Below the pieces are notes generated by a model. It saw only the letters and a list, made by a program, of their open reading frames with translations. It ran no database searches and was not told where the DNA came from. 64,000 bases of DNA. Origin: Phycisphaerae bacterium (GTDB taxonomy: Bacteria; Planctomycetota; Phycisphaerae; UBA1845; Fen-1342). Shown here piece by piece: positions 1 to 64,000 of this stretch; positions within the stretch are counted from its first letter, which is position 1; each line of letters starts with the position of its first letter. The stretch is from the NCBI GenBank assembly GCA_022072445.1, contig JAJVHV010000023.1:1-64000 (forward strand), given 5' to 3'. The position numbers and the translations under genes were made by a program.

Positions 1-473
1 GCCGGCCGCCCCGTAACCCGCCGGAATGACGCTTACCTTCGCCGATTTGTAGTGCAGACCTTTGGGCTGAAAACGGCCCTGGCGCGGGCGCCAGGGCCGT
101 TCGCACTGGCGAACTGCGAAGGTTGGGCTAAGGCGGTCCGGTGCTCTCCGGAGGGGAAAGAAGCCGTTGTACGTCGCAGGGCTTCACAACGCCCTGTAAT
201 ATGAACCTCCGACTGATTATTCCGCGGTACTACCAACAAGTCCAGCCACAGGCACGTTATTCTCGGATTCCCGCCTGCGGCACTTCAAATACTCATCGGC
301 AGAAACTTATCGGATATTCAGAAAAATTCAAGGACCATCCGGAATTCTTTTTGACGCCGCAATCATCGCTTTAACTATTTGACAACAAAAATCTTACGTT
401 CGATTTCATGCGAGAATCACGCCCGCGCCCTTCACTTTTTTTTCGGACTTTGGTCCCGGGAACGATAACGAAA
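1..473. other. gene-free stretch before mnmE 3' end
   Basis: No convincing gene is seen here. Two short open frames cross it but neither resembles a protein family nor has a ribosome-binding site. From about 200 on the base composition is visibly more AT-rich than the surrounding genes. The only clear structure is a perfect hairpin at 72-101. A TTGACA hexamer lies at 379-384, but no acceptable -10 box follows at the right distance, so I do not call a promoter. Confidence 0.5.
72..101. terminator. perfect 13-bp stem hairpin
   Basis: The arms AACGGCCCTGGCG (72-84) and its exact complement (89-101) enclose a 4-nt loop CGGG. No T-run follows on the plus strand, but three A residues precede it, which read as a short U-run on the minus strand. 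It could terminate transcription arriving from either direction. No gene is visible to the left, so its owner is unknown. Confidence 0.5.
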
Positions 474-1808
474 CTACTTCCCAACGCAGAATCGCGCAAA
501 GATTCGACCCAAAACATCGTCAATCGCCACCCCCCGACCCGTCAACCCATCCAGCCCAAGTCGAATCTCGCCAGCCACCAGCTCTGGATTTCTGTCCAGG
601 GACTCCTCACACGCTCGGCGGAGGGCAGCGGATACGGTCTCAATGTTCCAACCGCCCGGATCGGCCGAAAACGCACCGTGGGTGAGCCGAGATGCGATTT
701 CGGACTTCAGACGCTCGACCCCGGAGTCGGCGCGGGCCGACACGAGAATCCCCGCTTCGTCGCCGCGCGTTCGGTCCGCCGTGTCGTGCAGGTCGATCTT
801 GCTGATCACGAGCAGCCGACGATCCGGGTCGATTCGCCCCCACGCCGCCAGCTCTGCCGTGCTCCATCCGGTGCCCGCCTCGTGAACCCAGAGCACGAGA
901 TCGGCCAGGTCGGCGGCGCGCTCCGCGGCGTGGTGCGCCGCCAGCTCAAGGTCGTCGGCCGTCGCGGCGAGTCCGGCGCAATCCTGAAGGACAAACTCCA
1001 CTCCGGCCACCTGAATCGCTGCCGACAGCACGTCGCGCGTCGTACCGATCGCGGGTGAGACGATGGCGCGGCCGGCGCCGAGCAGCGCGTTGAACAGCGT
1101 GCTCTTGCCGGCGTTCGGCAGGCCGGCCAGCGCGACGTGCGGTCGCAGGCTGGCTGGGTCGCGCTGCGGGCGCCCGACCAGCTCGTCGAGCTTCGCCAGG
1201 ATACCCTCGAGTTCGGCGCGCAGCTCGCGCTCGCCGACGAATCGCACGTCTTCCTCGTCCGCGAAGTCGATGCCCGCCTCGACGCGCGCCAGGAGCTCCG
1301 TCAACCGCTCCGCGATCTGCGCGCGAAGCGCATCGGATGACCCCAACGCGGCCCGCGCCGCACGCCGCGCCCCCGCCGCATCGCCGGCCGCAATCAGCCC
1401 CAGAACGCCGCACACCTGCTCGCGCGAAATCCGCCCGGCCACAAAGGCACGCGCCGAGAACTCTCCCGGCAAGGCCCTTCGGGCACCCGCCGCCATGAGC
1501 GTGTCGCACAGCGCGCGCAGCAGCGGCAGCGCGCCGACCGTGTGAATCTCGATCACATCCTGACCGGTGTAACTGCGCGGCGCGACGAAACGAAACACCG
1601 TCGCCGGCGGGCAGTACCCCTCCGGCAGCCGCAAACGCGTTTCCAAAAACGTCGGCCGGCTCCGCGCGCCCGCCGCGGGAAGAGCCTCGACCACGCCCGC
1701 GGCCAGCGGCGCGGCGTCCTCGCCCGAGAGCCGCACGACCCCGAGTGCCGCCGGCTGCCACGCGCTGGAAATCGCGACGATCGTGTCCGACGCGACTGGG
1801 TAGATCAT
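474..1808 (-). CDS. mnmE: tRNA uridine-5-carboxymethylaminomethyl modification GTPase MnmE
   Basis: This 444-residue protein with MnmG normally installs the cmnm5 group on the wobble uridine of certain tRNAs. Visible features are an N-terminal tetrahydrofolate-binding domain starting near DTIVAISSA, helical segments, and an inserted G domain with P-loop GLPNAGKS (about residue 215). Switch I GTTRDV follows, then G3 DCAG and G4 SKID. The C-terminal motif FCVGK retains the family's cysteine. G3 (usually DTAG) and G4 (usually NKxD) are atypical, and the arginine that usually follows DTAGL is alanine. The Asp of G4 and the Glu that aligns with the E. coli catalytic Glu are kept. I chose the ATG at 1808 rather than a TTG 36 nt upstream because it gives the usual family N-terminus. 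No Shine-Dalgarno is seen. Confidence 0.93.
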   Translation of the reverse strand: MIYPVASDTIVAISSAWQPAALGVVRLSGEDAAPLAAGVVEALPAAGARSRPTFLETRLRLPEGYCPPATVFRFVAPRSYTGQDVIEIHTVGALPLLRALCDTLMAAGARRALPGEFSARAFVAGRISREQVCGVLGLIAAGDAAGARRAARAALGSSDALRAQIAERLTELLARVEAGIDFADEEDVRFVGERELRAELEGILAKLDELVGRPQRDPASLRPHVALAGLPNAGKSTLFNALLGAGRAIVSPAIGTTRDVLSAAIQVAGVEFVLQDCAGLAATADDLELAAHHAAERAADLADLVLWVHEAGTGWSTAELAAWGRIDPDRRLLVISKIDLHDTADRTRGDEAGILVSARADSGVERLKSEIASRLTHGAFSADPGGWNIETVSAALRRACEESLDRNPELVAGEIRLGLDGLTGRGVAIDDVLGRIFARFCVGK

Positions 1809-1871
1809 TTCGACACGCACCGTGCCGCGGACCGGCGGTGACAACCAGAAGCGCGGCGCCCGCGAAACATG

Positions 1872-1906
1872 AAAAAAAGGCCCCGGTCCCAGGCGGGACG
1901 GAGCCT
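1872..1906 (-). terminator. intrinsic terminator after rpsI
   Basis: Reading the minus strand, a GC-rich stem (GGCTCCGTCC pairing with GGACCGGGGCC, with one bulge) is followed immediately by a run of seven T. It lies 29 nt beyond the rpsI stop and before the mnmE start, so it probably ends the rplM-rpsI transcript. Confidence 0.75.
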
Positions 1907-1934
1907 TGCGGAATCCAGGACGACGGCGCGCCGT

Positions 1935-2408
1935 CTAACGCTTCGAGAACTGGAAGCGCCGCCGGGCCTTGCGCTGGCCGTACTTCTTGCGCTCGACCTC
2001 GCGGCTGTCGCGCGTCAGATAGCCCGCGCTGCGCAGCGCCGGTTCGTACTTTTCGTTGAAGCGGACCAGAGCCCGCGCGATGCCCAGCCGGATCGCTCCC
2101 GCCTGGCCCGTGTGCCCGCCGCCATACACGTTCACGTGCGCGTCCCAGCGGCCGCGCGAGCGCGTCGCTTCGAACGGGGCATCCACGTCGTTGCGATCCA
2201 GGATTTCAGTGAAGTATGCGTCGAGCGGACGCTTGTTGATCAGCACGCGGCCCGTGCCGGCTACCAGCCGCACGCGCGCCACCGACGACTTGCGCCGCCC
2301 GGTTCCCAGAAAGTGCGTTCCCGGCGGCGGCGGCGGAACGGAGGCCGCGACTTCTTCGGCGGATTGCGTCGGCTGCGCCGGCGCGGTCAGTTCACTCTGA
2401 TTGGTCAT
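1935..2408 (-). CDS. rpsI: 30S ribosomal protein S9
   Basis: Small-subunit protein of 157 residues. The S9 core starts near GTGRRKSSVARV (about residue 35), and the basic tail ends in FQFSKR, the conserved end that reaches the P-site tRNA. In front of the core is a Pro/Ala/Gln-rich extension of about 30 residues that shorter S9 proteins lack. The ATG at 2408 is preferred over a GTG three codons upstream; neither has a clear ribosome-binding site. It follows rplM by 38 nt, the standard L13-S9 operon order. Confidence 0.95.
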   Translation of the reverse strand: MTNQSELTAPAQPTQSAEEVAASVPPPPPGTHFLGTGRRKSSVARVRLVAGTGRVLINKRPLDAYFTEILDRNDVDAPFEATRSRGRWDAHVNVYGGGHTGQAGAIRLGIARALVRFNEKYEPALRSAGYLTRDSREVERKKYGQRKARRRFQFSKR

Positions 2409-2446
2409 GTCGGCCACTGGTCAGTTTCCCGTTTCACGTCGCCGGC

Positions 2447-2890
2447 TCACAGCGGCAGAGGCGCCGGCTGCTGTGCCTGGTGAGGATGCGAATCGCCATT
2501 GTAGAGTTTCAGCTTCAGCAGCATGTGCCGCGCCAGTGCGTTCTTGGGAAGCATGCGGCGGACGGCCTCGCGCAGCACGCGGTCCGGATGCCGTGCGAGC
2601 ATCCGCTCCAGCGGAACGATCTTGTGGCCACCCGGATAGCCGGAGTAGCTTTGATACACCTGCTGCTGCTTCTTGTTCGTGCCCTGCACGCGGATGTCGC
2701 CCGCGTTCAACACAATGACGAAATCGCCCGTGTCGACGTGCGGCGTGTAGGTAACCTTGTGCTTGCCCATCAGCACGGTCGCGATGCGGCTGGCGAGCCG
2801 GCCCAAGACCTTGTCGCGCGCGTCGACCACGAACCATTTGCGGTCAGCCGTCTCGCGTGTCGCCAGATACGACTTGTTTGCAGTCTTCAT
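2447..2890 (-). CDS. rplM: 50S ribosomal protein L13
   Basis: 147-residue large-subunit protein. Diagnostic segments are KWFVVDA near the N terminus, LGRLASRIA, then GDFVIVLNA and the C-terminal LPKNALARHML / LKLYNG region. The ATG at 2890 gives the usual L13 N-terminus MKTANKSY; an in-frame extension upstream has no similarity to the family. It is the first gene of the L13-S9 pair. The 169 nt between it and the divergent-facing secreted-protein gene's stop at 3060 should hold its promoter, which I could not pin down. Confidence 0.95.
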   Translation of the reverse strand: MKTANKSYLATRETADRKWFVVDARDKVLGRLASRIATVLMGKHKVTYTPHVDTGDFVIVLNAGDIRVQGTNKKQQQVYQSYSGYPGGHKIVPLERMLARHPDRVLREAVRRMLPKNALARHMLLKLKLYNGDSHPHQAQQPAPLPL

Positions 2891-3059
2891 CGTGCCATCC
2901 GAGATTGCCGGCCTGGCCTGCCAGACCGAGCCGAGCATTGTACGCAACGCTCCGGCTACGTCAAACGAGAACAAAACGTCGTCGCGCCGGCATGCGGCGA
3001 CACCAACACAACTCACGCCTCCAAAGCGGGTTGCGCGCCTGAGCGGCGGCGCCGCCGTC

Positions 3060-4961
3060 CTACTTTTTCGAAGCGCCCGCGCCCGGAGAGGGGCTCGACG
3101 CCGGCGTGGTCGTCGGCGGCTCGCGGTAGTTCATCACCGTTCGCGTCACCACCCGCCCATCGACCAGCGTGCTGCACGACGAGGCCGACATGTAGAAGTC
3201 GATTCTCTGAATCACCGGACCAAGCTTCGACACGATTCCAAGAGCAGCCCGCATCGGCGGATTGGCGAACGGGCTGTTCGCGCCGCCCGTCAGCAGCTCC
3301 AACGCCCCGGCCATCTTCAGCGACTGCCCGAAATCCTCGCCCCAGCGCGACAGATCGGTGAAGCTCACGCTCAGCACCGGACCCGACGGCAGCACGCCCT
3401 CCGCGATAAAACGCTCGTTCTTGGCGAACGAATCCGCCTTGCCCGCCGCAACCAGGAGCGCCTGCTCGATGATCTTCGGGCTGCTGCCGACGATCAGTTG
3501 CCCGTCCGCCACGCCGAACGTCGGCTTTCCGATCGGCAGGTTTTTCAGCAGTGGATGAATGACCACGCGGAAGCCCTCGGCGCCTTCGACGACCGCATCG
3601 GCGAACTGCCCGCTCTGCTGCGAGAGCACCGGCGTCAGTTCCTCCACCATGCGGTCGAGCAATGCGCGCGCTTTCGCCTCGTCGCTGGCCGCCAGCATGA
3701 AGACCCACTCGTCAGGACTGAATGACGTCCGGCCGCGGACCGAGAACGAAATCACGCCGCCCGTCAGCCAGGAGAGCACGTCCTTCTCCAGGTCGAACTT
3801 CATCTGCTCCTGAAACGCCTTGAACATCGCGATCTTTTCGGCGCCGTCCGGAATCTCGGTGGTAATGAAACCGGTGACAAATTCGTACAGCGCCGCGAGA
3901 TCGATGCCGCTGCTGACCATCACGTCTTTCGCCGCCGCCGGCACGTAGCGCAGCGGCTCCTTGATGCTGCCGTTGCCCATGAAGACCTTGTAGAGCGGCT
4001 TGTCGGCGGCGCCAGGCTTGAAGGCCACGACCTCCTGCCCGCTGGTCTTCATGCCGTGGGTGCTCGACACCGAGACGATGTAGTCCACCAGGTCGAACGC
4101 CGTGATGAGCTTGTCGGGAATCGCAGCCAGCTTCGGATCGGGCTCGCCCTGCGCGGTCGTGTGCATCCCCACCGCCCCCGACACGTAGGCGCGCAGCTGC
4201 GTCATGAGCCGCGCCATGTCGACAAACGCGACGCTGTCGTCCGCCGCCGGCAGACCCGCAAGCGCGCTCTTGAAGCGCGGCGTCGAGGCCAGGTTCGCGC
4301 CGCTGCCGCCGCCTTCGAGCAGAGCCAGCGCCTGCTCGGGCAGCGTCGTGCCGAACCCGAACAGCAGCACCTCCTTGTGCCGCGCCAGCGTCACGCCGAT
4401 GGGGAACGGATTGTTCGCCAGCGCCAGCTTATGGACGATCTGCTCGCCGCTGCCCTCGCTACTGAGCGAGATCTCTTCCTTGGCCGCGTCGGCCACAGCC
4501 TTCATCATCCCGCCGAGCCCCTCGAAGTTCTTCGCGAATGTGTCGGCCTTCGGCGTGCAGAGCATGATGAACTGCGGCACCGGGAATTCGACCCGCATCG
4601 CGATCGCCTGCTCGGCACCCGCCAAGTCGCCCCACGTCACCACCGCCAGCAGGTCGTTGACGTCGCGCCAACGCTGCTCAAACTGCTGCTGGTCAGCCTC
4701 CTCCGTCAGGCTGCCTTTGATCAGCCGCTTGATGTCCCGTTCGAGGTGCGCCTCCTCCAGTGCCTTCCACACCTTCTCATATTGCTTGTCGAGGAAGGCC
4801 CGCCCGTCGTGCGTGCGCGCGTGCGTCACCATGAAGACGTCGGCCGGAATGGCGCGCGACAGCTTGAAGTCGTCGATCCCGCCAGCGGCCACCAGCGCCG
4901 GCCAGACCAGCGCCGCCATCGAAACCGCAGTCAGTCTCACGAAAGTGCGAAAATCGCGCAT
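3060..4961 (-). CDS. secreted protein of unknown function (DUF3352-like)
   Basis: 633 residues. The N-terminus has a basic start, the hydrophobic segment LTAVSMAALVWPALVAA and an AAG cleavage region, so export is likely. The body alternates segments such as IPADVFMVTHART and LLAVVTWGDLAGAEQAIAMRV, the style of DUF3352-type planctomycete proteins, and ends in a Thr/Pro/Ser-rich tail. No catalytic motif is recognised. The ATG at 4961 is supported by GAGGAG nine nt upstream; an open frame continues further but lacks a signal peptide. The same general build is seen in the gene at 11905-13758. The family name is tentative. Confidence 0.75.
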   Translation of the reverse strand: MRDFRTFVRLTAVSMAALVWPALVAAGGIDDFKLSRAIPADVFMVTHARTHDGRAFLDKQYEKVWKALEEAHLERDIKRLIKGSLTEEADQQQFEQRWRDVNDLLAVVTWGDLAGAEQAIAMRVEFPVPQFIMLCTPKADTFAKNFEGLGGMMKAVADAAKEEISLSSEGSGEQIVHKLALANNPFPIGVTLARHKEVLLFGFGTTLPEQALALLEGGGSGANLASTPRFKSALAGLPAADDSVAFVDMARLMTQLRAYVSGAVGMHTTAQGEPDPKLAAIPDKLITAFDLVDYIVSVSSTHGMKTSGQEVVAFKPGAADKPLYKVFMGNGSIKEPLRYVPAAAKDVMVSSGIDLAALYEFVTGFITTEIPDGAEKIAMFKAFQEQMKFDLEKDVLSWLTGGVISFSVRGRTSFSPDEWVFMLAASDEAKARALLDRMVEELTPVLSQQSGQFADAVVEGAEGFRVVIHPLLKNLPIGKPTFGVADGQLIVGSSPKIIEQALLVAAGKADSFAKNERFIAEGVLPSGPVLSVSFTDLSRWGEDFGQSLKMAGALELLTGGANSPFANPPMRAALGIVSKLGPVIQRIDFYMSASSCSTLVDGRVVTRTVMNYREPPTTTPASSPSPGAGASKK

Positions 4962-5013
4962 GGGGTCCAGCTCCTCGCGGCGGCGGTTGGGAACTGCTAA
5001 TGCCGCCGGGGCG

Positions 5014-5019
5014 ATTGTA
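5014..5019 (-). promoter_or_regulatory. -10 box (TACAAT) upstream of secreted-protein gene
   Basis: On the minus strand a TACAAT hexamer lies 53 nt before the ATG at 4961, predicting a 5' leader of about 46 nt that contains the GAGGAG ribosome-binding site. The -35 region is poor (GTGTAT-like), so the promoter call rests mainly on the -10. Confidence 0.35.
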
Positions 5020-5218
5020 GTCCCCCTGCTGCGGAAATACACGCATGGCGCACGCCCGCGATCACCATCCGAGCCGGGCAGTCACGGGCCCATTGGAGCG
5101 TAAGCGCCGTGCGAACGTGGCCGTGGAAACGCCATCACATGTCCCCAGCCCGGCTGGCCCGCAAAATGCCGCCTGCGCCTGCCAAGCCGCGTTGTCACGA
5201 TCTCACGTTTTCACGTTC

Positions 5219-5452
5219 TCACGTCCCCACGCCGGCGTCCCCGTCGCGCGCATCCGCCGCCGATCGCCGCGGCGCGGCCTGATCGTCCGGCACTTCCGGC
5301 GCGATCCGCACGCCGCGCCGCCGCAGCGCCTCGCGCAGTGCGAATTCGATCTGCGCGTTGACGCTGCGGAGTTCGTCGCGGGCCCACGTTGCCAGCCCTT
5401 CCCACACGTCCCGCGGGATGCGCAGCAGAATGGCCTTGCGTTTGTCGGCCAT
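5219..5452 (-). CDS. small ribbon-helix-helix (Arc-like) DNA-binding protein
   Basis: 77 residues. The N-terminal half MADKRKAILLRIP is a typical RHH beta strand, followed by two helices (RDVWEGLATWARDELRSV and NAQIEFALREALRRRG). This is the Arc/MetJ pattern, and such proteins dimerise to bind DNA. The 23-residue charged C-terminal tail is not part of the fold. The gene starts 14 nt after the SPFH gene stop on the same strand, so the two are probably one operon. The ATG at 5452 is chosen because residues upstream of it are unlike the family. It could be an antitoxin, but no toxin gene is adjacent. Confidence 0.72.
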   Translation of the reverse strand: MADKRKAILLRIPRDVWEGLATWARDELRSVNAQIEFALREALRRRGVRIAPEVPDDQAAPRRSAADARDGDAGVGT

Positions 5453-5466
5453 GGCATTGCCCGCGA

Positions 5467-6369
5467 TCAGGTGTACAGCGTTCCGGAGTTCACGACTGGC
5501 TGCGCGGCCTGCTCGCCACACAGCACCACCAGCAGGTTCGTCACCATGGCCGCCTTGCGCTCGTCGTCGAGCTGCACCGTCTTATGCTGATCCAGCCGGG
5601 CCAGAGCCAGCTCGACCATGCCCACGGCGCCTTCCACGATTCGCGTCCGCGCCGCGACGACCGCTTCGGCCTGTTGCCGCCGGAGCATCGCGCCGGCGAT
5701 CTCCGGCGCGTACGCCAGGTGGCTCAGCCGCGCCTCCTCGACAACGACACCCGCCTTGCTCAAGCGCAGTTGCAGCTCGCCCTGCAGGGTCTTGGATACC
5801 TGGTCCAGGTTGCCGCGCAGCGATTGCTCGTTCGCGTCGCCGCTGTCGTAGGGATACTCGCTCGCCAGGTGGCGGATCGCCGCTTCGCTCTGGATGTGCA
5901 CATAGTCCTGATAGTCATCCACGTCGAAGCACGCCTGCGCCGTGTTCTCCACCCGCCACACCACGACCGCCGCGATGTCAATCGGATTGCCGCGCTGGTC
6001 GTTGACCTTCACGGTCTCCGAGTTGAAGTTGCGCGTCCGCAGCGAGATCTTGATCTTCCGAAAGAACGGATTCGCCCAGTTGAAGCCCTCACGCCGCGCC
6101 GTGCCGTAGTAGTGCCCGAACAGCAGCAGCACCGCCGACTGATTCGGCTGAAGCGTGAAAAATCCGCAAAGCAGGACTAACAGCACCAGGGTCGCCAGCG
6201 TGGCGCCGAGAATCGGCGGCGCGGTGACCCAGCCGGACGCGTCGCGGAGTAGGACGGCGGCTCGATAGACCGTCCACACGGTGGTGGCGGCAGCCGCCAA
6301 GAGACCGACGAGCAGCAGCGGCAACATGGCCCAGCCATTGATCGGGCGACGACTGACTTCAGCGGACAT
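5467..6369 (-). CDS. SPFH/Band 7 (stomatin/prohibitin-like) membrane protein
   Basis: 300 residues. Two N-terminal membrane segments (about 14-36 and 50-72) precede an SPFH domain beginning at LQPNQSAVLLLFGHYYGT, followed by FNSETVKVNDQRGNPIDIAAVVVWRV and a helical region with Ala/Glu-rich turns. Family members form large ring or cage oligomers at membrane microdomains. The ATG at 6369 has AGGAG eight nt upstream. The promoter at 6398-6425 sits just ahead. The RHH gene follows at 14 nt and probably shares its transcript. No NfeD-type partner is nearby. Confidence 0.88.
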   Translation of the reverse strand: MSAEVSRRPINGWAMLPLLLVGLLAAAATTVWTVYRAAVLLRDASGWVTAPPILGATLATLVLLVLLCGFFTLQPNQSAVLLLFGHYYGTARREGFNWANPFFRKIKISLRTRNFNSETVKVNDQRGNPIDIAAVVVWRVENTAQACFDVDDYQDYVHIQSEAAIRHLASEYPYDSGDANEQSLRGNLDQVSKTLQGELQLRLSKAGVVVEEARLSHLAYAPEIAGAMLRRQQAEAVVAARTRIVEGAVGMVELALARLDQHKTVQLDDERKAAMVTNLLVVLCGEQAAQPVVNSGTLYT

Positions 6370-6397
6370 CGTTGTTTCTCCTGACAGAGGTATATAA

Positions 6398-6425
6398 ATG
6401 ATATCACATAAATATCTAAATGCAA
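6398..6425 (-). promoter_or_regulatory. sigma70-type promoter for the SPFH gene
   Basis: Minus-strand -35 TTGCAT (6420-6425), 16-nt spacer and -10 TATCAT (6398-6403), within a markedly AT-rich island. The start would be near 6391, giving a leader of roughly 20 nt that contains the AGGAG site. Confidence 0.65.
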
Positions 6426-6457
6426 GTCGAAAGGCCGGACCGCCAGTTGGATTGACA

Positions 6458-6482
6458 TAACATCATCTAATACAAGATGTTA
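6458..6482. repeat. 7-bp inverted repeat overlapping the methyltransferase stop codon
   Basis: TAACATC (6458-6464) and GATGTTA (6476-6482) are separated by 11 nt. The left arm overlaps the stop of the methyltransferase gene. It may be a weak terminator for that gene or an operator upstream of the SPFH promoter; neither role can be decided from sequence. Confidence 0.4.
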
Positions 6483-7137
6483 CAAGCATCGGTGCCAAAA
6501 CGTTCATCTTCGACTGCCGAACGTCCGAAAACCCCGCACGTTCGCACATCGCCCTGACCTCGGACCATGACGCGTGATGCACGTGCTTCTCCACGCCTGC
6601 CACCGCCACGTCGAAGACGAGCCATCCGATGACGTTGTCGCGGAAGCCGTCAATCAGCACCATCAATCCGCCGGGTCGCAGAACGCGACGGAACTCGCCC
6701 AACACCTGTTGCTGATGGGGATAATGGTGAAACGAGTTGCAACACGTCAGCACGTCGACGGCGTGATCGGCCAGGGGAAGGTGTTCCGAATCGGCGCGAA
6801 TGATGTGCACCCGATCGGTCAACGCGCGGCCGGTAATTTTTGCGCGCAAAGCCGCGACCATATTCGCGGAATAGTCGAGTCCGATCAATCGTTCGGCGGC
6901 CGGGTCAGCGCTGAGCAGTGTGAGCAGCGTGCCGGTTCCGCAGCCGACGTCGAGGGCCCGGTATTGCTCGGCGCCGGTCCGGCGCCGCCAGCGTTGGAGC
7001 TCTTCCTGGCAACGCCGGATGGACGGAAAGAACACAAGCTCGTTGAGGAGCGAGCGATCATAGGAGAGGGCCCATTTTTCAAAGTGTGTCCGCGCGTGGT
7101 GCTTGAACTCGTGTGCGTTGGTTGAGGTGTCGAGCAT
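6463..7137 (-). CDS. class I SAM-dependent methyltransferase
   Basis: 224 residues. Motif I LDVGCGTGTLL binds S-adenosylmethionine, followed by the acidic loop LIGLDYSANMV, motif II-like RADSEHLPLADHAVDVL and the post-motif RVLRPGGLMVLIDGF. This is the Methyltransf_11/25 layout of small-molecule (quinone-, lipid- or metabolite-type) methyltransferases. The substrate cannot be told. The ATG at 7137 is used because the open frame upstream overlaps the rpsP promoter region and is unlike the family. It is divergent from rpsP. Confidence 0.85.
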   Translation of the reverse strand: MLDTSTNAHEFKHHARTHFEKWALSYDRSLLNELVFFPSIRRCQEELQRWRRRTGAEQYRALDVGCGTGTLLTLLSADPAAERLIGLDYSANMVAALRAKITGRALTDRVHIIRADSEHLPLADHAVDVLTCCNSFHHYPHQQQVLGEFRRVLRPGGLMVLIDGFRDNVIGWLVFDVAVAGVEKHVHHASWSEVRAMCERAGFSDVRQSKMNVLAPMLVTSCIR

Positions 7138-7261
7138 GGGGGCATTATGAGCGAACCTGGCATCTTCGGCACGAGGGGCCGGAAACCGCGCACGACAGCG
7201 CGGTGGGGTCTGAGAAAAACTGCGCGGCGGAGGCGACAGTATGGGGCGGCAATTTCCGGGG

Positions 7262-7289
7262 TTGCAGCGATTTGAAATGCTCATATAAT
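7262..7289 (+). promoter_or_regulatory. promoter of the rpsP operon
   Basis: -35 TTGCAG (7262-7267), 16-nt spacer and perfect -10 TATAAT (7284-7289). Transcription would begin near 7296, about 68 nt before rpsP. It lies in the divergent gap between the methyltransferase gene and rpsP. Confidence 0.8.
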
Positions 7290-7363
7290 GCGGGACTTGC
7301 CTTGACGAATGGCGAGACCCGTCGCCGGCGGCACGTGCCCGGCGTGAACGTGTGGAGCGTGGC

Positions 7364-7618
7364 ATGGCTGTGAAGATCCGGCTGAAGCGCATGGGGCGGC
7401 GTCATCGTTCGTATTTCCGCGTCACGGCGGTGGACTCGCGGACGCCGCGTGACGGTCGCGTCATCGAGGAGCTCGGCATTTACGAGCCGTGCAGCAAGAA
7501 AGCGGACGCGCAGGTGCGTTTGAACGGCGAACGGATCAAGTATTGGCTGGGGGTGGGTGCGGTTCCGTCCGATACGGTTCGTGAGCTGCTGGCCAAGAAC
7601 GGTATCTCGGCTTCATGA
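7364..7618 (+). CDS. rpsP: 30S ribosomal protein S16
   Basis: 84 residues, the usual S16 size. The N-terminus MAVKIRLKRMGRRHRSYFRV, the block VIEELGIYEP and IKYWLGVGAVPSDTV are all diagnostic. The ATG at 7364 has GGAG (7354-7357) at good spacing; a GTG-type start four codons earlier would add residues absent from the family. It heads the rpsP-trmD-rplS operon. Confidence 0.96.
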   Translation: MAVKIRLKRMGRRHRSYFRVTAVDSRTPRDGRVIEELGIYEPCSKKADAQVRLNGERIKYWLGVGAVPSDTVRELLAKNGISAS

Positions 7619-7651
7619 GGTCTTTCTTTCGGGCTATGCCTGAATTCAACG

Positions 7652-8491
7652 ATGCGTATCGACGTTGTGTCACTATTCCCGGAATGCGTCGCGCCGTATC
7701 TGTCGGCCAGCATCATGGCGCGCGCCGCGGCGGCCGGCGTCGTTGAATATCACCTCCATCAGCTTCGCGACTATTCCACCGATCCGCACAAGAAAGTAGA
7801 CGATCGCCCGTTTGGCGGCGGCCCCGGCATGGTGCTGATGTGTCAGCCGGTCGTCGACGCCGTCCGGGCGATCGAAGCCCAGGATGAGCGCAAGGCCCTG
7901 CGAGTGCTACTGACGCCGCAGGGCCGTTTGTTTACCCAGGCGGTCGCGCGGCAGTACGCGCGGCTGCCGCGGCTGCTGCTCATCTGCGGCCATTACGAAG
8001 GCTATGACGAGCGGATCGCCGATGTCCTTCAGCCCGACGAGCTGAGCATCGGCGACTTTGTTCTGACGGGTGGCGAGATTCCGGCGCTGGCGGTGATCGA
8101 CAGCGTGGTGCGGCTTCTGCCTGGAGCGCTGGGCTGCGAAGCCTCGGCGGGGGACGAGTCGTTCGAGGGCGCGGGGCTTGAATACCCGCAATACACCCGC
8201 CCGCGCGTCTTCGAGCAGCACCCCGTTCCCGAAGTTCTGCTGAGCGGTCATCACGGCGAAGTCGCCCGCTGGCGACAGCAGGAGGCCGCGCGGCGCACCG
8301 CCGACCGCCGGCCCGACCTGACTTCGACCGAACCCAACTCCGCCGCGCGAATCGTTGACGCGCGGCGTTCGACTGAAAACCGCACCGAACTCCCCCGCGC
8401 GACGCGCGAAGTCCGCCCGCGGCGCGTCCACTCCGCCTGCGGCGCGGCAGCGCGCGGCGAAGCGACGATCACGAAACATGCGTTGAACTGA
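7652..8491 (+). CDS. trmD: tRNA (guanosine(37)-N1)-methyltransferase
   Basis: 279 residues. The SPOUT trefoil-knot methyltransferase methylates G37 of tRNAs that read CNN and similar codons, preventing frameshifting. Seen: MRIDVVSLFPE start, DDRPFGGGPGMVL, LICGHYEGYDERI and IGDFVLTGGEIPALAVID, the knot residues that bind SAM. Residues after about 225 form an Arg/Glu/Thr-rich, low-complexity C-terminal extension beyond the usual HH-WR end, which looks disordered. It starts 33 nt after rpsP, the place normally occupied by rimM. Confidence 0.95.
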   Translation: MRIDVVSLFPECVAPYLSASIMARAAAAGVVEYHLHQLRDYSTDPHKKVDDRPFGGGPGMVLMCQPVVDAVRAIEAQDERKALRVLLTPQGRLFTQAVARQYARLPRLLLICGHYEGYDERIADVLQPDELSIGDFVLTGGEIPALAVIDSVVRLLPGALGCEASAGDESFEGAGLEYPQYTRPRVFEQHPVPEVLLSGHHGEVARWRQQEAARRTADRRPDLTSTEPNSAARIVDARRSTENRTELPRATREVRPRRVHSACGAAARGEATITKHALN

Positions 8492-8508
8492 AGAAAGAGA
8501 GGCTTTCG

Positions 8509-8973
8509 ATGAGACATCCGCTACTCGACGCCGCTGAGCAGAAATACCAGCGGTCCAACGCCCTGAGTTTCGAAATCGGCGACACCGTCGCAGTGACCAT
8601 GCGCATCATCGAGGGCGACAAGGAGCGTCTCCAGGACTTCATCGGCACGGTCATCGCGCGGCGCGGGCGCGGCACGAGCGAGACGTTTATCGTCCGCCGG
8701 CTGGTGGGTAACGAGGGTGTCGAGCGCTGCTTCCCGCTGCACTCGCCGAAGGTGGCGACCGTGAAGGTGGTGCGCAGCGGAAAGGTTCGGCGCTGCAAGC
8801 TGTATTTCCTCCGCGAGCGCGTCGGCAAGGCCCGCAAGCTGCGCGAGCGCCGCATTTCCGCCGAAGCACGCAAGGCCGCGTCGGAGGCCCGCGCGGCGAA
8901 GGCAAACGCGGTCGCCGAGGCGGCCGCGGTGGTCGAGTCGTCGCGCGGCGAGGCGGCGATGGCGACCACCTGA
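8509..8973 (+). CDS. rplS: 50S ribosomal protein L19
   Basis: 154 residues. The core IGDTVAVTMRIIEGDKERLQ, FIGTVIARRGRG, ETFIVRRLVGNEGVER and the LYFLRERVGKARKLRER block are typical of L19. After residue 120 comes an Ala/Glu-rich extension (about 35 residues) that most L19 proteins lack. It is 17 nt downstream of trmD and is the last gene of the operon. Confidence 0.96.
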   Translation: MRHPLLDAAEQKYQRSNALSFEIGDTVAVTMRIIEGDKERLQDFIGTVIARRGRGTSETFIVRRLVGNEGVERCFPLHSPKVATVKVVRSGKVRRCKLYFLRERVGKARKLRERRISAEARKAASEARAAKANAVAEAAAVVESSRGEAAMATT

Positions 8974-9112
8974 CGCCGACGAAGAGACGGAGCGACGAGG
9001 GGGCGCGGCGCGGGGCGATTCGATCCGGCGCGGTCTCACGCCGGTAGTTTTCGAACGACGATCCGTCGCACATCCCATCGTGAGCGCGACTCAGGCGTCA
9101 CCCGCGCGCGAA

Positions 9113-9132
9113 CCGGGCTGGGAGCAGCCCGG
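9113..9132 (+). terminator. hairpin downstream of the rpsP operon
   Basis: CCGGGCTG (9113-9120) and CAGCCCGG (9125-9132) form a perfect 8-bp stem with a GGAG loop, 140 nt after rplS. A T5 run comes about 20 nt further on, so it is not a textbook terminator. The 231-nt gap 8974-9204 holds nothing else I can name. Confidence 0.4.
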
Positions 9133-9204
9133 CAATGATGCCGTGATCGCTTTTTCACACCTTTGTTTTTCACGTCCCCACGCCGTCACGCCGATGATTC
9201 CGCC

Positions 9205-10449
9205 TCACAGAATCTCGACCGGCCGGAAACCTGCCCCCAGCACCGCCCGCGCGGAGACCTTCAACCAGCGCTCCAGAATCGCCGCGTAGACTGCCCGAAA
9301 ATCAATCGCGTGCGGAACGTCGCCATCGACCAGTGCCGACAGGTTGGGCGACGGACCGATCACGCCGCCGCGCACTCCCGGTCCGGCTGCGAAGAGCGGC
9401 GCCGCGATGCCGTGATCCGTGCCCAGACTGGCGTTCTCGGCCGCTCGGCGGCCGAACTCGCTGAACGTGACCAGCAGGACGCGATCGGCGACGCCGCGCG
9501 CCTTCAGATCGGCGTAGAACGCGTGCACCGACTGCCCGATTTCCGCCATCAAGTTTGGATGGACGGTGTTCTGCCGGGCGTGGGTGTCGAATCCGCCCAG
9601 CGACGTGTAGTAAATCCGCGGTCCGAAATCGGCCGCGATCAGCCGCGCGATCTCGTGCAGCCGCCGCGCCAGCCCGAATTGCGGGTAGCTCCCCGACGCA
9701 TCCGGCGGCAGTGCCTCGAGCCGCCGGGCGTTGGCACAGGCGGCGGCGGCCGTGCGGCGGACGAAATCGGCCTCGGAGCCGCTGCCGCCCGGCGGCGTGC
9801 CAGCGTGGCCGGCGTGCGATTCGCAGTTCTCATCCGGCCGATCCAGCAGCGTGAAGATCGCCCGGCGGGCGGCGCCGCCGTCGTCGGCATTCAGCCGGAA
9901 CGAATCGATGGTGTGAACGCTGGGCACGTCGACGCCCTCGGCCCGCAGCGCCAGCGGCAGCGGCTCGTCGGCCAGATGCAGCGCCTGCATCGCCTTCTCG
10001 CGCTCCAGCACCCGCCCCAGCCAGCCGGTCTCGCGATGTTCGAGCGTCGGGTCGGCGCTGTGCCAGATGTCCATCGACTCGAAGTGCGAGCGGTTCGGAT
10101 TCGGATATCCGACACCCTGCACCACTGACAGCCAGCCGTCGTCATAGAGCCGCCGCAACCCGTCAAGCTGCGGATGAAGCCCGACGTGGTCGTCGAGCTT
10201 CAAGGCCGTGTCGGGCTTAATCGCCAGCGTCGGACGCAGCCGGTAGTACGCGTCGTCACGGTAGGGCACGACCGTGTTGAGGCCGTCGTTTCCGCCGCTC
10301 AGTTGCAGCAGAACCAGAATGCGCTCGCGCGGGTCGGACTGGCCCAGCGCGGCCGCCGTACGGACCAGCACGCGCGGCAGCGTCAGGCCCGCGGCCAGCG
10401 ACGCACCGCTCCGCAGCATGAAATCGCGTCGATTCAGCGTCACGATCAT
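9205..10449 (-). CDS. DUF1501 domain protein (Tat-exported, sulfatase-like fold)
   Basis: 414 residues. A twin-arginine signal NRRDFMLRSG with a following hydrophobic segment indicates folded export. The core shows LVLLQLSGGNDGLNTVVP, the QGVGYPNPNRSHFESMDIWHSA block and YTSLGGFDTHA near residue 285, then LLVTFSEFGRRAAENASLGTDHG, the classic DUF1501 metal-site region of the alkaline phosphatase/sulfatase superfamily. Substrate unknown. It follows the DUF1800 gene by 44 nt on the same strand, a pairing found across Planctomycetota and many other phyla. Confidence 0.92.
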   Translation of the reverse strand: MIVTLNRRDFMLRSGASLAAGLTLPRVLVRTAAALGQSDPRERILVLLQLSGGNDGLNTVVPYRDDAYYRLRPTLAIKPDTALKLDDHVGLHPQLDGLRRLYDDGWLSVVQGVGYPNPNRSHFESMDIWHSADPTLEHRETGWLGRVLEREKAMQALHLADEPLPLALRAEGVDVPSVHTIDSFRLNADDGGAARRAIFTLLDRPDENCESHAGHAGTPPGGSGSEADFVRRTAAAACANARRLEALPPDASGSYPQFGLARRLHEIARLIAADFGPRIYYTSLGGFDTHARQNTVHPNLMAEIGQSVHAFYADLKARGVADRVLLVTFSEFGRRAAENASLGTDHGIAAPLFAAGPGVRGGVIGPSPNLSALVDGDVPHAIDFRAVYAAILERWLKVSARAVLGAGFRPVEIL

Positions 10450-10493
10450 CGCTCCTCAGTGATGGGCCTGCCGGCCAACCGGCGGCTCCAGCG

Positions 10494-11810
10494 TCAGGCA
10501 AGCTGATAGTCCGGACTCGCCGCGATCACCGCGACCGCGGTGCGTAGCGCCGCGGCCGGCGGCTGAGCCTCGGCCTCGCGCAGTGCGGCGTGCAGTTCAT
10601 CGTCCACCGCGCCATCGAGCATCGCGTCGATCGCGAAGCGCGTCGCCGCGGCGCCGTTTTCCAGCGCGGCGCGCGCCACCCACGCGTCGGCGTCGAGCCC
10701 GAATTCGCCGCGCCCGGCCGACGCGACCGTCGCCGTGTTGATCCGCACGAGCATGGTGGACGAGTTGATCCAGCGGCGGTGGCCCTCCCAGCCTTTGACG
10801 GTGGGCGGCTCGAACAGCCGCTGGCCCATCTGCGATGCGGCGCGATGCAGGGCCTGTCCGGGGGCGCGCATCTCCAGCGAGCGCGCCAGGCCAACGCAAA
10901 ACTCGACCGGCGACTTGATGCGGGCGCGAAAGTGCCGCGCGTCGAAGAACGCCCGGCTGGAGAGCAGGCGCCGCAGCACCGGCGCCACGTGGAAGCCCTC
11001 GGCCCGCAGGCAATCCGCCAGCTCGTCGACCAGCGCCGCGTCGAGTTGCTCGCAGACAAACTCGCGAAGCAGCTTGCGGGCCATGAACGTCGCGCACGCG
11101 GGATGGGCCACCGACATGCGGACGACGTCGGTCCCGTCGAAGTCGCCCGTCTTGCCGAAGATGGTCTTGCTTCCGTCGTCGTGCAGGACCGGGTTGAAGC
11201 AGAACTCGCCGGCCCGCTGGTGCCAGCCGCTGAAGGCCCGCGCGGCTTCCTTGATATCGGCCTCGGAGTAGTTTCCTGGACCGAGGCTGAACAGCTCGAA
11301 CAGCTCACGGGCGTAATTCTCGTTGGGCTTGCCTTTGCGGTTCGAGTCTCCGTCGAGCCACACGATCATGGCCGGATCGCGCGAGACGGCCAGCAGCAGC
11401 TCGTCGAACCGGCCCAGCGCGTGCGCCTCGAGCGTACGCAGTTGCCGCAGCATCATCGCTGGCGAGCCGACCTTCTGGTTACCGGTCGCGAAGTGATTGT
11501 GCCAGAACAGCGTCATGCGGGCGTGCAGCGGACGATGCGTGTGCAGCAGCCGCTGCATCCACCAGCCGGCCAGCTTCTCGATCCCGCCGCCACCCGCCGC
11601 GATCCGCTCGCCCAGCACGTCGAGCTCGCCGTGCCGCGGCGCGTCCTGTGCATTGGAGACGAGAATGTCCACCGTGCGCGCCAGACCCTCCTTCAACGCG
11701 TCGTCGACGTCGGCCGGCGCCGGAGCGAATCCGGCCCGGCGCAGCAGGTGCGAGGCGGTTCGGCGGTCCCACGGTCCGTCGGTGCCCGGTCGATACGCGT
11801 CAAGCAACAT
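10494..11810 (-). CDS. DUF1800 domain protein
   Basis: 438 residues, mostly helical. Recognisable DUF1800 blocks are HLLRRAGFAPAPADVDDAL, WWMQRLLHTHRPLHARMTLFWHNHFAT, NENYARELFELFSLG and SPVEFCVGLARSL, then the late PPTVKGWEGHRRWINSSTMLVR. Biochemical role unknown; co-transcription with a DUF1501 protein suggests joint action on an extracytoplasmic substrate. The ATG at 11810 is supported by GGGAG eight nt upstream and removes a TTG-initiated five-residue extension. It starts the two-gene unit. Confidence 0.92.
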   Translation of the reverse strand: MLLDAYRPGTDGPWDRRTASHLLRRAGFAPAPADVDDALKEGLARTVDILVSNAQDAPRHGELDVLGERIAAGGGGIEKLAGWWMQRLLHTHRPLHARMTLFWHNHFATGNQKVGSPAMMLRQLRTLEAHALGRFDELLLAVSRDPAMIVWLDGDSNRKGKPNENYARELFELFSLGPGNYSEADIKEAARAFSGWHQRAGEFCFNPVLHDDGSKTIFGKTGDFDGTDVVRMSVAHPACATFMARKLLREFVCEQLDAALVDELADCLRAEGFHVAPVLRRLLSSRAFFDARHFRARIKSPVEFCVGLARSLEMRAPGQALHRAASQMGQRLFEPPTVKGWEGHRRWINSSTMLVRINTATVASAGRGEFGLDADAWVARAALENGAAATRFAIDAMLDGAVDDELHAALREAEAQPPAAALRTAVAVIAASPDYQLA

Positions 11811-11904
11811 GACTGTTACTCCCAATCACATCATCGGCGGCGCCGAGCCGCAGAGTGTGGCACAGCCGCCCCGGCTGTGCTCCCAATCGTTTCACGCCGC
11901 GCAT

Positions 11905-13758
11905 CTAACGTGCCAACCCGATCCGCAGGCTGAAGTTCAGTCCGTCGCTGACCGGTCCGACGCGCATCGACAACTGCCCGAGCATGCGGGCCGCCTCGAG
12001 CAGCATGCCGACGCGCGCCGTGGCCCGCTCGCGCGAGAAGTCCTGCTCCAGCATCTGATTGGCGATGAACACTTCGCGGTTCGCATCCAGCAGCCGCGAC
12101 AGCTCGCCCAGGTCCACGTGCAGCGTGTCGGACGCCAGCTCGCCGGCCTTCCCCGCCGCCGCCGGCAGCTTCTCCACCGCGTCGATCAGGTTTTCGAGCA
12201 TCTTCTCAGACGTGCAGATCACGAAGCGATCGCCAAACACGCTGATCGCCGGCTCGAAGTTGTAGCGAATCCCGCGCGGACCGGGGTCGGTCTTTTCCGG
12301 ATACTTGCCCACCAGCATGCGCGCCCCGTGATAATCGCGCGGCGTGAGCTGGAACTGCGGCTGCATCTTCTGGCCCATGTCGACGTTGATGATGCTCATG
12401 GTCATCAGCGCCGCGTTTTCCAGCCGCGGCGCGACCTGCTGCGCGTTCTTGAGGTGCATCACCAGCGCGAACCCCGGCAATTCCGGCGTCGGCGCGGCGC
12501 CTTCGGCCAGCTTCTGCCGCGCCGCCAGGAAACGCAGCGTCGGCTTCAGCTCGGTCAGAAACTGCGAGTGAAAGTCCATCCCGCCCATCAGCGTCGTCAG
12601 CGTGTTGGCGAATTCCGTCAAACCGCGCAGGCCGTCGGCGTCGATGATCGACTCGCGCGCCTCCCAGATACCCACCCAGTCGCGGGCCAGCGCGACCTGC
12701 GACATCAGCCCCGGCAAGTCGAGCTTCGACCAGTCGCGCGACTCCTCCGAGTTCACCGCGAACGTCTTGAGCCACTCCGCACCGCCGCCCTCGCCAAACG
12801 CGCGTCCGTCGAGCACGACGCCGTCCGCTTCGGTCCGCAGCCACGCGCTGGCGTAGTCCGCGCTGCGGAACGCCTCCACCGCGCCGCCGAAGAGCAAGCC
12901 CGCCAGGCCGTTGTCCAGTTTTTTGTTGAACGCGTCGCCGGTCATGCTCTTGAATTGGCGCACGTCGGCGAAGGCCCAGAGCAGCGCCTCGCGAGGCAGG
13001 TCGCGCGCCGCGCGCGTGAAGTGCTCGTTGGTCGCCAGCTTCTTCTCGCCGCTCCGCCGCTCGCGAATCACGCCCTCGAGCAGCTTGGCGCGGTTGGCGA
13101 ACACCATGTGCTCGTCGAACTCAGCCACGTAGAGATCGTCGCTGATCGAGTAGCCGCGCACGCCGTCCACCAGCCGGCTACGAGCCTCGACCGGCTCCCC
13201 GTCCACGATCGCGCCCGACATCACCAGAATGCTGTTCAGCAGCGAGCGCGTCGCCGCCGCGTCCTGCGGCGTCAGCACGATCAGGACGTCGGGCTTGTCG
13301 TGGTTGCCCTCTTTCGGCGGCGGGAGCAGCGCCAGCAACAGGTCGCGGCCGGCGACTTGCTGGACGGCGGCCCACGGGTCGAGCCCCGCGGCGCCGGCAA
13401 ACATCATCAGTCCGCCCTTGGCTTTCATGTACTCGGACTGCTTCTCCAGCGACTTGTACGCGTCGCTGGCGAGAATCCGCTTGAAAAGGTCGCCGCCGCG
13501 AAAGTCGTCAACCGCCCGATAGCCGTCGCGCAGGCCGACGACGAGCAGCGCGTTGTCGGGAATGAGCTGCGCCGCGGGTGCAACGGATCGTGCCGCGGGC
13601 GGCGTGGTCTGCACGGCTGGAGCGGCGGTGGGTTTTGCGCTGGCAGCGTCCGACTGGGCGAGTGTTGCCGGCCACGGGGCCAGAGCGAGGGCCGCGACGG
13701 CCAATAACAGGGCCGCGGAGCGCGCGGCGTGTCGCATGCGATTCAGCGATAGTCTCAT
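11905..13758 (-). CDS. large secreted protein of unknown function (DUF3352-like)
   Basis: 617 residues. A signal peptide (basic start, then LLLAVAALALAPWPATLAQ) is followed by an Ala/Pro/Thr linker and a body with IPDNALLVVGLRDGYRAVDDF, FADVRQFKSM and repeated alternation of short strands and helices. The overall style matches the protein at 3060-4961, including long stretches about individual numeric 'values', but I cannot align them securely. No active-site motif is recognised. The ATG at 13758 is the natural start for the signal sequence. It may be read from the promoter-like site at 14039-14067. Confidence 0.7.
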   Translation of the reverse strand: MRLSLNRMRHAARSAALLLAVAALALAPWPATLAQSDAASAKPTAAPAVQTTPPAARSVAPAAQLIPDNALLVVGLRDGYRAVDDFRGGDLFKRILASDAYKSLEKQSEYMKAKGGLMMFAGAAGLDPWAAVQQVAGRDLLLALLPPPKEGNHDKPDVLIVLTPQDAAATRSLLNSILVMSGAIVDGEPVEARSRLVDGVRGYSISDDLYVAEFDEHMVFANRAKLLEGVIRERRSGEKKLATNEHFTRAARDLPREALLWAFADVRQFKSMTGDAFNKKLDNGLAGLLFGGAVEAFRSADYASAWLRTEADGVVLDGRAFGEGGGAEWLKTFAVNSEESRDWSKLDLPGLMSQVALARDWVGIWEARESIIDADGLRGLTEFANTLTTLMGGMDFHSQFLTELKPTLRFLAARQKLAEGAAPTPELPGFALVMHLKNAQQVAPRLENAALMTMSIINVDMGQKMQPQFQLTPRDYHGARMLVGKYPEKTDPGPRGIRYNFEPAISVFGDRFVICTSEKMLENLIDAVEKLPAAAGKAGELASDTLHVDLGELSRLLDANREVFIANQMLEQDFSRERATARVGMLLEAARMLGQLSMRVGPVSDGLNFSLRIGLAR

Positions 13759-14038
13759 GTGTTCACCCTGGGTTGCTCGTTCGCAACGTGCCAGGCGGCC
13801 CCGCCGCCGCCGATGGTCGACCCGTTCGTACCGTATGTGCGTTCATCATATCGTCGCGCGATCCGGACGTTGCTGCCCGGTATTCGGCCGGGCTGGCGGA
13901 ATATTCGCGGGTGTTCCCGCCGCGGCACCGTGGTGCCGGCGGGTCTGGGCCAGCGTGGGTTTGAGCTGCCTGTCGGCTGGTAAGGCCGGGCGGCACGCGC
14001 GGTCGGGATGATCGAAGTTCGTGATTCTGCATACGTGG

Positions 14039-14067
14039 AGTCTAACGTAGGATTTCTAGATTGTCAA
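14039..14067 (-). promoter_or_regulatory. possible promoter for the 11905-13758 gene
   Basis: Minus-strand TTGACA (perfect -35, 14062-14067), 17-nt spacer and TAGACT (-10, 14039-14044, four of six matches). The leader would be long, about 275 nt, which lowers confidence. Confidence 0.35.
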
Positions 14068-14147
14068 GTCCGGCGGCCGGGATTTTCCGCAAGTGGCGGG
14101 CGGGTGGGAAGTTATGGCGAGTGGCGGCGGATTTGGCCGTCAGGCGC

Positions 14148-14211
14148 AAGCATGCTTTCCGCTCGCGGAAGCATGGCGACCCGCTGCGCGTGGCGCCATG
14201 CCACCCATGCC
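14148..14211. repeat. dispersed repeat family B, copy 1
   Basis: Contains AAGCATGCTT, a TCGCGGA segment and GGCGACCCGCTGCGCGTG followed by CGCCATGCCACCCA. The same two blocks, in reversed order, occur at 39380-39442. Internal palindromes GCATGC and GGCGCC are present. Non-coding. Confidence 0.6.
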
Positions 14212-14294
14212 ACGCACAGTCAGCTCTTGCCGGCGAACCGCGGCCGGCCTACGCTGCGGCTGAGAGGCCCGGGGGACCTTGGCGGGAGACATCG

Positions 14295-15587
14295 ATGAGC
14301 CAGTCGATCCCGGCGCGCTCGAGGCACGGGAGTGATCACCATGCTGCGCGAGAGAGGCGCGGCCTGCTCCAACGGCGTCTTGTACCGTTTGTGATCGTCT
14401 TGGCTTCCAGTTGCACTGGCTTTGCTCAAGCGCGCAGCGCGCCGCCCAAGATCGACCGCCGACCGCCGCCCGCGGATTACACCAGGATGTACGGCAAGCC
14501 GACCACGCTGCCCAGCTTCGACGCCCGCTCGAACGATCCGTTTCAGATGGATCTGCGCTCGACCGATCTGTCCGGCCTCGACCTGCGTCAGGCCGGAAAG
14601 GACCTGTTGCTCGCCACGTTCGACACGCGGACGCGTTGGCCGGCGGCCGGGCGCCTGCCGGCGGATTTTGACGCCGCCCGGATCACGGAGCTGGGCAAGA
14701 ATCCCGGACTCGGACTGCGGAGTCTACACGCACGCGGCGTCACCGGCCGTGGGGTGGCCATCGCGATCGTGGATCAGCCGTTGATCGTCGACCACGAGGA
14801 ATTCGGCGCCCGCATCCGGCTCTACGAGGAGATCAACATCACGTCGGACACGCCGGCGCAGATGCACGGACCGGCGGTGGCATCCATCGCCGCGGGCAAG
14901 ACGGTGGGCGTTGCGCCTGGGGCGGACATCTACTACATCGCGGCTTTCGTCTTCGACACGAAAGCCAAGCCGCGGTCCGACACGCGCGATTTCCGCTGGT
15001 ACGCGCAGGCGATTCGCCGCATTCTCGAAGTCAACCAGCAACTGCCGCCCGGCGGCCGGATTCGCGCCATCTCGTTGAGTGCCGGCTGGAACGCGTCGGA
15101 GGCTGGCTACGACGAAATGCAACAGGCCGTGCTGGCGGCGAAGGACGCGGGGCTGCTCATCACGTCATCAAACTTCGAGCGGATTCATGGGCGGCCCATC
15201 AACGGTCTGGGCCGCGCGCCGCTGGCCGATCCTGACCGCTTCGATTCGTACACGCCCGGGATGTTCTGGGCGAAGAACCCGGACAATCCCGCGCTGCCGC
15301 ACGATGCGCTGTTGATTCCGATGGATTCGCGCTCCACCGCCGCCCCTAACGGCAGGCAGGACTACGCCTTCTACCGCCAAGGGGGCTGGAGCTGGATCAC
15401 GCCCTATCTCGCGGGCGTCTATGCGCTGGCGGCACAAGTGAAGCCCGAGATCACGCCCGACGAGTTCCTGATGCTGGCGTTCAAGACCGGCCGACCGTTG
15501 GACTGGCCGACCCAGACCGGCCGCGTGGTGCTCGGCGTCATCATTGACCCGCCCGTCCTGATCGAGGCCCTGCGGGCAGGGCCGTAG
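14295..15587 (+). CDS. secreted subtilisin-like (S8) serine protease
   Basis: 430 residues with a signal peptide (RRLVPFVIVLASSCTGFAQA). A proregion to about residue 140 precedes the catalytic domain. The predicted triad is Asp160 in GVAIAIVDQP, His191 in MHGPAVASIAAG and Ser366 in GWSWITPYLAG, which aligns with the family's GTSMATPHVAG. The oxyanion Asn is probably in ITSSNF. The Ser motif is unusual: Trp-Ser-Trp-Ile replaces Thr-Ser-Met-Ala. The ATG at 14295 has GGGAG 7-8 nt upstream and starts the signal peptide. Probably acts outside the cytoplasm; substrate unknown. Confidence 0.85.
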   Translation: MSQSIPARSRHGSDHHAARERRGLLQRRLVPFVIVLASSCTGFAQARSAPPKIDRRPPPADYTRMYGKPTTLPSFDARSNDPFQMDLRSTDLSGLDLRQAGKDLLLATFDTRTRWPAAGRLPADFDAARITELGKNPGLGLRSLHARGVTGRGVAIAIVDQPLIVDHEEFGARIRLYEEINITSDTPAQMHGPAVASIAAGKTVGVAPGADIYYIAAFVFDTKAKPRSDTRDFRWYAQAIRRILEVNQQLPPGGRIRAISLSAGWNASEAGYDEMQQAVLAAKDAGLLITSSNFERIHGRPINGLGRAPLADPDRFDSYTPGMFWAKNPDNPALPHDALLIPMDSRSTAAPNGRQDYAFYRQGGWSWITPYLAGVYALAAQVKPEITPDEFLMLAFKTGRPLDWPTQTGRVVLGVIIDPPVLIEALRAGP

Positions 15588-15630
15588 GCTAAGCCAGCTT
15601 GCTGGGTTTCACGGACTCAGTCCAGCCTAC
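15584..15630. repeat. hairpin element after the S8 protease gene
   Basis: Outer arms GTAGGCT (15584-15590) and AGCCTAC (15624-15630) enclose an inner stem AAGCCAGC / GCTGGGTT (one G:U pair). It begins within the last codons and stop of the protease gene, so it is a candidate terminator without a T-run. Confidence 0.45.
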
Positions 15631-15903
15631 GCGGCATACGCGGAAAAGACGGAACCAGCAGCCGCGCTGCGGTCGCTGGCGCTGGCCGCGACCCACCGTC
15701 CACCCACACTCCTCGCCGCGCGGGCTCGACTGGATTCTGGCCAGGAGTCGGCCGATAGTCGCCATAGCTGGTGGACTGCGCGCGCTGAACTCCCGTGAGC
15801 GGCCGGTTGTGCGTGGTCAGCGACGTGGGATGTCCGTTCGCGGCACTGCGAACCGCCTCACGGCGAACGCGATTCTCGGGGTCCTTTTCGAGGAGCCAGG
15901 TCA
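15588..15903. other. 316-nt gap between S8 protease and RCC1 genes
   Basis: Holds the hairpin at 15584-15630 and, at its right end, the GAGGAG ribosome-binding site of the RCC1 gene. I find no supported gene and no clear promoter. Confidence 0.5.
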
Positions 15904-17808
15904 ATGCGTGTTTCAAACCGGATTGCAAACGTCCTGTCGGTGTGCGCCGCCTTCACGATCGTCGCCGCGCGCGACGCAAACGCCCAGGAGGGCTCCATTC
16001 GCGCCTGGGGCTTGCAAGTCGTCGTGCCGCAGTCCGACCTGAACCTCGTGGGCGTCGCCGCGGGCCAGTACCACAGCCTCGGATTGAAACCCGACGGCTC
16101 GATCGTGGCGTGGGGGCGGAACGACAACCACCAATGCGAAGTGCCGGAGTCCAAGATCAGCTTCGTGGCGGTCGCCGCGGGCCGAGTTCACAACGTGGGG
16201 CTGAAGTCCGACGGCTCGATCGTGGCCTGGGGAGATTGCAGCGTTTTTGGCCAATGCGACGTGCCTGAGCCTAATAGCGAGTTCGTGGCCGTCGCCGCCG
16301 GCGCGTATTACAGTCTGGGCCTGAAAGCCGACGGCTCGATCGTCGCCTGGGGGTACAACGACTTCGGCCAGTGCGACGTGCCGTCGCCCAACACGGGCTT
16401 CGTGGCGGTCGCCGCGGGCGAGTATCACAGCCTCGGGCTCAAGGCTGACGGCTCAATTGTGGCGTGGGGACACAACGTCTACGGCCAATGCAACGTGCCC
16501 GAGCCCAACACCGACTTCGTGGCCGTCGCCGCGGGTGATTTTCACAGCCTGGGCTTGAAGTCCGACGGCTCGATCGTGGCGTGGACTGCGAACGGCGCGG
16601 GGCAATGCGACGTCCCTGAGCCCAACAGCGGATTCGTGTCCGTCGCGGGGGGCTACGAACACAGCCTGGGCGTGAAATCCGACGGCTCGATCGTGGCGTG
16701 GGGAGACAACAGCGCTGGGCAATGCAACGTGCCTGCGCCCAACAGCGGCTTCGTGGCCGTCGCCGGGGGCCGATATCACAGCCTGGCGGTGAAGTTCGAC
16801 GGCGAGTCGGTGGCGTGGGGGAACAACATTTATTCCCAATGCAACGTGCCCGCCCCAAACAACGGTTTCGTGGCCGTCGCCGGGGGCTTGAATCACAGCC
16901 TGGGTCTGAAACCCAATGGCTCGATCGTGGCGTGGGGGTACAATGGCGTTGGCGCATGCAACGTGCCAGCGCCCAACAGCGGCTTCGTGGCCGTCGCCGC
17001 GGGTGAGCACTTCAGCCTGGGGTTGAAAGACACCGGCTCGATTATGGCCTGGGGATTGAACGAGTACGGCCAGTGCGACGTGCCGGTGCGCAATAACGGC
17101 TTCGTGGCGGTCGCGGCGGGCCGATTTCACGCCCTGGGAGCGAAGTCCGACGGTTCGATTGTAGCGTGGGGATACAACGACTTCGGCCAGTGCGACGTGC
17201 CCGAGCCCAACAGCGGCTTTGTGGCTGTCGCCGGAGGCTGGTATCACAGCCTGGGGGTGAAGTCCGATGGCTCAATCGTGGCGTGGGGCGACAACGGCAA
17301 GGGGCAATGCGACGTGCCCACGCCCAACAGCGGCTTCGTGGCCGCCGCCGGCGGCCGAGAGCACAGCCTGGGTGTGAAATCAGACGGCTCGGTCGTGGCC
17401 TGGGGCTGGAACGCTTACGGACAATGCGACGTGCCTGCGCCCAACGCCGGCTTCGTCGCCGTAGCGGCCGGCAATACACACAGCCTGGGTCTGAAGTCCG
17501 ACGGCTCGATTGTGGCTTGGGGATACAGCGGGTACGGCCAGTGCAACGTGCCGGCGACCCATCACAGGTTCGTGGCGGTCGCGGCGGGCAAGCATCACAG
17601 TCTGGGAGTCGAAGCCCTGCCGCCGTGCCAGCCCAGCGACGTCAACTGCGACGGAAGCGTCAACGGCTTCGACATCGACCCCTTCGTCGAGCTCCTCACC
17701 GGCGGCGGAACGCCGTGCTCACCGTGCGCCGGCGACGTTAACGCGGACGGCAGCGTGAACAGCTTCGACATCGATGGGCTCGTAATCGCCTTGACCGGCG
17801 GAGGATGA
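15904..17808 (+). CDS. secreted RCC1-repeat protein with dockerin-like C-terminus
   Basis: 634 residues. A signal peptide ending near DANAQ precedes 14 tandem repeats of about 39 residues with the consensus GSIVAWGxNxxGQCxVPxPN then GFVAVAAGxxHSLGLKSD, predicting two seven-bladed RCC1 beta-propellers or a longer solenoid. From about residue 570 follow two Ca-binding loops of dockerin type, DVNCDGSVNGFDID and DVNADGSVNSFDID, separated by a Cys-rich CSPCAGD linker. The ATG at 15904 has GAGGAG nine nt upstream. Likely extracellular, binding or surface display. Repeat units are nearly identical at DNA level, suggesting recent tandem duplication. Confidence 0.9.
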   Translation: MRVSNRIANVLSVCAAFTIVAARDANAQEGSIRAWGLQVVVPQSDLNLVGVAAGQYHSLGLKPDGSIVAWGRNDNHQCEVPESKISFVAVAAGRVHNVGLKSDGSIVAWGDCSVFGQCDVPEPNSEFVAVAAGAYYSLGLKADGSIVAWGYNDFGQCDVPSPNTGFVAVAAGEYHSLGLKADGSIVAWGHNVYGQCNVPEPNTDFVAVAAGDFHSLGLKSDGSIVAWTANGAGQCDVPEPNSGFVSVAGGYEHSLGVKSDGSIVAWGDNSAGQCNVPAPNSGFVAVAGGRYHSLAVKFDGESVAWGNNIYSQCNVPAPNNGFVAVAGGLNHSLGLKPNGSIVAWGYNGVGACNVPAPNSGFVAVAAGEHFSLGLKDTGSIMAWGLNEYGQCDVPVRNNGFVAVAAGRFHALGAKSDGSIVAWGYNDFGQCDVPEPNSGFVAVAGGWYHSLGVKSDGSIVAWGDNGKGQCDVPTPNSGFVAAAGGREHSLGVKSDGSVVAWGWNAYGQCDVPAPNAGFVAVAAGNTHSLGLKSDGSIVAWGYSGYGQCNVPATHHRFVAVAAGKHHSLGVEALPPCQPSDVNCDGSVNGFDIDPFVELLTGGGTPCSPCAGDVNADGSVNSFDIDGLVIALTGGG

Positions 17809-17850
17809 CGGAGCGAACGCAGGAGTGACGGAGCGAACACGGGGGTGACG
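17809..17850. repeat. short tandem repeat between RCC1 gene and ffh
   Basis: TGACGGAGCGAACGCAGGAG is followed directly by a near copy (TGACGGAGCGAACACGGGGG) and a third TGACGG start. It lies just upstream of the ffh -10 box. Confidence 0.6.
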
Positions 17851-17868
17851 GGTTTTGGGGGCAGCCGG

Positions 17869-17874
17869 TACACT
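17869..17874 (+). promoter_or_regulatory. -10 box (TACACT) six nt before ffh
   Basis: TACACT is separated from the ffh ATG by only six nt, so transcription would start at or next to the A of ATG, predicting a leaderless mRNA. No -35 of note is visible. Confidence 0.5.
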
Positions 17875-17880
17875 CCCGGC

Positions 17881-19305
17881 ATGTTCGACGCTCTCAGCCA
17901 GAAACTCAGCGACGTCTTCCGCAGCGTGCGCGGGCGCGGGCGGATTACCGAATCAAATGTCCGCGACGCGATGCGCGACATCCGCACGGCATTGCTCGAA
18001 GCCGACGTGAACGTGCAGGTGGCCCGCACGTTCTGCGACCAGTGCCTCGAGAAAGCGCTCGGGCAGAAGGTGATCGAGACGCTGCGGCCCGAGCAGGTGC
18101 TCGTCAAGGTCGTCTTCGACGAGCTGGTCGGCTTCATGGGCCCGATCGAGACGCGCATCCCCTTCGTCAGCCAGCCGCCGACCATCATCCTGATGGCGGG
18201 CTTGCAGGGCTCGGGCAAGACGACCACGTGCGCCAAGCTGGCGCGCTATTGCATGCTGCGCGGCAAGAAGCCGCTGCTGGTGGCCGCCGACCTGAAGCGT
18301 CCGGCGGCCGTCGATCAGCTCGAAGTGCTCGGACAGCAGCTCAGCATTCCCGTCTTCGCGGAGCGCGACCATCAGAACCCCGTCCGCGTCTGCAAGGCGG
18401 CGGTGCGCGATTGCCGCAAGCTCGATCGCGACGTGGTCATCCTCGACACGGCCGGCAGGCTGGCGATCGACGACGAGCTGATGACCGAAATCTCGCAGGT
18501 CGCGCAATCGACGCAGCCGCACCAGATTTATCTCGTCCTCGACGCCATGACCGGGCAGGACGCCGTCAGCACCGCCAAGCACTTCGACGAACGGCTCGAG
18601 CTCGACGGCGTGATCCTCACGAAGTTCGACTCGGACACGCGCGGCGGCGCGGCGCTCTCCGTCAAGCACGTCACCGGCAAGCCGATCAAGTTCATCGGGG
18701 TGGGGGAGAAGCTCGACGCGCTGGAGGAGTTTCACCCGGAGCGCATCGCGCAGCGCATTTTGGGCATGGGCGACGTCGTCTCGCTGGTGGAAAAAGCGCA
18801 TCAGGCCATGGACGCCGAGGCTGCCGCCAAGGCGCAGGAGAAGATGGCCAAGGGCACGCTCGGGCTCGACGACTTTCTGACGCAGCTCGAGAGCTTTCGC
18901 AAGATGGGGCCGATGAAGCAGATTCTCAAGATGATCCCCGGCATGAGCCAGGCGATGGGCGAAATGGACATGCCCGAGGAGGAGCTGAACCGCGTGAAGG
19001 GCATCATCCACAGCATGACGCCGCGCGAGCGGGCCGACCCGGACGTGATTGAGGCTTCGCGGCGGCGGCGGATCGCGCGCGGCGCGGGGGTTGAGCCGCA
19101 GGACGTGAGCGGGCTGGTGAAGCAGTTCACGCAGATGCGCGGGATGATGAAGATGATGGCGGGGATGGGCATGGGCCAGCGGCTGAAGATGACGCAGCAG
19201 CTTGCGCAGGGCGGCATGCTGGAGGGGAATATCCCGAAGGTGAAGAAGGGGTCGACGTTTTATGACCCGCGCAAGCGGGATAAGAAGAAGCGGCGACGGC
19301 GTTAG
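17881..19305 (+). CDS. ffh: signal recognition particle protein Ffh (SRP54)
   Basis: 474 residues. The N domain is followed by the GTPase G domain: P-loop GLQGSGKTTTCAKLA (about residue 108), DTAGRLAIDDELM and TKFDSDTRGGAALS. The methionine-rich M domain has ILKMIPGM and the RNA/signal-peptide-binding helices, then MRGMMKMMAGMGMG-type repeats and a Lys/Arg tail. It binds signal sequences of nascent inner-membrane proteins and docks on FtsY. The ATG at 17881 is chosen on family length and on the -10 box just ahead; an upstream frame of 12 codons is not conserved. No 4.5S RNA was recognised nearby. Confidence 0.95.
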   Translation: MFDALSQKLSDVFRSVRGRGRITESNVRDAMRDIRTALLEADVNVQVARTFCDQCLEKALGQKVIETLRPEQVLVKVVFDELVGFMGPIETRIPFVSQPPTIILMAGLQGSGKTTTCAKLARYCMLRGKKPLLVAADLKRPAAVDQLEVLGQQLSIPVFAERDHQNPVRVCKAAVRDCRKLDRDVVILDTAGRLAIDDELMTEISQVAQSTQPHQIYLVLDAMTGQDAVSTAKHFDERLELDGVILTKFDSDTRGGAALSVKHVTGKPIKFIGVGEKLDALEEFHPERIAQRILGMGDVVSLVEKAHQAMDAEAAAKAQEKMAKGTLGLDDFLTQLESFRKMGPMKQILKMIPGMSQAMGEMDMPEEELNRVKGIIHSMTPRERADPDVIEASRRRRIARGAGVEPQDVSGLVKQFTQMRGMMKMMAGMGMGQRLKMTQQLAQGGMLEGNIPKVKKGSTFYDPRKRDKKKRRRR

Positions 19306-19325
19306 GCTTCGGCGTCGCGCCGAGT

Positions 19326-19399
19326 TCGTGTATCCATGACAAAGCGCTCCCTGTCACGGCGCGCGCCGTGACAGGGAGCGCTTTGTCATGGATACACGA
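19326..19399. repeat. 74-bp perfect palindrome behind ffh
   Basis: Two 37-nt arms are exact reverse complements with no loop (centre between 19362 and 19363), and wobble pairs extend it slightly outward. A T5 run follows at 19401-19405. It starts 21 nt after the ffh stop. As a terminator it would be far longer than usual; as DNA it could form a cruciform. Confidence 0.85.
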
Positions 19400-19576
19400 G
19401 TTTTTCGCCGAACGCCGGTTCTTTTTCCAAGGGATTTCACCGCCGAAGCGGCTGTGTCCTACGAGCCGCGCGCCGGTTAGTGCCCTCGAAGCCAGACGGG
19501 GCGAGACGGCACGGCCGGTCCGCGCGTCGCGCGACGAACGGGCAACCGAAATTACATCGCCGAGAGGATCAGTCCC

Positions 19577-21652
19577 ATGTTCCGAATAACTCCGCTTCTC
19601 GCCATCCCCTTGCTCCTGCTGCTCGGCGGCTGCCCGGCAGAGGAGGCCAAAGACGTTCCGGCCCAGACGCCGGGCTGCGGCGCGCCGGGGAATCCGTGTG
19701 CGCTCATGAATGTCGCGGGCGACGTCCTGCAGCGCGGCGAGGACTTGAGCGTCGCGATGCGCACGATGCTGGAGGGCGGGGCATCGGCGGCGGATGCGCT
19801 GGCGTTCGTCGCGGGGCAGGACGGCGTGGCCGAGGCGGCGGCGAGCGAGCTGGCGGTGCGCTTCCGGCTCGCGGGCGGGCGGGATTGCTGGGTGTTGGCG
19901 CCGGAGGCGCTGGGGATCGATTTTGCGGCGCTGCCCGCGGAAAAGAGCGAGGTTGCGCTGCCCGCGGTGCAGAAGTCGGCGCAACCGCCGGCGGTGCCGA
20001 TGCCCCGCGGGCGGGTCGCGGATTCCGCGCGCGACGCATCGGGCGACGGACGGAAGACCTCCGCCGCCCGTGTCGTCGGCGACGATCCCGAGGCGAAGAG
20101 CGCGCTGATCCTCGCGCCGTTCGAATATCAGTTCCGCGTGCATGACGACGGCGCCGCGGTGGCGCGGATACTCGAAGCGACGCGCGGGTATGAAGGGCGC
20201 GTGACGTATCTGGAGAACAGCTCGAAGGACGCGAAAACGGTCGGCATCGAGCAGTTCAAAGGCTGGGACGCCTACGACGTCGTGCTCGTGACCGGACATG
20301 GGTCCAGCATGTGCGTCGACGGCTACTGCATGAACGTCATCCTCACCGGCGATACGTACACCAGCGCCGCGGAGCTGGCCGGCATCACCGATCCGGGCGT
20401 GAACACCATCCACATCGCGGGCGTGGACCGCGGCCAGCTCGCGCTGAGCCCGGATTTCTTCCGCCATCACTACGGCGCCGGACTCGAAAACACGATCATC
20501 TTCTTCAATGCCTGCAAGTCGTACGGCGCGGGGCCCAACGACGGCGGCAGCCTGAGCAACGCGCTGCTCGGACCGGGCAGCGTCTATCTGGGCTGGAGCG
20601 AGGTCGTGCACGCCGACGTGGCCTACAGCGCCTCGGTCTCGCTGTTTCAGAGCCTCGCGGACCAGGGCGTGACCGCGTGGTCGGCTTTGGATCAGCTCGG
20701 CGATCGCGCCATCGATCGCTACACGCGCAAGAATGGCGAAGCGGTGGAAGCGTGGCTGCTGCTGGATCGACCGGCGGACGGCGACCTGCGGGCGCGCGAA
20801 GTGATCACGCTCGAATATCCAGGCGGCGGCGATCTGACCTCCGACGCGCAGGTGCGGGTGATCGGCGAGGCCCTCGACGGCAAGGTGGATCGTGTGCCGT
20901 TCCAGGTGCTCGTCGAGGGCATCGAGGAGTGGGAGGCCGAGTTTGCGACCGTCGTCGCGACCGTCGAAGGGCACGACTCTGACCCCATCGCGGTCTCCTC
21001 CGGCGAGCGCGCCGGCCCGCGCGAGTATCGCGTGCGCGGCGAGATCGAGTACGTCGACGTGGCGCCCGAGCAGACGGTCGAGATGCGGGCTGAAGTGCGT
21101 TTGCCCGAGGGCGGCACGAGCGAACACACGCTGACCACCAACCTGACGGCGGAACAAGGACCGGAAACCTGGACCGGAGAAGCCACGAGCAGCCTGCAGA
21201 TCATTCTCGGCGGCGGCGGCGTGGTGAACGTGTCGGCGGTAGTGACGTTGCAACAGACGGAGCACTCCATCGGCAAGCCGACCAAGCGCTTGAAGGTCAC
21301 CGGCGGGACGATGTACTGGAGCCGCACGGGGACGGTGTCGCGCTTTCTGGACGGCGATTGCTCCTATTCCGCGGGTCCGATCGAAGTGCCCATTCAGCCC
21401 GAGGACGGCGAGATCATCATCGACACGACCACCTCGCCGCCGACGTACACCATGCACGGCTTCACCAACGGGCCGACCGTGCGCTGCGCGGAAAACTGCG
21501 GCGACTACGCGTTCAGCACGTCGGCGGACGGCGTCTGGATTCCCGCGATTACCGATTACGGCCAGTTCTTCGTGACGCCCGACGGTGCGCACATCGAGGG
21601 CAGCACGGCCGAGGATCACCGCACGTGGACCTGGTCGTTCCGGCGGCAGTGA
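19577..21652 (+). CDS. lipoprotein with caspase-like (clan CD) His/Cys signature
   Basis: 691 residues. The signal LLAIPLLLLLGGC is a lipobox, so the mature protein should be anchored by Cys. A first domain (to about 180) is Ala-rich. The second domain carries VVLVTGHGSS (His241) and, 72 residues later, IIFFNACKSYG (Cys313). Each is a buried hydrophobic strand ending in the catalytic residue, the pattern of caspases, gingipains and CHAT. GPGSVYLGWSEVV follows, like the GxxAxxGWS segment of these folds. Residues after about 420 are beta-rich, like immunoglobulin-type domains. The family assignment is my inference from motifs; activity is untested. Confidence 0.65.
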   Translation: MFRITPLLAIPLLLLLGGCPAEEAKDVPAQTPGCGAPGNPCALMNVAGDVLQRGEDLSVAMRTMLEGGASAADALAFVAGQDGVAEAAASELAVRFRLAGGRDCWVLAPEALGIDFAALPAEKSEVALPAVQKSAQPPAVPMPRGRVADSARDASGDGRKTSAARVVGDDPEAKSALILAPFEYQFRVHDDGAAVARILEATRGYEGRVTYLENSSKDAKTVGIEQFKGWDAYDVVLVTGHGSSMCVDGYCMNVILTGDTYTSAAELAGITDPGVNTIHIAGVDRGQLALSPDFFRHHYGAGLENTIIFFNACKSYGAGPNDGGSLSNALLGPGSVYLGWSEVVHADVAYSASVSLFQSLADQGVTAWSALDQLGDRAIDRYTRKNGEAVEAWLLLDRPADGDLRAREVITLEYPGGGDLTSDAQVRVIGEALDGKVDRVPFQVLVEGIEEWEAEFATVVATVEGHDSDPIAVSSGERAGPREYRVRGEIEYVDVAPEQTVEMRAEVRLPEGGTSEHTLTTNLTAEQGPETWTGEATSSLQIILGGGGVVNVSAVVTLQQTEHSIGKPTKRLKVTGGTMYWSRTGTVSRFLDGDCSYSAGPIEVPIQPEDGEIIIDTTTSPPTYTMHGFTNGPTVRCAENCGDYAFSTSADGVWIPAITDYGQFFVTPDGAHIEGSTAEDHRTWTWSFRRQ

Positions 21653-21658
21653 GAGCGC

Positions 21659-21698
21659 AGGGTGCGTCCCTTGACGTGCCTTGACGCACCACACCGTT
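21659..21698 (-). repeat. 40-bp dispersed repeat, copy 1 (hairpin)
   Basis: It begins just after the stop of the caspase-like gene. Arms GGTGCGTC and GACGCACC form a stem around a 14-nt loop. Its reverse complement matches 26871-26910 at 38 of 40 positions. It may act as a terminator here. Confidence 0.7.
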
Positions 21699-21718
21699 CT
21701 TCAGTGCTCGGATGGGGC

Positions 21719-21724
21719 TATACT
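21719..21724 (+). promoter_or_regulatory. -10 box (TATACT) upstream of nfu-like gene
   Basis: TATACT lies 62 nt before the chosen ATG at 21787, predicting a leader of about 55 nt. No good -35 is seen. Confidence 0.35.
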
Positions 21725-21786
21725 CACATCAGAGCGTGATGCCCCAGCGAGGGCGCGACGCGCGCTTCGAGCCGCGGGACCTGACC

Positions 21787-22074
21787 ATGTGGCCATTCGG
21801 ACAACGCAGACGCGTGATCTCGGCGGCCGAAGAGTCGCCGGAGCGGCGCGCGCTGCGCGGGCAGGTCGAGGCGGTCATCGATGAGTTCCGCCCCTTCATC
21901 CGGGCCGACGGCGGCGAGATCGAGCTGGTGGACGTGGACGAGCGCGGCGTCGTTCGCGTGCGGATGAAGGGTGCCTGCGTCGGCTGTCCGGCCAGTTTCA
22001 TGACGCTCAACCTGGGGATCGAACGCCGCATTCGAGAAAGGGTGCCCGGCATCAGCGCCGTGGTCAGTGTGTGA
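21787..22074 (+). CDS. NifU C-terminal-type Fe-S scaffold (Nfu)
   Basis: 95 residues. The core VEAVIDEFRPFIRADGGEIELVDVD and the CVGCPAS motif (CxxC) define the Nfu domain, which holds a labile [4Fe-4S] cluster at a dimer interface and hands it to target enzymes. A Met 25 codons earlier is in frame, but the ATG at 21787 gives the compact family size. It is a single-gene unit between the caspase-like gene and the convergent trpS. Confidence 0.88.
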   Translation: MWPFGQRRRVISAAEESPERRALRGQVEAVIDEFRPFIRADGGEIELVDVDERGVVRVRMKGACVGCPASFMTLNLGIERRIRERVPGISAVVSV

Positions 22075-22168
22075 GCCATCGCGCCACGCACGCCATTCGT
22101 GGCCGGCAAGCATGGCGGTGCTTCCGGCTGTTCCACACGGACACGGCCACACGGACACGGCCACAAGC

Positions 22169-23143
22169 TCAGCTCCGCGCCGTCATGATTCCGCAGGCAT
22201 CGCGCACATCCGCCATCACACTCTGCGCCACCGACCGCGCCCGGCGGCCGCCGTCGCGGAGGATGTTCTCCAATTCGTCGGGCCGGGCAGCCAGGGCGGC
22301 GCGGCGTTCGCGCTTCGGGCCGAAAAAGTCTTCGTACAGCTCGGCGACGCGCTTCTTGGCTTCGCCATAGCCCATGCCGCCGGCGCGATAGCGCTCGGCC
22401 CATTGCGCGGTCTCTTCGGGCGGCGCGAGCAGCTTGAGCAGGGCGAAAACGTTGCAGTTCTCCGGGTCTTTGGGGGCATCGACCGGCGTGCTGTCGGTGA
22501 CGATGGCCATGATGCGCTTCTTCATCGCCTTGGGCTCGCCGAAGAGATCGATCGTGTTGCCGTAGCTCTTGCTCATCTTCTGGCCGTCGACGCCGGGCAC
22601 GATGGCGGCTTCGTTGAGCTTGGCCTCGGGGCGGACGAACACCTCGCGGCCGTAGGTGTTATTGAAGTAGCCGGCCATGTCCTGCGTCATTTCGACGTGC
22701 TGGAGCTGGTCCTTTCCGACCGGGACGAGCTGCGGCCGATAGATGAGGATGTCGGCGGCCATCAGGATCGGGTAGCAGAACAGGCCCATGCTCGGCTCGA
22801 TGCCCTTGGCGATCTTGTCTTTATAGGATGTCGCCCGTTCGAGCAGCCCCTTGCCGGTGACGGTCGAGAGAATCCAGGCCAGCTCGGTCACTTCGGGCAC
22901 GTCGCTCTGGCGGAACAATGTCGCCTTCGCCGGGTCGAGACCCATCGCCAGGTAGTCGAGCGCGACGTCGACGGTGAGCTGCCGCAAGCGGGCGGCGTCG
23001 TGGACGGTCGTGAGGGAGTGATAATTGGCGATGAAGAAGAAGCACTCGTGGCGCTCCTGATCCTCGATGTGCTGCTTCATGGCCCCGAAATAATTGCCCA
23101 GGTGCAGCACGCCGGATGACTGAATGCCGGATAAGACCCGCAT
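22169..23143 (-). CDS. trpS: tryptophanyl-tRNA synthetase
   Basis: 324 residues, the usual bacterial TrpRS length. It shows SSGVLHLGNYFGAM (HIGH-type signature), PQLVPVGKDQLQHVEMTQDMA and GQKMSKSYGN (KMSKS loop), so it charges tRNA-Trp using ATP. The ATG at 23143 is preceded by GGGAG. The open frame continues upstream through the 18-bp repeat array only because repeat units are multiples of three; those residues are not enzyme. Confidence 0.95.
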   Translation of the reverse strand: MRVLSGIQSSGVLHLGNYFGAMKQHIEDQERHECFFFIANYHSLTTVHDAARLRQLTVDVALDYLAMGLDPAKATLFRQSDVPEVTELAWILSTVTGKGLLERATSYKDKIAKGIEPSMGLFCYPILMAADILIYRPQLVPVGKDQLQHVEMTQDMAGYFNNTYGREVFVRPEAKLNEAAIVPGVDGQKMSKSYGNTIDLFGEPKAMKKRIMAIVTDSTPVDAPKDPENCNVFALLKLLAPPEETAQWAERYRAGGMGYGEAKKRVAELYEDFFGPKRERRAALAARPDELENILRDGGRRARSVAQSVMADVRDACGIMTARS

Positions 23144-23663
23144 GGCTTTGGCTCCCGTTTCTCTCAAGACGGGGAATGGTATGGCGGTGAATAACGAATG
23201 ACGAATAGCGAATAACGAATTGAACGGCGACGCGTTTTCCGTTCGTCGCGCCGGCGGGACGATTTTGCCGGCGGGACGCCATTTGCCGGCGGGACGCCAT
23301 TTGCCGGCGGGACGCCATTTGCCGGCGGGACGCCATTTGCCGGCGGGACGCCGACGCTCCCCACGTTTGAAGGCGGGACGCCATTTGCCGGCGGGACGCC
23401 ATTTGCCGGCCGGACGCCATTTGCCGGCGGGACGCCGACGCTCCCCACGTTTGAAGGCGGGACGCCGTTTGCCGGCGGGACGCCATTTGCCGGCGGGACG
23501 CCATTTGCCGGCGGGACGCCGTTTGCCGGCGGGACGCCATTTGCCGGCGGGACGCCGACGCTCCCCACGTTTGAAGGCGGGACGCCATTTGCCGGCGGGA
23601 CGCAATTGCCGGCGGGACGCCGACGCTCCCCACGTTTGCCGGCGGGACGCCGACGCTCCCCGT
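23144..23663. other. 520-nt intergenic region with minisatellite
   Basis: Between the acetyltransferase stop and trpS start. It contains the GAATAACGAATGACGAATAGCG-type short repeats near 23187-23221 and the long array at 23252-23665. It would form most of the trpS 5' leader if transcribed from the acetyltransferase side. Confidence 0.7.
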
Positions 23664-23665
23664 TT
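23252..23665. repeat. minisatellite: 20 copies of GGCGGGACG core
   Basis: Two unit types alternate: a short 18-bp unit (GCCGGCGGGACGCCATTT, with GCC/GTT variants) and a longer one in which CCGACGCTCCCCACGTTTG plus AAG is inserted. Unit lengths are multiples of three, so several reading frames stay open through it. One unit is GGCCGGACG. It ends exactly at the acetyltransferase stop codon. There are no uniform spacers, so it is not CRISPR. Confidence 0.85.
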
Positions 23666-24146
23666 ATTTGCGAGTCGCCAATTCCGCCGTCCAGTCCTCC
23701 TCGAAGAGCTGATAACTCGTGCGACGCATCCCCAGCCGCGCGTAGGTCTGTTGAGCGCCGCGGTTCTCGTGCTCGACGTAGAGCCGCAGGCCGCGCACGT
23801 CGCCGGCCTGCAACGCCGCCGCGCGGATGAACGCGTGCAGCCGCCGGTAGACGCCCGTGCGGCGGTATTCGGGCGTGACGTAGACGCTTTGAATCCACCA
23901 GAACCAGCCGTTGCGCCAGTCGCTCCACTCGGCGGTGACCATGGTCTGGCCGACGATGCGGCGATCGGCGTCGGCGATGAAATATCGGCCGCGCGCGGGA
24001 TCGGCAAGGAGTGCGACGACACCGGCACGGACGGTCGTCGCGTCGAGCGTGCGCGCTTCGCTTTCGCGGGCGAGCGCGATGTTGAATGCCGTGATGGCGT
24101 CGGCGTCGGTCGCGACGGCGGCACGTACCAGGATCGTGTCGTTCAT
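23664..24146 (-). CDS. GNAT-family N-acetyltransferase
   Basis: 160 residues. Acetyl-CoA-binding motif A is WWIQSVYVTPEYRRTGVYRRLHAF; RRTGVY stands for the usual Q/RxxGxG/A loop. The C-terminal LYVEHENRGAQQTYARLGM is motif B. Substrate unknown. ATG at 24146. Its stop abuts the minisatellite. Confidence 0.85.
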   Translation of the reverse strand: MNDTILVRAAVATDADAITAFNIALARESEARTLDATTVRAGVVALLADPARGRYFIADADRRIVGQTMVTAEWSDWRNGWFWWIQSVYVTPEYRRTGVYRRLHAFIRAAALQAGDVRGLRLYVEHENRGAQQTYARLGMRRTSYQLFEEDWTAELATRK

Positions 24147-24248
24147 GTGTTCGCGTGTTTTCGGCCGTGGATCATTCGCAAAGACGGGTGCAGCGGCGCG
24201 GCGGCTCCGTTCAGCATCCGTCAGGCGGCGATGGCGCTTGGTCGGCGG

Positions 24249-24995
24249 CTAGTGCTTCTTGATCGGCCGGATCTTGATGTTCCGATAGCAGACCAGATCG
24301 CCATGGTCCTGCAGCGCGATGTGGCCCTTGCGAAATTTGCCGTAGTCGGGCATGGCCTTGAACTTGCTGTTCTCGACAAGTTTTTTCCAGTCGGCGTTGC
24401 CCAGGTCGTATTCGAGCAGCTTTTCGCCGTTCAGCCAGTGCTCGACGTGGTCGCCGTCCGCGATGATACGCACGTGATTAAATTCGCCGACCGGTCGCGT
24501 GGCGTCTTTTTCGGGCTTGTGCAGAGCGTAGTTCGAGCCGGCTGAAGTGAGCGGGTTCTTGCCGTCGGCGTGCTTGGCGTTATCCAGCACCTGCATCTCG
24601 GGCGCCGTTTCCCAGACGTACTTGTAGGGCTCGCGATCCTGCACGTGGAAGAAGATGCCGCTGTTGCCGCCCGGGCAGATTTTCCACTCGAGCGACAATT
24701 CGAAGCTCTCGAACTCGTCGTCGCTGACGATGTCGCCGCCATTGCCGGCCATCGTCAGACATCCGTCGGCGACTTTCCAGCCGTCGGCGATAGTCTTCTG
24801 CTTGAAGTTGTGCCAGCCTTTGGTGGTGTGGCCGTCGAACAGCAGCTTCCAGCCGGCTTTCTTCTCGGCGTCGGTCAGTTGGTTGATCGAGACGGGCATC
24901 TTGGTCGCGTCCTGGGCGGTAACGGTTGAGGCGCACATCCCGCCCAGCAGGGCGGCGGCCATGGAGGCGAATGAGGTGTTGAAGCGCGGTGTCAT
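24249..24995 (-). CDS. DUF1080 (3-keto-disaccharide hydrolase-like) secreted protein
   Basis: 248 residues. A signal peptide ends around VTAQ. The core shows the DUF1080 blocks WKLLFDGHTTKGWHNF, SFELSLEWKICPGGNSGIFFHV, EMQVLDN and GHIALQDHGDLVCYRNIKIRPI, a concanavalin-like jelly-roll fold widespread in planctomycetes and linked to sugar modification. The ATG at 24995 has AGGAG eight nt upstream. It lies 67 nt after the GH20 gene on the same strand, so joint extracellular glycan use is plausible. Confidence 0.9.
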   Translation of the reverse strand: MTPRFNTSFASMAAALLGGMCASTVTAQDATKMPVSINQLTDAEKKAGWKLLFDGHTTKGWHNFKQKTIADGWKVADGCLTMAGNGGDIVSDDEFESFELSLEWKICPGGNSGIFFHVQDREPYKYVWETAPEMQVLDNAKHADGKNPLTSAGSNYALHKPEKDATRPVGEFNHVRIIADGDHVEHWLNGEKLLEYDLGNADWKKLVENSKFKAMPDYGKFRKGHIALQDHGDLVCYRNIKIRPIKKH

Positions 24996-25062
24996 GAAGC
25001 GATCTCCTGTCGCGGTTGAGCCGCCATCATCGCGCCCGGATGCGTCTTCCGCAATGCCCGCG

Positions 25063-26724
25063 CTACTCGCGTTTCGCATCCGGCTGCGGCTGGTAGTAGC
25101 GCACGCCGAGCCGCTCCAGCCGCTTCAAGTGCACCGTCAGCCGCTGCTGAAAGCCGGCCCAGTCGCGAACTTCCTTCGGCGCCCAGCTCACTTCGGCCAG
25201 CGCGCAGAGTCGCGGGAAGAGCTGCCAGTCGAGCCGATCGGGCGGAGCGTGCTCGGTCCACATGTTCCCTTCGAGCCCGAGCACGTGCCGCGCCTGCTCC
25301 GGCGTCAAGTCGGCCGGTGTCGGCTCGAACTCGTAGCAGCGCTCCAGCGGCAGAAAGCCCATGTTCGTCGGCTCTCCCGCACCTTTGCCCTGGGCGTAGT
25401 CCAGGTAGCAGTGGCTGGTCGGCGAGGAGATCACGTCGTGGCCGCTGCGGGCCGCCGCGATCGCGCCGTCCATCCCGCGCCACGATTGCACGGTCGCGTT
25501 GGGCGCCAGGCCGCCTTCGAGAATCTCATCCCAGCCGATCAGCCGCCGGCCGCGGCGCTCGAGGACGCGCTCGATGCGGCGGATGAAGTAGCTTTGCAGC
25601 TCGTGCTCGTCCTTGAGCCCTTCGGCTTTCATGCGCGCCTGGCATTTGTCGCACTGCTTCCAGCGCTGCTTGGGGCATTCGTCGCCGCCGACGTGAATGT
25701 AGCGTGACGGAAACAGCTCGATGACTTCGCTCAACACGGCTTCGAGGAATTGAAACGTCTCGTCGTTGCCGGCGCAATACACGTCGTCTTCGACGCCCCA
25801 CGCGGTCTGAACCTCGAACGGCCCGCCGGTGCACGAGAACTGCGGATACGCCGCCAGCGCGGCCTGCGAATGCCCCGGCATCTCGATCTCGGGCACGACC
25901 GTGATAAAGCGCTCGGCGGCGTAGGCGACGACCTCGCGCACGTCGTCCTGCGTGTAGAAGCCGCCGTAGCGGCCCTGGCTGTCGCGCGGCTGCTCGGAGT
26001 CGCGTGTGGCACGGCGCCACGCGCCGATCTCGGTCAAGCGCGGATAGGCCTTGATCTCGATCCGCCAGCCCTGGTCCTCGGTCAGGTGCCAATGCAGGAC
26101 GTTCATGCGGTGCAGCGCGAGCAGATCGATGTAGCGCTTGATCAGCTCCTTGGGCACGAAGTGTCGACCGCAATCGAGCAGCATGCCGCGCCAGCGATAG
26201 CGCGGCTGATCGCGGACGACGACGCTGGGCAGCTCGATCGCCGTTGGGCGCTCGGCGCCCTTGTCCGGCACGTGCGGCGTGCTTCGGTCCGGCAGGTGTT
26301 GCATCACGATCTGCACGAGCGTCTGGCCGCCGCGCGAAGTTCCCGCCGGGTCGTCGCTGGAGATCACGATTCCTTCGGGACCGATGCTCAGTTCATAGCG
26401 CTCGGAAGCGCCGGCGGCGTGCTCGCGGGTGTCAAGGCGCAAGCTGATCGTCGCCGGTGCGGACGCGCCGGCAGCGATCTGTGCGCGTGCGTCCAAGCCG
26501 GTCAGCAGAGCGAGCTGTTCCGCCAGCAATGTCGCGGTCGCGCGCACCGCTTCGGCGCCGGCAGGATGAGCCACGACGATGGGCGCCGTGAGCCGGAAGG
26601 TGCCGGGCGCGGCGCGCAGCTCCGCGGGTCGCGGGATCACCGCGATCGCCGGCGGTTCCTGTGCGACGGACTGCGGCACAGTAAGAGCCTGTAGTGTGAT
26701 GGCGACGGCGAGGGTGGTGGTCAT
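25063..26724 (-). CDS. beta-N-acetylhexosaminidase (GH20), secreted
   Basis: 553 residues. A short signal peptide (to VAQ) precedes an N-terminal GH20b-like domain and the catalytic TIM barrel: RGMLLDCGRHF, NVLHWHLTEDQGWRIEI, VPEIEMPGHSQAAL and the catalytic HVGGDE (Asp-Glu pair, about residue 348), then WDEILEGGL and LGLEGNMWTEH. Uses substrate-assisted hydrolysis of terminal GlcNAc or GalNAc. The N-acetyl neighbouring-group mechanism follows from the Asp before Glu. A signal peptide and the DUF1080 neighbour suggest chitin- or mucin-like glycan turnover. Confidence 0.92.
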   Translation of the reverse strand: MTTTLAVAITLQALTVPQSVAQEPPAIAVIPRPAELRAAPGTFRLTAPIVVAHPAGAEAVRATATLLAEQLALLTGLDARAQIAAGASAPATISLRLDTREHAAGASERYELSIGPEGIVISSDDPAGTSRGGQTLVQIVMQHLPDRSTPHVPDKGAERPTAIELPSVVVRDQPRYRWRGMLLDCGRHFVPKELIKRYIDLLALHRMNVLHWHLTEDQGWRIEIKAYPRLTEIGAWRRATRDSEQPRDSQGRYGGFYTQDDVREVVAYAAERFITVVPEIEMPGHSQAALAAYPQFSCTGGPFEVQTAWGVEDDVYCAGNDETFQFLEAVLSEVIELFPSRYIHVGGDECPKQRWKQCDKCQARMKAEGLKDEHELQSYFIRRIERVLERRGRRLIGWDEILEGGLAPNATVQSWRGMDGAIAAARSGHDVISSPTSHCYLDYAQGKGAGEPTNMGFLPLERCYEFEPTPADLTPEQARHVLGLEGNMWTEHAPPDRLDWQLFPRLCALAEVSWAPKEVRDWAGFQQRLTVHLKRLERLGVRYYQPQPDAKRE

Positions 26725-27010
26725 GCCGGTGAGTTTACACGAATTCCCGGCTGCCCTCCGTTACGATCAACGGACTACTTGCCGGCGACCGGATCTGTTT
26801 GGCGTACTCCGCCAGCGGCCGAAGTAGGCCTAGAGTGCATCCCTGATGCATCACACGGTCATCGGCCCGAAACGGTGTGGTGCGTCAAGGGACGTGAAGG
26901 GACGCACCCTACGCTCTGCGCAGTGCAAAGCTACCATGGGACGTTCCGACTCAGGACGTTCCGGCCCGCCCACGAATGCTCATGCGGAATCCCCGTCTCC
27001 GCCTTCGCCA
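26725..27010. other. 286-nt gap with 40-bp dispersed repeat
   Basis: Between the GH20 start and the J-protein stop. It contains repeat copy 2 at 26871-26910. No gene is supported, and the promoter of the GH20 gene is not obvious. Confidence 0.5.
26871..26910 (+). repeat. 40-bp dispersed repeat, copy 2
   Basis: Arms GGTGCGTC and GACGCACC flank a 14-nt loop. Matches the reverse complement of 21659-21698 at 38 of 40 positions; the similarity continues a few bases past the right end (CGCTCT). Confidence 0.75.
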
Positions 27011-27553
27011 TCAGCGCCGCCGCGCCGTCTGTCGGCGGCGCAGCCTCTCGGTGGCCGGATCTTCGACCAGGTTCACGAGCGTCGTCACGGCCGCGAGCCA
27101 GACCAGTCCGCTGATCGCGCCGATCCACGCGGCCGCCAGCCACTCCGCCCGGTCCGCGCCGACGCCGCGCGCCGCCGCCGCCACCGAAAAAACCCACAGC
27201 GCCAGGACGCCATGGAAACGCACCAGCCGGAAGATGGGCAGCGGCAGGAGCAGGCGGCGGCGCCCGAGCAGACACACGGCGCAGCAGATGCGTCCATCCG
27301 TGTGCTCATACACGCGACCTGCCGCCCCGCACAGCTCGCAGTGGCAGCGCTGCGGCGGAAGATCGGCCTCGACCAGGTCGATCAGAATGCGATACGCGTT
27401 GGCGATCAGCGCGAAGCGCTGATGAGCAGCCGGGTCATGGTTGTTGTGATCGGGATGGTAGCGCAGCGCCAGCCGGCGGTACGCGCGGCGGATGTCGGTG
27501 GCCGTCGCGCCCGGCTCAATCCCCAGGACATCGTGACAGTCTTCAACCCTCAC
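27011..27553 (-). CDS. J-domain (DnaJ-like) membrane protein with zinc-type Cys cluster
   Basis: 180 residues starting at GTG. An N-terminal J domain (DCHDVLGIEPGATATDIRRAYRRLA, then the HPD signature YHPDHNN) should stimulate an Hsp70. It is followed by CxxC / CxxC (CELC, CAVC), a possible zinc site, and then two hydrophobic helices near residues 105-170 that predict membrane anchoring. No G/F-rich region or DnaJ C-terminal domain is present. TATAAT seven nt before the GTG (27561-27566) supports this start and a leaderless mRNA. Confidence 0.75.
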   Translation of the reverse strand: MRVEDCHDVLGIEPGATATDIRRAYRRLALRYHPDHNNHDPAAHQRFALIANAYRILIDLVEADLPPQRCHCELCGAAGRVYEHTDGRICCAVCLLGRRRLLLPLPIFRLVRFHGVLALWVFSVAAAARGVGADRAEWLAAAWIGAISGLVWLAAVTTLVNLVEDPATERLRRRQTARRR

Positions 27554-27560
27554 AGCGGCG

Positions 27561-27566
27561 ATTATA
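27561..27566 (-). promoter_or_regulatory. perfect -10 TATAAT, seven nt before J-protein GTG
   Basis: Minus strand. Transcription would begin at or next to the start codon at 27553. -35 is weak (TGTACG-like). Confidence 0.55.
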
Positions 27567-27603
27567 CGAGCGGTGCGCGAAATCCGTACACCTGCACGGC
27601 AAG

Positions 27604-27674
27604 GGCAATGCAGAATGAAGAATGCAGAACGCAAGCGTGTGAATGGGAGTTCAGCTAGGGCGACTGCTCTCCAA
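27604..27674 (+). repeat. dispersed repeat family A, copies 1 and 2 (tandem)
   Basis: A unit of about 70 bp (GGCAATGCAGAATGAAG..., ending CTGCTCTCCA) is followed at 27676-27745 by a diverged second copy. A third copy lies on the minus strand at 36617-36683. The pair sits between the divergent J-protein and rarA promoters. Non-coding. Confidence 0.65.
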
Positions 27675-27794
27675 CGGCGATGCGGAATGAAGACTTCAGA
27701 ACGCAAGTGCGTGAGGCGGAGTGCAGCCGGGGCGCGGCTCTCCACCCTGTCCCCAGCCCGGTGACGCGCGCGGTTCCGCTCAGCCGCGCCGCCC

Positions 27795-27800
27795 TATAAT
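27795..27800 (+). promoter_or_regulatory. perfect -10 TATAAT, seven nt before rarA ATG
   Basis: Predicts a transcript start at or next to the ATG (27808). Same layout as the J-protein promoter on the opposite strand, 229 nt away. Confidence 0.6.
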
Positions 27801-27807
27801 CTCCGCG

Positions 27808-29163
27808 ATGGACCTCTTCTCCGAGCAGGAGCGCGCTGCCCTGGCGCGCAACGCCCCGCTGGCGACGCGCATGCGCCCGCGTACCCTCGACGAGTTCGTC
27901 GGCCAGGAGCACATCCTCGCGTCCGGCCGCCTGCTGCGGCGCATGCTCGACGCCGACCGGCTGCGCACCGCGATCCTGTGCGGCCCGCCGGGCTGTGGAA
28001 AGACGACGCTGGCGCGGCTGGTGGCTGAGAAATCGCAGGCCCGCTTCGAGTGGCTCAATGCCACGTCGGCCGGCGTGAAAGACGTGCGCGCCATCGGCGA
28101 GGCCGCCCGGCAGCGCCTGACCAGCACGCGGCAGCGCACCGTGTTGTTCATCGACGAGATCCACCGCTTTAACCGCGGGCAGCAGGACGCGTTGCTGGCG
28201 GACGTCGAGGAGGGTGTGCTGACGCTGATCGGCGCGACGACCGAGAATCCCTACTTCAGCGTCAATGGGCCGCTGCTCTCGCGCAGCACCATCTTCGCAC
28301 TGCGGGCGCTCTCGGCGGACCAGATCGCCGCGCTCTGCCGGCGGGCGCTGGCCGACAGCGAGCGCGGTCTGGCGGCGCAATCCGCGACTTGTGACGACGA
28401 CGCGCTGCTCTGGCTGGCCGAGCAGGCCGAGGGCGACGCGCGCCGCGCGCTCAACGCGCTGGAGATCGCCGTCGCCTCGCAGCTTGCCGCCGGCCAGCCG
28501 CCGCACGTCACGCTCGCGATCGCGGCAGACTCGATGCAGCGCAAGATCATCTCGTATGACGCCAGCGGGGACTTGCACTACGACGTAACGTCGGCCTTCA
28601 TCAAGAGCATGCGCGGCAGCGACCCCGACGCCGCGATCTACTGGCTGGCGCGGATGCTCGAGGCCGGCGAAGATCCGCGTTTCATCGCGCGGCGCGTCGC
28701 GATCTGCGCGTCCGAAGACGTGGGCTGCGCCGATCCCACCGCGGTGCTCGTCGCCGCGGCCGCCGTCCAGGTGACCGAGCTCGTCGGCGTTCCAGAGTGT
28801 GAATACGCTTTGGCGCAGGCCGCCGTTCACATCGCGTGTGCGCCCAAGTCCAATGCCGTGGCGCTGGCGATCAGCGAAGCGCGGCGCGAGGTGCGCGAGC
28901 GGCCGGTTCAGCCGGTGCCGATTCACTTGCGCGACGCCAGCTATCCCGGTGCGGCGCGCCGCGGCCACGGGGCGGGCTACGTGTATGCGCACGAGGCGCC
29001 GGGCGGCGTCTCGGGGCAGGCGCACATGGATCAGCCGCGCGTCTATTACCGCCCCACCGACCGCGGGGCTGAGGCCGCGCTGGCGGCGCGACTGGAGGAG
29101 TTCCGCCGGCTGCGGGCCGCCGCGGCCGCTCAGCAGCGCGACCCATTGGCGGGTCGCGGATGA
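27808..29163 (+). CDS. rarA: replication-associated recombination protein RarA (MgsA)
   Basis: 451 residues. AAA+ ATPase with Walker A GPPGCGKTTLARL (about residue 63), Walker B VLFIDEIHRF, sensor region IGATTENPYFSVN and sensor 2/lid with GDARRALN. A helical C-terminal region (YDVTSAFIKSMRGSD, IARRVAICASEDVG) makes it a tetramer. It works at stalled forks with SSB. The ATG at 27808 is fixed by the -10 box. It shares 4 nt (ATGA) with the next gene. Confidence 0.95.
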   Translation: MDLFSEQERAALARNAPLATRMRPRTLDEFVGQEHILASGRLLRRMLDADRLRTAILCGPPGCGKTTLARLVAEKSQARFEWLNATSAGVKDVRAIGEAARQRLTSTRQRTVLFIDEIHRFNRGQQDALLADVEEGVLTLIGATTENPYFSVNGPLLSRSTIFALRALSADQIAALCRRALADSERGLAAQSATCDDDALLWLAEQAEGDARRALNALEIAVASQLAAGQPPHVTLAIAADSMQRKIISYDASGDLHYDVTSAFIKSMRGSDPDAAIYWLARMLEAGEDPRFIARRVAICASEDVGCADPTAVLVAAAAVQVTELVGVPECEYALAQAAVHIACAPKSNAVALAISEARREVRERPVQPVPIHLRDASYPGAARRGHGAGYVYAHEAPGGVSGQAHMDQPRVYYRPTDRGAEAALAARLEEFRRLRAAAAAQQRDPLAGRG

Positions 29164-29735
29164 AACAGGAACTGCGGCGGCAGATGCGTTTACTCGTGGC
29201 GCGGGTCGAGCCGCGCGAACTCCACGAGTGCGGCGTCGCGGCGGCGGAACTGCTGGCCGCCACACCGGAATTCACTGCCGCGCGGACGATCATGCTTTTT
29301 TTGTCGATGGCCGGCGAGATCGACACGGCGCCGCTGGGCGAAATCTGCTGGCAGCGCGGCGTGCGCGTCGCCGCTCCGCGCGTGCTTTGGGACGAGCTGC
29401 GGCTTGTGCCGGTCCTGATGCCATCGCTGGCCGACGTCCGACCGGGGGCCGGCGGCATTCCCGAGCCCGCCGGCGATCAGGAGATTCCGCTGCCCGAGAT
29501 CAACTTGGTCGTCGTTCCGGGGCTGGCTTTTGACGCGCGTGGCGCGCGGCTGGGGCGCGGCCGCGGCTTCTACGACCGCTTTCTGGCGCAGCCCGAGCTA
29601 CGCGGCGTGTCGGCCGGGATGGCGCTGGAAGAACAGCTCGTCGCGCACGTCCCCAGCAGCCCGCACGACGTCCGCGTCCAAATGCTCGTCACACACCGCT
29701 GCATCCGTCGCTTCCCGCCGGAGCCCGCAACATGA
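29160..29735 (+). CDS. 5-formyltetrahydrofolate cyclo-ligase family protein
   Basis: 191 residues. The N-terminal MKQELRRQMR helix, VVVPGLAFDARGARLGRGRGFYDRFL and the following AGMALEEQL are the nucleotide/folate-binding signature. The enzyme converts 5-formyl-THF to 5,10-methenyl-THF with ATP. Coupled to rarA and nadB by 4-nt overlaps at both ends, though the functional link between these genes is not evident. Confidence 0.9.
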   Translation: MKQELRRQMRLLVARVEPRELHECGVAAAELLAATPEFTAARTIMLFLSMAGEIDTAPLGEICWQRGVRVAAPRVLWDELRLVPVLMPSLADVRPGAGGIPEPAGDQEIPLPEINLVVVPGLAFDARGARLGRGRGFYDRFLAQPELRGVSAGMALEEQLVAHVPSSPHDVRVQMLVTHRCIRRFPPEPAT

Positions 29736-31375
29736 GTTCGCTCATCGCCCAGCGCCGCTATCTGACGAATTTCGAGCCGCACCGCGTGCCGCACCTGTTC
29801 ACCGACGTGCTGGTGATCGGCTCGGGCGTCGCGGGTCTGTGTGCGGCGATCGAAGCGGCGCACTCGTGCGACGTGCTGCTGGTGACCAAGTCCGGCTGCG
29901 AGGAGTCGACCACGCGCTATGCGCAGGGCGGCGTGGCGGCGGCCATCAACCCGCCCGACAGCCCGGAGCTGCACGCCCGCGACACACTCGAGACGGCCTG
30001 CGGACTGGCGCGCAACGCCGTCGTCGAACTCGTCACACGCGAGGGACCCGGGCGCATTGCCGCGCTCACCGCCGCCGGTGCGCGCTTTGATCTCACGGGC
30101 GGCGTGCTGGCCGCGGGCCTGGAGGGTGGGCACAGCGCCGCGCGGATCATCCACGCGGACGGCGACGCGACGGGCCGCGAGATCAGCCGGGCGCTGCTGG
30201 ATCAGGCCCGCCGGACCGCGCGCCTGCGTATGTTCGAGCAGTGCCACGCGATCGACCTGCTGACGCACGAGGGCCAGGTCGCCGGCGCCGTGACGCACCA
30301 TCCGAAGTACGGTCATCAGATGTTCTGGGCCGGCGCCACGGTCGTGGCCAGCGGCGGCTGCGGGCGCATCTTCCGCGAAACGACGAACCCGGCCCTGGCG
30401 ACCGGCGACGGCATGGCGATGGCCTTCCGGGCCGGCGCCACGCTGCGCGACATGGAGATGGTTCAGTTCCACCCCACCACGCTCTACGTGGCCGGCGCCG
30501 CCCGCGCCCTGATCAGCGAGGCCGTTCGCGGCGAAGGCGGGCGGCTGCTGAATCGCGCCGGCGAGCGCTTCATGCCACGTTACGACGAGCGCGCCGAACT
30601 GGCTCCGCGCGACGTCGTCAGCCGCGGGATCGTCGAGGAAATGAAGCGCGAGCGCGGCACGCACGTTTTTCTCGACGTGCGCCACCTGCCGCCCGGCCGC
30701 TTCGCCGCCCGATTTCCGAACATCGACCGCCTCTGCCGCGATTTCGACCTCGACCCGCAGCGCGATCTCATCCCCGTCCGTCCGGCCGCACACTATTGTG
30801 TCGGCGGCGTCGCCGTCGATCTCGACGGCCGCACCAGCGTCCGCCGCCTCTTGGCCTGCGGCGAGGCGGCTTCCAGCGGGCTGCACGGGGCGAACCGGCT
30901 GGCGAGCAACTCGCTGCTGGAAGGGCTGGTGCTGGGGCAGCGGACCGGACGGGCCGCCGCCGAGAGTGCCTCGGCTTTCGGCCGCATTGATCACGCGTAC
31001 GACATCGCGCATCGCGTACCGCACTCGTCGCGCACCGAGCTCGACCTTCAGGACGTCGTGCACAGCTTGCGTAGCCTCATGTCGCGCAACGTCGGCATCG
31101 AGCGCTCGGCCGACCGCCTCCGCGAAACGCTTGAGATCATCGAGTTCTGGGCGCGCTACGTGATGGACAAGGTCTTCGACGACGTCCCGGCCTGGGAAAC
31201 GCAGAACATGCTCACGGTCGCCTACCTCATCGCTCTCAGCGCCGCCACGCGGACCGAATCGCGCGGTGTGCATTTCCGCTCCGACTTTGCGGAGACCAGC
31301 GCCGATTGGGCGCGGCACGTCGACGTCCGCCGCGCCGACGACCGCGTCGACGTCCGCACCAGCGAGATCGACTGA
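29732..31375 (+). CDS. nadB: L-aspartate oxidase (NadB)
   Basis: 547 residues. Rossmann FAD site VLVIGSGVAGLCAAIEAA, AQGGVAAAI, the catalytic region QFHPTTLY, GEGGRLLNR, HYCVGGVAVD and ACGEAASSGLHGANRLASNSLLEG mark the fumarate reductase/NadB flavoprotein family. The C-terminal helical domain follows. It oxidises aspartate to iminoaspartate for NAD synthesis; nadA and nadC are not in this window. Closely related succinate dehydrogenase flavoprotein is less likely because of the NadB-type start and helix-rich tail. Overlaps the previous gene by 4 nt. Confidence 0.93.
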   Translation: MSSLIAQRRYLTNFEPHRVPHLFTDVLVIGSGVAGLCAAIEAAHSCDVLLVTKSGCEESTTRYAQGGVAAAINPPDSPELHARDTLETACGLARNAVVELVTREGPGRIAALTAAGARFDLTGGVLAAGLEGGHSAARIIHADGDATGREISRALLDQARRTARLRMFEQCHAIDLLTHEGQVAGAVTHHPKYGHQMFWAGATVVASGGCGRIFRETTNPALATGDGMAMAFRAGATLRDMEMVQFHPTTLYVAGAARALISEAVRGEGGRLLNRAGERFMPRYDERAELAPRDVVSRGIVEEMKRERGTHVFLDVRHLPPGRFAARFPNIDRLCRDFDLDPQRDLIPVRPAAHYCVGGVAVDLDGRTSVRRLLACGEAASSGLHGANRLASNSLLEGLVLGQRTGRAAAESASAFGRIDHAYDIAHRVPHSSRTELDLQDVVHSLRSLMSRNVGIERSADRLRETLEIIEFWARYVMDKVFDDVPAWETQNMLTVAYLIALSAATRTESRGVHFRSDFAETSADWARHVDVRRADDRVDVRTSEID

Positions 31376-31388
31376 GCCGTCCCCGCCG

Positions 31389-32486
31389 CTACTGAATCAC
31401 GACCTCCGGCTCGGCGAAGAGCGGTGCCCACGCCCCGCCGCAGCCGTCCAGGTCGTCGCACGGGTTGAAAAGCTGGTTGCTGTCGAAATCCTCGAAGAAC
31501 CAGGTGTCGCGCACGTCGAAGGAGAACGTGACGTTCAGCGCGTCCGCGGCGAGCTCGAGCTCGAGCGGACGCTGCCAGATGAACACATCGCGCGTCGCGC
31601 CCTGCGCCAACTCGCTCTGGTTCCAGAAGGCCGCGTCGCCGAAAAGGCCGCGCAGGTGTCCGCTTTCGGTGTCGCTGCCGGCGGCGCCGTTGATCGTGCC
31701 GCGCGTCGCTTGCAGCGCCGCTTCTTCCCAGCGCTGCCCGTCAACGACGAATCCGAGTTCCGTTCCGTTCGAACCGACGATCGTGATGTCGCCCTGATGA
31801 TGACCGAGGTTGCCCTCGCTGGCGAAGTCGTCATCGCTCATGTACACGCGAATCGTGACGTCGGTGTTCGCGTCGTACAGCGGCATGGTCAGCTCGAAAT
31901 AGTAGATCTCGGCCTCGTACGTCGGGTAACTGCCCGGCGCCAGACCCAGCTCGGCCAGCGTCACCTCGCCGGTCAGATCCACGACCTGGGCATTGGCCAG
32001 CAAGCCGGTGTCCGGCACGACGTCAATGGCCGTATTGTCCGCGGCGATGAACGTCAGCCGCTTCAACGCCACCTTGAAGGTCGAGGGCGTGATGTACTGC
32101 ACGGCGCCGCCGTTGCCGTCGCAGTCCAGGCCGGCGGCCAGGTGTGGACCATCCTGCTGTTCGCCGCTTTGCGGGCAGGCGTCCTGCCGCGGCTCGCGCT
32201 TGCCGGTGAGGCTCGACCCGTCGAACTCGGCCCGCATGCGGACGGTCAGCGCGCTGGACGTGTCGTCTTGCGCGTCGTCAGTGTCATTCTGTGCCGCGTC
32301 GTTGTCGTTCTGCGCGTCGTCCTGTCCGTTGTCGTTGGCGTTTGACGTGCTCTGGCCCGAATTCTGGTTGTCGTCCGTCTGGGTTGATTCCGTCGGACAT
32401 CCCGCCATGATCCCCGCGCCAGTCAGCAGGGCGATGGCGAAAGCCACCAGCGTCGGGCGGGGCTGTGCAAGCGTCGTGCGAATCAT
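31389..32486 (-). CDS. lipoprotein with Asn/Asp/Gln-rich linker
   Basis: 365 residues. A signal ending MAGC (lipobox) is followed by a low-complexity stretch of Asp, Asn, Gln and Thr (about 20-70) and a beta-rich domain (LTVRMRAEFDG, VVDLTGEVTLAELGLAPGSY). Near the C-terminus FDSNQLFNPCDDLDGCG recalls a calcium-type loop. Function not recognised; likely a cell-surface lipoprotein. The ATG at 32486 has GAGGAG seven nt upstream. Convergent with nadB, with only 13 nt between the stops. Confidence 0.78.
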   Translation of the reverse strand: MIRTTLAQPRPTLVAFAIALLTGAGIMAGCPTESTQTDDNQNSGQSTSNANDNGQDDAQNDNDAAQNDTDDAQDDTSSALTVRMRAEFDGSSLTGKREPRQDACPQSGEQQDGPHLAAGLDCDGNGGAVQYITPSTFKVALKRLTFIAADNTAIDVVPDTGLLANAQVVDLTGEVTLAELGLAPGSYPTYEAEIYYFELTMPLYDANTDVTIRVYMSDDDFASEGNLGHHQGDITIVGSNGTELGFVVDGQRWEEAALQATRGTINGAAGSDTESGHLRGLFGDAAFWNQSELAQGATRDVFIWQRPLELELAADALNVTFSFDVRDTWFFEDFDSNQLFNPCDDLDGCGGAWAPLFAEPEVVIQ

Positions 32487-32744
32487 GTTGTCTCCTCGTC
32501 GATGTGCGAGCCTTTCGCGACGTTCGCCGGCGATCGTCGCCGTGCGGCCTGGCCCCACCGCCCGATCCCGCGCCGGAACGGCTCCCTTCTTCCATTTCGA
32601 GCCGCCGATTGAGGCACTTGAGGATCATCTTCGCCCGAAGCGCGGCACGTGCGCGAACGCTACAGACCGTCCCGTCTACCCATCGCGGAGCCGGCCCAAA
32701 CGCGCAGAATCGGCCTGATTCGCCGCCGCAGGCGTCAACCGTGG

Positions 32745-32750
32745 TACAAT
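32745..32750 (+). promoter_or_regulatory. extended -10 (TGnTACAAT) for the pseudopilin gene
   Basis: TACAAT at 32745-32750 preceded by TG one nt upstream. Predicted start about 32757, giving a 24-nt leader with AGGAG. No useful -35. Confidence 0.4.
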
Positions 32751-32780
32751 CACTCCGGTCCGTTCCCAGGAGTCGCCCGG

Positions 32781-33548
32781 ATGATCCGCCCGCGCCGAGG
32801 ATTCACGCTGATCGAGCTGCTGGTCGTCGTCGCCATCATCGCCCTGCTGATCAGTATTCTGCTGCCGAGCCTGCAGCGCGCCCGCGAGCAGGCCAAGGCC
32901 ACGGTCTGCGGTTCTCACCTGCGTGACATTGGCGTGTCGCTTACGATGTACCTGCAAGAGCATGGGCACTATCCCGGGCATCACGCCGTCGGTCCGATCG
33001 TGATCGTCTGGCCCCCGCGCCTGCGCAGGTATCTGAGCGACCAGGTCAACATCTTCGGTTGTCCGTCGGTCGACAAGGCCTTCCACTGGCAGCCGCAGTA
33101 CGGATCGATGGGCGCCAGTCTCGCACGCCAGGCCGCGAAGTACGGCTACTATCCCGGTGAGATCCCGTTGCGGAGCAACTCGGGGTTCAGCTATGGCTAC
33201 AACGACTGGGGCGTGCGCGAGTTCGTCGACCCGCACCTCGGCCTCGGCGGCCATGTCGACGACGGCGGCTGCCAGCATTGCGGCGAGGTCGCCGACAAGC
33301 GTGTCGCCGTGCCGGCCGACATGATCGCCATCGCCGACAGCCAGTCCGATTACAACTGGGACACGGCGATCGACCCGGCCGACTTCAACGACTGGGAGTG
33401 GCCCAGCAAGCGACACCTGGGCGGGGCCGAGTTCCTCTTCGCCGACGGGCACGTCGAGCGCTTCTTGCAGAAGCTGATCATCGAGCCCACCGAATGGACG
33501 CGACGCCGCTGGAACAACGATCACCAGCCTCATCGGGAGTACTGGTGA
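32781..33548 (+). CDS. type II secretion-type pseudopilin with H-X9-DG motif
   Basis: 255 residues. The prepilin leader RPRRGFTLIELLVVVAIIALLISILLPSL (cleaved after Gly, Phe at +1) is followed by the long helix RAREQAKATVCG. Near the C-terminus HLGGAEFLFADG is the H-X9-DG motif of planctomycete pseudopilins, with the surrounding W/F residues. Such proteins assemble at the outer face of the inner membrane; many copies occur per genome. The ATG at 32781 has AGGAG eight nt upstream. It is followed at 28 nt by a small zinc-ribbon gene, the common neighbour. Confidence 0.92.
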   Translation: MIRPRRGFTLIELLVVVAIIALLISILLPSLQRAREQAKATVCGSHLRDIGVSLTMYLQEHGHYPGHHAVGPIVIVWPPRLRRYLSDQVNIFGCPSVDKAFHWQPQYGSMGASLARQAAKYGYYPGEIPLRSNSGFSYGYNDWGVREFVDPHLGLGGHVDDGGCQHCGEVADKRVAVPADMIAIADSQSDYNWDTAIDPADFNDWEWPSKRHLGGAEFLFADGHVERFLQKLIIEPTEWTRRRWNNDHQPHREYW

Positions 33549-33576
33549 GCACCGCGCCGCGGCGAGGGCGACTCAC

Positions 33577-33954
33577 GTGAACCGACGGCAGGCGCTGCTG
33601 GGCGCGTTGGCGATCGCTGTGCTTGGGACCGCGGTCCTGATCGCGCTCCGCGGGCAGCGCGCCGTGCGGGCCGAGAGCGACGACTTTCCCGACGGGACAT
33701 TCTGGCTCTGCGCCGCCGACGGCTGCGGGGCGGATTTTGTCAGGAGCGTCGCCGAGTTGGGTGAGTTCTACCGCCAGCATCCGGGCGAGCCGCTGGCCTG
33801 TCCGAAGTGTGGAAAGACGCAGACGCAACGCGCGTTGCGCTGCCCGCTCTGCAAGCGGCACTATGCTCCCTCCGGTCCCGGGGAGCGGGTCGTGATGTGC
33901 CCGCGCTGCGGCCAGGAGCTGCCGCGCCGCACTGCCCCCAGTGCCGCGCCCTGA
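33577..33954 (+). CDS. small membrane-anchored zinc-ribbon protein
   Basis: 125 residues with an N-terminal hydrophobic segment (ALLGALAIAVLGTAVLIAL). Four cysteine pairs follow (CAADGC, CPKC, CPLC, CPRC), so two zinc ribbons are likely on the far side of the membrane. GTG start, 28 nt after the pseudopilin gene, same strand. Function unknown; it may have a role in pseudopilus handling by position only. Confidence 0.75.
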   Translation: MNRRQALLGALAIAVLGTAVLIALRGQRAVRAESDDFPDGTFWLCAADGCGADFVRSVAELGEFYRQHPGEPLACPKCGKTQTQRALRCPLCKRHYAPSGPGERVVMCPRCGQELPRRTAPSAAP

Positions 33955-33989
33955 AGCGCCGCCTGGCCCGCGGCCCGATCCGCCGCCTC

Positions 33990-35369
33990 CTACGCCCGGG
34001 CGCTGCCCAGCCGCTGCTCGAGGGCGCAGAGCACCTCGCAGACGGCCTGCTCCTGCTTGCCGCCCAGAGCCAGCCACGTCACGCTGCCGTTGGCGACCAG
34101 CAGGTTGTCGACGCGCCGCGCCGCCATCAGCACGGTCGAGTGGTTCTTGTTGCCCATCAGCCGGCCGATCTCCGGGAAGCTGAGCTGGGTGTGCTTGCGG
34201 ATCAGATACATCGCGATCGACCGCGCTACCGTGATCGTGCGGCCGCGCATCTCCGAGTGCAGCATCTCACGCGTGCAGCCGAAGTACGCCGCCACGATGC
34301 GCTCGATCTCGACCGCGCGGCTCGGCCCGCTATCCACCGACTCCAGATATTCGTCGAGCACGGCCCGCGCCAGTCCCACCGTCGGCTGCGTCCGATTCAG
34401 CGACGCCACCGCGAAGAGCTTGAACAGCGCGCCTTCCAGCTCGCGGACGTTCGACGTCACGTGCCGCGCGATGAATTCCAACACGTCGTTCGGCGCCGTC
34501 CGTCCCATCCCGGCCGCCCGCCGCACCAGAATCTCGCGCCGCGTGGCAAAGTCGGGCGGGTCGATCTTGACGACCATGCCGGCGACGAGGCGGCTGACGA
34601 GCGCGTCGGAAAGCGACATCCCGCGCGGATGCGTGTCGCACGTCATGACGATCTGCTTGCCGTAGCTGTCGATCGCATTGAACGTGTGCAGGAACTCCTC
34701 CTGCGTCGCCCGCTTGTTCGCCAGAAAGTGAATGTCGTCGATCAGAAGCAGGTCGAGCGTGCGCAGCCGGGCGCGAAACGCGTCCAGCCGGCCGAACTTC
34801 ACGGCCGAGACGAACTCGTTCGTGAATTCCTCGCCCGACGTGTAGCGGCACGCCGCGGTCGGGTGCAGCCGCCGGGCCGCGTTGTACAGCCCCTGCAGCA
34901 GATGCGTCTTGCCCAGCCCGCAGCCGCCATGCAGCACCAGCGGCCGAAAAGTGTTGGCCAGCGCCCGGGCCACCGTCAGCGCCGCGGCGTGCGCCAGCGC
35001 GTTCGTCGGCCCAACCACAAACGATTCCAGGTCCCCGCGCGGCAGCATCGCGGCGGCGGCCGCTTCCTGCCGCGCCGCCCGCCGCGCGACACCCGCCGGC
35101 ACCGACACACCGCCGTTCTCGCCGCCGACGGCAATCTCGACCTTCAACTCACGGCCGCAGATGTTGCGCGTCGCATCTTCGATCGCGCCGCGGTAGTTCG
35201 AGGAAATCCAGTCGCCGACGAACTCATTGCCGACCAGAACGTGCAGACTCTCGTCAGATAGAACAAACCGGGTCGACTCTCCGAACCACGTCTTGAACCG
35301 CTGAACCCCGATGCGCTCCGCAATCCCCTCGCGAAGCGCGCAGACCGTCTCCGTCGCCGTGTAGTCCAC
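33990..35369 (-). CDS. dnaA: chromosomal replication initiator DnaA
   Basis: 459 residues. Domain I (to about 80) and a short linker precede the AAA+ domain: Walker A HGGCGLGKTHLLQGLYN, Walker B DLLLIDDIHFLANK and sensor-type TCDTHPRGM. Domain IV has ARSIAMYLIRKHTQLSFPEIGRLMG and NKNHSTVLMAARRV, the DnaA-box reading helix-turn-helix. GTG start at 35369 with GAGGTG ahead. Convergent with the zinc-ribbon gene. dnaN, recF and gyrB are not adjacent. Confidence 0.95.
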   Translation of the reverse strand: MDYTATETVCALREGIAERIGVQRFKTWFGESTRFVLSDESLHVLVGNEFVGDWISSNYRGAIEDATRNICGRELKVEIAVGGENGGVSVPAGVARRAARQEAAAAAMLPRGDLESFVVGPTNALAHAAALTVARALANTFRPLVLHGGCGLGKTHLLQGLYNAARRLHPTAACRYTSGEEFTNEFVSAVKFGRLDAFRARLRTLDLLLIDDIHFLANKRATQEEFLHTFNAIDSYGKQIVMTCDTHPRGMSLSDALVSRLVAGMVVKIDPPDFATRREILVRRAAGMGRTAPNDVLEFIARHVTSNVRELEGALFKLFAVASLNRTQPTVGLARAVLDEYLESVDSGPSRAVEIERIVAAYFGCTREMLHSEMRGRTITVARSIAMYLIRKHTQLSFPEIGRLMGNKNHSTVLMAARRVDNLLVANGSVTWLALGGKQEQAVCEVLCALEQRLGSARA

Positions 35370-35651
35370 GGTTTCACCTCAGGCGGTGCATCCGCCCGCT
35401 AGAGTCCCGATATAGAGGCGAAGATCAGATGATTATGGCGAAAAGTTATTCCCTGATTCGTTCATGAGCGAGTGGGATCATACCCGGCGCCGCGAAAGCG
35501 GACAATATTCAAGAATGGGCAAAAAGAGTTCACATTGCGCAAAGGCTGTTGCGCCAAGCGCTGAGCGCCGAAAATTTTTCTTTCGTTCACGAGTTATCAA
35601 CATGCTGTCCGCGAGCAACGCCCCACCTGCGCACCGCCGTGCGCGATTCTG
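35370..35651. other. AT-richer region upstream of dnaA; possible origin
   Basis: Contains one DnaA-box-like TTATCAACA (35594-35602, one mismatch to TTATCCACA), AT-rich patches (GATTATGGCGAAAAGTTATT; GAAAATTTTTCTTTCG) and a hairpin GCGCAA/TTGCGC (35537-35554). A second weak box TTATTCCCT is at 35446-35454. Only one good box is visible, so the origin call is tentative. GC skew over the chromosome would be needed. Confidence 0.3.
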
Positions 35652-36551
35652 TCACCACGTGTGCAGGTAAGCCTCACGCGCACTCACGTCGCGAAACGCG
35701 AACCGCCGGTACAGCCCCAGCGCTCGCGCATTGCCGGCGTCGACCGCCAGCGCAATCCGCCGGAATCCGCCCTCGCGCGCCAGCTCCAGACCCCGCCGCA
35801 GCAGAACCGCGCCCAGCCCGCGCCCGCGAAACTCCGGCGTCACGCCCATGTACGACAGTTCGACGCACTCCTCCGTCTGAACCGTCATCAGCAGGCAGCC
35901 CGCGGGCAGGCCGTCGACGCGCGCCAACTGCCACAGATGCGGCACGAACGCCGGCCCGCACTTGTGCCCCGCGATCACGTCTTCCACGCCGCGAAGGCCG
36001 GTCAGCCGCGGGCAATCAAGGCTCTCGCGGTACGTCGCCTCGATGCACTGCGCGAACGCCGCGTGCGTCCCAGCCTCGTACCCGAGCCATTCCACCTCAC
36101 TCTCGGGGGCGTCATGCCACGGAAACCGTGGATCGCGCTCCATGTACTGCAATCCAGCCAGCCGCCAGAACCCGCAGCACTCCGCCAGCAACCGCCGGTA
36201 TGCACACGCCGGATCGATCAGAAGCTGTACATAGTGCAATCGCAATCCGTGCAACTCGCTCAGCTCGTGCAGCAGTACTTCCCGCTGATCGTCGAGTGTC
36301 CCGTTCGACAGCGGTCCCGGCGGAAGCAGCAGCATGGCGATGCGTCCCGGCGGAAGCAACGAGATCGCCACGCCCACGGTCGCGCCGTCGCGCCGCCCGC
36401 TCGTGCCGCGCCACTTCGCTCCGGCGCACTCCAGTTGCAGCAGATACCCGCGCGCCGCCGTCTCGTCGATCACCTGCGGCGCCCCGTCCGCCAGCACCGT
36501 CCGCACGGCAGGGACAATGGTCTGTGGATCCACGGCCCGATACTCGATCAT
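35652..36551 (-). CDS. GNAT-family N-acetyltransferase (two-domain)
   Basis: 299 residues. The C-terminal domain has MGVTPEFRGRGLGAVLLRRGLELA, the acetyl-CoA loop RGRGLG, then LAVDAGNARALGLYRRFAF. The N-terminal half is a degenerate second GNAT-like domain, giving the two-domain architecture of MshD-type or peptide acetyltransferases. Substrate unknown. The ATG at 36551 is chosen because the open frame upstream runs into a dispersed repeat (36617-36683). Confidence 0.82.
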   Translation of the reverse strand: MIEYRAVDPQTIVPAVRTVLADGAPQVIDETAARGYLLQLECAGAKWRGTSGRRDGATVGVAISLLPPGRIAMLLLPPGPLSNGTLDDQREVLLHELSELHGLRLHYVQLLIDPACAYRRLLAECCGFWRLAGLQYMERDPRFPWHDAPESEVEWLGYEAGTHAAFAQCIEATYRESLDCPRLTGLRGVEDVIAGHKCGPAFVPHLWQLARVDGLPAGCLLMTVQTEECVELSYMGVTPEFRGRGLGAVLLRRGLELAREGGFRRIALAVDAGNARALGLYRRFAFRDVSAREAYLHTW

Positions 36552-36616
36552 GGCCAGATCATAGTGTCGCAGAGTCCCGGAGACGTGAAGAGCGGTCGCC
36601 CAAGGCTGCACTTCGA

Positions 36617-36683
36617 TCAAGAGCAGCCGCGCACGGCTGCACTCCCCGATGCTGACACTCTGCATGCTTCATTCTGCATTGCC
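36617..36683 (-). repeat. dispersed repeat family A, copy 3
   Basis: On the minus strand it begins GGCAATGCAGAATGAAG and ends GCGGCTGCTCT, matching the pair at 27604-27745 with one 4-nt gap. It overlaps only the spurious upstream extension of the acetyltransferase frame, which supports the internal start. Confidence 0.65.
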
Positions 36684-36739
36684 GTCGCAGCGGACGCCGC
36701 CTGCGAAAGCCCCGCGCGCCCGTCACCTCCGGCGCCCGC

Positions 36740-36767
36740 TTGTCAATCCGGCCCGCTCGGCTATGAT
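36740..36767 (+). promoter_or_regulatory. promoter of tRNA-Lys
   Basis: -35 TTGTCA (36740-36745), 16-nt spacer, -10 TATGAT (36762-36767). Start expected near 36774, about 21 nt before the mature tRNA 5' end. Confidence 0.75.
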
Positions 36768-36794
36768 ACGCAATCGGGCGAATGAGCCCGTTGC

Positions 36795-36867
<73 letters not shown>

Positions 36868-36982
36868 ATCTCGCGACACCTCGACGGCCGTCAACGGCCG
36901 CAGTGCGCCGTCGCGCTCGGCGAGGGCAGCTCGCGTTTGAACCCCGCCCTCACGACCCCCTCGCGCCCCCGCAACACCGGAC

Positions 36983-37342
36983 TTACGCCGCTCGCCGCCG
37001 CGGTCCGAGGCCATACTTCTGCGTCACATAACCGACCATGGCCCCCAGGATCGCGCCCGGCAGCGTGATGCGCAAGTAGTACTTGCCGTTCAAGTAGGCC
37101 ACGAGAAACGCGAACGCGCTGCTGACGAGGATGCCGAACACGACCGTGATGGGAATCGAATCGGACACCCGCGCCACCGCGCCGATCAGGATGCCCGCCA
37201 CCAGCCCCTTGAACGTCGAGCCGATCACGATTCCGAGCAGCCCGTCCCACAATTCGGGGTCGTTCAGCCCCCAGGGTGCGGAAATGCCGTCAATCAGTCC
37301 CAGAACGGTTCCGAGCAGCAGCCCCAGCATGGGTTTGTTCAC
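36983..37342 (-). CDS. small multi-pass membrane protein
   Basis: 119 residues, four hydrophobic stretches rich in Gly (LGLLLGTVLGL, GLLGIVIGS, GLVAGILIGAVA, GAILGAMVG), a glycine-zipper style, and a basic tail. Function not recognised. The GTG at 37342 has GGAGG eight nt upstream; an ATG four codons on is possible. Confidence 0.68.
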   Translation of the reverse strand: MNKPMLGLLLGTVLGLIDGISAPWGLNDPELWDGLLGIVIGSTFKGLVAGILIGAVARVSDSIPITVVFGILVSSAFAFLVAYLNGKYYLRITLPGAILGAMVGYVTQKYGLGPRRRAA

Positions 37343-37435
37343 GATGCGTTCCTCCGCGTGAGTCGTCCGTACTCTGCTTCCGTACCACGAATCATTCAGC
37401 GCCGCGAGAGCAGTTTTTGGCCGGGGCCGGCGAAA

Positions 37436-38500
37436 TCAGGCCTTGGCCCAGAAGGCCAGCAACGCCCGCATCGCCAGGTAGGCGGCAACCAGCACGATCG
37501 GCGTGCGGAAATTCCAGGCCAGGCGCGCCACGCGCTCCGCCGGCGTCTCGGCATGCGCGCTGACGCGTTGCCCGCGTGCGAACCGGCGCACATCCTCGGC
37601 CAAGCTGCTCGCGTCCGGATATCGCTCCGCCGGCTCTACCTGCATGGACCGGTCACAGATCGCTTGCAGGGCACGCGGCGTTCGGACGCGCGCCGAGCGC
37701 GGCGCCGCCACGGACGCCTCGCCCGGCGCACCGCCGCCTCGCGTCGCCGGCGGCTGGCCGGTCAACAGGAAATGGAGAATCGCTCCCAGAGCATAGACGT
37801 CGCTGCGCTCGTTGACGCGCTCGATCTGGCCGCGGGCCTGCTCGGGCGCCATGAACGCCGGCGTGCCGATCACCGCGCCCGCCCGGGTTCGCACCGCCGG
37901 CAGCGTTTCCGCCTCTGCCGCACTCGCCGCCGCGGTCGCGTCAGTGACTGCGTTCGCGGTGACGTCGACGCTTGCGCCGCGCACGTCGCGCAGGATGCGC
38001 GCCACGCCCCAGTCCAGCACCAGCACTTCGCCGAATTCGCCCAGCATGATGTTTTGCGGCTTGAGATCGCGGTGAATGACGCCGTGGGCATGAGCGAACG
38101 CAACCGTCTCGCAGACGCGCTCAAACGCGGCCAGGCGCTCGCCGAGCGTCATCTCCGCGCGGCGCTGGTCCAGCCGCTGGCCGCGCACCCGCTTCATGAC
38201 GTAGTAAATCCGGCCGTCGTCCAGCCGGCCGACGTCGTGAACCGGGACAATCCCCGGGTGCTCGAGCCGCGCGATGATCCGCGCTTCGCGCAGCAGCCGC
38301 TCGGCGCCGTCCGGGCCGATGGCCTCGCGCACGATCTTGACCGCCACGCTCCGGTCAAGCTCGCGGTCGTGCGCCTCGAAGACCACGCCCATCCCGCCCT
38401 CGCCGATCGGCCGCCCCAACTGGTACCGCGCATTCCCCAGGTCCGGCAGGCCCACGATCCGCGACAGGTGCGACAGCGCCTCGTCCGACAGCCAGTTCAT
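37436..38500 (-). CDS. membrane-anchored Ser/Thr protein kinase
   Basis: 354 residues. Kinase: glycine loop [10 protein letters not shown] (about 32), VAVKIV lysine, catalytic [17 protein letters not shown] (about 142), DWG in place of DFG, a long Ala/Thr-rich activation segment, then [12 protein letters not shown]-terminal hydrophobic helix ([19 protein letters not shown]) anchors it. Metal-binding Asp is kept in DWG. Transcribed with the preceding ECF sigma gene (4-nt overlap), the familiar planctomycete sigma-kinase module. Confidence 0.92.
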
Positions 38501-39261
38501 TCCGCGCCCGTCCCCAGCAGCGAGCGCACCTCAGCCTCGAATTCAGCCGCGTTGCCGGTCGTGGCCCGCAGCGCGGCGAGCACGATGCGGCGGAATTCGC
38601 GCCGCATCAGCGAGAGGAAGTTGTTCACCTGCGTCACCGGAAGATCGAACTCCTGCGCGAGCGCCGCGTACGACGTCTGCTGCCGTACCGCCGCGTCCAG
38701 ATCGTAGCGCTCGAAGAGCCGGAAGTGCACCGAGCGGCCCGAGCGCTCGCACGCCGCGCGCAGCTCCTCGACGCAGCGGGCGAACAGTCCGCGCAGCCAC
38801 TCGCGATGGAAGTATTCCTCGGGCGACGCGCCGCCGCCCGCGGCCGACTCCGCCGCGTGGCGCTTGTACTCCTCGTCGGCCCGCTCGAAGTCGAGCGAGA
38901 CGAAGCGGCGGTCTCCGCCGCGCTTCAACCGCCCGGCGGCCTTTCGCTGGTTGGAGACGAAGCCGTCGACGCACATGCGCAGGTAGGTGCGAAACGCGGC
39001 CCGGCCGGCGTCGTAGCGCTCGATCAGGCTGCGCTCGATGCAATCGGAAAAGAACGCCTGCGTCAGGTCCTTGGCGTCCTCGTTGTCGGCGTTCCACTTC
39101 AGGCGGATGTACTTGTAGATCGGCTTCCAGTAGCTGGCGACGATCTGGTCCAGGCCGCGCTGCCGGACGGCGGGGTCCGCGCTGCCCGCCTCCTGCACCG
39201 CCGACGGCTGCGTCAGCGGAAATTCGGATTGATCGCCGCCGATGTTCGTGTCGCCGCGCAT
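38497..39261 (-). CDS. ECF-type sigma factor (kinase-linked)
   Basis: 254 residues. Region 2 includes [34 protein letters not shown]; region 4 helix-turn-helix lies near [28 protein letters not shown]. The length and the linker with an Ala/Gly-rich insert are typical of planctomycete ECF proteins tied to kinases. ATG at 39261. Its stop overlaps the kinase start by 4 nt (ATGA), so translation is coupled. Confidence 0.88.
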
Positions 39262-39327
39262 CGCCGCCTATGTCCGACCCATGACCGATCGACTGTCGCC
39301 TCGAATACGATCAGCATACATGCTCTC

Positions 39328-39442
39328 CGGTGGCATGCCCTCGCCGTAGGCGTGAGCATGCTCGCCCATCCTTCCCGCACGGCGACCCGCTGCGCGTGAC
39401 GCCATGCCACCCACGTCAGTCACAAGCATGCTTGCTCGCGGA
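39328..39442. repeat. dispersed repeat family B, copy 2
   Basis: Left part CGGTGGCATG...AGGCGTGAGCATGCTCGC matches 61136-61174; the middle block GGCGACCCGCTGCGCGTG..CGCCATGCCACCCA matches 14173-14211, and the right part AAGCATGCTTGCTCGCGGA matches 14148-14170. Non-coding, lying between the sigma and mazG genes. Confidence 0.6.
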
Positions 39443-39463
39443 GGCGCGTGCGGCGCGCCCGCC

Positions 39464-39760
39464 TCACAGCTTTTCGTCGCAGTTGCACACCATCCGCCCG
39501 CAGCCCGGACAGCCGCGCCCGTACTTGACCGCGATCGCGTCCTCCAGATCGACACCCTCCACGTTCGCCAGCGTCACCAGCCAGGCGAACACGTCGGCGA
39601 ACTCGGCGGCCTTGTCGGCCTGCGGCTGGCGCTCGGCAATGGCGCTGGCCAGCTCGCCGACCTCCTCGGCGAGCCAGAGAAACGTCTTGGCGGCGCCGCG
39701 CTCGCGGTCGCGGGCCGAATACATCGTGTCGATCAGCGTCTGAAAGTCGCGGATGTCCAT
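39464..39760 (-). CDS. MazG-like nucleotide pyrophosphohydrolase
   Basis: 98 residues. The single MazG domain shows WLAEEVGELASAIAE (the EExxE metal site) and AAEFADVFAWLVTLAN (ExxD). Likely hydrolyses NTP or dNTP to the monophosphate. After the domain comes GRGCPGCGRMVCNCDEKL, four cysteines that look like a zinc or metal site. ATG at 39760. The family includes both housekeeping and stress regulators. Confidence 0.88.
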   Translation of the reverse strand: MDIRDFQTLIDTMYSARDRERGAAKTFLWLAEEVGELASAIAERQPQADKAAEFADVFAWLVTLANVEGVDLEDAIAVKYGRGCPGCGRMVCNCDEKL

Positions 39761-39967
39761 GCGTTGCGGTCCCTGGCGGCGCGTCGGCCTCCCCCGCACA
39801 AGCGGCCGGCGCGGGGCCGGATTTCGTGAGGTAGCCCGACGGCCGGCGCCGTCCATTAGAATGCCGCACGGGCCGAAGGGCAAACCGCGCGCCGCCGACG
39901 CGTGACGTCGCGCGGCAGAAGGATGGATGCCGATCGGCCGGCGGCCGAGGGTGAGTTTGGCAGGCAG

Positions 39968-40843
39968 ATGATCCCGACAGAAATACTGAAAAAGGTGCGT
40001 CGGATTCAGATTCTGACCACGGCGATCGTCAACGACGTCTTCGCCGGGCAGTATCACTCCGCCTTCAAGGGCCGCGGCATGGAGTTCGAGGAAGTGCGCG
40101 AATACCAGCCGGGCGACGACGTGCGTACGATCGACTGGAACGTGACGGCGCGATCCGGGCGGCCGTTCGTCAAGAGCTTCCGCGAGGAGCGCGAGCTGAC
40201 GGTCATGCTGGTCGTCGACGTGAGCGCGTCGCACGAATTCGGCACGCACCAGCAGCTCAAGAGCGAGCTGGTGGCGGAGCTGGGCGCCACGCTGGCGCTG
40301 TCGGCGATTCAGAACAACGACAAGGTGGGGATGATCCTGTTCACCGATCGCATCGAACGCTTCGTACCGGCCCGGAAGGGCAAGCGCCACGTGCTGCGCG
40401 TCATCCGCGAGCTGCTCTATCACCAGCCCGCCGGCCGCGGTACCGACGTGGCGTCGTCGCTCGAATACGTCGACCGCGTGCTCAACCGCCGTTCCGTGGT
40501 TTTCCTCATCAGCGATTTTCAGACCGCCGCGTTCGAACGCCCGCTGCGGATCGTCAGCCGGCGGCACGATCTGATCCCGGTGGCGGTTGCCGACGAGCGC
40601 GAAGCCCTCCTGCCGCCCGTCCGATACGTCGAACTGTTCGACCCCGAAACGGGCGAACAGCTCATCGTGAACACCCACTCACGCGCGCTTCGTGCTCGAT
40701 TCACGCGCCTGGCCGCGGAGCGCCGCGGAAACCTGCTGGGCGAGTTCCGCCGCAGCGGCATGGACACCATCGAGATCGCCACGGGAGAGTCCTTCGTCGA
40801 GCCGCTGACGCGCTTTTTCCGAAAGCGAGGGGCGCGGCGGTGA
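39968..40843 (+). CDS. DUF58 domain protein (Bat operon)
   Basis: 291 residues with the N-terminal TEILKKVRRIQILTTAIVNDVFAG and FKGRGMEFEEVREYQPGDDVRTIDWNVTARSG, the hallmark of DUF58. A VWA-like fold follows with DVSAS metal-site motif and FLISDFQ. An ATG 15 codons earlier (39923, with GAAGG nearby) is an alternative start. First gene of a five-gene string; moxR, its usual upstream partner, is absent here. Cytoplasmic, without a membrane segment. Confidence 0.88.
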   Translation: MIPTEILKKVRRIQILTTAIVNDVFAGQYHSAFKGRGMEFEEVREYQPGDDVRTIDWNVTARSGRPFVKSFREERELTVMLVVDVSASHEFGTHQQLKSELVAELGATLALSAIQNNDKVGMILFTDRIERFVPARKGKRHVLRVIRELLYHQPAGRGTDVASSLEYVDRVLNRRSVVFLISDFQTAAFERPLRIVSRRHDLIPVAVADEREALLPPVRYVELFDPETGEQLIVNTHSRALRARFTRLAAERRGNLLGEFRRSGMDTIEIATGESFVEPLTRFFRKRGARR

Positions 40844-41895
40844 GGTGGCGGGCTGAGCGGCGACGCCGATGGCGGCGATGGGCTTGGGGCGCGGCCGGCG
40901 CGCTACTCGCGCTGGCCGGTTGCAGCACGCGCCCCGCGGCGATTCCCGCGGAAACCGTCAGCAGCGTGGCGGAGCGCGGTCCGCTGCGGCTCACGGTGGC
41001 AGCACGCCCGGCGCAGGCTCGCGTCGGCGACACGATTATCGTGCGCTTGCTGATGACCACTCCCGAGGATCACGCCGTCACGTTTCCGGCGGCCGAAGCC
41101 TGGGGCGCGCTGCCGGTAACGCTGGGCGCGCCTGCCGACCCGCGGCCGGGCGCCGCGTCAGGTCTGGAATGGTCGCAGGAAGTCGGCATCGATCCGACGG
41201 CGGCGGGCGTGCTCGAAATCCCCCCGCTGGCGGTCAGGTACACGCGGCGCGCCGCCGACGGCTCGGGTGTGCTCACGGAGGGCGAGCTGGTCAGCGACAC
41301 ACTCAAGGTCGAGGTTCGCTCCGTGCTGACGACGCAGGACAGCGTTGCAGCGCCGCGCGACGTCACCGGCACGCGCGTGCCCCCCTGGCGGATGAGCGCG
41401 TCGACCTGGGCGCTGCTGCTGGGCGGGGCGGCGGTGCTCGCGACGGCCGTGCTGATTCTGGTCTGGCTGATTCGGCGGCAGTTGATGCGGCCGGCACCAC
41501 CGGTGCCGGCCGACGTGTGGGCGCTGCGGGCGCTGTCGGCGCTGGCCGATGCGGGCTGGCTGGAGCGCTATGGATACAAGGAATACTACTATCGTCTGAC
41601 GGAGATTGTCCGCGCGTACGTCGAGCGGCAATTCGGGCTGGCGGCGCCGGAGATGACAACCGAGGAATTCCTCAACGAGCTTTCGCGGGCGCGCGGCAGC
41701 GTGCCCTACGACGCGTCGAAGCTGCGCGGCTTTCTCGAAGCCTGCGACATCGTCAAGTACGCGGCGTTCGCGCCCACGAGCGAAGACGCGGATGGAGCGC
41801 TGGCAACGGCGCGCTCCTTCGTGCGTTCGACCGCGGCGGCGGCAACGGCCGCTGCGCGCGCCGCCGAGCCCGCGACCGGAGGACGGGCGGCATGA
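40840..41895 (+). CDS. BatD-like lipoprotein/membrane protein
   Basis: 351 residues starting GTG in a GTGA overlap with the DUF58 gene. The lipobox ALAGC suggests lipidation. A beta domain (VGDTIIVRLLMT, EWSQEVGIDPTAAGVLEIPPLAV) is followed by a membrane helix (LLLGGAAVLATAVLILVWLI) and a cytoplasmic part YKEYYYRLTEIVRAYVERQFG. Resembles BatD/DUF4381 partners of Bat VWA proteins. Coupled by ATGA overlap to the next gene. Confidence 0.78.
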   Translation: MRWRAERRRRWRRWAWGAAGALLALAGCSTRPAAIPAETVSSVAERGPLRLTVAARPAQARVGDTIIVRLLMTTPEDHAVTFPAAEAWGALPVTLGAPADPRPGAASGLEWSQEVGIDPTAAGVLEIPPLAVRYTRRAADGSGVLTEGELVSDTLKVEVRSVLTTQDSVAAPRDVTGTRVPPWRMSASTWALLLGGAAVLATAVLILVWLIRRQLMRPAPPVPADVWALRALSALADAGWLERYGYKEYYYRLTEIVRAYVERQFGLAAPEMTTEEFLNELSRARGSVPYDASKLRGFLEACDIVKYAAFAPTSEDADGALATARSFVRSTAAAATAAARAAEPATGGRAA

Positions 41896-42911
41896 CGCGC
41901 TTCTCGTTTGCGTATCCGCTGGTACTGCTGGCACTGCTGCTGCTGCCGCTTTACTGGCACCTGTGGCTGCGGCGCGGCGCGCGGCCCGCGATCCGATACT
42001 CGTCGCTGGCGGCGCTCCGCGTCGCCGGCGGCGCGCGCGGCCGCGGCCGGCTGATCCTGCCCGTGCTGCGGACGATCGCGCTGGCCGCCCTGATCGTCGC
42101 CGTCGCGCGGCCGCGAATGGCCGACGCCTCCAGCCGGCTGTTCGCCGAGGGCATCGCCATCCAGATGGTGCTCGACACGTCCGGCAGCATGCGCGACTTC
42201 GACTTGTCGCCGCGCGGCGAGCGCGTCTCGCGCCTCGCCGTCGTCAAGGAGATCTTCACGAAATTTGTGCTCGGCGACGACAAGCTTCCCGGCCGCCCGA
42301 ACGACCTGATCGGCATGATCCGCTTCGCCAAGTACGCCGACAGCGTCTGCCCGCTGACGCTCGACCATCAGAGCCTGATCGACATCGTCAACAAGACCGA
42401 GGTGACGCCGGGCGAGGAAGGGAACGCGACCGCGATCGGCGACGGGCTGGCGCTGGGCGTCGAACGGCTGAAGGACTTGCGGCGGACGGTGGGCAGCGGC
42501 GAACAACTGACCATCAAGAGCAAGGTGATCATTCTGCTGAGCGACGGCGAGAACAACGCCGGGATGGTCGCACCCGAGCAGGCCGGCGACATGGCGGCGA
42601 CGTGCGGCATACGCGTGTACACGATCCTGGCGGGCACGGGCGCGCAGACCGTGATCGGGCGGCGCATCCCGGTCGACGACAGCGTCCTGCGCGGAATCGC
42701 TGCCAAGACCGGCGGGCGGTCTTTTCGAGCGCAAAGTGCCGACGCGCTGACCAGCGTGTACGAGCAGATCGACACACTCGAGCGCTCGCGCGTCGAGGAG
42801 CGCTCCCACGTACGCTGGTCGGAAGAGTCGCTGCCGTGGCTGCTGGCCGCCTTCGCGGCCCTGGCGTTGCAGACGCTGCTCGACGCCACGCTGCTGAGGA
42901 AAATCCCGTGA
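41892..42911 (+). CDS. BatA-type VWA membrane protein
   Basis: 339 residues. Two N-terminal hydrophobic helices (LVLLALLLLPLYWHLWL; LRTIALAALIVAVA) flank the pattern typical of BatA. The VWA domain shows VLDTSGSM (DxSxS metal site), NDLIGMIRFAKYADSV and IILLSDGENNAG. A C-terminal helix (LPWLLAAFAALALQTLL) anchors it again. Bat proteins form a membrane complex; the role in aerotolerance is known for Bacteroides relatives only. Overlaps both neighbours by 4 nt. Confidence 0.9.
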   Translation: MTRFSFAYPLVLLALLLLPLYWHLWLRRGARPAIRYSSLAALRVAGGARGRGRLILPVLRTIALAALIVAVARPRMADASSRLFAEGIAIQMVLDTSGSMRDFDLSPRGERVSRLAVVKEIFTKFVLGDDKLPGRPNDLIGMIRFAKYADSVCPLTLDHQSLIDIVNKTEVTPGEEGNATAIGDGLALGVERLKDLRRTVGSGEQLTIKSKVIILLSDGENNAGMVAPEQAGDMAATCGIRVYTILAGTGAQTVIGRRIPVDDSVLRGIAAKTGGRSFRAQSADALTSVYEQIDTLERSRVEERSHVRWSEESLPWLLAAFAALALQTLLDATLLRKIP

Positions 42912-43966
42912 GCAACGTGACCTTCGACGCCTTCGGCTGGATTCACCTCGTCTGGGTCGTCGCCGGACTGCTCGCCCTGGGCGTCTACGGCGTGTGGCAG
43001 CGGCGGCGGGCGTTGCGTTTGTTCGCGTCGCTTCGCCTGCTGGAGCACATCGCCCCGCCGACCGGCTGGTTCCGGCCGCTGCTGCGGCTGGGGCTGGTGA
43101 CGCTGTGTCTGCTGACGACGACGGCGGCGATCATGGGGCCGCGCTGGGGAGAAAGCCAGGAGAAGGTGGTCAAGCGCGGGATTGACGTGCTGGTGCTGCT
43201 GGACGTTTCGCGCTCGATGCTGGCGCGCGACATCGCGCCGAACCGGCTGGAGCGCGCCAAGCTCTCGATCCGCGACGACCTGCTGCCGGCGCTGGCCGGC
43301 GACCGCATCGGCCTGATCGCCTTCGCTGGCGTCGCCGCGCTCAAGTGTCCGCTCACCAGCGACTACGGCTTCTTCCGCCTGGCGCTGGATGAAGTCAGCA
43401 CCGGCAGTTCGCCGCGCGGCGGGACGCTGATCGGCGACGCGATCCGCAAGGCGAGCAAGTGCTTCGACGATCAGCTCGACACGCACCGCGTCGTCCTGCT
43501 GATCACCGACGGCGAGGATCAGGAGAGCTATCCCGAGGAGGCGGCGCGGGCGCTCTGGCAGGAGCAGAAGATCCCGGTGGTGTGCGTCGCGCTGGGCGAC
43601 GAGCGCGACGGGGCGCGCATTCCGGCCGACGCGGCTGGGCAGAAATTCGTCGAGCACGGCGGTCAGACCGTCTGGAGCAAGGCCGACTTCGGCCAGTTAC
43701 GGCGCATCGCCGACATCTCCGACCTGCGGGCGTTCATTCCGGTCGGAACGCGCGACTTCAATCTGGGAGAAATTTACCGTTCGCGGATCGTGCCTGCGAT
43801 CCGCTACAGGGAGCTGGTCGGCAGCGAACAGGTGCAGCAACCGTCGCAGTATCATCGCTTCGCCGTGCTGGCACTGGTGCTGCTGGCGATCGACTCGTTC
43901 CTGCGCGAGGGCCGCCTCGGCCGGGCGCAGTTGCAGCTTGTCATTCGGCGGAGGCGCGTGGCATGA
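42908..43966 (+). CDS. BatB-type VWA membrane protein
   Basis: 352 residues, GTG start in a GTGA overlap. N-terminal helices (IHLVWVVAGLLALGVYG; LGLVTLCLLTTTAAIM) precede VLLDVSRSMLARDIAPNR, DRIGLIAFAG, LTSDYGFF and LLITDGEDQE; a C-terminal helix (FAVLALVLLAIDSFL) closes it. Paralogue of the preceding gene. Coupled by ATGA overlap to the TPR gene. Confidence 0.9.
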   Translation: MSNVTFDAFGWIHLVWVVAGLLALGVYGVWQRRRALRLFASLRLLEHIAPPTGWFRPLLRLGLVTLCLLTTTAAIMGPRWGESQEKVVKRGIDVLVLLDVSRSMLARDIAPNRLERAKLSIRDDLLPALAGDRIGLIAFAGVAALKCPLTSDYGFFRLALDEVSTGSSPRGGTLIGDAIRKASKCFDDQLDTHRVVLLITDGEDQESYPEEAARALWQEQKIPVVCVALGDERDGARIPADAAGQKFVEHGGQTVWSKADFGQLRRIADISDLRAFIPVGTRDFNLGEIYRSRIVPAIRYRELVGSEQVQQPSQYHRFAVLALVLLAIDSFLREGRLGRAQLQLVIRRRRVA

Positions 43967-44925
43967 GCGCCCCCCATGTCTGGCGAGCCGTGTTCCGAGC
44001 CGCGCCGCGCCTCGCGGCGCTGGGTCTCCTGCTTTCCGCCGCGCCGGCGCACGCCGGCGAGACGCCGCGCGACGCCATGCGCCGCGCCGCCGAGGCCTAT
44101 GCCGCGGGGCGTTACGCTGAGGCGGCGGAAATCCTCGAAAAGGTGCCCGAGAGCGGGCGGCGCGAGGATGACGCCGACCTGCTGCACAACCGCGCCGCGA
44201 CGCTCTTCAAGCTGGGCCGCGTGCCCGACGCGCGCGAGCTGTGGGTGCGGGCCGCGGCGATGCGCGATCCGCGGTTCGAGGCGCAGTGCACGTACAACCT
44301 TGGAAACTGCGACTACGCCGAAGCGCTGGCCGGGGCGCAGAGCGGCGACGTGCCGGGCGCGATCGAGCGGCTGAATCGCGCGGCGGCCCGCTACCGCGAC
44401 GCATTGCGGATCGACCCGGCGCTCGACAACGCGCGGGCCAACCTGGAGCTGGCGCATCAGCTTGTCGAGCAGCTCAAGCAGCAGTCGACGACGCAGCCGC
44501 AGTCGCAATCGCAGCCGTCGTCGCAGGGGGACGGCCAGCAGTCGCAGCCCTCGTCGCAACCGTCGTCGCAGAGCCAGCCGAGTTCGGATCAGTCGGGCGA
44601 GGGCGGGCAGCAGGACGATTCGCAGCAGCAGTCATCGCAACCGAGCGAGTCGCAGCCGTCGCAGGAACCGGAGTCCGAGCCGCAGGACGAATCGTCCAAC
44701 GACAACTCGTCGGCTGACGAGCAGCAACCTCAGCAACCGCAATCGCAGCCCGCCGACAGCCAGCCGTCGCCGGAAGAGCAGTTTGAACCGCCGCCGGGCG
44801 TGAAGCTGACGCGCGAAGAAGTCGAGCAGCTCTTGCAGCGCGTGCGCGAAGCGGAGCGCAAGCGGCGCCTGGAGCTGCAACGGCGTGAGGCTGCCAGGTA
44901 CCAGCCTGTAGACAAGGACTGGTGA
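43963..44925 (+). CDS. BatC-type TPR protein with Gln/Ser-rich linker
   Basis: 320 residues. A signal peptide (LAALGLLLSAAPAHA) precedes TPR-like helices: AAEAYAAGRYAEAAEILEKV, RAATLFKLGRVPDARELWV and YRDALRIDPALDNARANLEL. From about 170 to 270 is a repetitive SQPSSQ/PQSQ linker, then REEVEQLLQRVREAERKRRLE, a charged coiled coil typical of BatC/BatE ends. Last gene of the operon. The repeats are CAG/TCG/CCG-rich in DNA. Confidence 0.85.
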   Translation: MSAPHVWRAVFRAAPRLAALGLLLSAAPAHAGETPRDAMRRAAEAYAAGRYAEAAEILEKVPESGRREDDADLLHNRAATLFKLGRVPDARELWVRAAAMRDPRFEAQCTYNLGNCDYAEALAGAQSGDVPGAIERLNRAAARYRDALRIDPALDNARANLELAHQLVEQLKQQSTTQPQSQSQPSSQGDGQQSQPSSQPSSQSQPSSDQSGEGGQQDDSQQQSSQPSESQPSQEPESEPQDESSNDNSSADEQQPQQPQSQPADSQPSPEEQFEPPPGVKLTREEVEQLLQRVREAERKRRLELQRREAARYQPVDKDW

Positions 44926-44987
44926 GAGCGGCTCGCGTGGCGACGGTCGCACGGGCGGCCGAATTCGCCCGACTGCGCCGTTTCCGA

Positions 44988-44993
44988 TACACT
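44988..44993 (+). promoter_or_regulatory. -10 box (TACACT) eight nt before ABC exporter ATG
   Basis: Same spacing class as the ffh and rarA boxes; predicts a leaderless or near-leaderless mRNA. -35 is weak. Confidence 0.45.
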
Positions 44994-45001
44994 CCGACGC
45001 G

Positions 45002-46912
45002 ATGAGCATCGAGCCGCAAAATAGCGAACCTTCGGCCGGTGGGCTGCTGGCGCAGCGCCGCGACCGTCTGCCGGACCGCGCCGCGATGGCGCGCTCGTTC
45101 TGGCGCATGCTGCGGCTGGTGGTTCCGCACCGGCGTCCGATGATCTGGGGCGTGCTGCTCGGGCTGGGCGTGGCCGCGACGTACGCCGCCAGCCTGGGTG
45201 GCATCCTGCCGGTGATGAAGGTCGTCGTCGAGAATCAGGGCGTTGGCGCCTGGTTGACCGGTCAGGCCGAGCGGCACGCCGGATGGTATTCACCTCTGCT
45301 CACGTCGCTGGCCGGCTGGTTTCCCGCGGCGGACGCGCCCCACGCGCGGATGAACTCGCTGCTCGTGCTCGTCGGCGTGCTTGTGGGCATCAACCTGCTG
45401 GGCAACGTGCTGCGCTGCTGCTCGCAATATCTTGTGTTGTACGCGTCGAATCGCGTCGTGATGGACCTTCGCCGCCGGATGTACGCCAAGGCCCTGCACC
45501 TTCCGCTCACCTCGATCGCCGACAACGTTTCGAACACCGTCAGCCAGTTCATGTCGGACGTGCGCGAGGTGTTTCTGGGCATTGTCACGCTCTTCGGCAA
45601 GGTGGCCCGCGAGCCGCTGAAGGCCGTGTGCGTGCTGATCGTCGCGCTGGCGATGGATTGGCGGCTGACGGTCGTGGCCCTCTCGATTGCTCCCATCGCG
45701 ATCGGCTTTCTGTGGTACTTCGGCCGCAAAGTGCGCAAGGCGACGGTGCGGTTGCTCAGCGGATATGGGCTTATGCTCGGCTCGCTGGAAGAATCGCTTC
45801 AGGGCGTCGCCGTCGTGAAAGCCTACGCCCGCCAGGGACACGAACGCCGCCGCATGTGGCAGCTCGAACGCCGCATGTTCAAACATCAGCTCCGCCTGGC
45901 CTGGATCGAGTCGATCAGCTCGCCGCTGATTGAGATCTGCGGCGTGCTGGCGGCGGCGGCGGGAATCGTCTGGCTGGGCGCGCGGACGTTCGCGGGCGAG
46001 ATCGACCCGTCGCGCTTCATCACCATGGTGGTGCTGCTGTCGGCGATGCTCGACCCGGTCCGCAAGATCGCGAACGTCTATAACATGGTGCAGCGTTCCG
46101 GGGCGGCGGCGCATCGCATCTTCGAGTTCCTCGACTGGCCGGAGGAAGACCCGGTGCGCGACGGGCCGCGTCTGCCCGCCCAGGCGCACGAGGTGCGTTT
46201 CGCCGGCGTGACCTTCCGCTACAGCCCGAGCGCACCGCCGGCGGTGAACGACGTGACGCTGACCGTGTCGCCGGGCGAGTGCGTCGCGATTGTCGGGCCG
46301 AACGGCAGCGGCAAATCAACACTGCTCAAGCTGCTGCCGCGGTTCCTGGAGCCGCAGGCCGGAGCGGTGCTGATCGACGGGCTCCACGTCGCCGAACTGA
46401 ATCTGCGCAGCCTGCGCGAGCACGTCGCGATCGTCGCGCAGTCGCCCGTCATCTTCGCCCGCAGCGTCCGCGAGAACATCGCCTACGGCAAGCCCGATGC
46501 GACGCTCGACGAAGTGCGCGACGCGGCCCGCCGCGCCTACGCCGCCGATTTCATCGAGCAGTGGCCGAACGGCTACGAGACCGTGCTCGGCGAGTTCGGC
46601 ACGAGCGTCTCGGGCGGACAACGTCAGCGGATCGCGATCGCGCGAGCGCTGCTGAAGCCGGCGTCGATTCTCATCTTCGACGAGGCCACCAGCGAGGTCG
46701 ACGCCGAGAGCGAGCGCAGAATCCACGCCGCACTCGACGAGCTGCGGCGCGGCAAGACGACGTTTCTGATCGCCCATCGGCACACAGTGATGGACATGGC
46801 CGATCGGATCGTCGTGATGGACGAAGGCCAGATCGTCGACGCCGGCACGCAGACCGAGCTGCTGGAGCGCTGCCCGCTCTTTCAGGGGCTGTACGCGGCG
46901 CACCCGGTCTAG
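45002..46912 (+). CDS. MsbA-like ABC exporter (fused TM and ATPase)
   Basis: 636 residues. Six membrane helices (about 45-330) in an ABC-exporter domain with [19 protein letters not shown], then an ATPase: Walker [18 protein letters not shown] (about 437), Q-loop [13 protein letters not shown], signature [18 protein letters not shown], Walker [13 protein letters not shown] and H-loop LIAHRH. Homodimer expected; substrate may be lipid or drug. ATG 45002 fixed by the -10 box. Separate from the Bat operon by 76 nt. Confidence 0.92.
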
Positions 46913-46945
46913 TGCAGTGCCTCAGGAATGTCCCAACGTGTGGAC

Positions 46946-47010
46946 GGGGAGCATCGGCCTCTGGCCGGTGTGAAATCCACGACCGCACCGGCCAGAGGCC
47001 GATGCTCCCC
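46946..47010. terminator. 25-bp perfect stem hairpin between convergent genes
   Basis: Arms 46946-46970 and 46986-47010 are perfectly complementary (GGGGAGCATCGGCC... and reverse) around a 15-nt loop. It lies between the ABC exporter stop and the opposite-strand dockerin-tailed gene. Probably a bidirectional terminator; no T-run. Confidence 0.7.
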
Positions 47011-47052
47011 ACGCTGGATACGGTGGCACGCTTGCGAGGCAGTACACTAGCT

Positions 47053-48000
47053 TCAGCAGCCGCCGGCCGTGAGCGCGGCCGTAAACGCATCGATGTCAAA
47101 CCCGTTGACGCTGCCGTCGCCGTTCATGTCGCCGGCGCATGGTGAGCACGGCGCTGCGGCGCCGGTCAGCAGCTCAACGAATGGATCGACGTCGAAGCCG
47201 TTGACCGACCCGTCGCAGTTCGCGTCGCATGGCAGGCACGCCGGCACGAACGCCAGGCCGAGTACGTTGGTCGAACCGGTGAATCCGATCAGCGTCGCAT
47301 GACCCGTCGAAGTGTCGACGCGGTAGAGCGGGTTGTCGTTGCCCGGAGAACCCGTGTTATCGGTGGCGAGAAGCCCCAGCACCGGATCAAACGCCATCCC
47401 GACGCCAACGTGCGGAAATGGCATGCCCGGCGCTCCGAACGGCCCGACGAGCGTGGTCGCACCGTTCGACAGGTCAAGGCGATGCAGCCGCTGTGCTCCA
47501 ATCTCCGCGAGGTACATCACGCCGTTCGTCGAGTCGTACGCGATGTCGAGGATGCCCGTCACCCCGGTGATCGTGGCGATGACCGCGGCCGCACCTGTGG
47601 TCCGGCTGACGCGGTAGAGTTTCGGCGAACCACTGCCGCTGGCAACGCCGTAGAGCGTGTCGTCGTCCGGGTCATACTCCAGTCCGTGGAAGAAGAACGT
47701 GCCGAGCGGTCCAATGCTCGTCGTGGCTCCCGTGCCAGGATCGACGCGCAGGAGCAGCGACGTCATCGAATCGCTCGTTGTCGCGTATAGCACGCGTTGC
47801 GACGAGTCCCAGGCCAGCGACGCCACAAACGGATGGCTGAACGGTCCGATGATCGTGCCGGCCCCCGTCTGGGGATTGATCTCAAGCAGGTTGCCAAGCG
47901 CGTTGTCAGCAGCGAACAGTCGAACATTGGCCTGCGCGGTGGCGAACGGGACGGCCGCGCCGATTGCGGTCACAAGTTGCAGCAGCGTAAATCGCGTCAT
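47053..48000 (-). CDS. secreted beta-propeller-like protein with dockerin-like tail
   Basis: 315 residues. Signal peptide to about TAQA. The body repeats LYxVDxxTGxxTxIGPxG-type motifs (NLLEINPQTGAGTIIGPFSHPF; HRLDLSNGATTLVGPFGAP), which suggests a beta-propeller. The last 60 residues are two dockerin-type loops, ANCDGSVNGFDVD and DMNGDGSVNGFDID, nearly the same as in the RCC1 protein. The ATG at 48000 has GAGGAG nine nt upstream (TTG two codons earlier rejected). Confidence 0.85.
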   Translation of the reverse strand: MTRFTLLQLVTAIGAAVPFATAQANVRLFAADNALGNLLEINPQTGAGTIIGPFSHPFVASLAWDSSQRVLYATTSDSMTSLLLRVDPGTGATTSIGPLGTFFFHGLEYDPDDDTLYGVASGSGSPKLYRVSRTTGAAAVIATITGVTGILDIAYDSTNGVMYLAEIGAQRLHRLDLSNGATTLVGPFGAPGMPFPHVGVGMAFDPVLGLLATDNTGSPGNDNPLYRVDTSTGHATLIGFTGSTNVLGLAFVPACLPCDANCDGSVNGFDVDPFVELLTGAAAPCSPCAGDMNGDGSVNGFDIDAFTAALTAGGC

Positions 48001-48029
48001 GGGCAACGCTCCTCGTCGAACTGTGCCTT

Positions 48030-49739
48030 CTAGTTGCTCGCTCCGACCGCCGCGGGCCGCGCAGCCGCCGCGGTTTCGGTCGGCCCGCGGAACCCCGCGG
48101 TCACGCGCTTCATCATCTCGGACGGCGGCGGCGGCTTGGGCAGCGGAGCAGCCTTGATCATCCGGTCAGCCGGAACGCCAAACGCGGCCGGGTGCAGATA
48201 GCGGCCGCGCTCGGCGACGGGCTTGTCGACTTCGAGCGGAATGCGATTCTGATTCGCGAACGCGTCGTGCCGCACGCCGGTCACCTGCCACGAAACTTCG
48301 GTCCGCGGCGCGCTCGTGCGGATCGTGAAGCGATTGCCGGTGATCCGGGCGGTGATTTTGGCCTGAACGAACGCATCGCCGTCGGCGTCGTCGAGCACGG
48401 TGAGCTGGTAGCGGAAGTCGCGATTGAGCGCTTCGAACCAGTCGGGCAGCGTGATGGTCGCGTAGCCGCGTTCGTCGGTCACGATGTTGCCGTTATAGAT
48501 GTTCATCATCTCCGGCGACTCGACGAACGAGTGATAGAGATACTTGTTCTCGGGATCGAGCGGGTGATCGATCTTGAACGAGCCGCCGCCCTTGGACATG
48601 TTTCCGGTCACTTCAAGATCGCCGTTCAGGTACGCGTCGCCGCCCGCTGAGTAGATGGCGTAGTTGGCCGTGGTGGCGACATTCTGGTCTTCCAGGTAGA
48701 TGCCGTAGTTCACGCCGATGGGGTTGTTTGTGAAGGGTGATTGCACGTACAGCCCGGTGTTGTTGTCGATGCCGGTTCCTTGATCCCAGATGCCGGTGCC
48801 GATGCTGATGCCATAGTTGTTTTCGATGTGGCCGGTCGAGCCCCAGCCGCAGCCGGCGGTCGCGGCGATGCCGAAGTTCCAGGTAATCGTGCCCGGCCCC
48901 TCAAGTACGCCGCCCAGCAGGTTACCGAGGTTGTTGTAGACGTGCCCGCTGCCGCGATGGCTGCTGGCACCATACAGGCCGTTCACGAAATCAAGCGTCT
49001 TGTCCGAGTTCGCGCTGATGTGGCACTCAAAGCCGTTGGCGTAGACCTGCTTGGTGTTTACCCCGGTCAGGTCGAGGTCGGGATCGAGCGACACCGTCGC
49101 CAACAGCGGCGCCCAGAACTCGGAGCTGCTGAAATCGGTGATGACGTGCGAGAAGTCGTGCACGCGGTCGAACTGCGGCCACGGACCGCCGCCCAGCCCG
49201 AAATTAGCGTCATTGCCCTGCGCCGTGCGCGTCTCCGTGCGAAAATCGCCCGCCACGTGCAGCAGATGCTCCGGCGTCGACGTCCCAATTCCCACGTCAT
49301 TCGCCGCGTCAACCACGATGCCGCGTGTCTGCAGCGAAAACGGCGCCGCCGTCAGTCGCTGGCGCGGCGCGAGCGTCGTGTAGGCCCCGCCGCCCGATGG
49401 CCGGACATCGATCTCAAGCCACAGCGCGGCGTCCATGAACACCGGACCGAAGTCCAACTCGACGGTGAACAGCCCGTCGCTCACAGCGACCGGCGGCGGA
49501 TTCGGACCGGCGCCGTCGAACACCAGCGTCGGGCCGACCGTGCCGCCGCCGGTTGCGGCGTCGTAGAGTGTGAATCGCATGTCGTAGTTGCCCGCCGCGG
49601 CTGTACTGCCGTCCTGGAGCATTCCCTGATAGGTCAACTGCGTGCCGGGTGGCGCGGCGCGGACGATGGTCGCGGCGAGAAGGCTTAGGGCAACGAGCAG
49701 TGCTGCGGCGTGGCGCGGTCTTGCGATGTGGTTTTGCAT
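48030..49739 (-). CDS. secreted fibre-like protein (paralogue of next upstream)
   Basis: 569 residues. Signal peptide LLVALSLLAATIVRA. An N-terminal domain begins TYQGMLQDG, followed by VGIGTSTPEHLLHVAGD, a phrase known from phage tail-fibre/S74-adjacent proteins, and a middle region of Asn/Gly-rich beta repeats (NNYGISIGTGIW). From about residue 387 a conserved C-terminal domain starts IDHPLDPENKYLYHSF and includes NIVTDERGYATITLPDWFEALNRDFRYQLTV. The downstream tail is Pro/Ala-rich. Chosen ATG 49739 has AGGGAG. Confidence 0.75.
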   Translation of the reverse strand: MQNHIARPRHAAALLVALSLLAATIVRAAPPGTQLTYQGMLQDGSTAAAGNYDMRFTLYDAATGGGTVGPTLVFDGAGPNPPPVAVSDGLFTVELDFGPVFMDAALWLEIDVRPSGGGAYTTLAPRQRLTAAPFSLQTRGIVVDAANDVGIGTSTPEHLLHVAGDFRTETRTAQGNDANFGLGGGPWPQFDRVHDFSHVITDFSSSEFWAPLLATVSLDPDLDLTGVNTKQVYANGFECHISANSDKTLDFVNGLYGASSHRGSGHVYNNLGNLLGGVLEGPGTITWNFGIAATAGCGWGSTGHIENNYGISIGTGIWDQGTGIDNNTGLYVQSPFTNNPIGVNYGIYLEDQNVATTANYAIYSAGGDAYLNGDLEVTGNMSKGGGSFKIDHPLDPENKYLYHSFVESPEMMNIYNGNIVTDERGYATITLPDWFEALNRDFRYQLTVLDDADGDAFVQAKITARITGNRFTIRTSAPRTEVSWQVTGVRHDAFANQNRIPLEVDKPVAERGRYLHPAAFGVPADRMIKAAPLPKPPPPSEMMKRVTAGFRGPTETAAAARPAAVGASN

Positions 49740-49846
49740 GGTAGTACTCCCTTGACCCGTTGGGTTCATTTCCGTCATGCGGTAACCATCCGAAGCGCCG
49801 CTCGGCAGTGTGATGCGGCAGACACGCCGAGCGCGGCGGTGCATCT

Positions 49847-52270
49847 CTAGTCGCGTGTGTCAACCGACTGCGCGGGCGCCATGCTCGGCTCCGGCGCATC
49901 ACCCAGGGAATCGACGCCGCGCGACGGCGGCTGGCCGTACAACTCCGGCTGCAGGTACTTGCCGCGCTCGTGCGGCTCTTTCTCGATTTCCGCGGGTTGC
50001 GGATTGGCCCGCATGTATGGGTCGTTGCGAAGTGCGCTCACCTGCCACGAGACCTTGACGCCGGGCTTGTTTGTGCGAATCGCGAAGCTGTTGCCGCTGA
50101 TCTCCTCGGCGACGATTGCCTGGGCAAACTGGCCGATGACGGTGAGCTGATAGCGGAAGTCGCGGTTGATGGCCTCGAAGTAGTCGGGAAGCGTGACCGT
50201 TGCCAGGCCGTCACCATCGGTGAGAACGTTGCCGCTGTAGACATTCAGCACCTCGGGGCTTTCCATGGAGAAGTGCCGCAACAGCTTGTCCTCGGGGTCG
50301 AGCGGGTGATCGATGGTGAACGGCTTGACTCCCGTCGCAGTCAGGTCGCCATTCACGCGCACGCGGCCCGAGAAATAGCCGGCGTAGCCGGAGGTGTGCG
50401 TGGAGGAGACAGCTCCGTAGACGCCGTAGCTGTCGCCCGCGAGGTAGCCGGTCGTCGTCTTGTCCGGTTCGAACTGATACGGCCGGTTGAAGCCGTAGAC
50501 CCCGGCGCCGGGACCCGCCATGTATGCATAGGGCGTGCTGTTGGAATTTCCCAACCACACGGCGTAGACGCCGTACCCGGTGTTGGAGTCGGCGTAGACG
50601 CCGACGCCGTCGGGGGTGGTTCCGTACACGCCCCAGCCGCTGCCCGCCTGCGAACCATGGACGCCGATGCCATTTCCAGCCGTGCCGTTATTGACGCCGC
50701 GAACGGCAGCGGAGTATCCGCCGGGCGCCGTGCTGTTGACAAAGCCGCGGACGCCGCTGGCGCTGCTGCTGGTGGAGTCCGTTTCGCCCTGCACACCGGG
50801 AAAGGTCCCGGAGCCGGTCTTGATGCCGCGGATGCCAATGTTGCTTGTGGTCGCGCGGATGCCGCCGACTGATCCGGAGTTGGCCACGTCGACCGAGGCC
50901 GCGGGTGCCGTGACGCCGACGCCGACGCGTCCGCCCAGGCCGGCCCCCGCGATCAAAACGTCGCCCCCGTTGTGGTTGAGGTACAGGTCACTGGCCGATC
51001 CGTTGTCACGAGCCATGATCTCGTTGTCGTCGAGCGCGATGTTCAACCCCCCCACGGCGCCCGTCACGATGAAGCCCCCCGAGCCGAGCGCGGCGTCCAG
51101 CCCGCCCGTCACGTGCAGCGGCACGGCCGGCGAGGAAATTCCAATGCCCACCGCGTCACCGAAGAAGCTCTGCCCGCCGTCGGCGTAAATCGCGTAGCTG
51201 GTCGGGAACGCCGTTGGGTCTCCCTGGTTTTCCAGGTAGATGCCGTAGTGATTCGTCAGCGGGCTGTTGCGGCTGGGCGTGTGGACATACAGACCGTGGT
51301 CATCGGTGACTGAGCCTCCCGAGGTGCGGTGGCCGCTGTAGATTTCGATGGCCCGATTATCGGCGATCACGGCGTCGCCGCGGCCGTCGCTGGACACCAC
51401 CAGGCCGGTCTGCTGATCGACGACGCCGGTGCCGCCGGCGAAGACGGCGGCGCCGCGCAGCGTGTCCAGCGTGCCCGTGCCGACGTAGTCGCACGTGATG
51501 TCGCAGCCCAGGAGCGTCGAGATATTCCGCGTATTGGTGGCGGGCACGGTCGTGTGGAAGAACTGGCCGAGCACCGGCTTGCTGGCGTCCTCCGACGGGT
51601 CGAGCTCGAGGTGCGAGGTCAGCCCGGTCCAGAAGAACGCCGGCGTCGTCAGGTCGGTGAGGCGATGCGAGAAATCGAAGATTCGCTCGCGGACCGTGTC
51701 GGTGCCGAAGATACCCGCGTTGCCGAACGCGACACGCGCATTGGCGCGCAGGTCGCCGTTGACGTCGAGCTGCACGCCGGGCGTGGGGGTGCCCACACCC
51801 ACGTTGCCGGCGTTGGTGTTGTAGATGCCCGTGCCATTGACCGCCCACGGGCCGCCGGCCGCCGCGTTCAAGGCGAACAGGGCGAACGGCGCCGGCGTGA
51901 GCGGCTGGCGCGGCGCGAGTGCGGTGCCATTGACTTCGATTTGCAGCCAGCGTGCCTCGCCATTGAATGCACCCGGGCCGAATTCGTCGGCTTCGTTGAG
52001 TTGCACGCTGAACAGACCACCGGCGACCGTCGTGCCCGGCTTGCTCACGACGCCGCCGATCGGGTTTCCGCCGGTCGGCGGCTCGCCGCTGCCGGGCGCG
52101 TCCCAGAGCGTGAACTGAAGGTCGTAGGCGCCGTCGGCCGGCTGCGAGCCGTCGGTCAGGCTGCCCTGATAGGTCCACGTGGGCTGCAGGGGCGTCTGGC
52201 CCAGGCCGCTGGCCGGCAGGCACAGGGACAGAGGCAGCAGGGCGAGAATCAACATCGTTTTTGCGGACAT
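49847..52270 (-). CDS. large secreted fibre-like protein
   Basis: 807 residues, with the same plan: signal peptide to GLGQ, an N-terminal TYQGSLTDGSQP domain, several VGIGISSPAVPLHV/VGVGVTAP units and long Gly/Asn-rich beta repeats. At about residue 650 the C-terminal IDHPLDPEDKLLRHFSMESPEV domain follows, ending in LPDYFEAINRDFRYQLTV. I take the ATG at 52270, which has GGAG nine nt upstream; one at 52276 would have a spacing of three. Paralogue of the gene 107 nt downstream. Confidence 0.75.
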   Translation of the reverse strand: MSAKTMLILALLPLSLCLPASGLGQTPLQPTWTYQGSLTDGSQPADGAYDLQFTLWDAPGSGEPPTGGNPIGGVVSKPGTTVAGGLFSVQLNEADEFGPGAFNGEARWLQIEVNGTALAPRQPLTPAPFALFALNAAAGGPWAVNGTGIYNTNAGNVGVGTPTPGVQLDVNGDLRANARVAFGNAGIFGTDTVRERIFDFSHRLTDLTTPAFFWTGLTSHLELDPSEDASKPVLGQFFHTTVPATNTRNISTLLGCDITCDYVGTGTLDTLRGAAVFAGGTGVVDQQTGLVVSSDGRGDAVIADNRAIEIYSGHRTSGGSVTDDHGLYVHTPSRNSPLTNHYGIYLENQGDPTAFPTSYAIYADGGQSFFGDAVGIGISSPAVPLHVTGGLDAALGSGGFIVTGAVGGLNIALDDNEIMARDNGSASDLYLNHNGGDVLIAGAGLGGRVGVGVTAPAASVDVANSGSVGGIRATTSNIGIRGIKTGSGTFPGVQGETDSTSSSASGVRGFVNSTAPGGYSAAVRGVNNGTAGNGIGVHGSQAGSGWGVYGTTPDGVGVYADSNTGYGVYAVWLGNSNSTPYAYMAGPGAGVYGFNRPYQFEPDKTTTGYLAGDSYGVYGAVSSTHTSGYAGYFSGRVRVNGDLTATGVKPFTIDHPLDPEDKLLRHFSMESPEVLNVYSGNVLTDGDGLATVTLPDYFEAINRDFRYQLTVIGQFAQAIVAEEISGNSFAIRTNKPGVKVSWQVSALRNDPYMRANPQPAEIEKEPHERGKYLQPELYGQPPSRGVDSLGDAPEPSMAPAQSVDTRD

Positions 52271-52435
52271 GACCATCGTCTCCGTTGCGTTTTTGTTGTG
52301 AACGTGCCGCGCGCGACTCGATCGGATACCATGAGCGTGCGGGCTTCGGCAGCCACCGCCGAATCGATGACGGCTTACAGCGATTCGTACGTGTCCGGCG
52401 CCGTCAACCCGTCAGCGAATCGGGTCATCTCTCGA

Positions 52436-53017
52436 ATGGAACGCGGATCGGATCCTGTCACCAGCCTGCTCAACTCGGCCAGTGCCGGCGACCCGGCAGC
52501 CGCAAGTCGTCTGTTGGAAATGATTTACGACGAGCTTCAGATGCTGGCCCGCGCCCAGATGCGCGGCGCCGGCGGCGGCCAGACCCTTCAGCCCACGGCG
52601 CTGGTTCACGAAGCTTACATGCGGCTCTTCGCCGGCCAGGGCACCACCTGGAACAGCCGCGGACACTTCTTCGCCGCCGCCGCCAGAGCCATGCGCAACA
52701 TCTTGGTCGACCAGGCCCGACGCCGCGGCAGCCAGAAGCGCGGCGGGGGCCGGCGGGCCGTGGGGCTCGACGACGTGGAGCCCGCGTTCGATGCGCCGTC
52801 CGACGACATCCTGGCGCTCGACGAAGCGCTGGATGAGCTGGAACGCAGCGACCCGCGCAAGGCGCGCATCGCCATGCTGCACGTCTTTGCCGGGCTGTCG
52901 CTCGCCGACGTTGCCGCCGCCCTGGAAGTCTCGCTCTCGACCATCGAGCGCGAGTGGCGCTTCACACGCGCCCTGCTGAGCGAACGGCTCGCCGACCGCG
53001 ACCCGACCGACTTGTGA
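52436..53017 (+). CDS. ECF-type sigma factor (TIGR02999-like)
   Basis: 193 residues from this start. SDPVTSLLNSASAGDPAAASRLLEMIYDELQMLAR and GGQTLQPTALVHEAYMRLF are region 2 hallmarks of the planctomycete/acidobacterial TIGR02999 family. Region 4 follows with MLHVFAGLSLADVAAALEVSLSTIEREW. An ATG at 52331 would add 35 residues without similarity. Followed 38 nt later by a TPR kinase. Confidence 0.88.
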   Translation: MERGSDPVTSLLNSASAGDPAAASRLLEMIYDELQMLARAQMRGAGGGQTLQPTALVHEAYMRLFAGQGTTWNSRGHFFAAAARAMRNILVDQARRRGSQKRGGGRRAVGLDDVEPAFDAPSDDILALDEALDELERSDPRKARIAMLHVFAGLSLADVAAALEVSLSTIEREWRFTRALLSERLADRDPTDL

Positions 53018-53054
53018 GGGCCCGACATCCGGTTTCTGCGTACGAACCAATGAA

Positions 53055-55949
53055 ATGATTCCCCTCGACGATGATCGCGTTCGTCGCGCCGAAACGGTCT
53101 TCTCAGCCGTCGCCGACCTGCCGGCCGAGCACCACGCCGCCGAGCTCAGCCGGCTGTGCGGCTCCGACCTCCAGTTGCGCGCCTTGGTGGAGCGGCTGCT
53201 GAGGCACGACCGGCAGACTCCGGACGGCCCGCTCCGCGTGCCGCTTATTTCCGCCGAGCCGCGCCGCCCCGTCCGTGTCGGTCATTACCGCATCCTCACC
53301 AAGATCGGCGAAGGCGGCATGGGCGTCGTCTACGAGGCCGAGCAGCATCACCCGCGCCGCACCGTCGCGTTGAAGCTCATCCGCTCCGCGCTGCCCAGCC
53401 GTGAGCTGCTGCGGCGTTTCAAGCTCGAAGCCGAGGTGCTCGGTCAGCTCCGCCATCCGGGCATCGCCCAGGTCTACGAAGCCGGGACGGGCGAAGTCGT
53501 CGACGACAGCGGCGCGCGGGGCGAGCTCCCCTTTGTCGCCATGGAGCTGGTCCGTGGCCTGCCGCTCAACGAATACGTCCGTTCCGCCGCGCCCCCGCTC
53601 GCCGCGCGCCTGGAGCTGGCCACGCGCATCTGCGACGCCGTCAGCCACGCTCACCAGCGCGGCGTCATCCACCGCGATCTCAAACCGGCCAATATCCTGG
53701 TCACCGAGGAAGTCGCGGAGTGCCCGGCCGACTCCAGCCACGCCCCCGGCCGCGGGTCGGCTCTCTCCGTCGCTTCGTCGCTGCGTCGCGCGGTTGCGGC
53801 TCCGAAGATCGTCGACTTCGGCGTGGCTCGCGCCACAGCGGCCGACGTCGCGACCGTCAGTGTGCAGACTCAATCCGGCCAGCTTATGGGCACCGTGCCC
53901 TACATGAGCCCCGAGCAGGTCTCCGGCCGCGTCGAGCAGGTCGACGTCCGTTCGGACGTCTACGCGCTGGGCGTCATCATCTATCAACTTCTCAGCGGCG
54001 GCCTGCCCTACGCACTGGCCGACCTGCCGATTCCCGCGGCGGCACGCGTCATCTGCGAGCAGCCGCCGCGGCCCGCCGGATCGTTTAATCGGGCGCTGCG
54101 CGGCGACGTTGAGATCATCCTGAACACGGCGCTGGAGAAAGATCCGGACCGGCGCTACGCGTCGGTCGCGGCGCTGGCCGACGACATCCGCCGCCACCTC
54201 CGCCACGAACCCATCGCGGCCCGGCCGGCCAGCGCCGTTTACCAGTTGCACCGCTTCGCGCGCCGGCACACCGCGCTGGTCGCGGGCGTCCTGACCACAT
54301 TTGTCGCCCTGCTGCTCGGCGTGATCGGCACCGGATACGGCATGTTGAAGGCGCAGGACGCACTGGCACGCGAAGCCCGGCAGCGCGTCGAAGCCGAGCA
54401 GGTGGCCGGCTTCACCGAAGAAGTGCTCGGTTCCGCGTCTCCCTTCGTCGCGCTCGGCCGCGACACCAGGCTGCTCAAGGACATGCTCGACGCCGCGGTC
54501 AGGCGAATCGCCGGCGGCGAACTCGCCGGCGCGCCCGAGGCCGAGCTGCGCCTGCGGCTCACGATCGGAAATACGCTCCGCGAGCTGAGCTACTTCGACG
54601 ACGCGGCCGCGGTCCTCGAACCAGCCATCGACCTGGCCGACCGAACCGACCAGTCCGATCATCCCGACAAGGCCGCCGCGCTGGGATACCTCGGCTGGTT
54701 GCGGCTCGACAGCGGCGATGCCGCCGCGGCCCTCGCGCTCTTCGAAGACGCGCTCGCCATGCGGCAGCGCCTCTGCCCCGGCGACCATTCCGACGTCGTC
54801 ACCAGCATCGCCCGCGTCGGCTCGGCCCTGGAGAAACTCGGCCGTTACGCCGAAGCGCTCGCGCGCTTTCAGGAGGCGCTCGCCATGTCGCGGCGCCTCT
54901 TCGCCGGCGACCACCAGCAGACCGCCGACGTGTTGACCAACGTGGCCCAGTGCCTGCAGCTCAACTCCCGGCTCGACGAAGCGCTGCACGTTCAGGAGCA
55001 GGCCCTCGCGATGTACCACAACCTGTATCGCGGCGACCACCCGCTCATCGCCATCGCGCTGGGAAACCAGGCCGGATGCCTGCGCGCCCTGGGGCGTGCC
55101 AACGAGGCACTTCCCAAGTTCCAGGAATCGCTCGCGATGCGCCGCCGCCTCACGCCCGATGACGATCCACGCGTCGCCAACACCATCAACAACGTCGCCG
55201 CATGTCTCCGCGACCTCGGCCGCGCGTCCGAGGCGCTTCCGCTGCACGAAGAAGCGCTCGAAATGTACCGCCGCGTTTTCCCCGAGGACCACCCCGAGGT
55301 CGCCAAAGCCCTCAACAGCTTGGGCGTGTGCCACTTCAACCTCGGGAACGGCGAGCAGGCGCTCGAGAACTACCAACGGGCGCTCGAAATCCGGCAGTCC
55401 ATCCACACCAGCGACCATCCCGACGTCGCCATCAGCCTCGCCAACGTCGGATCGGCGCTCATGGTGCTGAAGCGCTACGACGAGTCGCGCGCCCAGCACG
55501 AAGCCGCCCTCGCCATGAACCGCCGGCTGTATCAGGGCGATCACGTCAGCATCGGCATCGGGCTGCACAACCTCGCCGACTGCATCGACCAGTCCGGACA
55601 CCCGCAGGACGCCCTGCCGTTGTTCGAAGAAGCGCTCGCCATCCGCCAGCGCCTCTACCCGGCCGATCACACCGAGATCATCCAGGGCAAGCGTCGCCTC
55701 GGCGAAGTGTTCGTACGCCTGCAGCGCTTCGCCGAGGCCGAACCCCTGCTCACCGACGCCGCGGACCGGCTCCTCGCCCGATCGTACGCGCCACCCCGCT
55801 TGAAGAAACTCGTGCGCGACGCGCTGCTCAGCCTCTACACCGCCTGGCACGCCGCCGACCCCACCGGCGGATACGAGCAGAAAGCCGCCACCTGGCAGGC
55901 GCGCTTCGCGCCGCCGCCGCCGACGAGCACAGGCTCGCAGAATCCGTAG
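53055..55949 (+). CDS. Ser/Thr protein kinase with TPR sensor domain
   Basis: 964 residues. After an N-terminal helical part (1-75), the kinase has [13 protein letters not shown] (about 84), VALKLI, catalytic [17 protein letters not shown] (about 198), KIVDFGVAR (about 252) and MGTVPYMSPEQ. About 30 extra Ala/Ser/Arg residues lie between the catalytic loop and DFG. A membrane helix follows (VAGVLTTFVALLLGVIGTGYG, about 405). Residues 480-880 are tandem TPRs of 42 residues (ALFEDALAMRQRLCPGDHSDVVTS...). Likely the sensor of the sigma factor upstream. Confidence 0.9.
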   Translation: MIPLDDDRVRRAETVFSAVADLPAEHHAAELSRLCGSDLQLRALVERLLRHDRQTPDGPLRVPLISAEPRRPVRVGHYRILTKIGEGGMGVVYEAEQHHPRRTVALKLIRSALPSRELLRRFKLEAEVLGQLRHPGIAQVYEAGTGEVVDDSGARGELPFVAMELVRGLPLNEYVRSAAPPLAARLELATRICDAVSHAHQRGVIHRDLKPANILVTEEVAECPADSSHAPGRGSALSVASSLRRAVAAPKIVDFGVARATAADVATVSVQTQSGQLMGTVPYMSPEQVSGRVEQVDVRSDVYALGVIIYQLLSGGLPYALADLPIPAAARVICEQPPRPAGSFNRALRGDVEIILNTALEKDPDRRYASVAALADDIRRHLRHEPIAARPASAVYQLHRFARRHTALVAGVLTTFVALLLGVIGTGYGMLKAQDALAREARQRVEAEQVAGFTEEVLGSASPFVALGRDTRLLKDMLDAAVRRIAGGELAGAPEAELRLRLTIGNTLRELSYFDDAAAVLEPAIDLADRTDQSDHPDKAAALGYLGWLRLDSGDAAAALALFEDALAMRQRLCPGDHSDVVTSIARVGSALEKLGRYAEALARFQEALAMSRRLFAGDHQQTADVLTNVAQCLQLNSRLDEALHVQEQALAMYHNLYRGDHPLIAIALGNQAGCLRALGRANEALPKFQESLAMRRRLTPDDDPRVANTINNVAACLRDLGRASEALPLHEEALEMYRRVFPEDHPEVAKALNSLGVCHFNLGNGEQALENYQRALEIRQSIHTSDHPDVAISLANVGSALMVLKRYDESRAQHEAALAMNRRLYQGDHVSIGIGLHNLADCIDQSGHPQDALPLFEEALAIRQRLYPADHTEIIQGKRRLGEVFVRLQRFAEAEPLLTDAADRLLARSYAPPRLKKLVRDALLSLYTAWHAADPTGGYEQKAATWQARFAPPPPTSTGSQNP

Positions 55950-55991
55950 GTTTCGACGCTGCCGCAGGCAGTATCTCGGCGGCTGAACTGC

Positions 55992-58900
55992 TCACTTCGC
56001 CGGTGCCAGTGGCGCGACGACCACCTGGTGCGATCCGCGCCGCAGCAGCCGCAACAGCCCCTCCATCACGACGTAGAACACCGGCGTCACGTACAAGGTC
56101 AGCGATTGCGAGAACACCAGCCCACCGACCACCGCCAGCCCCAGCGGCTGTCGCGACTCCGCCCCGGCGCCATACCCCAGTGAGATCGGCAGCGTCCCCA
56201 TCAGCGCCGCCATCGTCGTCATCGTGATGGGCCGGAATCGCACGATGCAGGCCTGATGGATCGCGTCGCGCGCTGAAAGTCCCTGCGCGCGCTGCGCCTC
56301 CAGCGCAAAGTCGATCATCATGATGCCATTCTTCTTCACCAGCCCCACCAGCATGATCACGCCGACGAACGCGTACAGGTTCAGGTCCGTGCCGAACCAC
56401 AGCAACGTCAGCAGCGCCCCGAACCCAGCCAGCGGCACCGCCGAGAGAATCGTGAGCGGGTGCGCGTAGCTTTCGTACAAAATCCCCAGCACGAGATAAA
56501 TGACCAGCACGGCCAGGCTCAGCAGCAGCTCCAACCCCCGCTGCGACGACTGAAACGCCTGCGCCGTGCCCTGAAACGACCCACTGACGCTCGCCGGCAG
56601 GACCTCACGCGCCAGCCTCTCCACCTGCTCCACCGCCGGCCCCAGGGACACGCCGGGCGCCAGGTTGAACGATACCGTGGCGGCCGCGAGCTGCCCCAGG
56701 TGATTCACCGCCAGCGGCCCGACGCTGCGCTCGACTTTCGCCAAAGCGTCGATCGGCACCAGCCGGCCGGTCGTCGCCGACCGCACGTGCAGCTCCGGCA
56801 AGTCACCCGCGTCGCTCTGAAATTCCGGCAACACCTGCAGAATCACCTGGTACTGATTGTTCGAGCCGTAGATCGTCGAAATCTGCTTCGAGCCGTACGC
56901 GCTCCCCAGGGCAATCTCGATCTGCTCCGCGCTGATCCCCAGCGCCGAGCACTTGTCGCGGTCGATCTGAACGCTCAGTTGCGGGTTGCGAAGCTGCAAG
57001 TCCGCCGTCACGTCCTGAAATCCCGCCGTCTCCCGCAGACGATCGACCAGCGCCGGCACGGCGTCGTAGAGCGCCTCGGTGTCCAGACCGGTCAGCGTGT
57101 ACTGATACTGGCTCTTGGTCAGTTGCCCGCCGATGCGGATCGGCGGAATCTGCTGCATAAAGACGCGCATGCCCGGCACGGCGGCGAGCTTCGGCCGCAG
57201 CTCCTGAATAATCTTCTCCGCCGACGCGCGCCCTTCGCGCGGCACCAGCTTCATGAACAGCGTGCCCGTGTTCGTGGTCGCCGAGCTGCCGCCGCGCTGC
57301 CCGACACTCGACATGAACGACTCGACCCGCGGGTCGTTCGCCAGGATCGCGGCCAAAGTCTGCTGCTTGGCCACCATCGCCTCGAACGAAACGCCCTCCA
57401 GCGCCTCGGTCTGGGCCAGAATGCGGCCCGTGTCCTCATTGGGCAGAAACCCCTTCGGGATACGCTGATAGAGATACACCGTCGCCGCCAGCACGCCCGC
57501 CGTCACGGTCAGCGTGGCGGCCGGATGCCGCAGAACAGCCCGCAGCGTCACGTCGTACAGCCACAGCAGCCCGTTGAAGACGACTTCGGTCGCCCGGTAC
57601 AGCCGCCCGTGCGACACGCCGTGATGCGAGCGGATGAACCGGCTGCACATCATCGGCGTCAGCGTCAACGACACGATTCCGGAAATCAGAATCGCCAGAC
57701 CGATCGTGACGGCGAACTCGCTCAGCAGCCGGCCCAGAATGCCGCCCATGAACACAAAGGGGATGAACACGGCCGCCAGCGAAATCGTCATCGAGATGAC
57801 CGTGAAGACGATCTCCCGCGAACCGTCCAGCGCCGCCTGCATCGCCGGCTTGCCGCGCTCCATGTGCCGCACGATGTTCTCGAGCACCACGATCGCGTCA
57901 TCCACCACAAAACCCACCGACAGCGTCAGCGCCATCAGCGACAGGTTGTCCAGGCTGTAGCCCAGTTGGTACATGACCGCGAATGTGCCCACCAGCGACA
58001 TCGGGATGGCGACGGCGGGTATCAGCGTCGCGGACACGTTCCGCAGGAACAGGAAGATGACCAGCACGACCAGCCCCAGCGTCAGCCACAGCGTGAACTT
58101 GACGTCTCGCACCGACGCCCGGATCGACTCCGAACGGTCGAACAGCACCTGGATGTCCATCGCCGCCGGCAGTTGCGATCGAAACTGCGGCAGAAGTCGC
58201 CTGACGCGGTCGACCACCTCCACGGTGTTGTGGCCGGGCTGCTTCTGTATCTGCAACACCACCGCGCGCGTCCCCACCAGCCAGGCCGCCACCTTGTCGT
58301 TCTCGACGCTGTTCAGCACCCGGCCCAGTTGGTGCAGCCGCACCGGATTGCCGTTGCGGTAGGCCACGATCACGTCGCGATACGCCGCCGCATCCAGCAA
58401 CTGCCCGCTGCTCTCCACCGTGAAGGCCTGCTGCGGCCCGTCCAGCAGCCCCAGCGGCAGATTCACGTTCGCCGCCCGCACCGCCTCCGCCACTTCGTCG
58501 ATGCCGATGCCGCGCGCCGCAAGCATGTCCGGATCAACCTGCACGCGCACCGCGTACTTCTGCGCCCCGTTGACCAGCACCTGCGCCACGCCTTCGATCG
58601 TCGAGATGCGCTGCGCCATCACCGTGTCCGCGTAATCGTTGACCGTGTACATCGGCAGGCTGCGCGACGTCACCGCCACGTACAGCACCGGCTGGTCCGC
58701 CGGATTCACCTTCCGGTACGAGGGCGGCGTCGGCATGTCGCGCGGCAGCCGGGCCTGCGCGCGGGCGATCGCCGCCTGCACGTCCTGCGCCGCCGCGTCA
58801 ATGTCGCGCGACAGCGCGAACTGAAGCGTGATCTGACTCGCCCCCTGAAAATTCGTCGACGTCATCGAATCCACGCCCGCGATGGTCGAAAACTCGCGCT

Positions 58901-59102
58901 CCAGCGGCGTCGCCACCGATGACGCCATCGTCTCCGGACTGGCACCCGGCAGCGCCGCCGTCACCTGAATCGTCGGAAAGTCCACGTTCGGCAGATCGCT
59001 GACCGGCAGACGTCGATAGGCCATCACCCCGAAGATGGCCATCGCCGCCATCACCAGGCTGGTCATCACCGGTCGATGAATGAAGAGTCCCGTCAGATTC
59101 AT
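55992..59102 (-). CDS. RND (HAE1/MdtBC-type) efflux transporter
   Basis: 1036 residues. Twelve membrane helices with the RND hallmarks: N-terminal FIHRPVMTSLVMAAMAIFGVMAYRRLPVSDLPNVDFPTIQV, the proton-relay GFVVDDAIVVLENIV (about 400), and LARLPRDM-type docking loops. Expels drugs or metals by proton antiport; needs the preceding membrane-fusion protein and an outer-membrane channel not seen here. Overlaps the MFP gene by 4 nt. Confidence 0.95.
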   Translation of the reverse strand: MNLTGLFIHRPVMTSLVMAAMAIFGVMAYRRLPVSDLPNVDFPTIQVTAALPGASPETMASSVATPLEREFSTIAGVDSMTSTNFQGASQITLQFALSRDIDAAAQDVQAAIARAQARLPRDMPTPPSYRKVNPADQPVLYVAVTSRSLPMYTVNDYADTVMAQRISTIEGVAQVLVNGAQKYAVRVQVDPDMLAARGIGIDEVAEAVRAANVNLPLGLLDGPQQAFTVESSGQLLDAAAYRDVIVAYRNGNPVRLHQLGRVLNSVENDKVAAWLVGTRAVVLQIQKQPGHNTVEVVDRVRRLLPQFRSQLPAAMDIQVLFDRSESIRASVRDVKFTLWLTLGLVVLVIFLFLRNVSATLIPAVAIPMSLVGTFAVMYQLGYSLDNLSLMALTLSVGFVVDDAIVVLENIVRHMERGKPAMQAALDGSREIVFTVISMTISLAAVFIPFVFMGGILGRLLSEFAVTIGLAILISGIVSLTLTPMMCSRFIRSHHGVSHGRLYRATEVVFNGLLWLYDVTLRAVLRHPAATLTVTAGVLAATVYLYQRIPKGFLPNEDTGRILAQTEALEGVSFEAMVAKQQTLAAILANDPRVESFMSSVGQRGGSSATTNTGTLFMKLVPREGRASAEKIIQELRPKLAAVPGMRVFMQQIPPIRIGGQLTKSQYQYTLTGLDTEALYDAVPALVDRLRETAGFQDVTADLQLRNPQLSVQIDRDKCSALGISAEQIEIALGSAYGSKQISTIYGSNNQYQVILQVLPEFQSDAGDLPELHVRSATTGRLVPIDALAKVERSVGPLAVNHLGQLAAATVSFNLAPGVSLGPAVEQVERLAREVLPASVSGSFQGTAQAFQSSQRGLELLLSLAVLVIYLVLGILYESYAHPLTILSAVPLAGFGALLTLLWFGTDLNLYAFVGVIMLVGLVKKNGIMMIDFALEAQRAQGLSARDAIHQACIVRFRPITMTTMAALMGTLPISLGYGAGAESRQPLGLAVVGGLVFSQSLTLYVTPVFYVVMEGLLRLLRRGSHQVVVAPLAPAK

Positions 59103-60283
59103 GAGCGACGCTCACCTGCTGCCGCCCCGCTCTCGCCCGACGCGCTGCGGGTCGTCGGCTGGCTCGTCGCGGAAACCCCTCGCTCAATCGTCGCCCCTGG
59201 CGTCAGTCGCAGGTGGCCGTCGGTGACCACCGTCTCGTCGCCGTACAGCCCCTCCGTGACCGCCGTCCGACCCGTGACGGTCGGGCCGGCCGTGACGGCC
59301 CGCGTCTCGACCGTGTCGTCGGCATTCACGACGTACACCACCGATCCGCGCTGGCTCGGCTGCACCGCCGCCGCCGGAATCACGACCACCTGCGGCAGCG
59401 TGCGCGTCGGCATCGTCACCCGCATGAACCGCCCGGGCCACAGACGCCGGCTCTGGTTCTCAAATGTCGCCTTCAGCCGGATCATGCCCGTGCTTCGGTC
59501 AACCTCGTTGTCGACAAAGCTCAGCCGACCCCACTCCTCGCCGCCGCCCTCCTCGTCGAACCGCGCCCGCACCGGTACCTCGCCGCGCGCCAGCGCCAGC
59601 CGAATGTCCGGCATGAAATGCTCCACCGCCGAAAACGCCACGTAGATCGGCGCGATCTGATTCACCATCACCAGTTCGGTCTCGTTCCGCTTGACGATCG
59701 TCCCGCGATGCACCATGTAACTGCCCGCCCGGCCGTCGAACGGTGCGCGAATCGTGCAGTACTCCAGGTCCAGAGTCGCGCTGTCCACCATCGCCTGATC
59801 CGCCTCCACCTGCCCGATTTTCGACTCCGCCGCGTAGCGCGTCTCGTCCCGCTCGCGCTCTGATGCCTCCTCGTTCTCGAACAGCCGCAGCACGCGCTGC
59901 GCTTCCAGCCGCGCGTCCTCCGCCAGCGCCTGGTCACGCACCAGTGTCGCCTTCGCCAGCCGCAACGCCGCTTCAAACGGCCGCGGATCGATCGTAAAGA
60001 GCGGCTGGCCCGCCCTCAGCTCGTCCCCTTCCCGGAAGTGAATCTCCTGAATCTGCCCATCCACCTGCGGCTTGACGGTCACCGTCGCAAACGCCTCCAC
60101 CCAGCCAATGGCCCCCACCGGCACTTCAAAGTCCTCCCGCACCGCCCGCGCCACGCGAACCGGAACCGCCGCCGCCGGCGGCTTCGTCTCGGGCGCCGCC
60201 ACCGACGATTCACAACCACAAAGCGACGCCCCCGTCGCGCACGACAGCAGAACGACGCCGGCCGCGGCGCTAACTCGTCTCAT
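59099..60283 (-). CDS. HlyD/AcrA-type membrane fusion lipoprotein
   Basis: 394 residues. Signal GVVLLSCATGASLCGC gives a lipobox-type Cys. Biotinyl-lipoyl-like halves (VTVKPQVDGQIQEIHFREGDELRAGQPLFTID; IRAPFDGRAGSYMVHRGTIV), a coiled-coil hairpin (LAKATLVRDQALAEDARLEAQRVL) and a barrel. Links the RND pump to an outer-membrane channel. ATG 60283 has GGAGGGAG; earlier frame is unlike the family. Overlaps both neighbours by 4 nt. Confidence 0.93.
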   Translation of the reverse strand: MRRVSAAAGVVLLSCATGASLCGCESSVAAPETKPPAAAVPVRVARAVREDFEVPVGAIGWVEAFATVTVKPQVDGQIQEIHFREGDELRAGQPLFTIDPRPFEAALRLAKATLVRDQALAEDARLEAQRVLRLFENEEASERERDETRYAAESKIGQVEADQAMVDSATLDLEYCTIRAPFDGRAGSYMVHRGTIVKRNETELVMVNQIAPIYVAFSAVEHFMPDIRLALARGEVPVRARFDEEGGGEEWGRLSFVDNEVDRSTGMIRLKATFENQSRRLWPGRFMRVTMPTRTLPQVVVIPAAAVQPSQRGSVVYVVNADDTVETRAVTAGPTVTGRTAVTEGLYGDETVVTDGHLRLTPGATIERGVSATSQPTTRSASGESGAAAGERRS

Positions 60284-60990
60284 GCTCTCCCTCCGTGGCC
60301 GGCGTTCCCCGCGCGCCGCGCGAGTGCCGCCCGTTCCTTGTCCGACAGAATCCCCCGGAACAGCACGTCCACCAGCTCCGCCGCCTGAGCCTCCAGCGAC
60401 TTCTTCCGCCCGGCGAAAAAATTCGTGAACATCGCCCCGTACAGCGCGCTGCTCACCACGTCCGTGATCGCCGCCGGCGGCATCGGCCGCACGCGGCCGC
60501 GCTGGATCAGATCGCGGTAGATCGCCCGCCACCGCGCCACGTTGCGTTCGCGATACTCGAAGTACGTCGGCTTCTTCCGCTCGCGAAACACCGCTCGCTC
60601 GAGAATCAGCAGTTCGACGAACTCCGGGTGCGCGTCGAAGAAAGTCAGGTATTCGATCATCGCCGACGCAATCAAGTCCAGCGGATCGCCGCTGCGCGGT
60701 TCAAGCGCGTCGATCCGCCTTCGCAGGCGAGCCATCACGCGATCGACGGCGCACAGGAACAGGTCCTCTTTGTTTTGGAAGTAGCGATAGATGGTGCCTT
60801 TTCCAAGTTGCAGCTCGTCCGCCAGAACTTGCACGTCGGTCTCGTGAAACCCGTCCCGCGCAAAATGCCGGGTCGCCGCTTCAAGAATCTGCTCCCGGCG
60901 TTTGTCGGCCAGCTCGGCCTGTTGTGGCCGCCCCCGCACCCCACCCCGAGGGGCCACTGCGGTTCGGCGTCTGACGCGCGCGACTGCCAT
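60280..60990 (-). CDS. TetR-family transcriptional repressor
   Basis: 236 residues. N-terminal HTH: ILEAATRHFARDGFHETDVQVLADELQLGKGTIYRYFQNKEDLF. The C-terminal ligand domain is helix-rich and includes FDAHPEFVELLILERAVF. A basic Arg-rich N-terminal extension precedes the HTH. It likely represses its own operon with the efflux genes through the palindrome at 61013-61036. First gene of the TetR-MFP-RND operon. Confidence 0.92.
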   Translation of the reverse strand: MAVARVRRRTAVAPRGGVRGRPQQAELADKRREQILEAATRHFARDGFHETDVQVLADELQLGKGTIYRYFQNKEDLFLCAVDRVMARLRRRIDALEPRSGDPLDLIASAMIEYLTFFDAHPEFVELLILERAVFRERKKPTYFEYRERNVARWRAIYRDLIQRGRVRPMPPAAITDVVSSALYGAMFTNFFAGRKKSLEAQAAELVDVLFRGILSDKERAALARRAGNAGHGGRA

Positions 60991-61012
60991 GGCGATTCGG
61001 TTACTCTCATTT

Positions 61013-61036
61013 AGCGGACGGACGCGTCCGTCCGCT
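61013..61036. promoter_or_regulatory. 24-bp perfect palindrome: probable TetR operator
   Basis: AGCGGACGGACG followed by its exact reverse complement, 23 nt before the tetR ATG. It lies just downstream of the -10 box at 61042-61047, covering the predicted start of transcription, where a TetR-type repressor is expected to block initiation. Confidence 0.75.
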
Positions 61037-61041
61037 CGTTG

Positions 61042-61069
61042 ATCATAGTCCGTTCCCAGCTCTTTTCCA
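61042..61069 (-). promoter_or_regulatory. promoter of the efflux operon
   Basis: Minus-strand -35 TGGAAA (61064-61069), 16-nt spacer and -10 TATGAT (61042-61047). Overlaps the operator region just downstream. Confidence 0.65.
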
Positions 61070-61135
61070 CCGGTCGCATTTCACGCGCCACTTGCCACTT
61101 GGCGTGGCATGGTGGCTTGAGTGACACGCTCCGCC

Positions 61136-61174
61136 CGGTGGCATGCGCTCGCCGCCAGGCGTGAGCATGCTCGC
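61136..61174. repeat. dispersed repeat family B, copy 3
   Basis: CGGTGGCATG(C)...AGGCGTGAGCATGCTCGC matches the left half of 39328-39365 with a few changes. Confidence 0.6.
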
Positions 61175-61195
61175 ACTTGGATACGCCGCCGCTCG

Positions 61196-61455
61196 CACGG
61201 GTGCCCGGCACGGGTGCCCGGCCGACGGCCGTTCGCGTCGGCCGGTCTGAGCCCGAAGCACGGGTGCCCGGCACGGGTGCCCGGCCGACGGCCGTTCGCA
61301 CGGGTGCCCGGCCGACGGCCGTTCGCGTCGGCCGGTCTGAGCCCGAAGCACGGGTGCCCGGCCCGGCCGACGGCCGTTCGCGTCGGCCGGTCTGAGCCCG
61401 AAGCACGGGTGCCCGGCCGACGGCCGTTCGCGTCGGCCGGTCTGAGCCCGAAGCG
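61196..61455. repeat. module-shuffled minisatellite
   Basis: Three modules recur in varying order: CACGGGTGCCCGG (seven), GGCCGACGGCCGTTCG (five) and CGTCGGCCGGTCTGAGCCC plus GAAG (four). The second and third together form a hairpin with arms GGCCGACG / CGTCGGCC. There are no uniform unique spacers. Confidence 0.85.
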
Positions 61456-61478
61456 TCGACTGCTCCGCCGCCTCAATT

Positions 61479-61916
61479 CTAACCCCGCTCCGGCAACACC
61501 CCCTGTGCCTTCGACGCCCCGCGCGGCGCCACGTGCTGAAACGCCGCCCGCGCCCGCGCCGCACCCTGCAGCGATCGCAGCCACCGCCGCTCCGCCGGCG
61601 GGCGACTCTCAATCGCCCCTTCCAGCCGGATGTAGGCTTCGCGCAGTCGTTCGCGCGTCGCCCCGTCCGCCCTTCGAAACGCCTCGGCCCGCCGCCACAC
61701 GTCATCCGCGTCGACGCGGCGCGAAATCTCCTGAAACTCGCGCACCGCCGTCTGCCGTTCCTGCACGCCCATTCCACGCCACACGTCCCAGCGCTGCTCG
61801 TGAGCATCCGGCGCCCCCGTGCCAAGGCGCTCCCACGATCCCAGCCGCGCCATCCACGCCACCGCCAGCAGCGCCACACCCGTCAGCAACGCCAGACTGT
61901 GATGCACGCGCGACAC
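61479..61916 (-). CDS. small membrane-anchored hypothetical protein after anti-sigma
   Basis: 145 residues from GTG. An N-terminal helix (LALLTGVALLAVAWMA) precedes charged helices (ERQTAVREFQEISRRVDADDVWRRAEAF, ERLREAYIRLEGAIESRPPAERRW). It begins four nt after the anti-sigma stop, so it belongs to that operon. Resembles small periplasmic helical proteins of sigma operons; function unknown. Confidence 0.6.
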   Translation of the reverse strand: MSRVHHSLALLTGVALLAVAWMARLGSWERLGTGAPDAHEQRWDVWRGMGVQERQTAVREFQEISRRVDADDVWRRAEAFRRADGATRERLREAYIRLEGAIESRPPAERRWLRSLQGAARARAAFQHVAPRGASKAQGVLPERG

Positions 61917-61920
61917 CGGA

Positions 61921-62439
61921 TCACGGCCTTTCGTCGAGCAGCCGGCGGAACTCGACCGCGCTGTCGTAATCGTCTGCCACCCACGCGTCGGCGCGCAGCG
62001 CTGCCAGCGCGTCGAGGCTGGCGACGACCTTGGCCTGCAAACTCTCGCTGACGCCCGTGACCCTCGCCAGCTCCGCCGGGCTGCCCACAGCGCCCGTCGG
62101 CCGCAGCACCCAGAGCACAATGCCCGCCACCGCGAGGCTCACATACGCCGCGCCCAACGCCATCCCCCGCCACCGCCGCCGCCCCACCGACGACGCCGTC
62201 TCCGTCTTGACGCGCTCCAGCAACCGGACCAGCGCGGCCTGGTCGTTGGCGGCGCTGGGGCCGACCGCGGCCGCGGCCGGCTGGTCAAGCTTCAGCACCG
62301 CCGCCAGCGACCGCGCCTCGTCGAGCATCGCGGCGCACGCCGCGCATTGCGCCACGTGCTCGCTGACCCGTTGCGACGCCGCCGCATCCAGCTCTCCACG
62401 CAGGTATCCACGCGCCAGTTCGTCGTCGAGATGGAACAT
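61921..62439 (-). CDS. anti-sigma factor, zf-HC2 type
   Basis: 172 residues. The N-terminal zinc-binding signature HVAQCAAC (H-x3-C-x2-C) in a helical hairpin binds and holds the sigma factor. A single membrane helix (MALGAAYVSLAVAGIVLWVL) and an extracytoplasmic C-terminal part follow. ATG 62439; the longer frame overlaps the sigma gene. Pairs with the ECF sigma gene 47 nt upstream. Confidence 0.8.
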   Translation of the reverse strand: MFHLDDELARGYLRGELDAAASQRVSEHVAQCAACAAMLDEARSLAAVLKLDQPAAAAVGPSAANDQAALVRLLERVKTETASSVGRRRWRGMALGAAYVSLAVAGIVLWVLRPTGAVGSPAELARVTGVSESLQAKVVASLDALAALRADAWVADDYDSAVEFRRLLDERP

Positions 62440-62486
62440 GATGACTCTCTCGCCAAAGGCCGGCGAGACCGTCGCAACGCCGACGC

Positions 62487-63137
62487 TCAGGGCGAGAACG
62501 CCGACAGTTGCTGCCGCAGCGCGGCCCGCGCCCGCGACAGCAGGCACCGCACCGCCTCCGCGGTCACTTCCAGGATCGCCGCAATCTGCTCGTACGACAG
62601 ATCCTCGAACTCAAACAGCGTCAGCGCCACACGCTGGTTGATCGGCAGCCGCGCCAGAGCGGCGGCGACGTGCTGCTGAAGCTCGCGCAGGTTGATCGGC
62701 GAGTCGGGCCCAGGCTCGCGCCCATCCGCGATCCGGCTGACGTTCTCGCCGGTCTGCGCCGACGCGGCCCGCTTCGCCTGGTGCTGCCGCAGATAGCTCA
62801 TCGTGCGGTTGGTCGCCACCCGGTAAAGCCACGTCGAAAAGCGCGCCCGCGGCTGATAGTCGCGCGCGTGTGTCAGAATCTGCAGGAACACGTCCTGCGT
62901 CAGGTCCTCCGCCGCCGACGGGTTCCGCACGATCCGCCCAACGTAGCGAAGCACACGCGAGAAGTTTCGCCGCACCAGCGTCGTCGCAGCCTCCGCGTCG
63001 CCCGCCCCGACTTGCAGCATCAGCAGCGTGTCCACATCTTGCAGCAGTTCGCCCGGCGTCGCCGGCGCGCGGCGACGCACCTGTGGCGCGGTGGCGTCAA
63101 CAGCCTGCTGCTGAAGCTTGGCTTCCGGCGATCCCAT
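62487..63137 (-). CDS. ECF-type sigma factor (RpoE-like)
   Basis: 216 residues. Region 2 LVRRNFSRVLRYVGRIVRNPSAAEDLTQDVFLQI and WLYRVATNRTMSYLRQ, region 4 LPINQRVALTLFEFEDLSYEQIAAILEVTAEAVRCLLSRARAAL. Regulated by the zf-HC2 protein downstream. A -10-like TAGAAT at 63173-63178 with TTGCTT upstream may serve the operon. ATG at 63137. Confidence 0.92.
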   Translation of the reverse strand: MGSPEAKLQQQAVDATAPQVRRRAPATPGELLQDVDTLLMLQVGAGDAEAATTLVRRNFSRVLRYVGRIVRNPSAAEDLTQDVFLQILTHARDYQPRARFSTWLYRVATNRTMSYLRQHQAKRAASAQTGENVSRIADGREPGPDSPINLRELQQHVAAALARLPINQRVALTLFEFEDLSYEQIAAILEVTAEAVRCLLSRARAALRQQLSAFSP

Positions 63138-63349
63138 CTCGATGTCCAGCGCAAGACACGACTTGTGCAGTCATTCTAATCCGCCGAGGGGCCGTGAAGC
63201 AAGCTCCGTGCCGCGCCCGCCGAAGCGCGAAACCCCCGTCTCCTCAAACGAGGGTCAGGGGGAGAGTCTCGCCGCTGGAATGGTCTGGCCGGGACTCCGC
63301 GCGCTCCGGGCAATGGCCTGGAGAGTGTCCGGCCGTAGTCGCGTGCAGC

Positions 63350-63793
63350 CTAAACGCTCAGCAATTCGGCGTCGCGCGGATTGTTCATTCGAGCGCCGCC
63401 GAACGAGCCCACAAACCGATCGAGCGCCTGCTGGAAGCGCTCGCTGAACCAGCCGCGATTCAGATCGGACAGGCTGTGCCGCGATTCCGATTCGCTGGTG
63501 CTGCCGGGCGGCGTGAAGAACTCGCACTTCATCCGCACGTCCGTCAGACCTTCGTGGAAGAACGTCAGCAGCACGTATGCATTCTCGGACATCTCGAGCT
63601 TGAACGCGCGCCGCCCAGCCGCCGACCGCGGCCGCTGACACTGAAATCCGTGCTCCGATAGAAAGCTCGCGAACTCCTCAAACACCGACGCCGCCGTCGA
63701 GTCCATCGCGTCTTCGAATTCCCGGACCCACTTGCCCTTCGCCGACTCCAGGTTCTTCAGAAATGAGCCCCGCCAATCTTCGAAACTTGCCAT
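63350..63793 (-). CDS. hypothetical protein
   Basis: 147 residues, starts MASFEDWRGSFLKNLESAK; the ATG has a strong GGGGGAG seven nt upstream. Two parts are visible: a helical start and a beta-rich part (FKLEMSENAYVLLTFFHEGLTDVRMKCEFFTPP). No family is recognised. Codon usage matches the neighbours. It is isolated from the sigma operon by 212 nt. Confidence 0.65.
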   Translation of the reverse strand: MASFEDWRGSFLKNLESAKGKWVREFEDAMDSTAASVFEEFASFLSEHGFQCQRPRSAAGRRAFKLEMSENAYVLLTFFHEGLTDVRMKCEFFTPPGSTSESESRHSLSDLNRGWFSERFQQALDRFVGSFGGARMNNPRDAELLSV

Positions 63794-64000
63794 CGCAATC
63801 TCCCCCGCAAACAGTTAGCGGACGCCGCCCAGCCCGACTGGACGCACGTCAGGATCGGCCGCTCGGCGAGTGGCGGCGATTACAGAAGCGTTCCAAATAC
63901 GCCGACCGATTGACCATGGTGACGGAAATTCGTCAAACAAATACGTGGGAACATCGGGCGACGAGCAGTCGTCAGATTTTCAGCACGAACGATTTGACAT
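63794..64000. other. right-end gap, AT-richer
   Basis: 207 nt upstream of the hypothetical gene. The last 80 nt are AT-richer than the local average. I see no complete promoter, tRNA or reading frame with support. Confidence 0.4.

Follow-up and report, generated by a model that had tools for sequence, protein, structure and literature searches.

Does a gene flanked by ffh and a NifU-like gene, in the 64,000-nucleotide stretch of Phycisphaerae DNA analysed here (the window), encode an exported, membrane-anchored cysteine peptidase related to caspases and CHAT proteins? The question was raised by the original prediction, which had noticed a lipobox and a His/Cys dyad in its product. It is addressed below through the features of this protein (P0001), its homologues, the conservation of its dyad, its genetic neighborhood and its predicted fold.

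Features of the Predicted Lipoprotein and Its Gene

P0001 starts with MFRITPLLAIPLLLLLGGC, in which a hydrophobic signal peptide leads up to the lipobox and its Cys, as is usual for bacterial lipoproteins. The third codon positions of the gene have a GC content (GC3) of 0.87, and an antisense ORF of 855 residues (19127-21694) was discarded as the usual high-GC shadow, with all homologues favoring the + strand. The features of the locus are as follows:

19562..19568, + strand: GAGAGGA, Shine-Dalgarno-like, 8 nt 5' of the ATG (from sequence)
19577..21652, + strand: P0001 gene, caspase/CHAT-like lipoprotein of 691 residues (ORF; frame and extent backed by homologue L007)
19577..19633, + strand: signal peptide and lipobox LLGGC, predicted lipidated Cys19 (from sequence; lipobox-like N-termini in most homologues)
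19694..19900, + strand: small N-terminal alpha+beta domain, residues ~40-108, helices and then three strands (AlphaFold2 pLDDT up to 92; block conserved in family alignments)
19901..20071, + strand: low-confidence linker, residues 109-165 (pLDDT <50 across most of it)
20072..20701, + strand: caspase/haemoglobinase-like catalytic domain by prediction, residues 166-375 (AlphaFold2 of residues 166-395; Foldseek; hhalign to CHAT)
20297..20302, + strand: His241-Gly242, two residues past the third core strand (H in 29/34 and G in 34/34 homologues; model position)
20507..20521, + strand: Asn311-Ala-Cys313-Lys-Ser315, with Cys313 as putative nucleophile two residues past the fourth core strand (C in 28/34)
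20591..20596, + strand: Gly339-Trp340, end of the fifth core strand, conserved as GW/GF/GY (G in 28/34)
20729..21649, + strand: C-terminal region, beta-rich by prediction, residues 385-691 (predicted secondary structure, pLDDT <50; mostly common to L007, 32% identity)

The sequence elements named by the original prediction, namely the lipobox, VVLVTGHGSS with His241, IIFFNACKSYG with Cys313 72 residues further on, and the segment GPGSVYLGWSEV, are all exactly present in the ORF. By itself, the pair of His and Cys motifs is weak evidence, as it also appears in 83 of 5000 shuffles of the protein and in 7 of 487 unrelated neighborhood ORFs (a chance rate of ~1–2%; 12 further matches are family members). 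It is the conservation of the pair across 34 homologues that raises it above chance. With regard to the C-terminal domains, described from the start as beta-rich, this character is recovered by prediction and stays at that level, with pLDDT below 50 in the region.

A Divergent Family of Probably Exported Proteins

Used alone, P0001 matched no model in Pfam, reached chance-level scores only in NCBIfam and found nothing real among PDB sequences, and profile searches found no relative among PDB sequences either. A single-sequence search of genomes returned just two short matches, both within the order of P0001, and a single-sequence scan of genome contigs returned zero homologues. An alignment-based scan of the contigs yielded L013, L014 and L015, the last one from a Zixibacterium. 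With homologue profiles enlarged stepwise (A2, A4, A7), matches were obtained in 9 of 397 genomes of the class, and in 26 of 114 genomes of the order and 10 of 392 of the phylum, the latter two tallies being slightly too high because some of the matches are canonical CHAT proteins (L024–L026 and L047–L049, from the order and phylum searches, which fall outside the family). Repeating the order search with a better profile gave 25 of 114 genomes at E ≤ 1e-5.

In total, more than 30 divergent homologues came out of the profile searches; most of them are planctomycetal, and one is from Zixibacteria. The genome of P0001 has one family copy. Identity across the family tree is about 15–25%. The nearest relative of P0001, L007, shares about 34–37% identity with it and is homologous to most of it, the C-terminal half included. 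Literature searches found no account of such a lipoprotein family. The family is real, remote and apparently unnamed, made up of exported clan CD peptidase-like lipoproteins, and represents a sequence-divergent addition to this clan that escapes the current profile libraries.

In most homologues, the N-terminus is a signal peptide resembling a lipobox, and others hold export features such as signal peptides, dockerin and PASTA domains, and planctomycete export motifs. Among them, L008 bears a weak planctomycete extracellular motif (Planc_extracel) and a CARDB domain, and in L091/L007 the peptidase is preceded by a dockerin as well as a PASTA domain. These lipoboxes and export motifs suggest that members of the family most likely act outside the cytoplasm.

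Conservation and Loss of the Catalytic Dyad

Conservation was counted in an alignment of the catalytic domain of 34 sequences. The top-ranked columns are Gly242 (34/34), His241 (29/34), Cys313 (28/34) and Gly339 (28/34), together with one further glycine, and both dyad residues are found in 27 of the 34 sequences. The expectation that His241 and Cys313 would be conserved in homologues was therefore borne out, both being among the most conserved residues, although seven of the 34 homologues lack one or both of them, so that proteolysis cannot be a property of all members.

In a tree computed without the two dyad columns, these losses fall into one supported clade of five sequences (L032, L033, L036, L052, and L053) and two single sequences, L038 (both residues) and L040 (His). 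Members of the clade keep the lipobox and the fold region, and carry a proline in place of Cys313 (APHS) together with AHGC or AQGC, the His being replaced in part of them (AQGC). Judging from their sequences, they are probably inactive paralogues. Since the losses are not random, most members of the family look catalytic, with one lineage resembling pseudo-enzymes, and this lineage offers a natural comparison for telling catalytic from structural roles. Only 64% of planctomycete metacaspases hold an intact dyad (PMC3501461), and dyad loss in the P0001 family thus fits the phylum.

The same observations can be read as the mark of a family of largely non-catalytic caspase-fold envelope proteins, with binding or scaffold functions, in which even the dyad-bearing P0001 no longer cuts proteins. 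This reading draws on the seven deviating homologues, above all on the clade of five, in which the remainder of the domain is retained, and on the 64% figure for metacaspases. However, 27 of 34 very divergent sequences retain both residues at top-ranked positions, which is hard to explain without catalysis, and both P0001 and its nearest relative L007 are among those with the dyad. For these reasons, a loss of activity throughout the family is considered unlikely, and a catalytic P0001 is the preferred reading.

Genetic Neighborhood

Among the neighborhoods of 20 homologous loci, no conserved partner, substrate gene or operon was found; Ser/Thr kinase-like ORFs recur in four of them. The upstream subtilase and RCC1/dockerin genes, as well as the neighbors ffh and NifU, were set aside because they are not shared with the homologous loci. 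PADLOC returned no defence matches, and nothing in the context of P0001 points to defence.

These observations bear on the proposal of an envelope-exposed protease for conflict or fratricide, that is, a cousin of CHAT defence effectors that moved outside to act on neighbors or invaders. The nearest fold of P0001, that of a SAVED-CHAT protease (see below), would agree with such a role, as would the scattered distribution and high divergence of the family, and for extracellular caspase homologues of prokaryotes an effect on neighboring cells has been suggested (PMC3501461). Nevertheless, there is neither a PADLOC match nor a conserved defence or immunity neighbor, and a lipid anchor would hold the protein on its producer, which makes this proposal rather improbable.

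Several other elements of the window were recorded. The subtilase-like protein (14061-15587) matches PF00082 with an E-value of 7.5e-9 and has a divergent Ser box, GGWSWITPYLAG. The RCC1-repeat protein (15904-17808) holds a C-terminal dockerin type I domain and is made of 117-bp DNA repeats. A perfect palindrome of 74 bp (19326-19399), with two 37-nt arms, a spacer of 0 nt and no T run, lies in the gap that separates ffh from the P0001 gene. Exact copies of it occur nowhere else among the loci compared, and it may represent a terminator, a palindrome of biological origin or a fold-back introduced by assembly. At 46946-47010 there is another perfect inverted repeat, with 25-nt arms and a 15-nt gap. 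Two tandem arrays are also present: one flanked by trpS and a gene for a GNAT acetyltransferase (23250-23661), with ~22 copies of the 18-bp unit GCCGGCGGGACGCCATTT and an 84-bp higher-order unit that is 98% identical, and another at 61195-61454 with a 50-bp unit, GCACGGGTGCCCGGCCGACGG...

Predicted Fold of the Catalytic Domain

The AlphaFold2 model of the mature protein is confident for the N-terminal domain and the core and poor for the C-terminal half, with more than half of the residues below a pLDDT of 50. For this reason, the Foldseek search with the full-length model, which ranked flavodiiron/flavodoxin folds first and otherwise returned unrelated folds, was misleading, a problem that was solved by using the catalytic domain alone. 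Residues 166-395 were modelled with a pLDDT of 85.8 and a pTM of 0.85, in the order strand, helix, strand, helix, strand (235-239), His241, small strands (242-247, 250-261, 275-279, and 286-290), helix (292-299), strand (307-311), Cys313, helix, strand and long helix.

In clan CD, strands 3 and 4 each end in a dyad residue, and a small sheet is placed between strand 3 and helix 3 (PMC4357240). The model of P0001 shows this layout, with His241 after strand 3, Cys313 after strand 4 and the small strands before the third helix. Five core strands were modelled, the clan being expected to have a sheet of at least six strands with an antiparallel one and the order 2-1-3-4; residues after ~376 are of low confidence.

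With the isolated domain, the best PDB match in Foldseek is a SAVED-CHAT protease (8tl0, probability 0.99), followed by caspase-8, caspase-9, Arabidopsis metacaspase-9 and insect caspase-1 (probabilities of 0.92–0.96), with legumain and clostripain (9cip, probability 0.28) lower in the list. Hence, the modelled domain resembles clan CD folds, as had been anticipated. Flavodiiron proteins are interspersed in the list (rank 5), scoring nearly as well. The modest E-values (2.7e-3 and worse) and TM scores (about 0.43–0.48) indicate that the relation to solved clan CD enzymes is remote.

Independent evidence of a relation comes from profile–profile alignment. Using hhalign, the family aligned to six Pfam-verified CHAT domains with a probability of 97%, in a register that places VVLVTGHG over FVHLTCHG and IIFFNACKS over VVFANACHS, so that His and Cys are both paired. 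A flavodoxin-like or other Rossmann-type domain, in which HG and AC occur by chance, would account for the first matches of the full-length model, the flavodiiron protein at rank 5 and the 1–2% frequency of the motif pair in ORFs, but it is highly improbable given that SAVED-CHAT and caspases come first in the search with the isolated domain, the dyad is conserved and the CHAT alignment is in register. Predicted fold, CHAT profile alignment and conservation together represent strong evidence that P0001 belongs to clan CD, and for its family both fold and dyad are well supported.

Proposed Function and Significance

With the gene, its lipobox, the family, the dyad conservation and the predicted fold established, P0001 is likely a lipoprotein of the cell envelope, and its middle domain a putative clan CD (caspase/CHAT-like) cysteine peptidase. 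For lipidation, proteolysis, activation and substrate, we infer the following scheme. As its lipobox suggests, P0001 would be exported, lipidated on Cys19 and held at the membrane. The outward orientation and the surface-processing role put forward in the original prediction likewise belong to what is inferred. Judging from fold, position and conservation, Cys313 would attack the peptide bond of the substrate, and His241 would serve as the general base, in line with the other members of clan CD. The N-terminal alpha+beta domain and the long linker probably hold the enzyme inactive until they are cleaved or displaced. This inhibitory, pro-domain role is proposed because the N-terminal regions of gingipains and metacaspases act in an inhibitory or activating manner (PMC4357240 for the gingipain type, whose N-terminal prodomain is inhibitory). 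The beta-rich C-terminal half would probably be a binding module that positions the enzyme on its substrate or on the envelope.

A broader proposal, which we regard as possible although doubtful, is that planctomycetes and a Zixibacterium possess a hitherto undescribed group of exported clan CD proteases with a lipid anchor. In this view, the N-terminal domain would be a built-in inhibitor, one clade would consist of dead paralogues that are maybe regulators or decoys, and the whole would constitute an envelope proteolysis system unlike known bacterial CHAT or metacaspase proteins. Bacterial relatives of caspases are mostly viewed as effectors of defence or cell death, and an exported, membrane-anchored planctomycete family points to envelope biology. 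The cell surface of this phylum is unusual and poorly understood, and the P0001 family may bear on it.

Comparison with Known Clan CD Families

The search with C14, C25 and CHAT profiles (PF00656, PF01364, and PF12770) that had been proposed as a check gave no match to P0001, and none of the three Pfam models found it in its own genome at E ≤ 10. At other loci, this genome encodes three canonical CHAT proteins. The homologues score little better, with an E-value of 0.033 for C14 on L002 (which also has a weak CHAT score) and a best E-value of 0.04 for PF12770, P0001 staying below the gathering cut-off. Conversely, canonical CHAT proteins are among the weakest matches of the family profile.

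P0001 resembles CHAT proteins (PF12770, and SAVED-CHAT 8tl0) in its predicted fold, in the VHLTGHG and FxNACxS motifs aligned in register, and in a hydrophobic strand with a conserved Gly past the Cys. Unlike them, it has no PF12770 match, it is predicted to be exported and lipid-anchored, and it holds a predicted N-terminal alpha+beta domain and a beta-rich C-terminus; its His and Cys are 72 residues apart, with additional strands.

With prokaryotic metacaspases and caspases (C14), P0001 shares fold and dyad, but it lacks a PF00656 match and has Asn at C-2, the position two residues before the Cys. Some prokaryotic members of C14 are predicted to be extracellular, and those of planctomycetes are frequently without the dyad (PMC3501461).

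Gingipains (C25) are exported and surface-associated, and P0001 is like them in its predicted export and in being of the clan CD type. They hold beta-rich domains C-terminal to the catalytic domain. However, P0001 does not match PF01364 and has a lipobox anchor instead of gingipain-type secretion, and no gingipain appears among the best 50 Foldseek matches of its catalytic domain.

Finally, the clostripain-type peptidases (C11) are secreted bacterial clan CD enzymes and are represented in the Foldseek list by 9cip, although with the weak score given above. In C11 peptidases, an Asp at C-2 is the S1 residue that binds a basic P1 (PMC4850288). P0001 has Asn311 at this S1-pocket position, and a C11-like preference for basic P1 residues is thus not predicted for it, whereas L002, L003, L034 and L041 have Asp there, suggesting that specificity may differ between members of the family.
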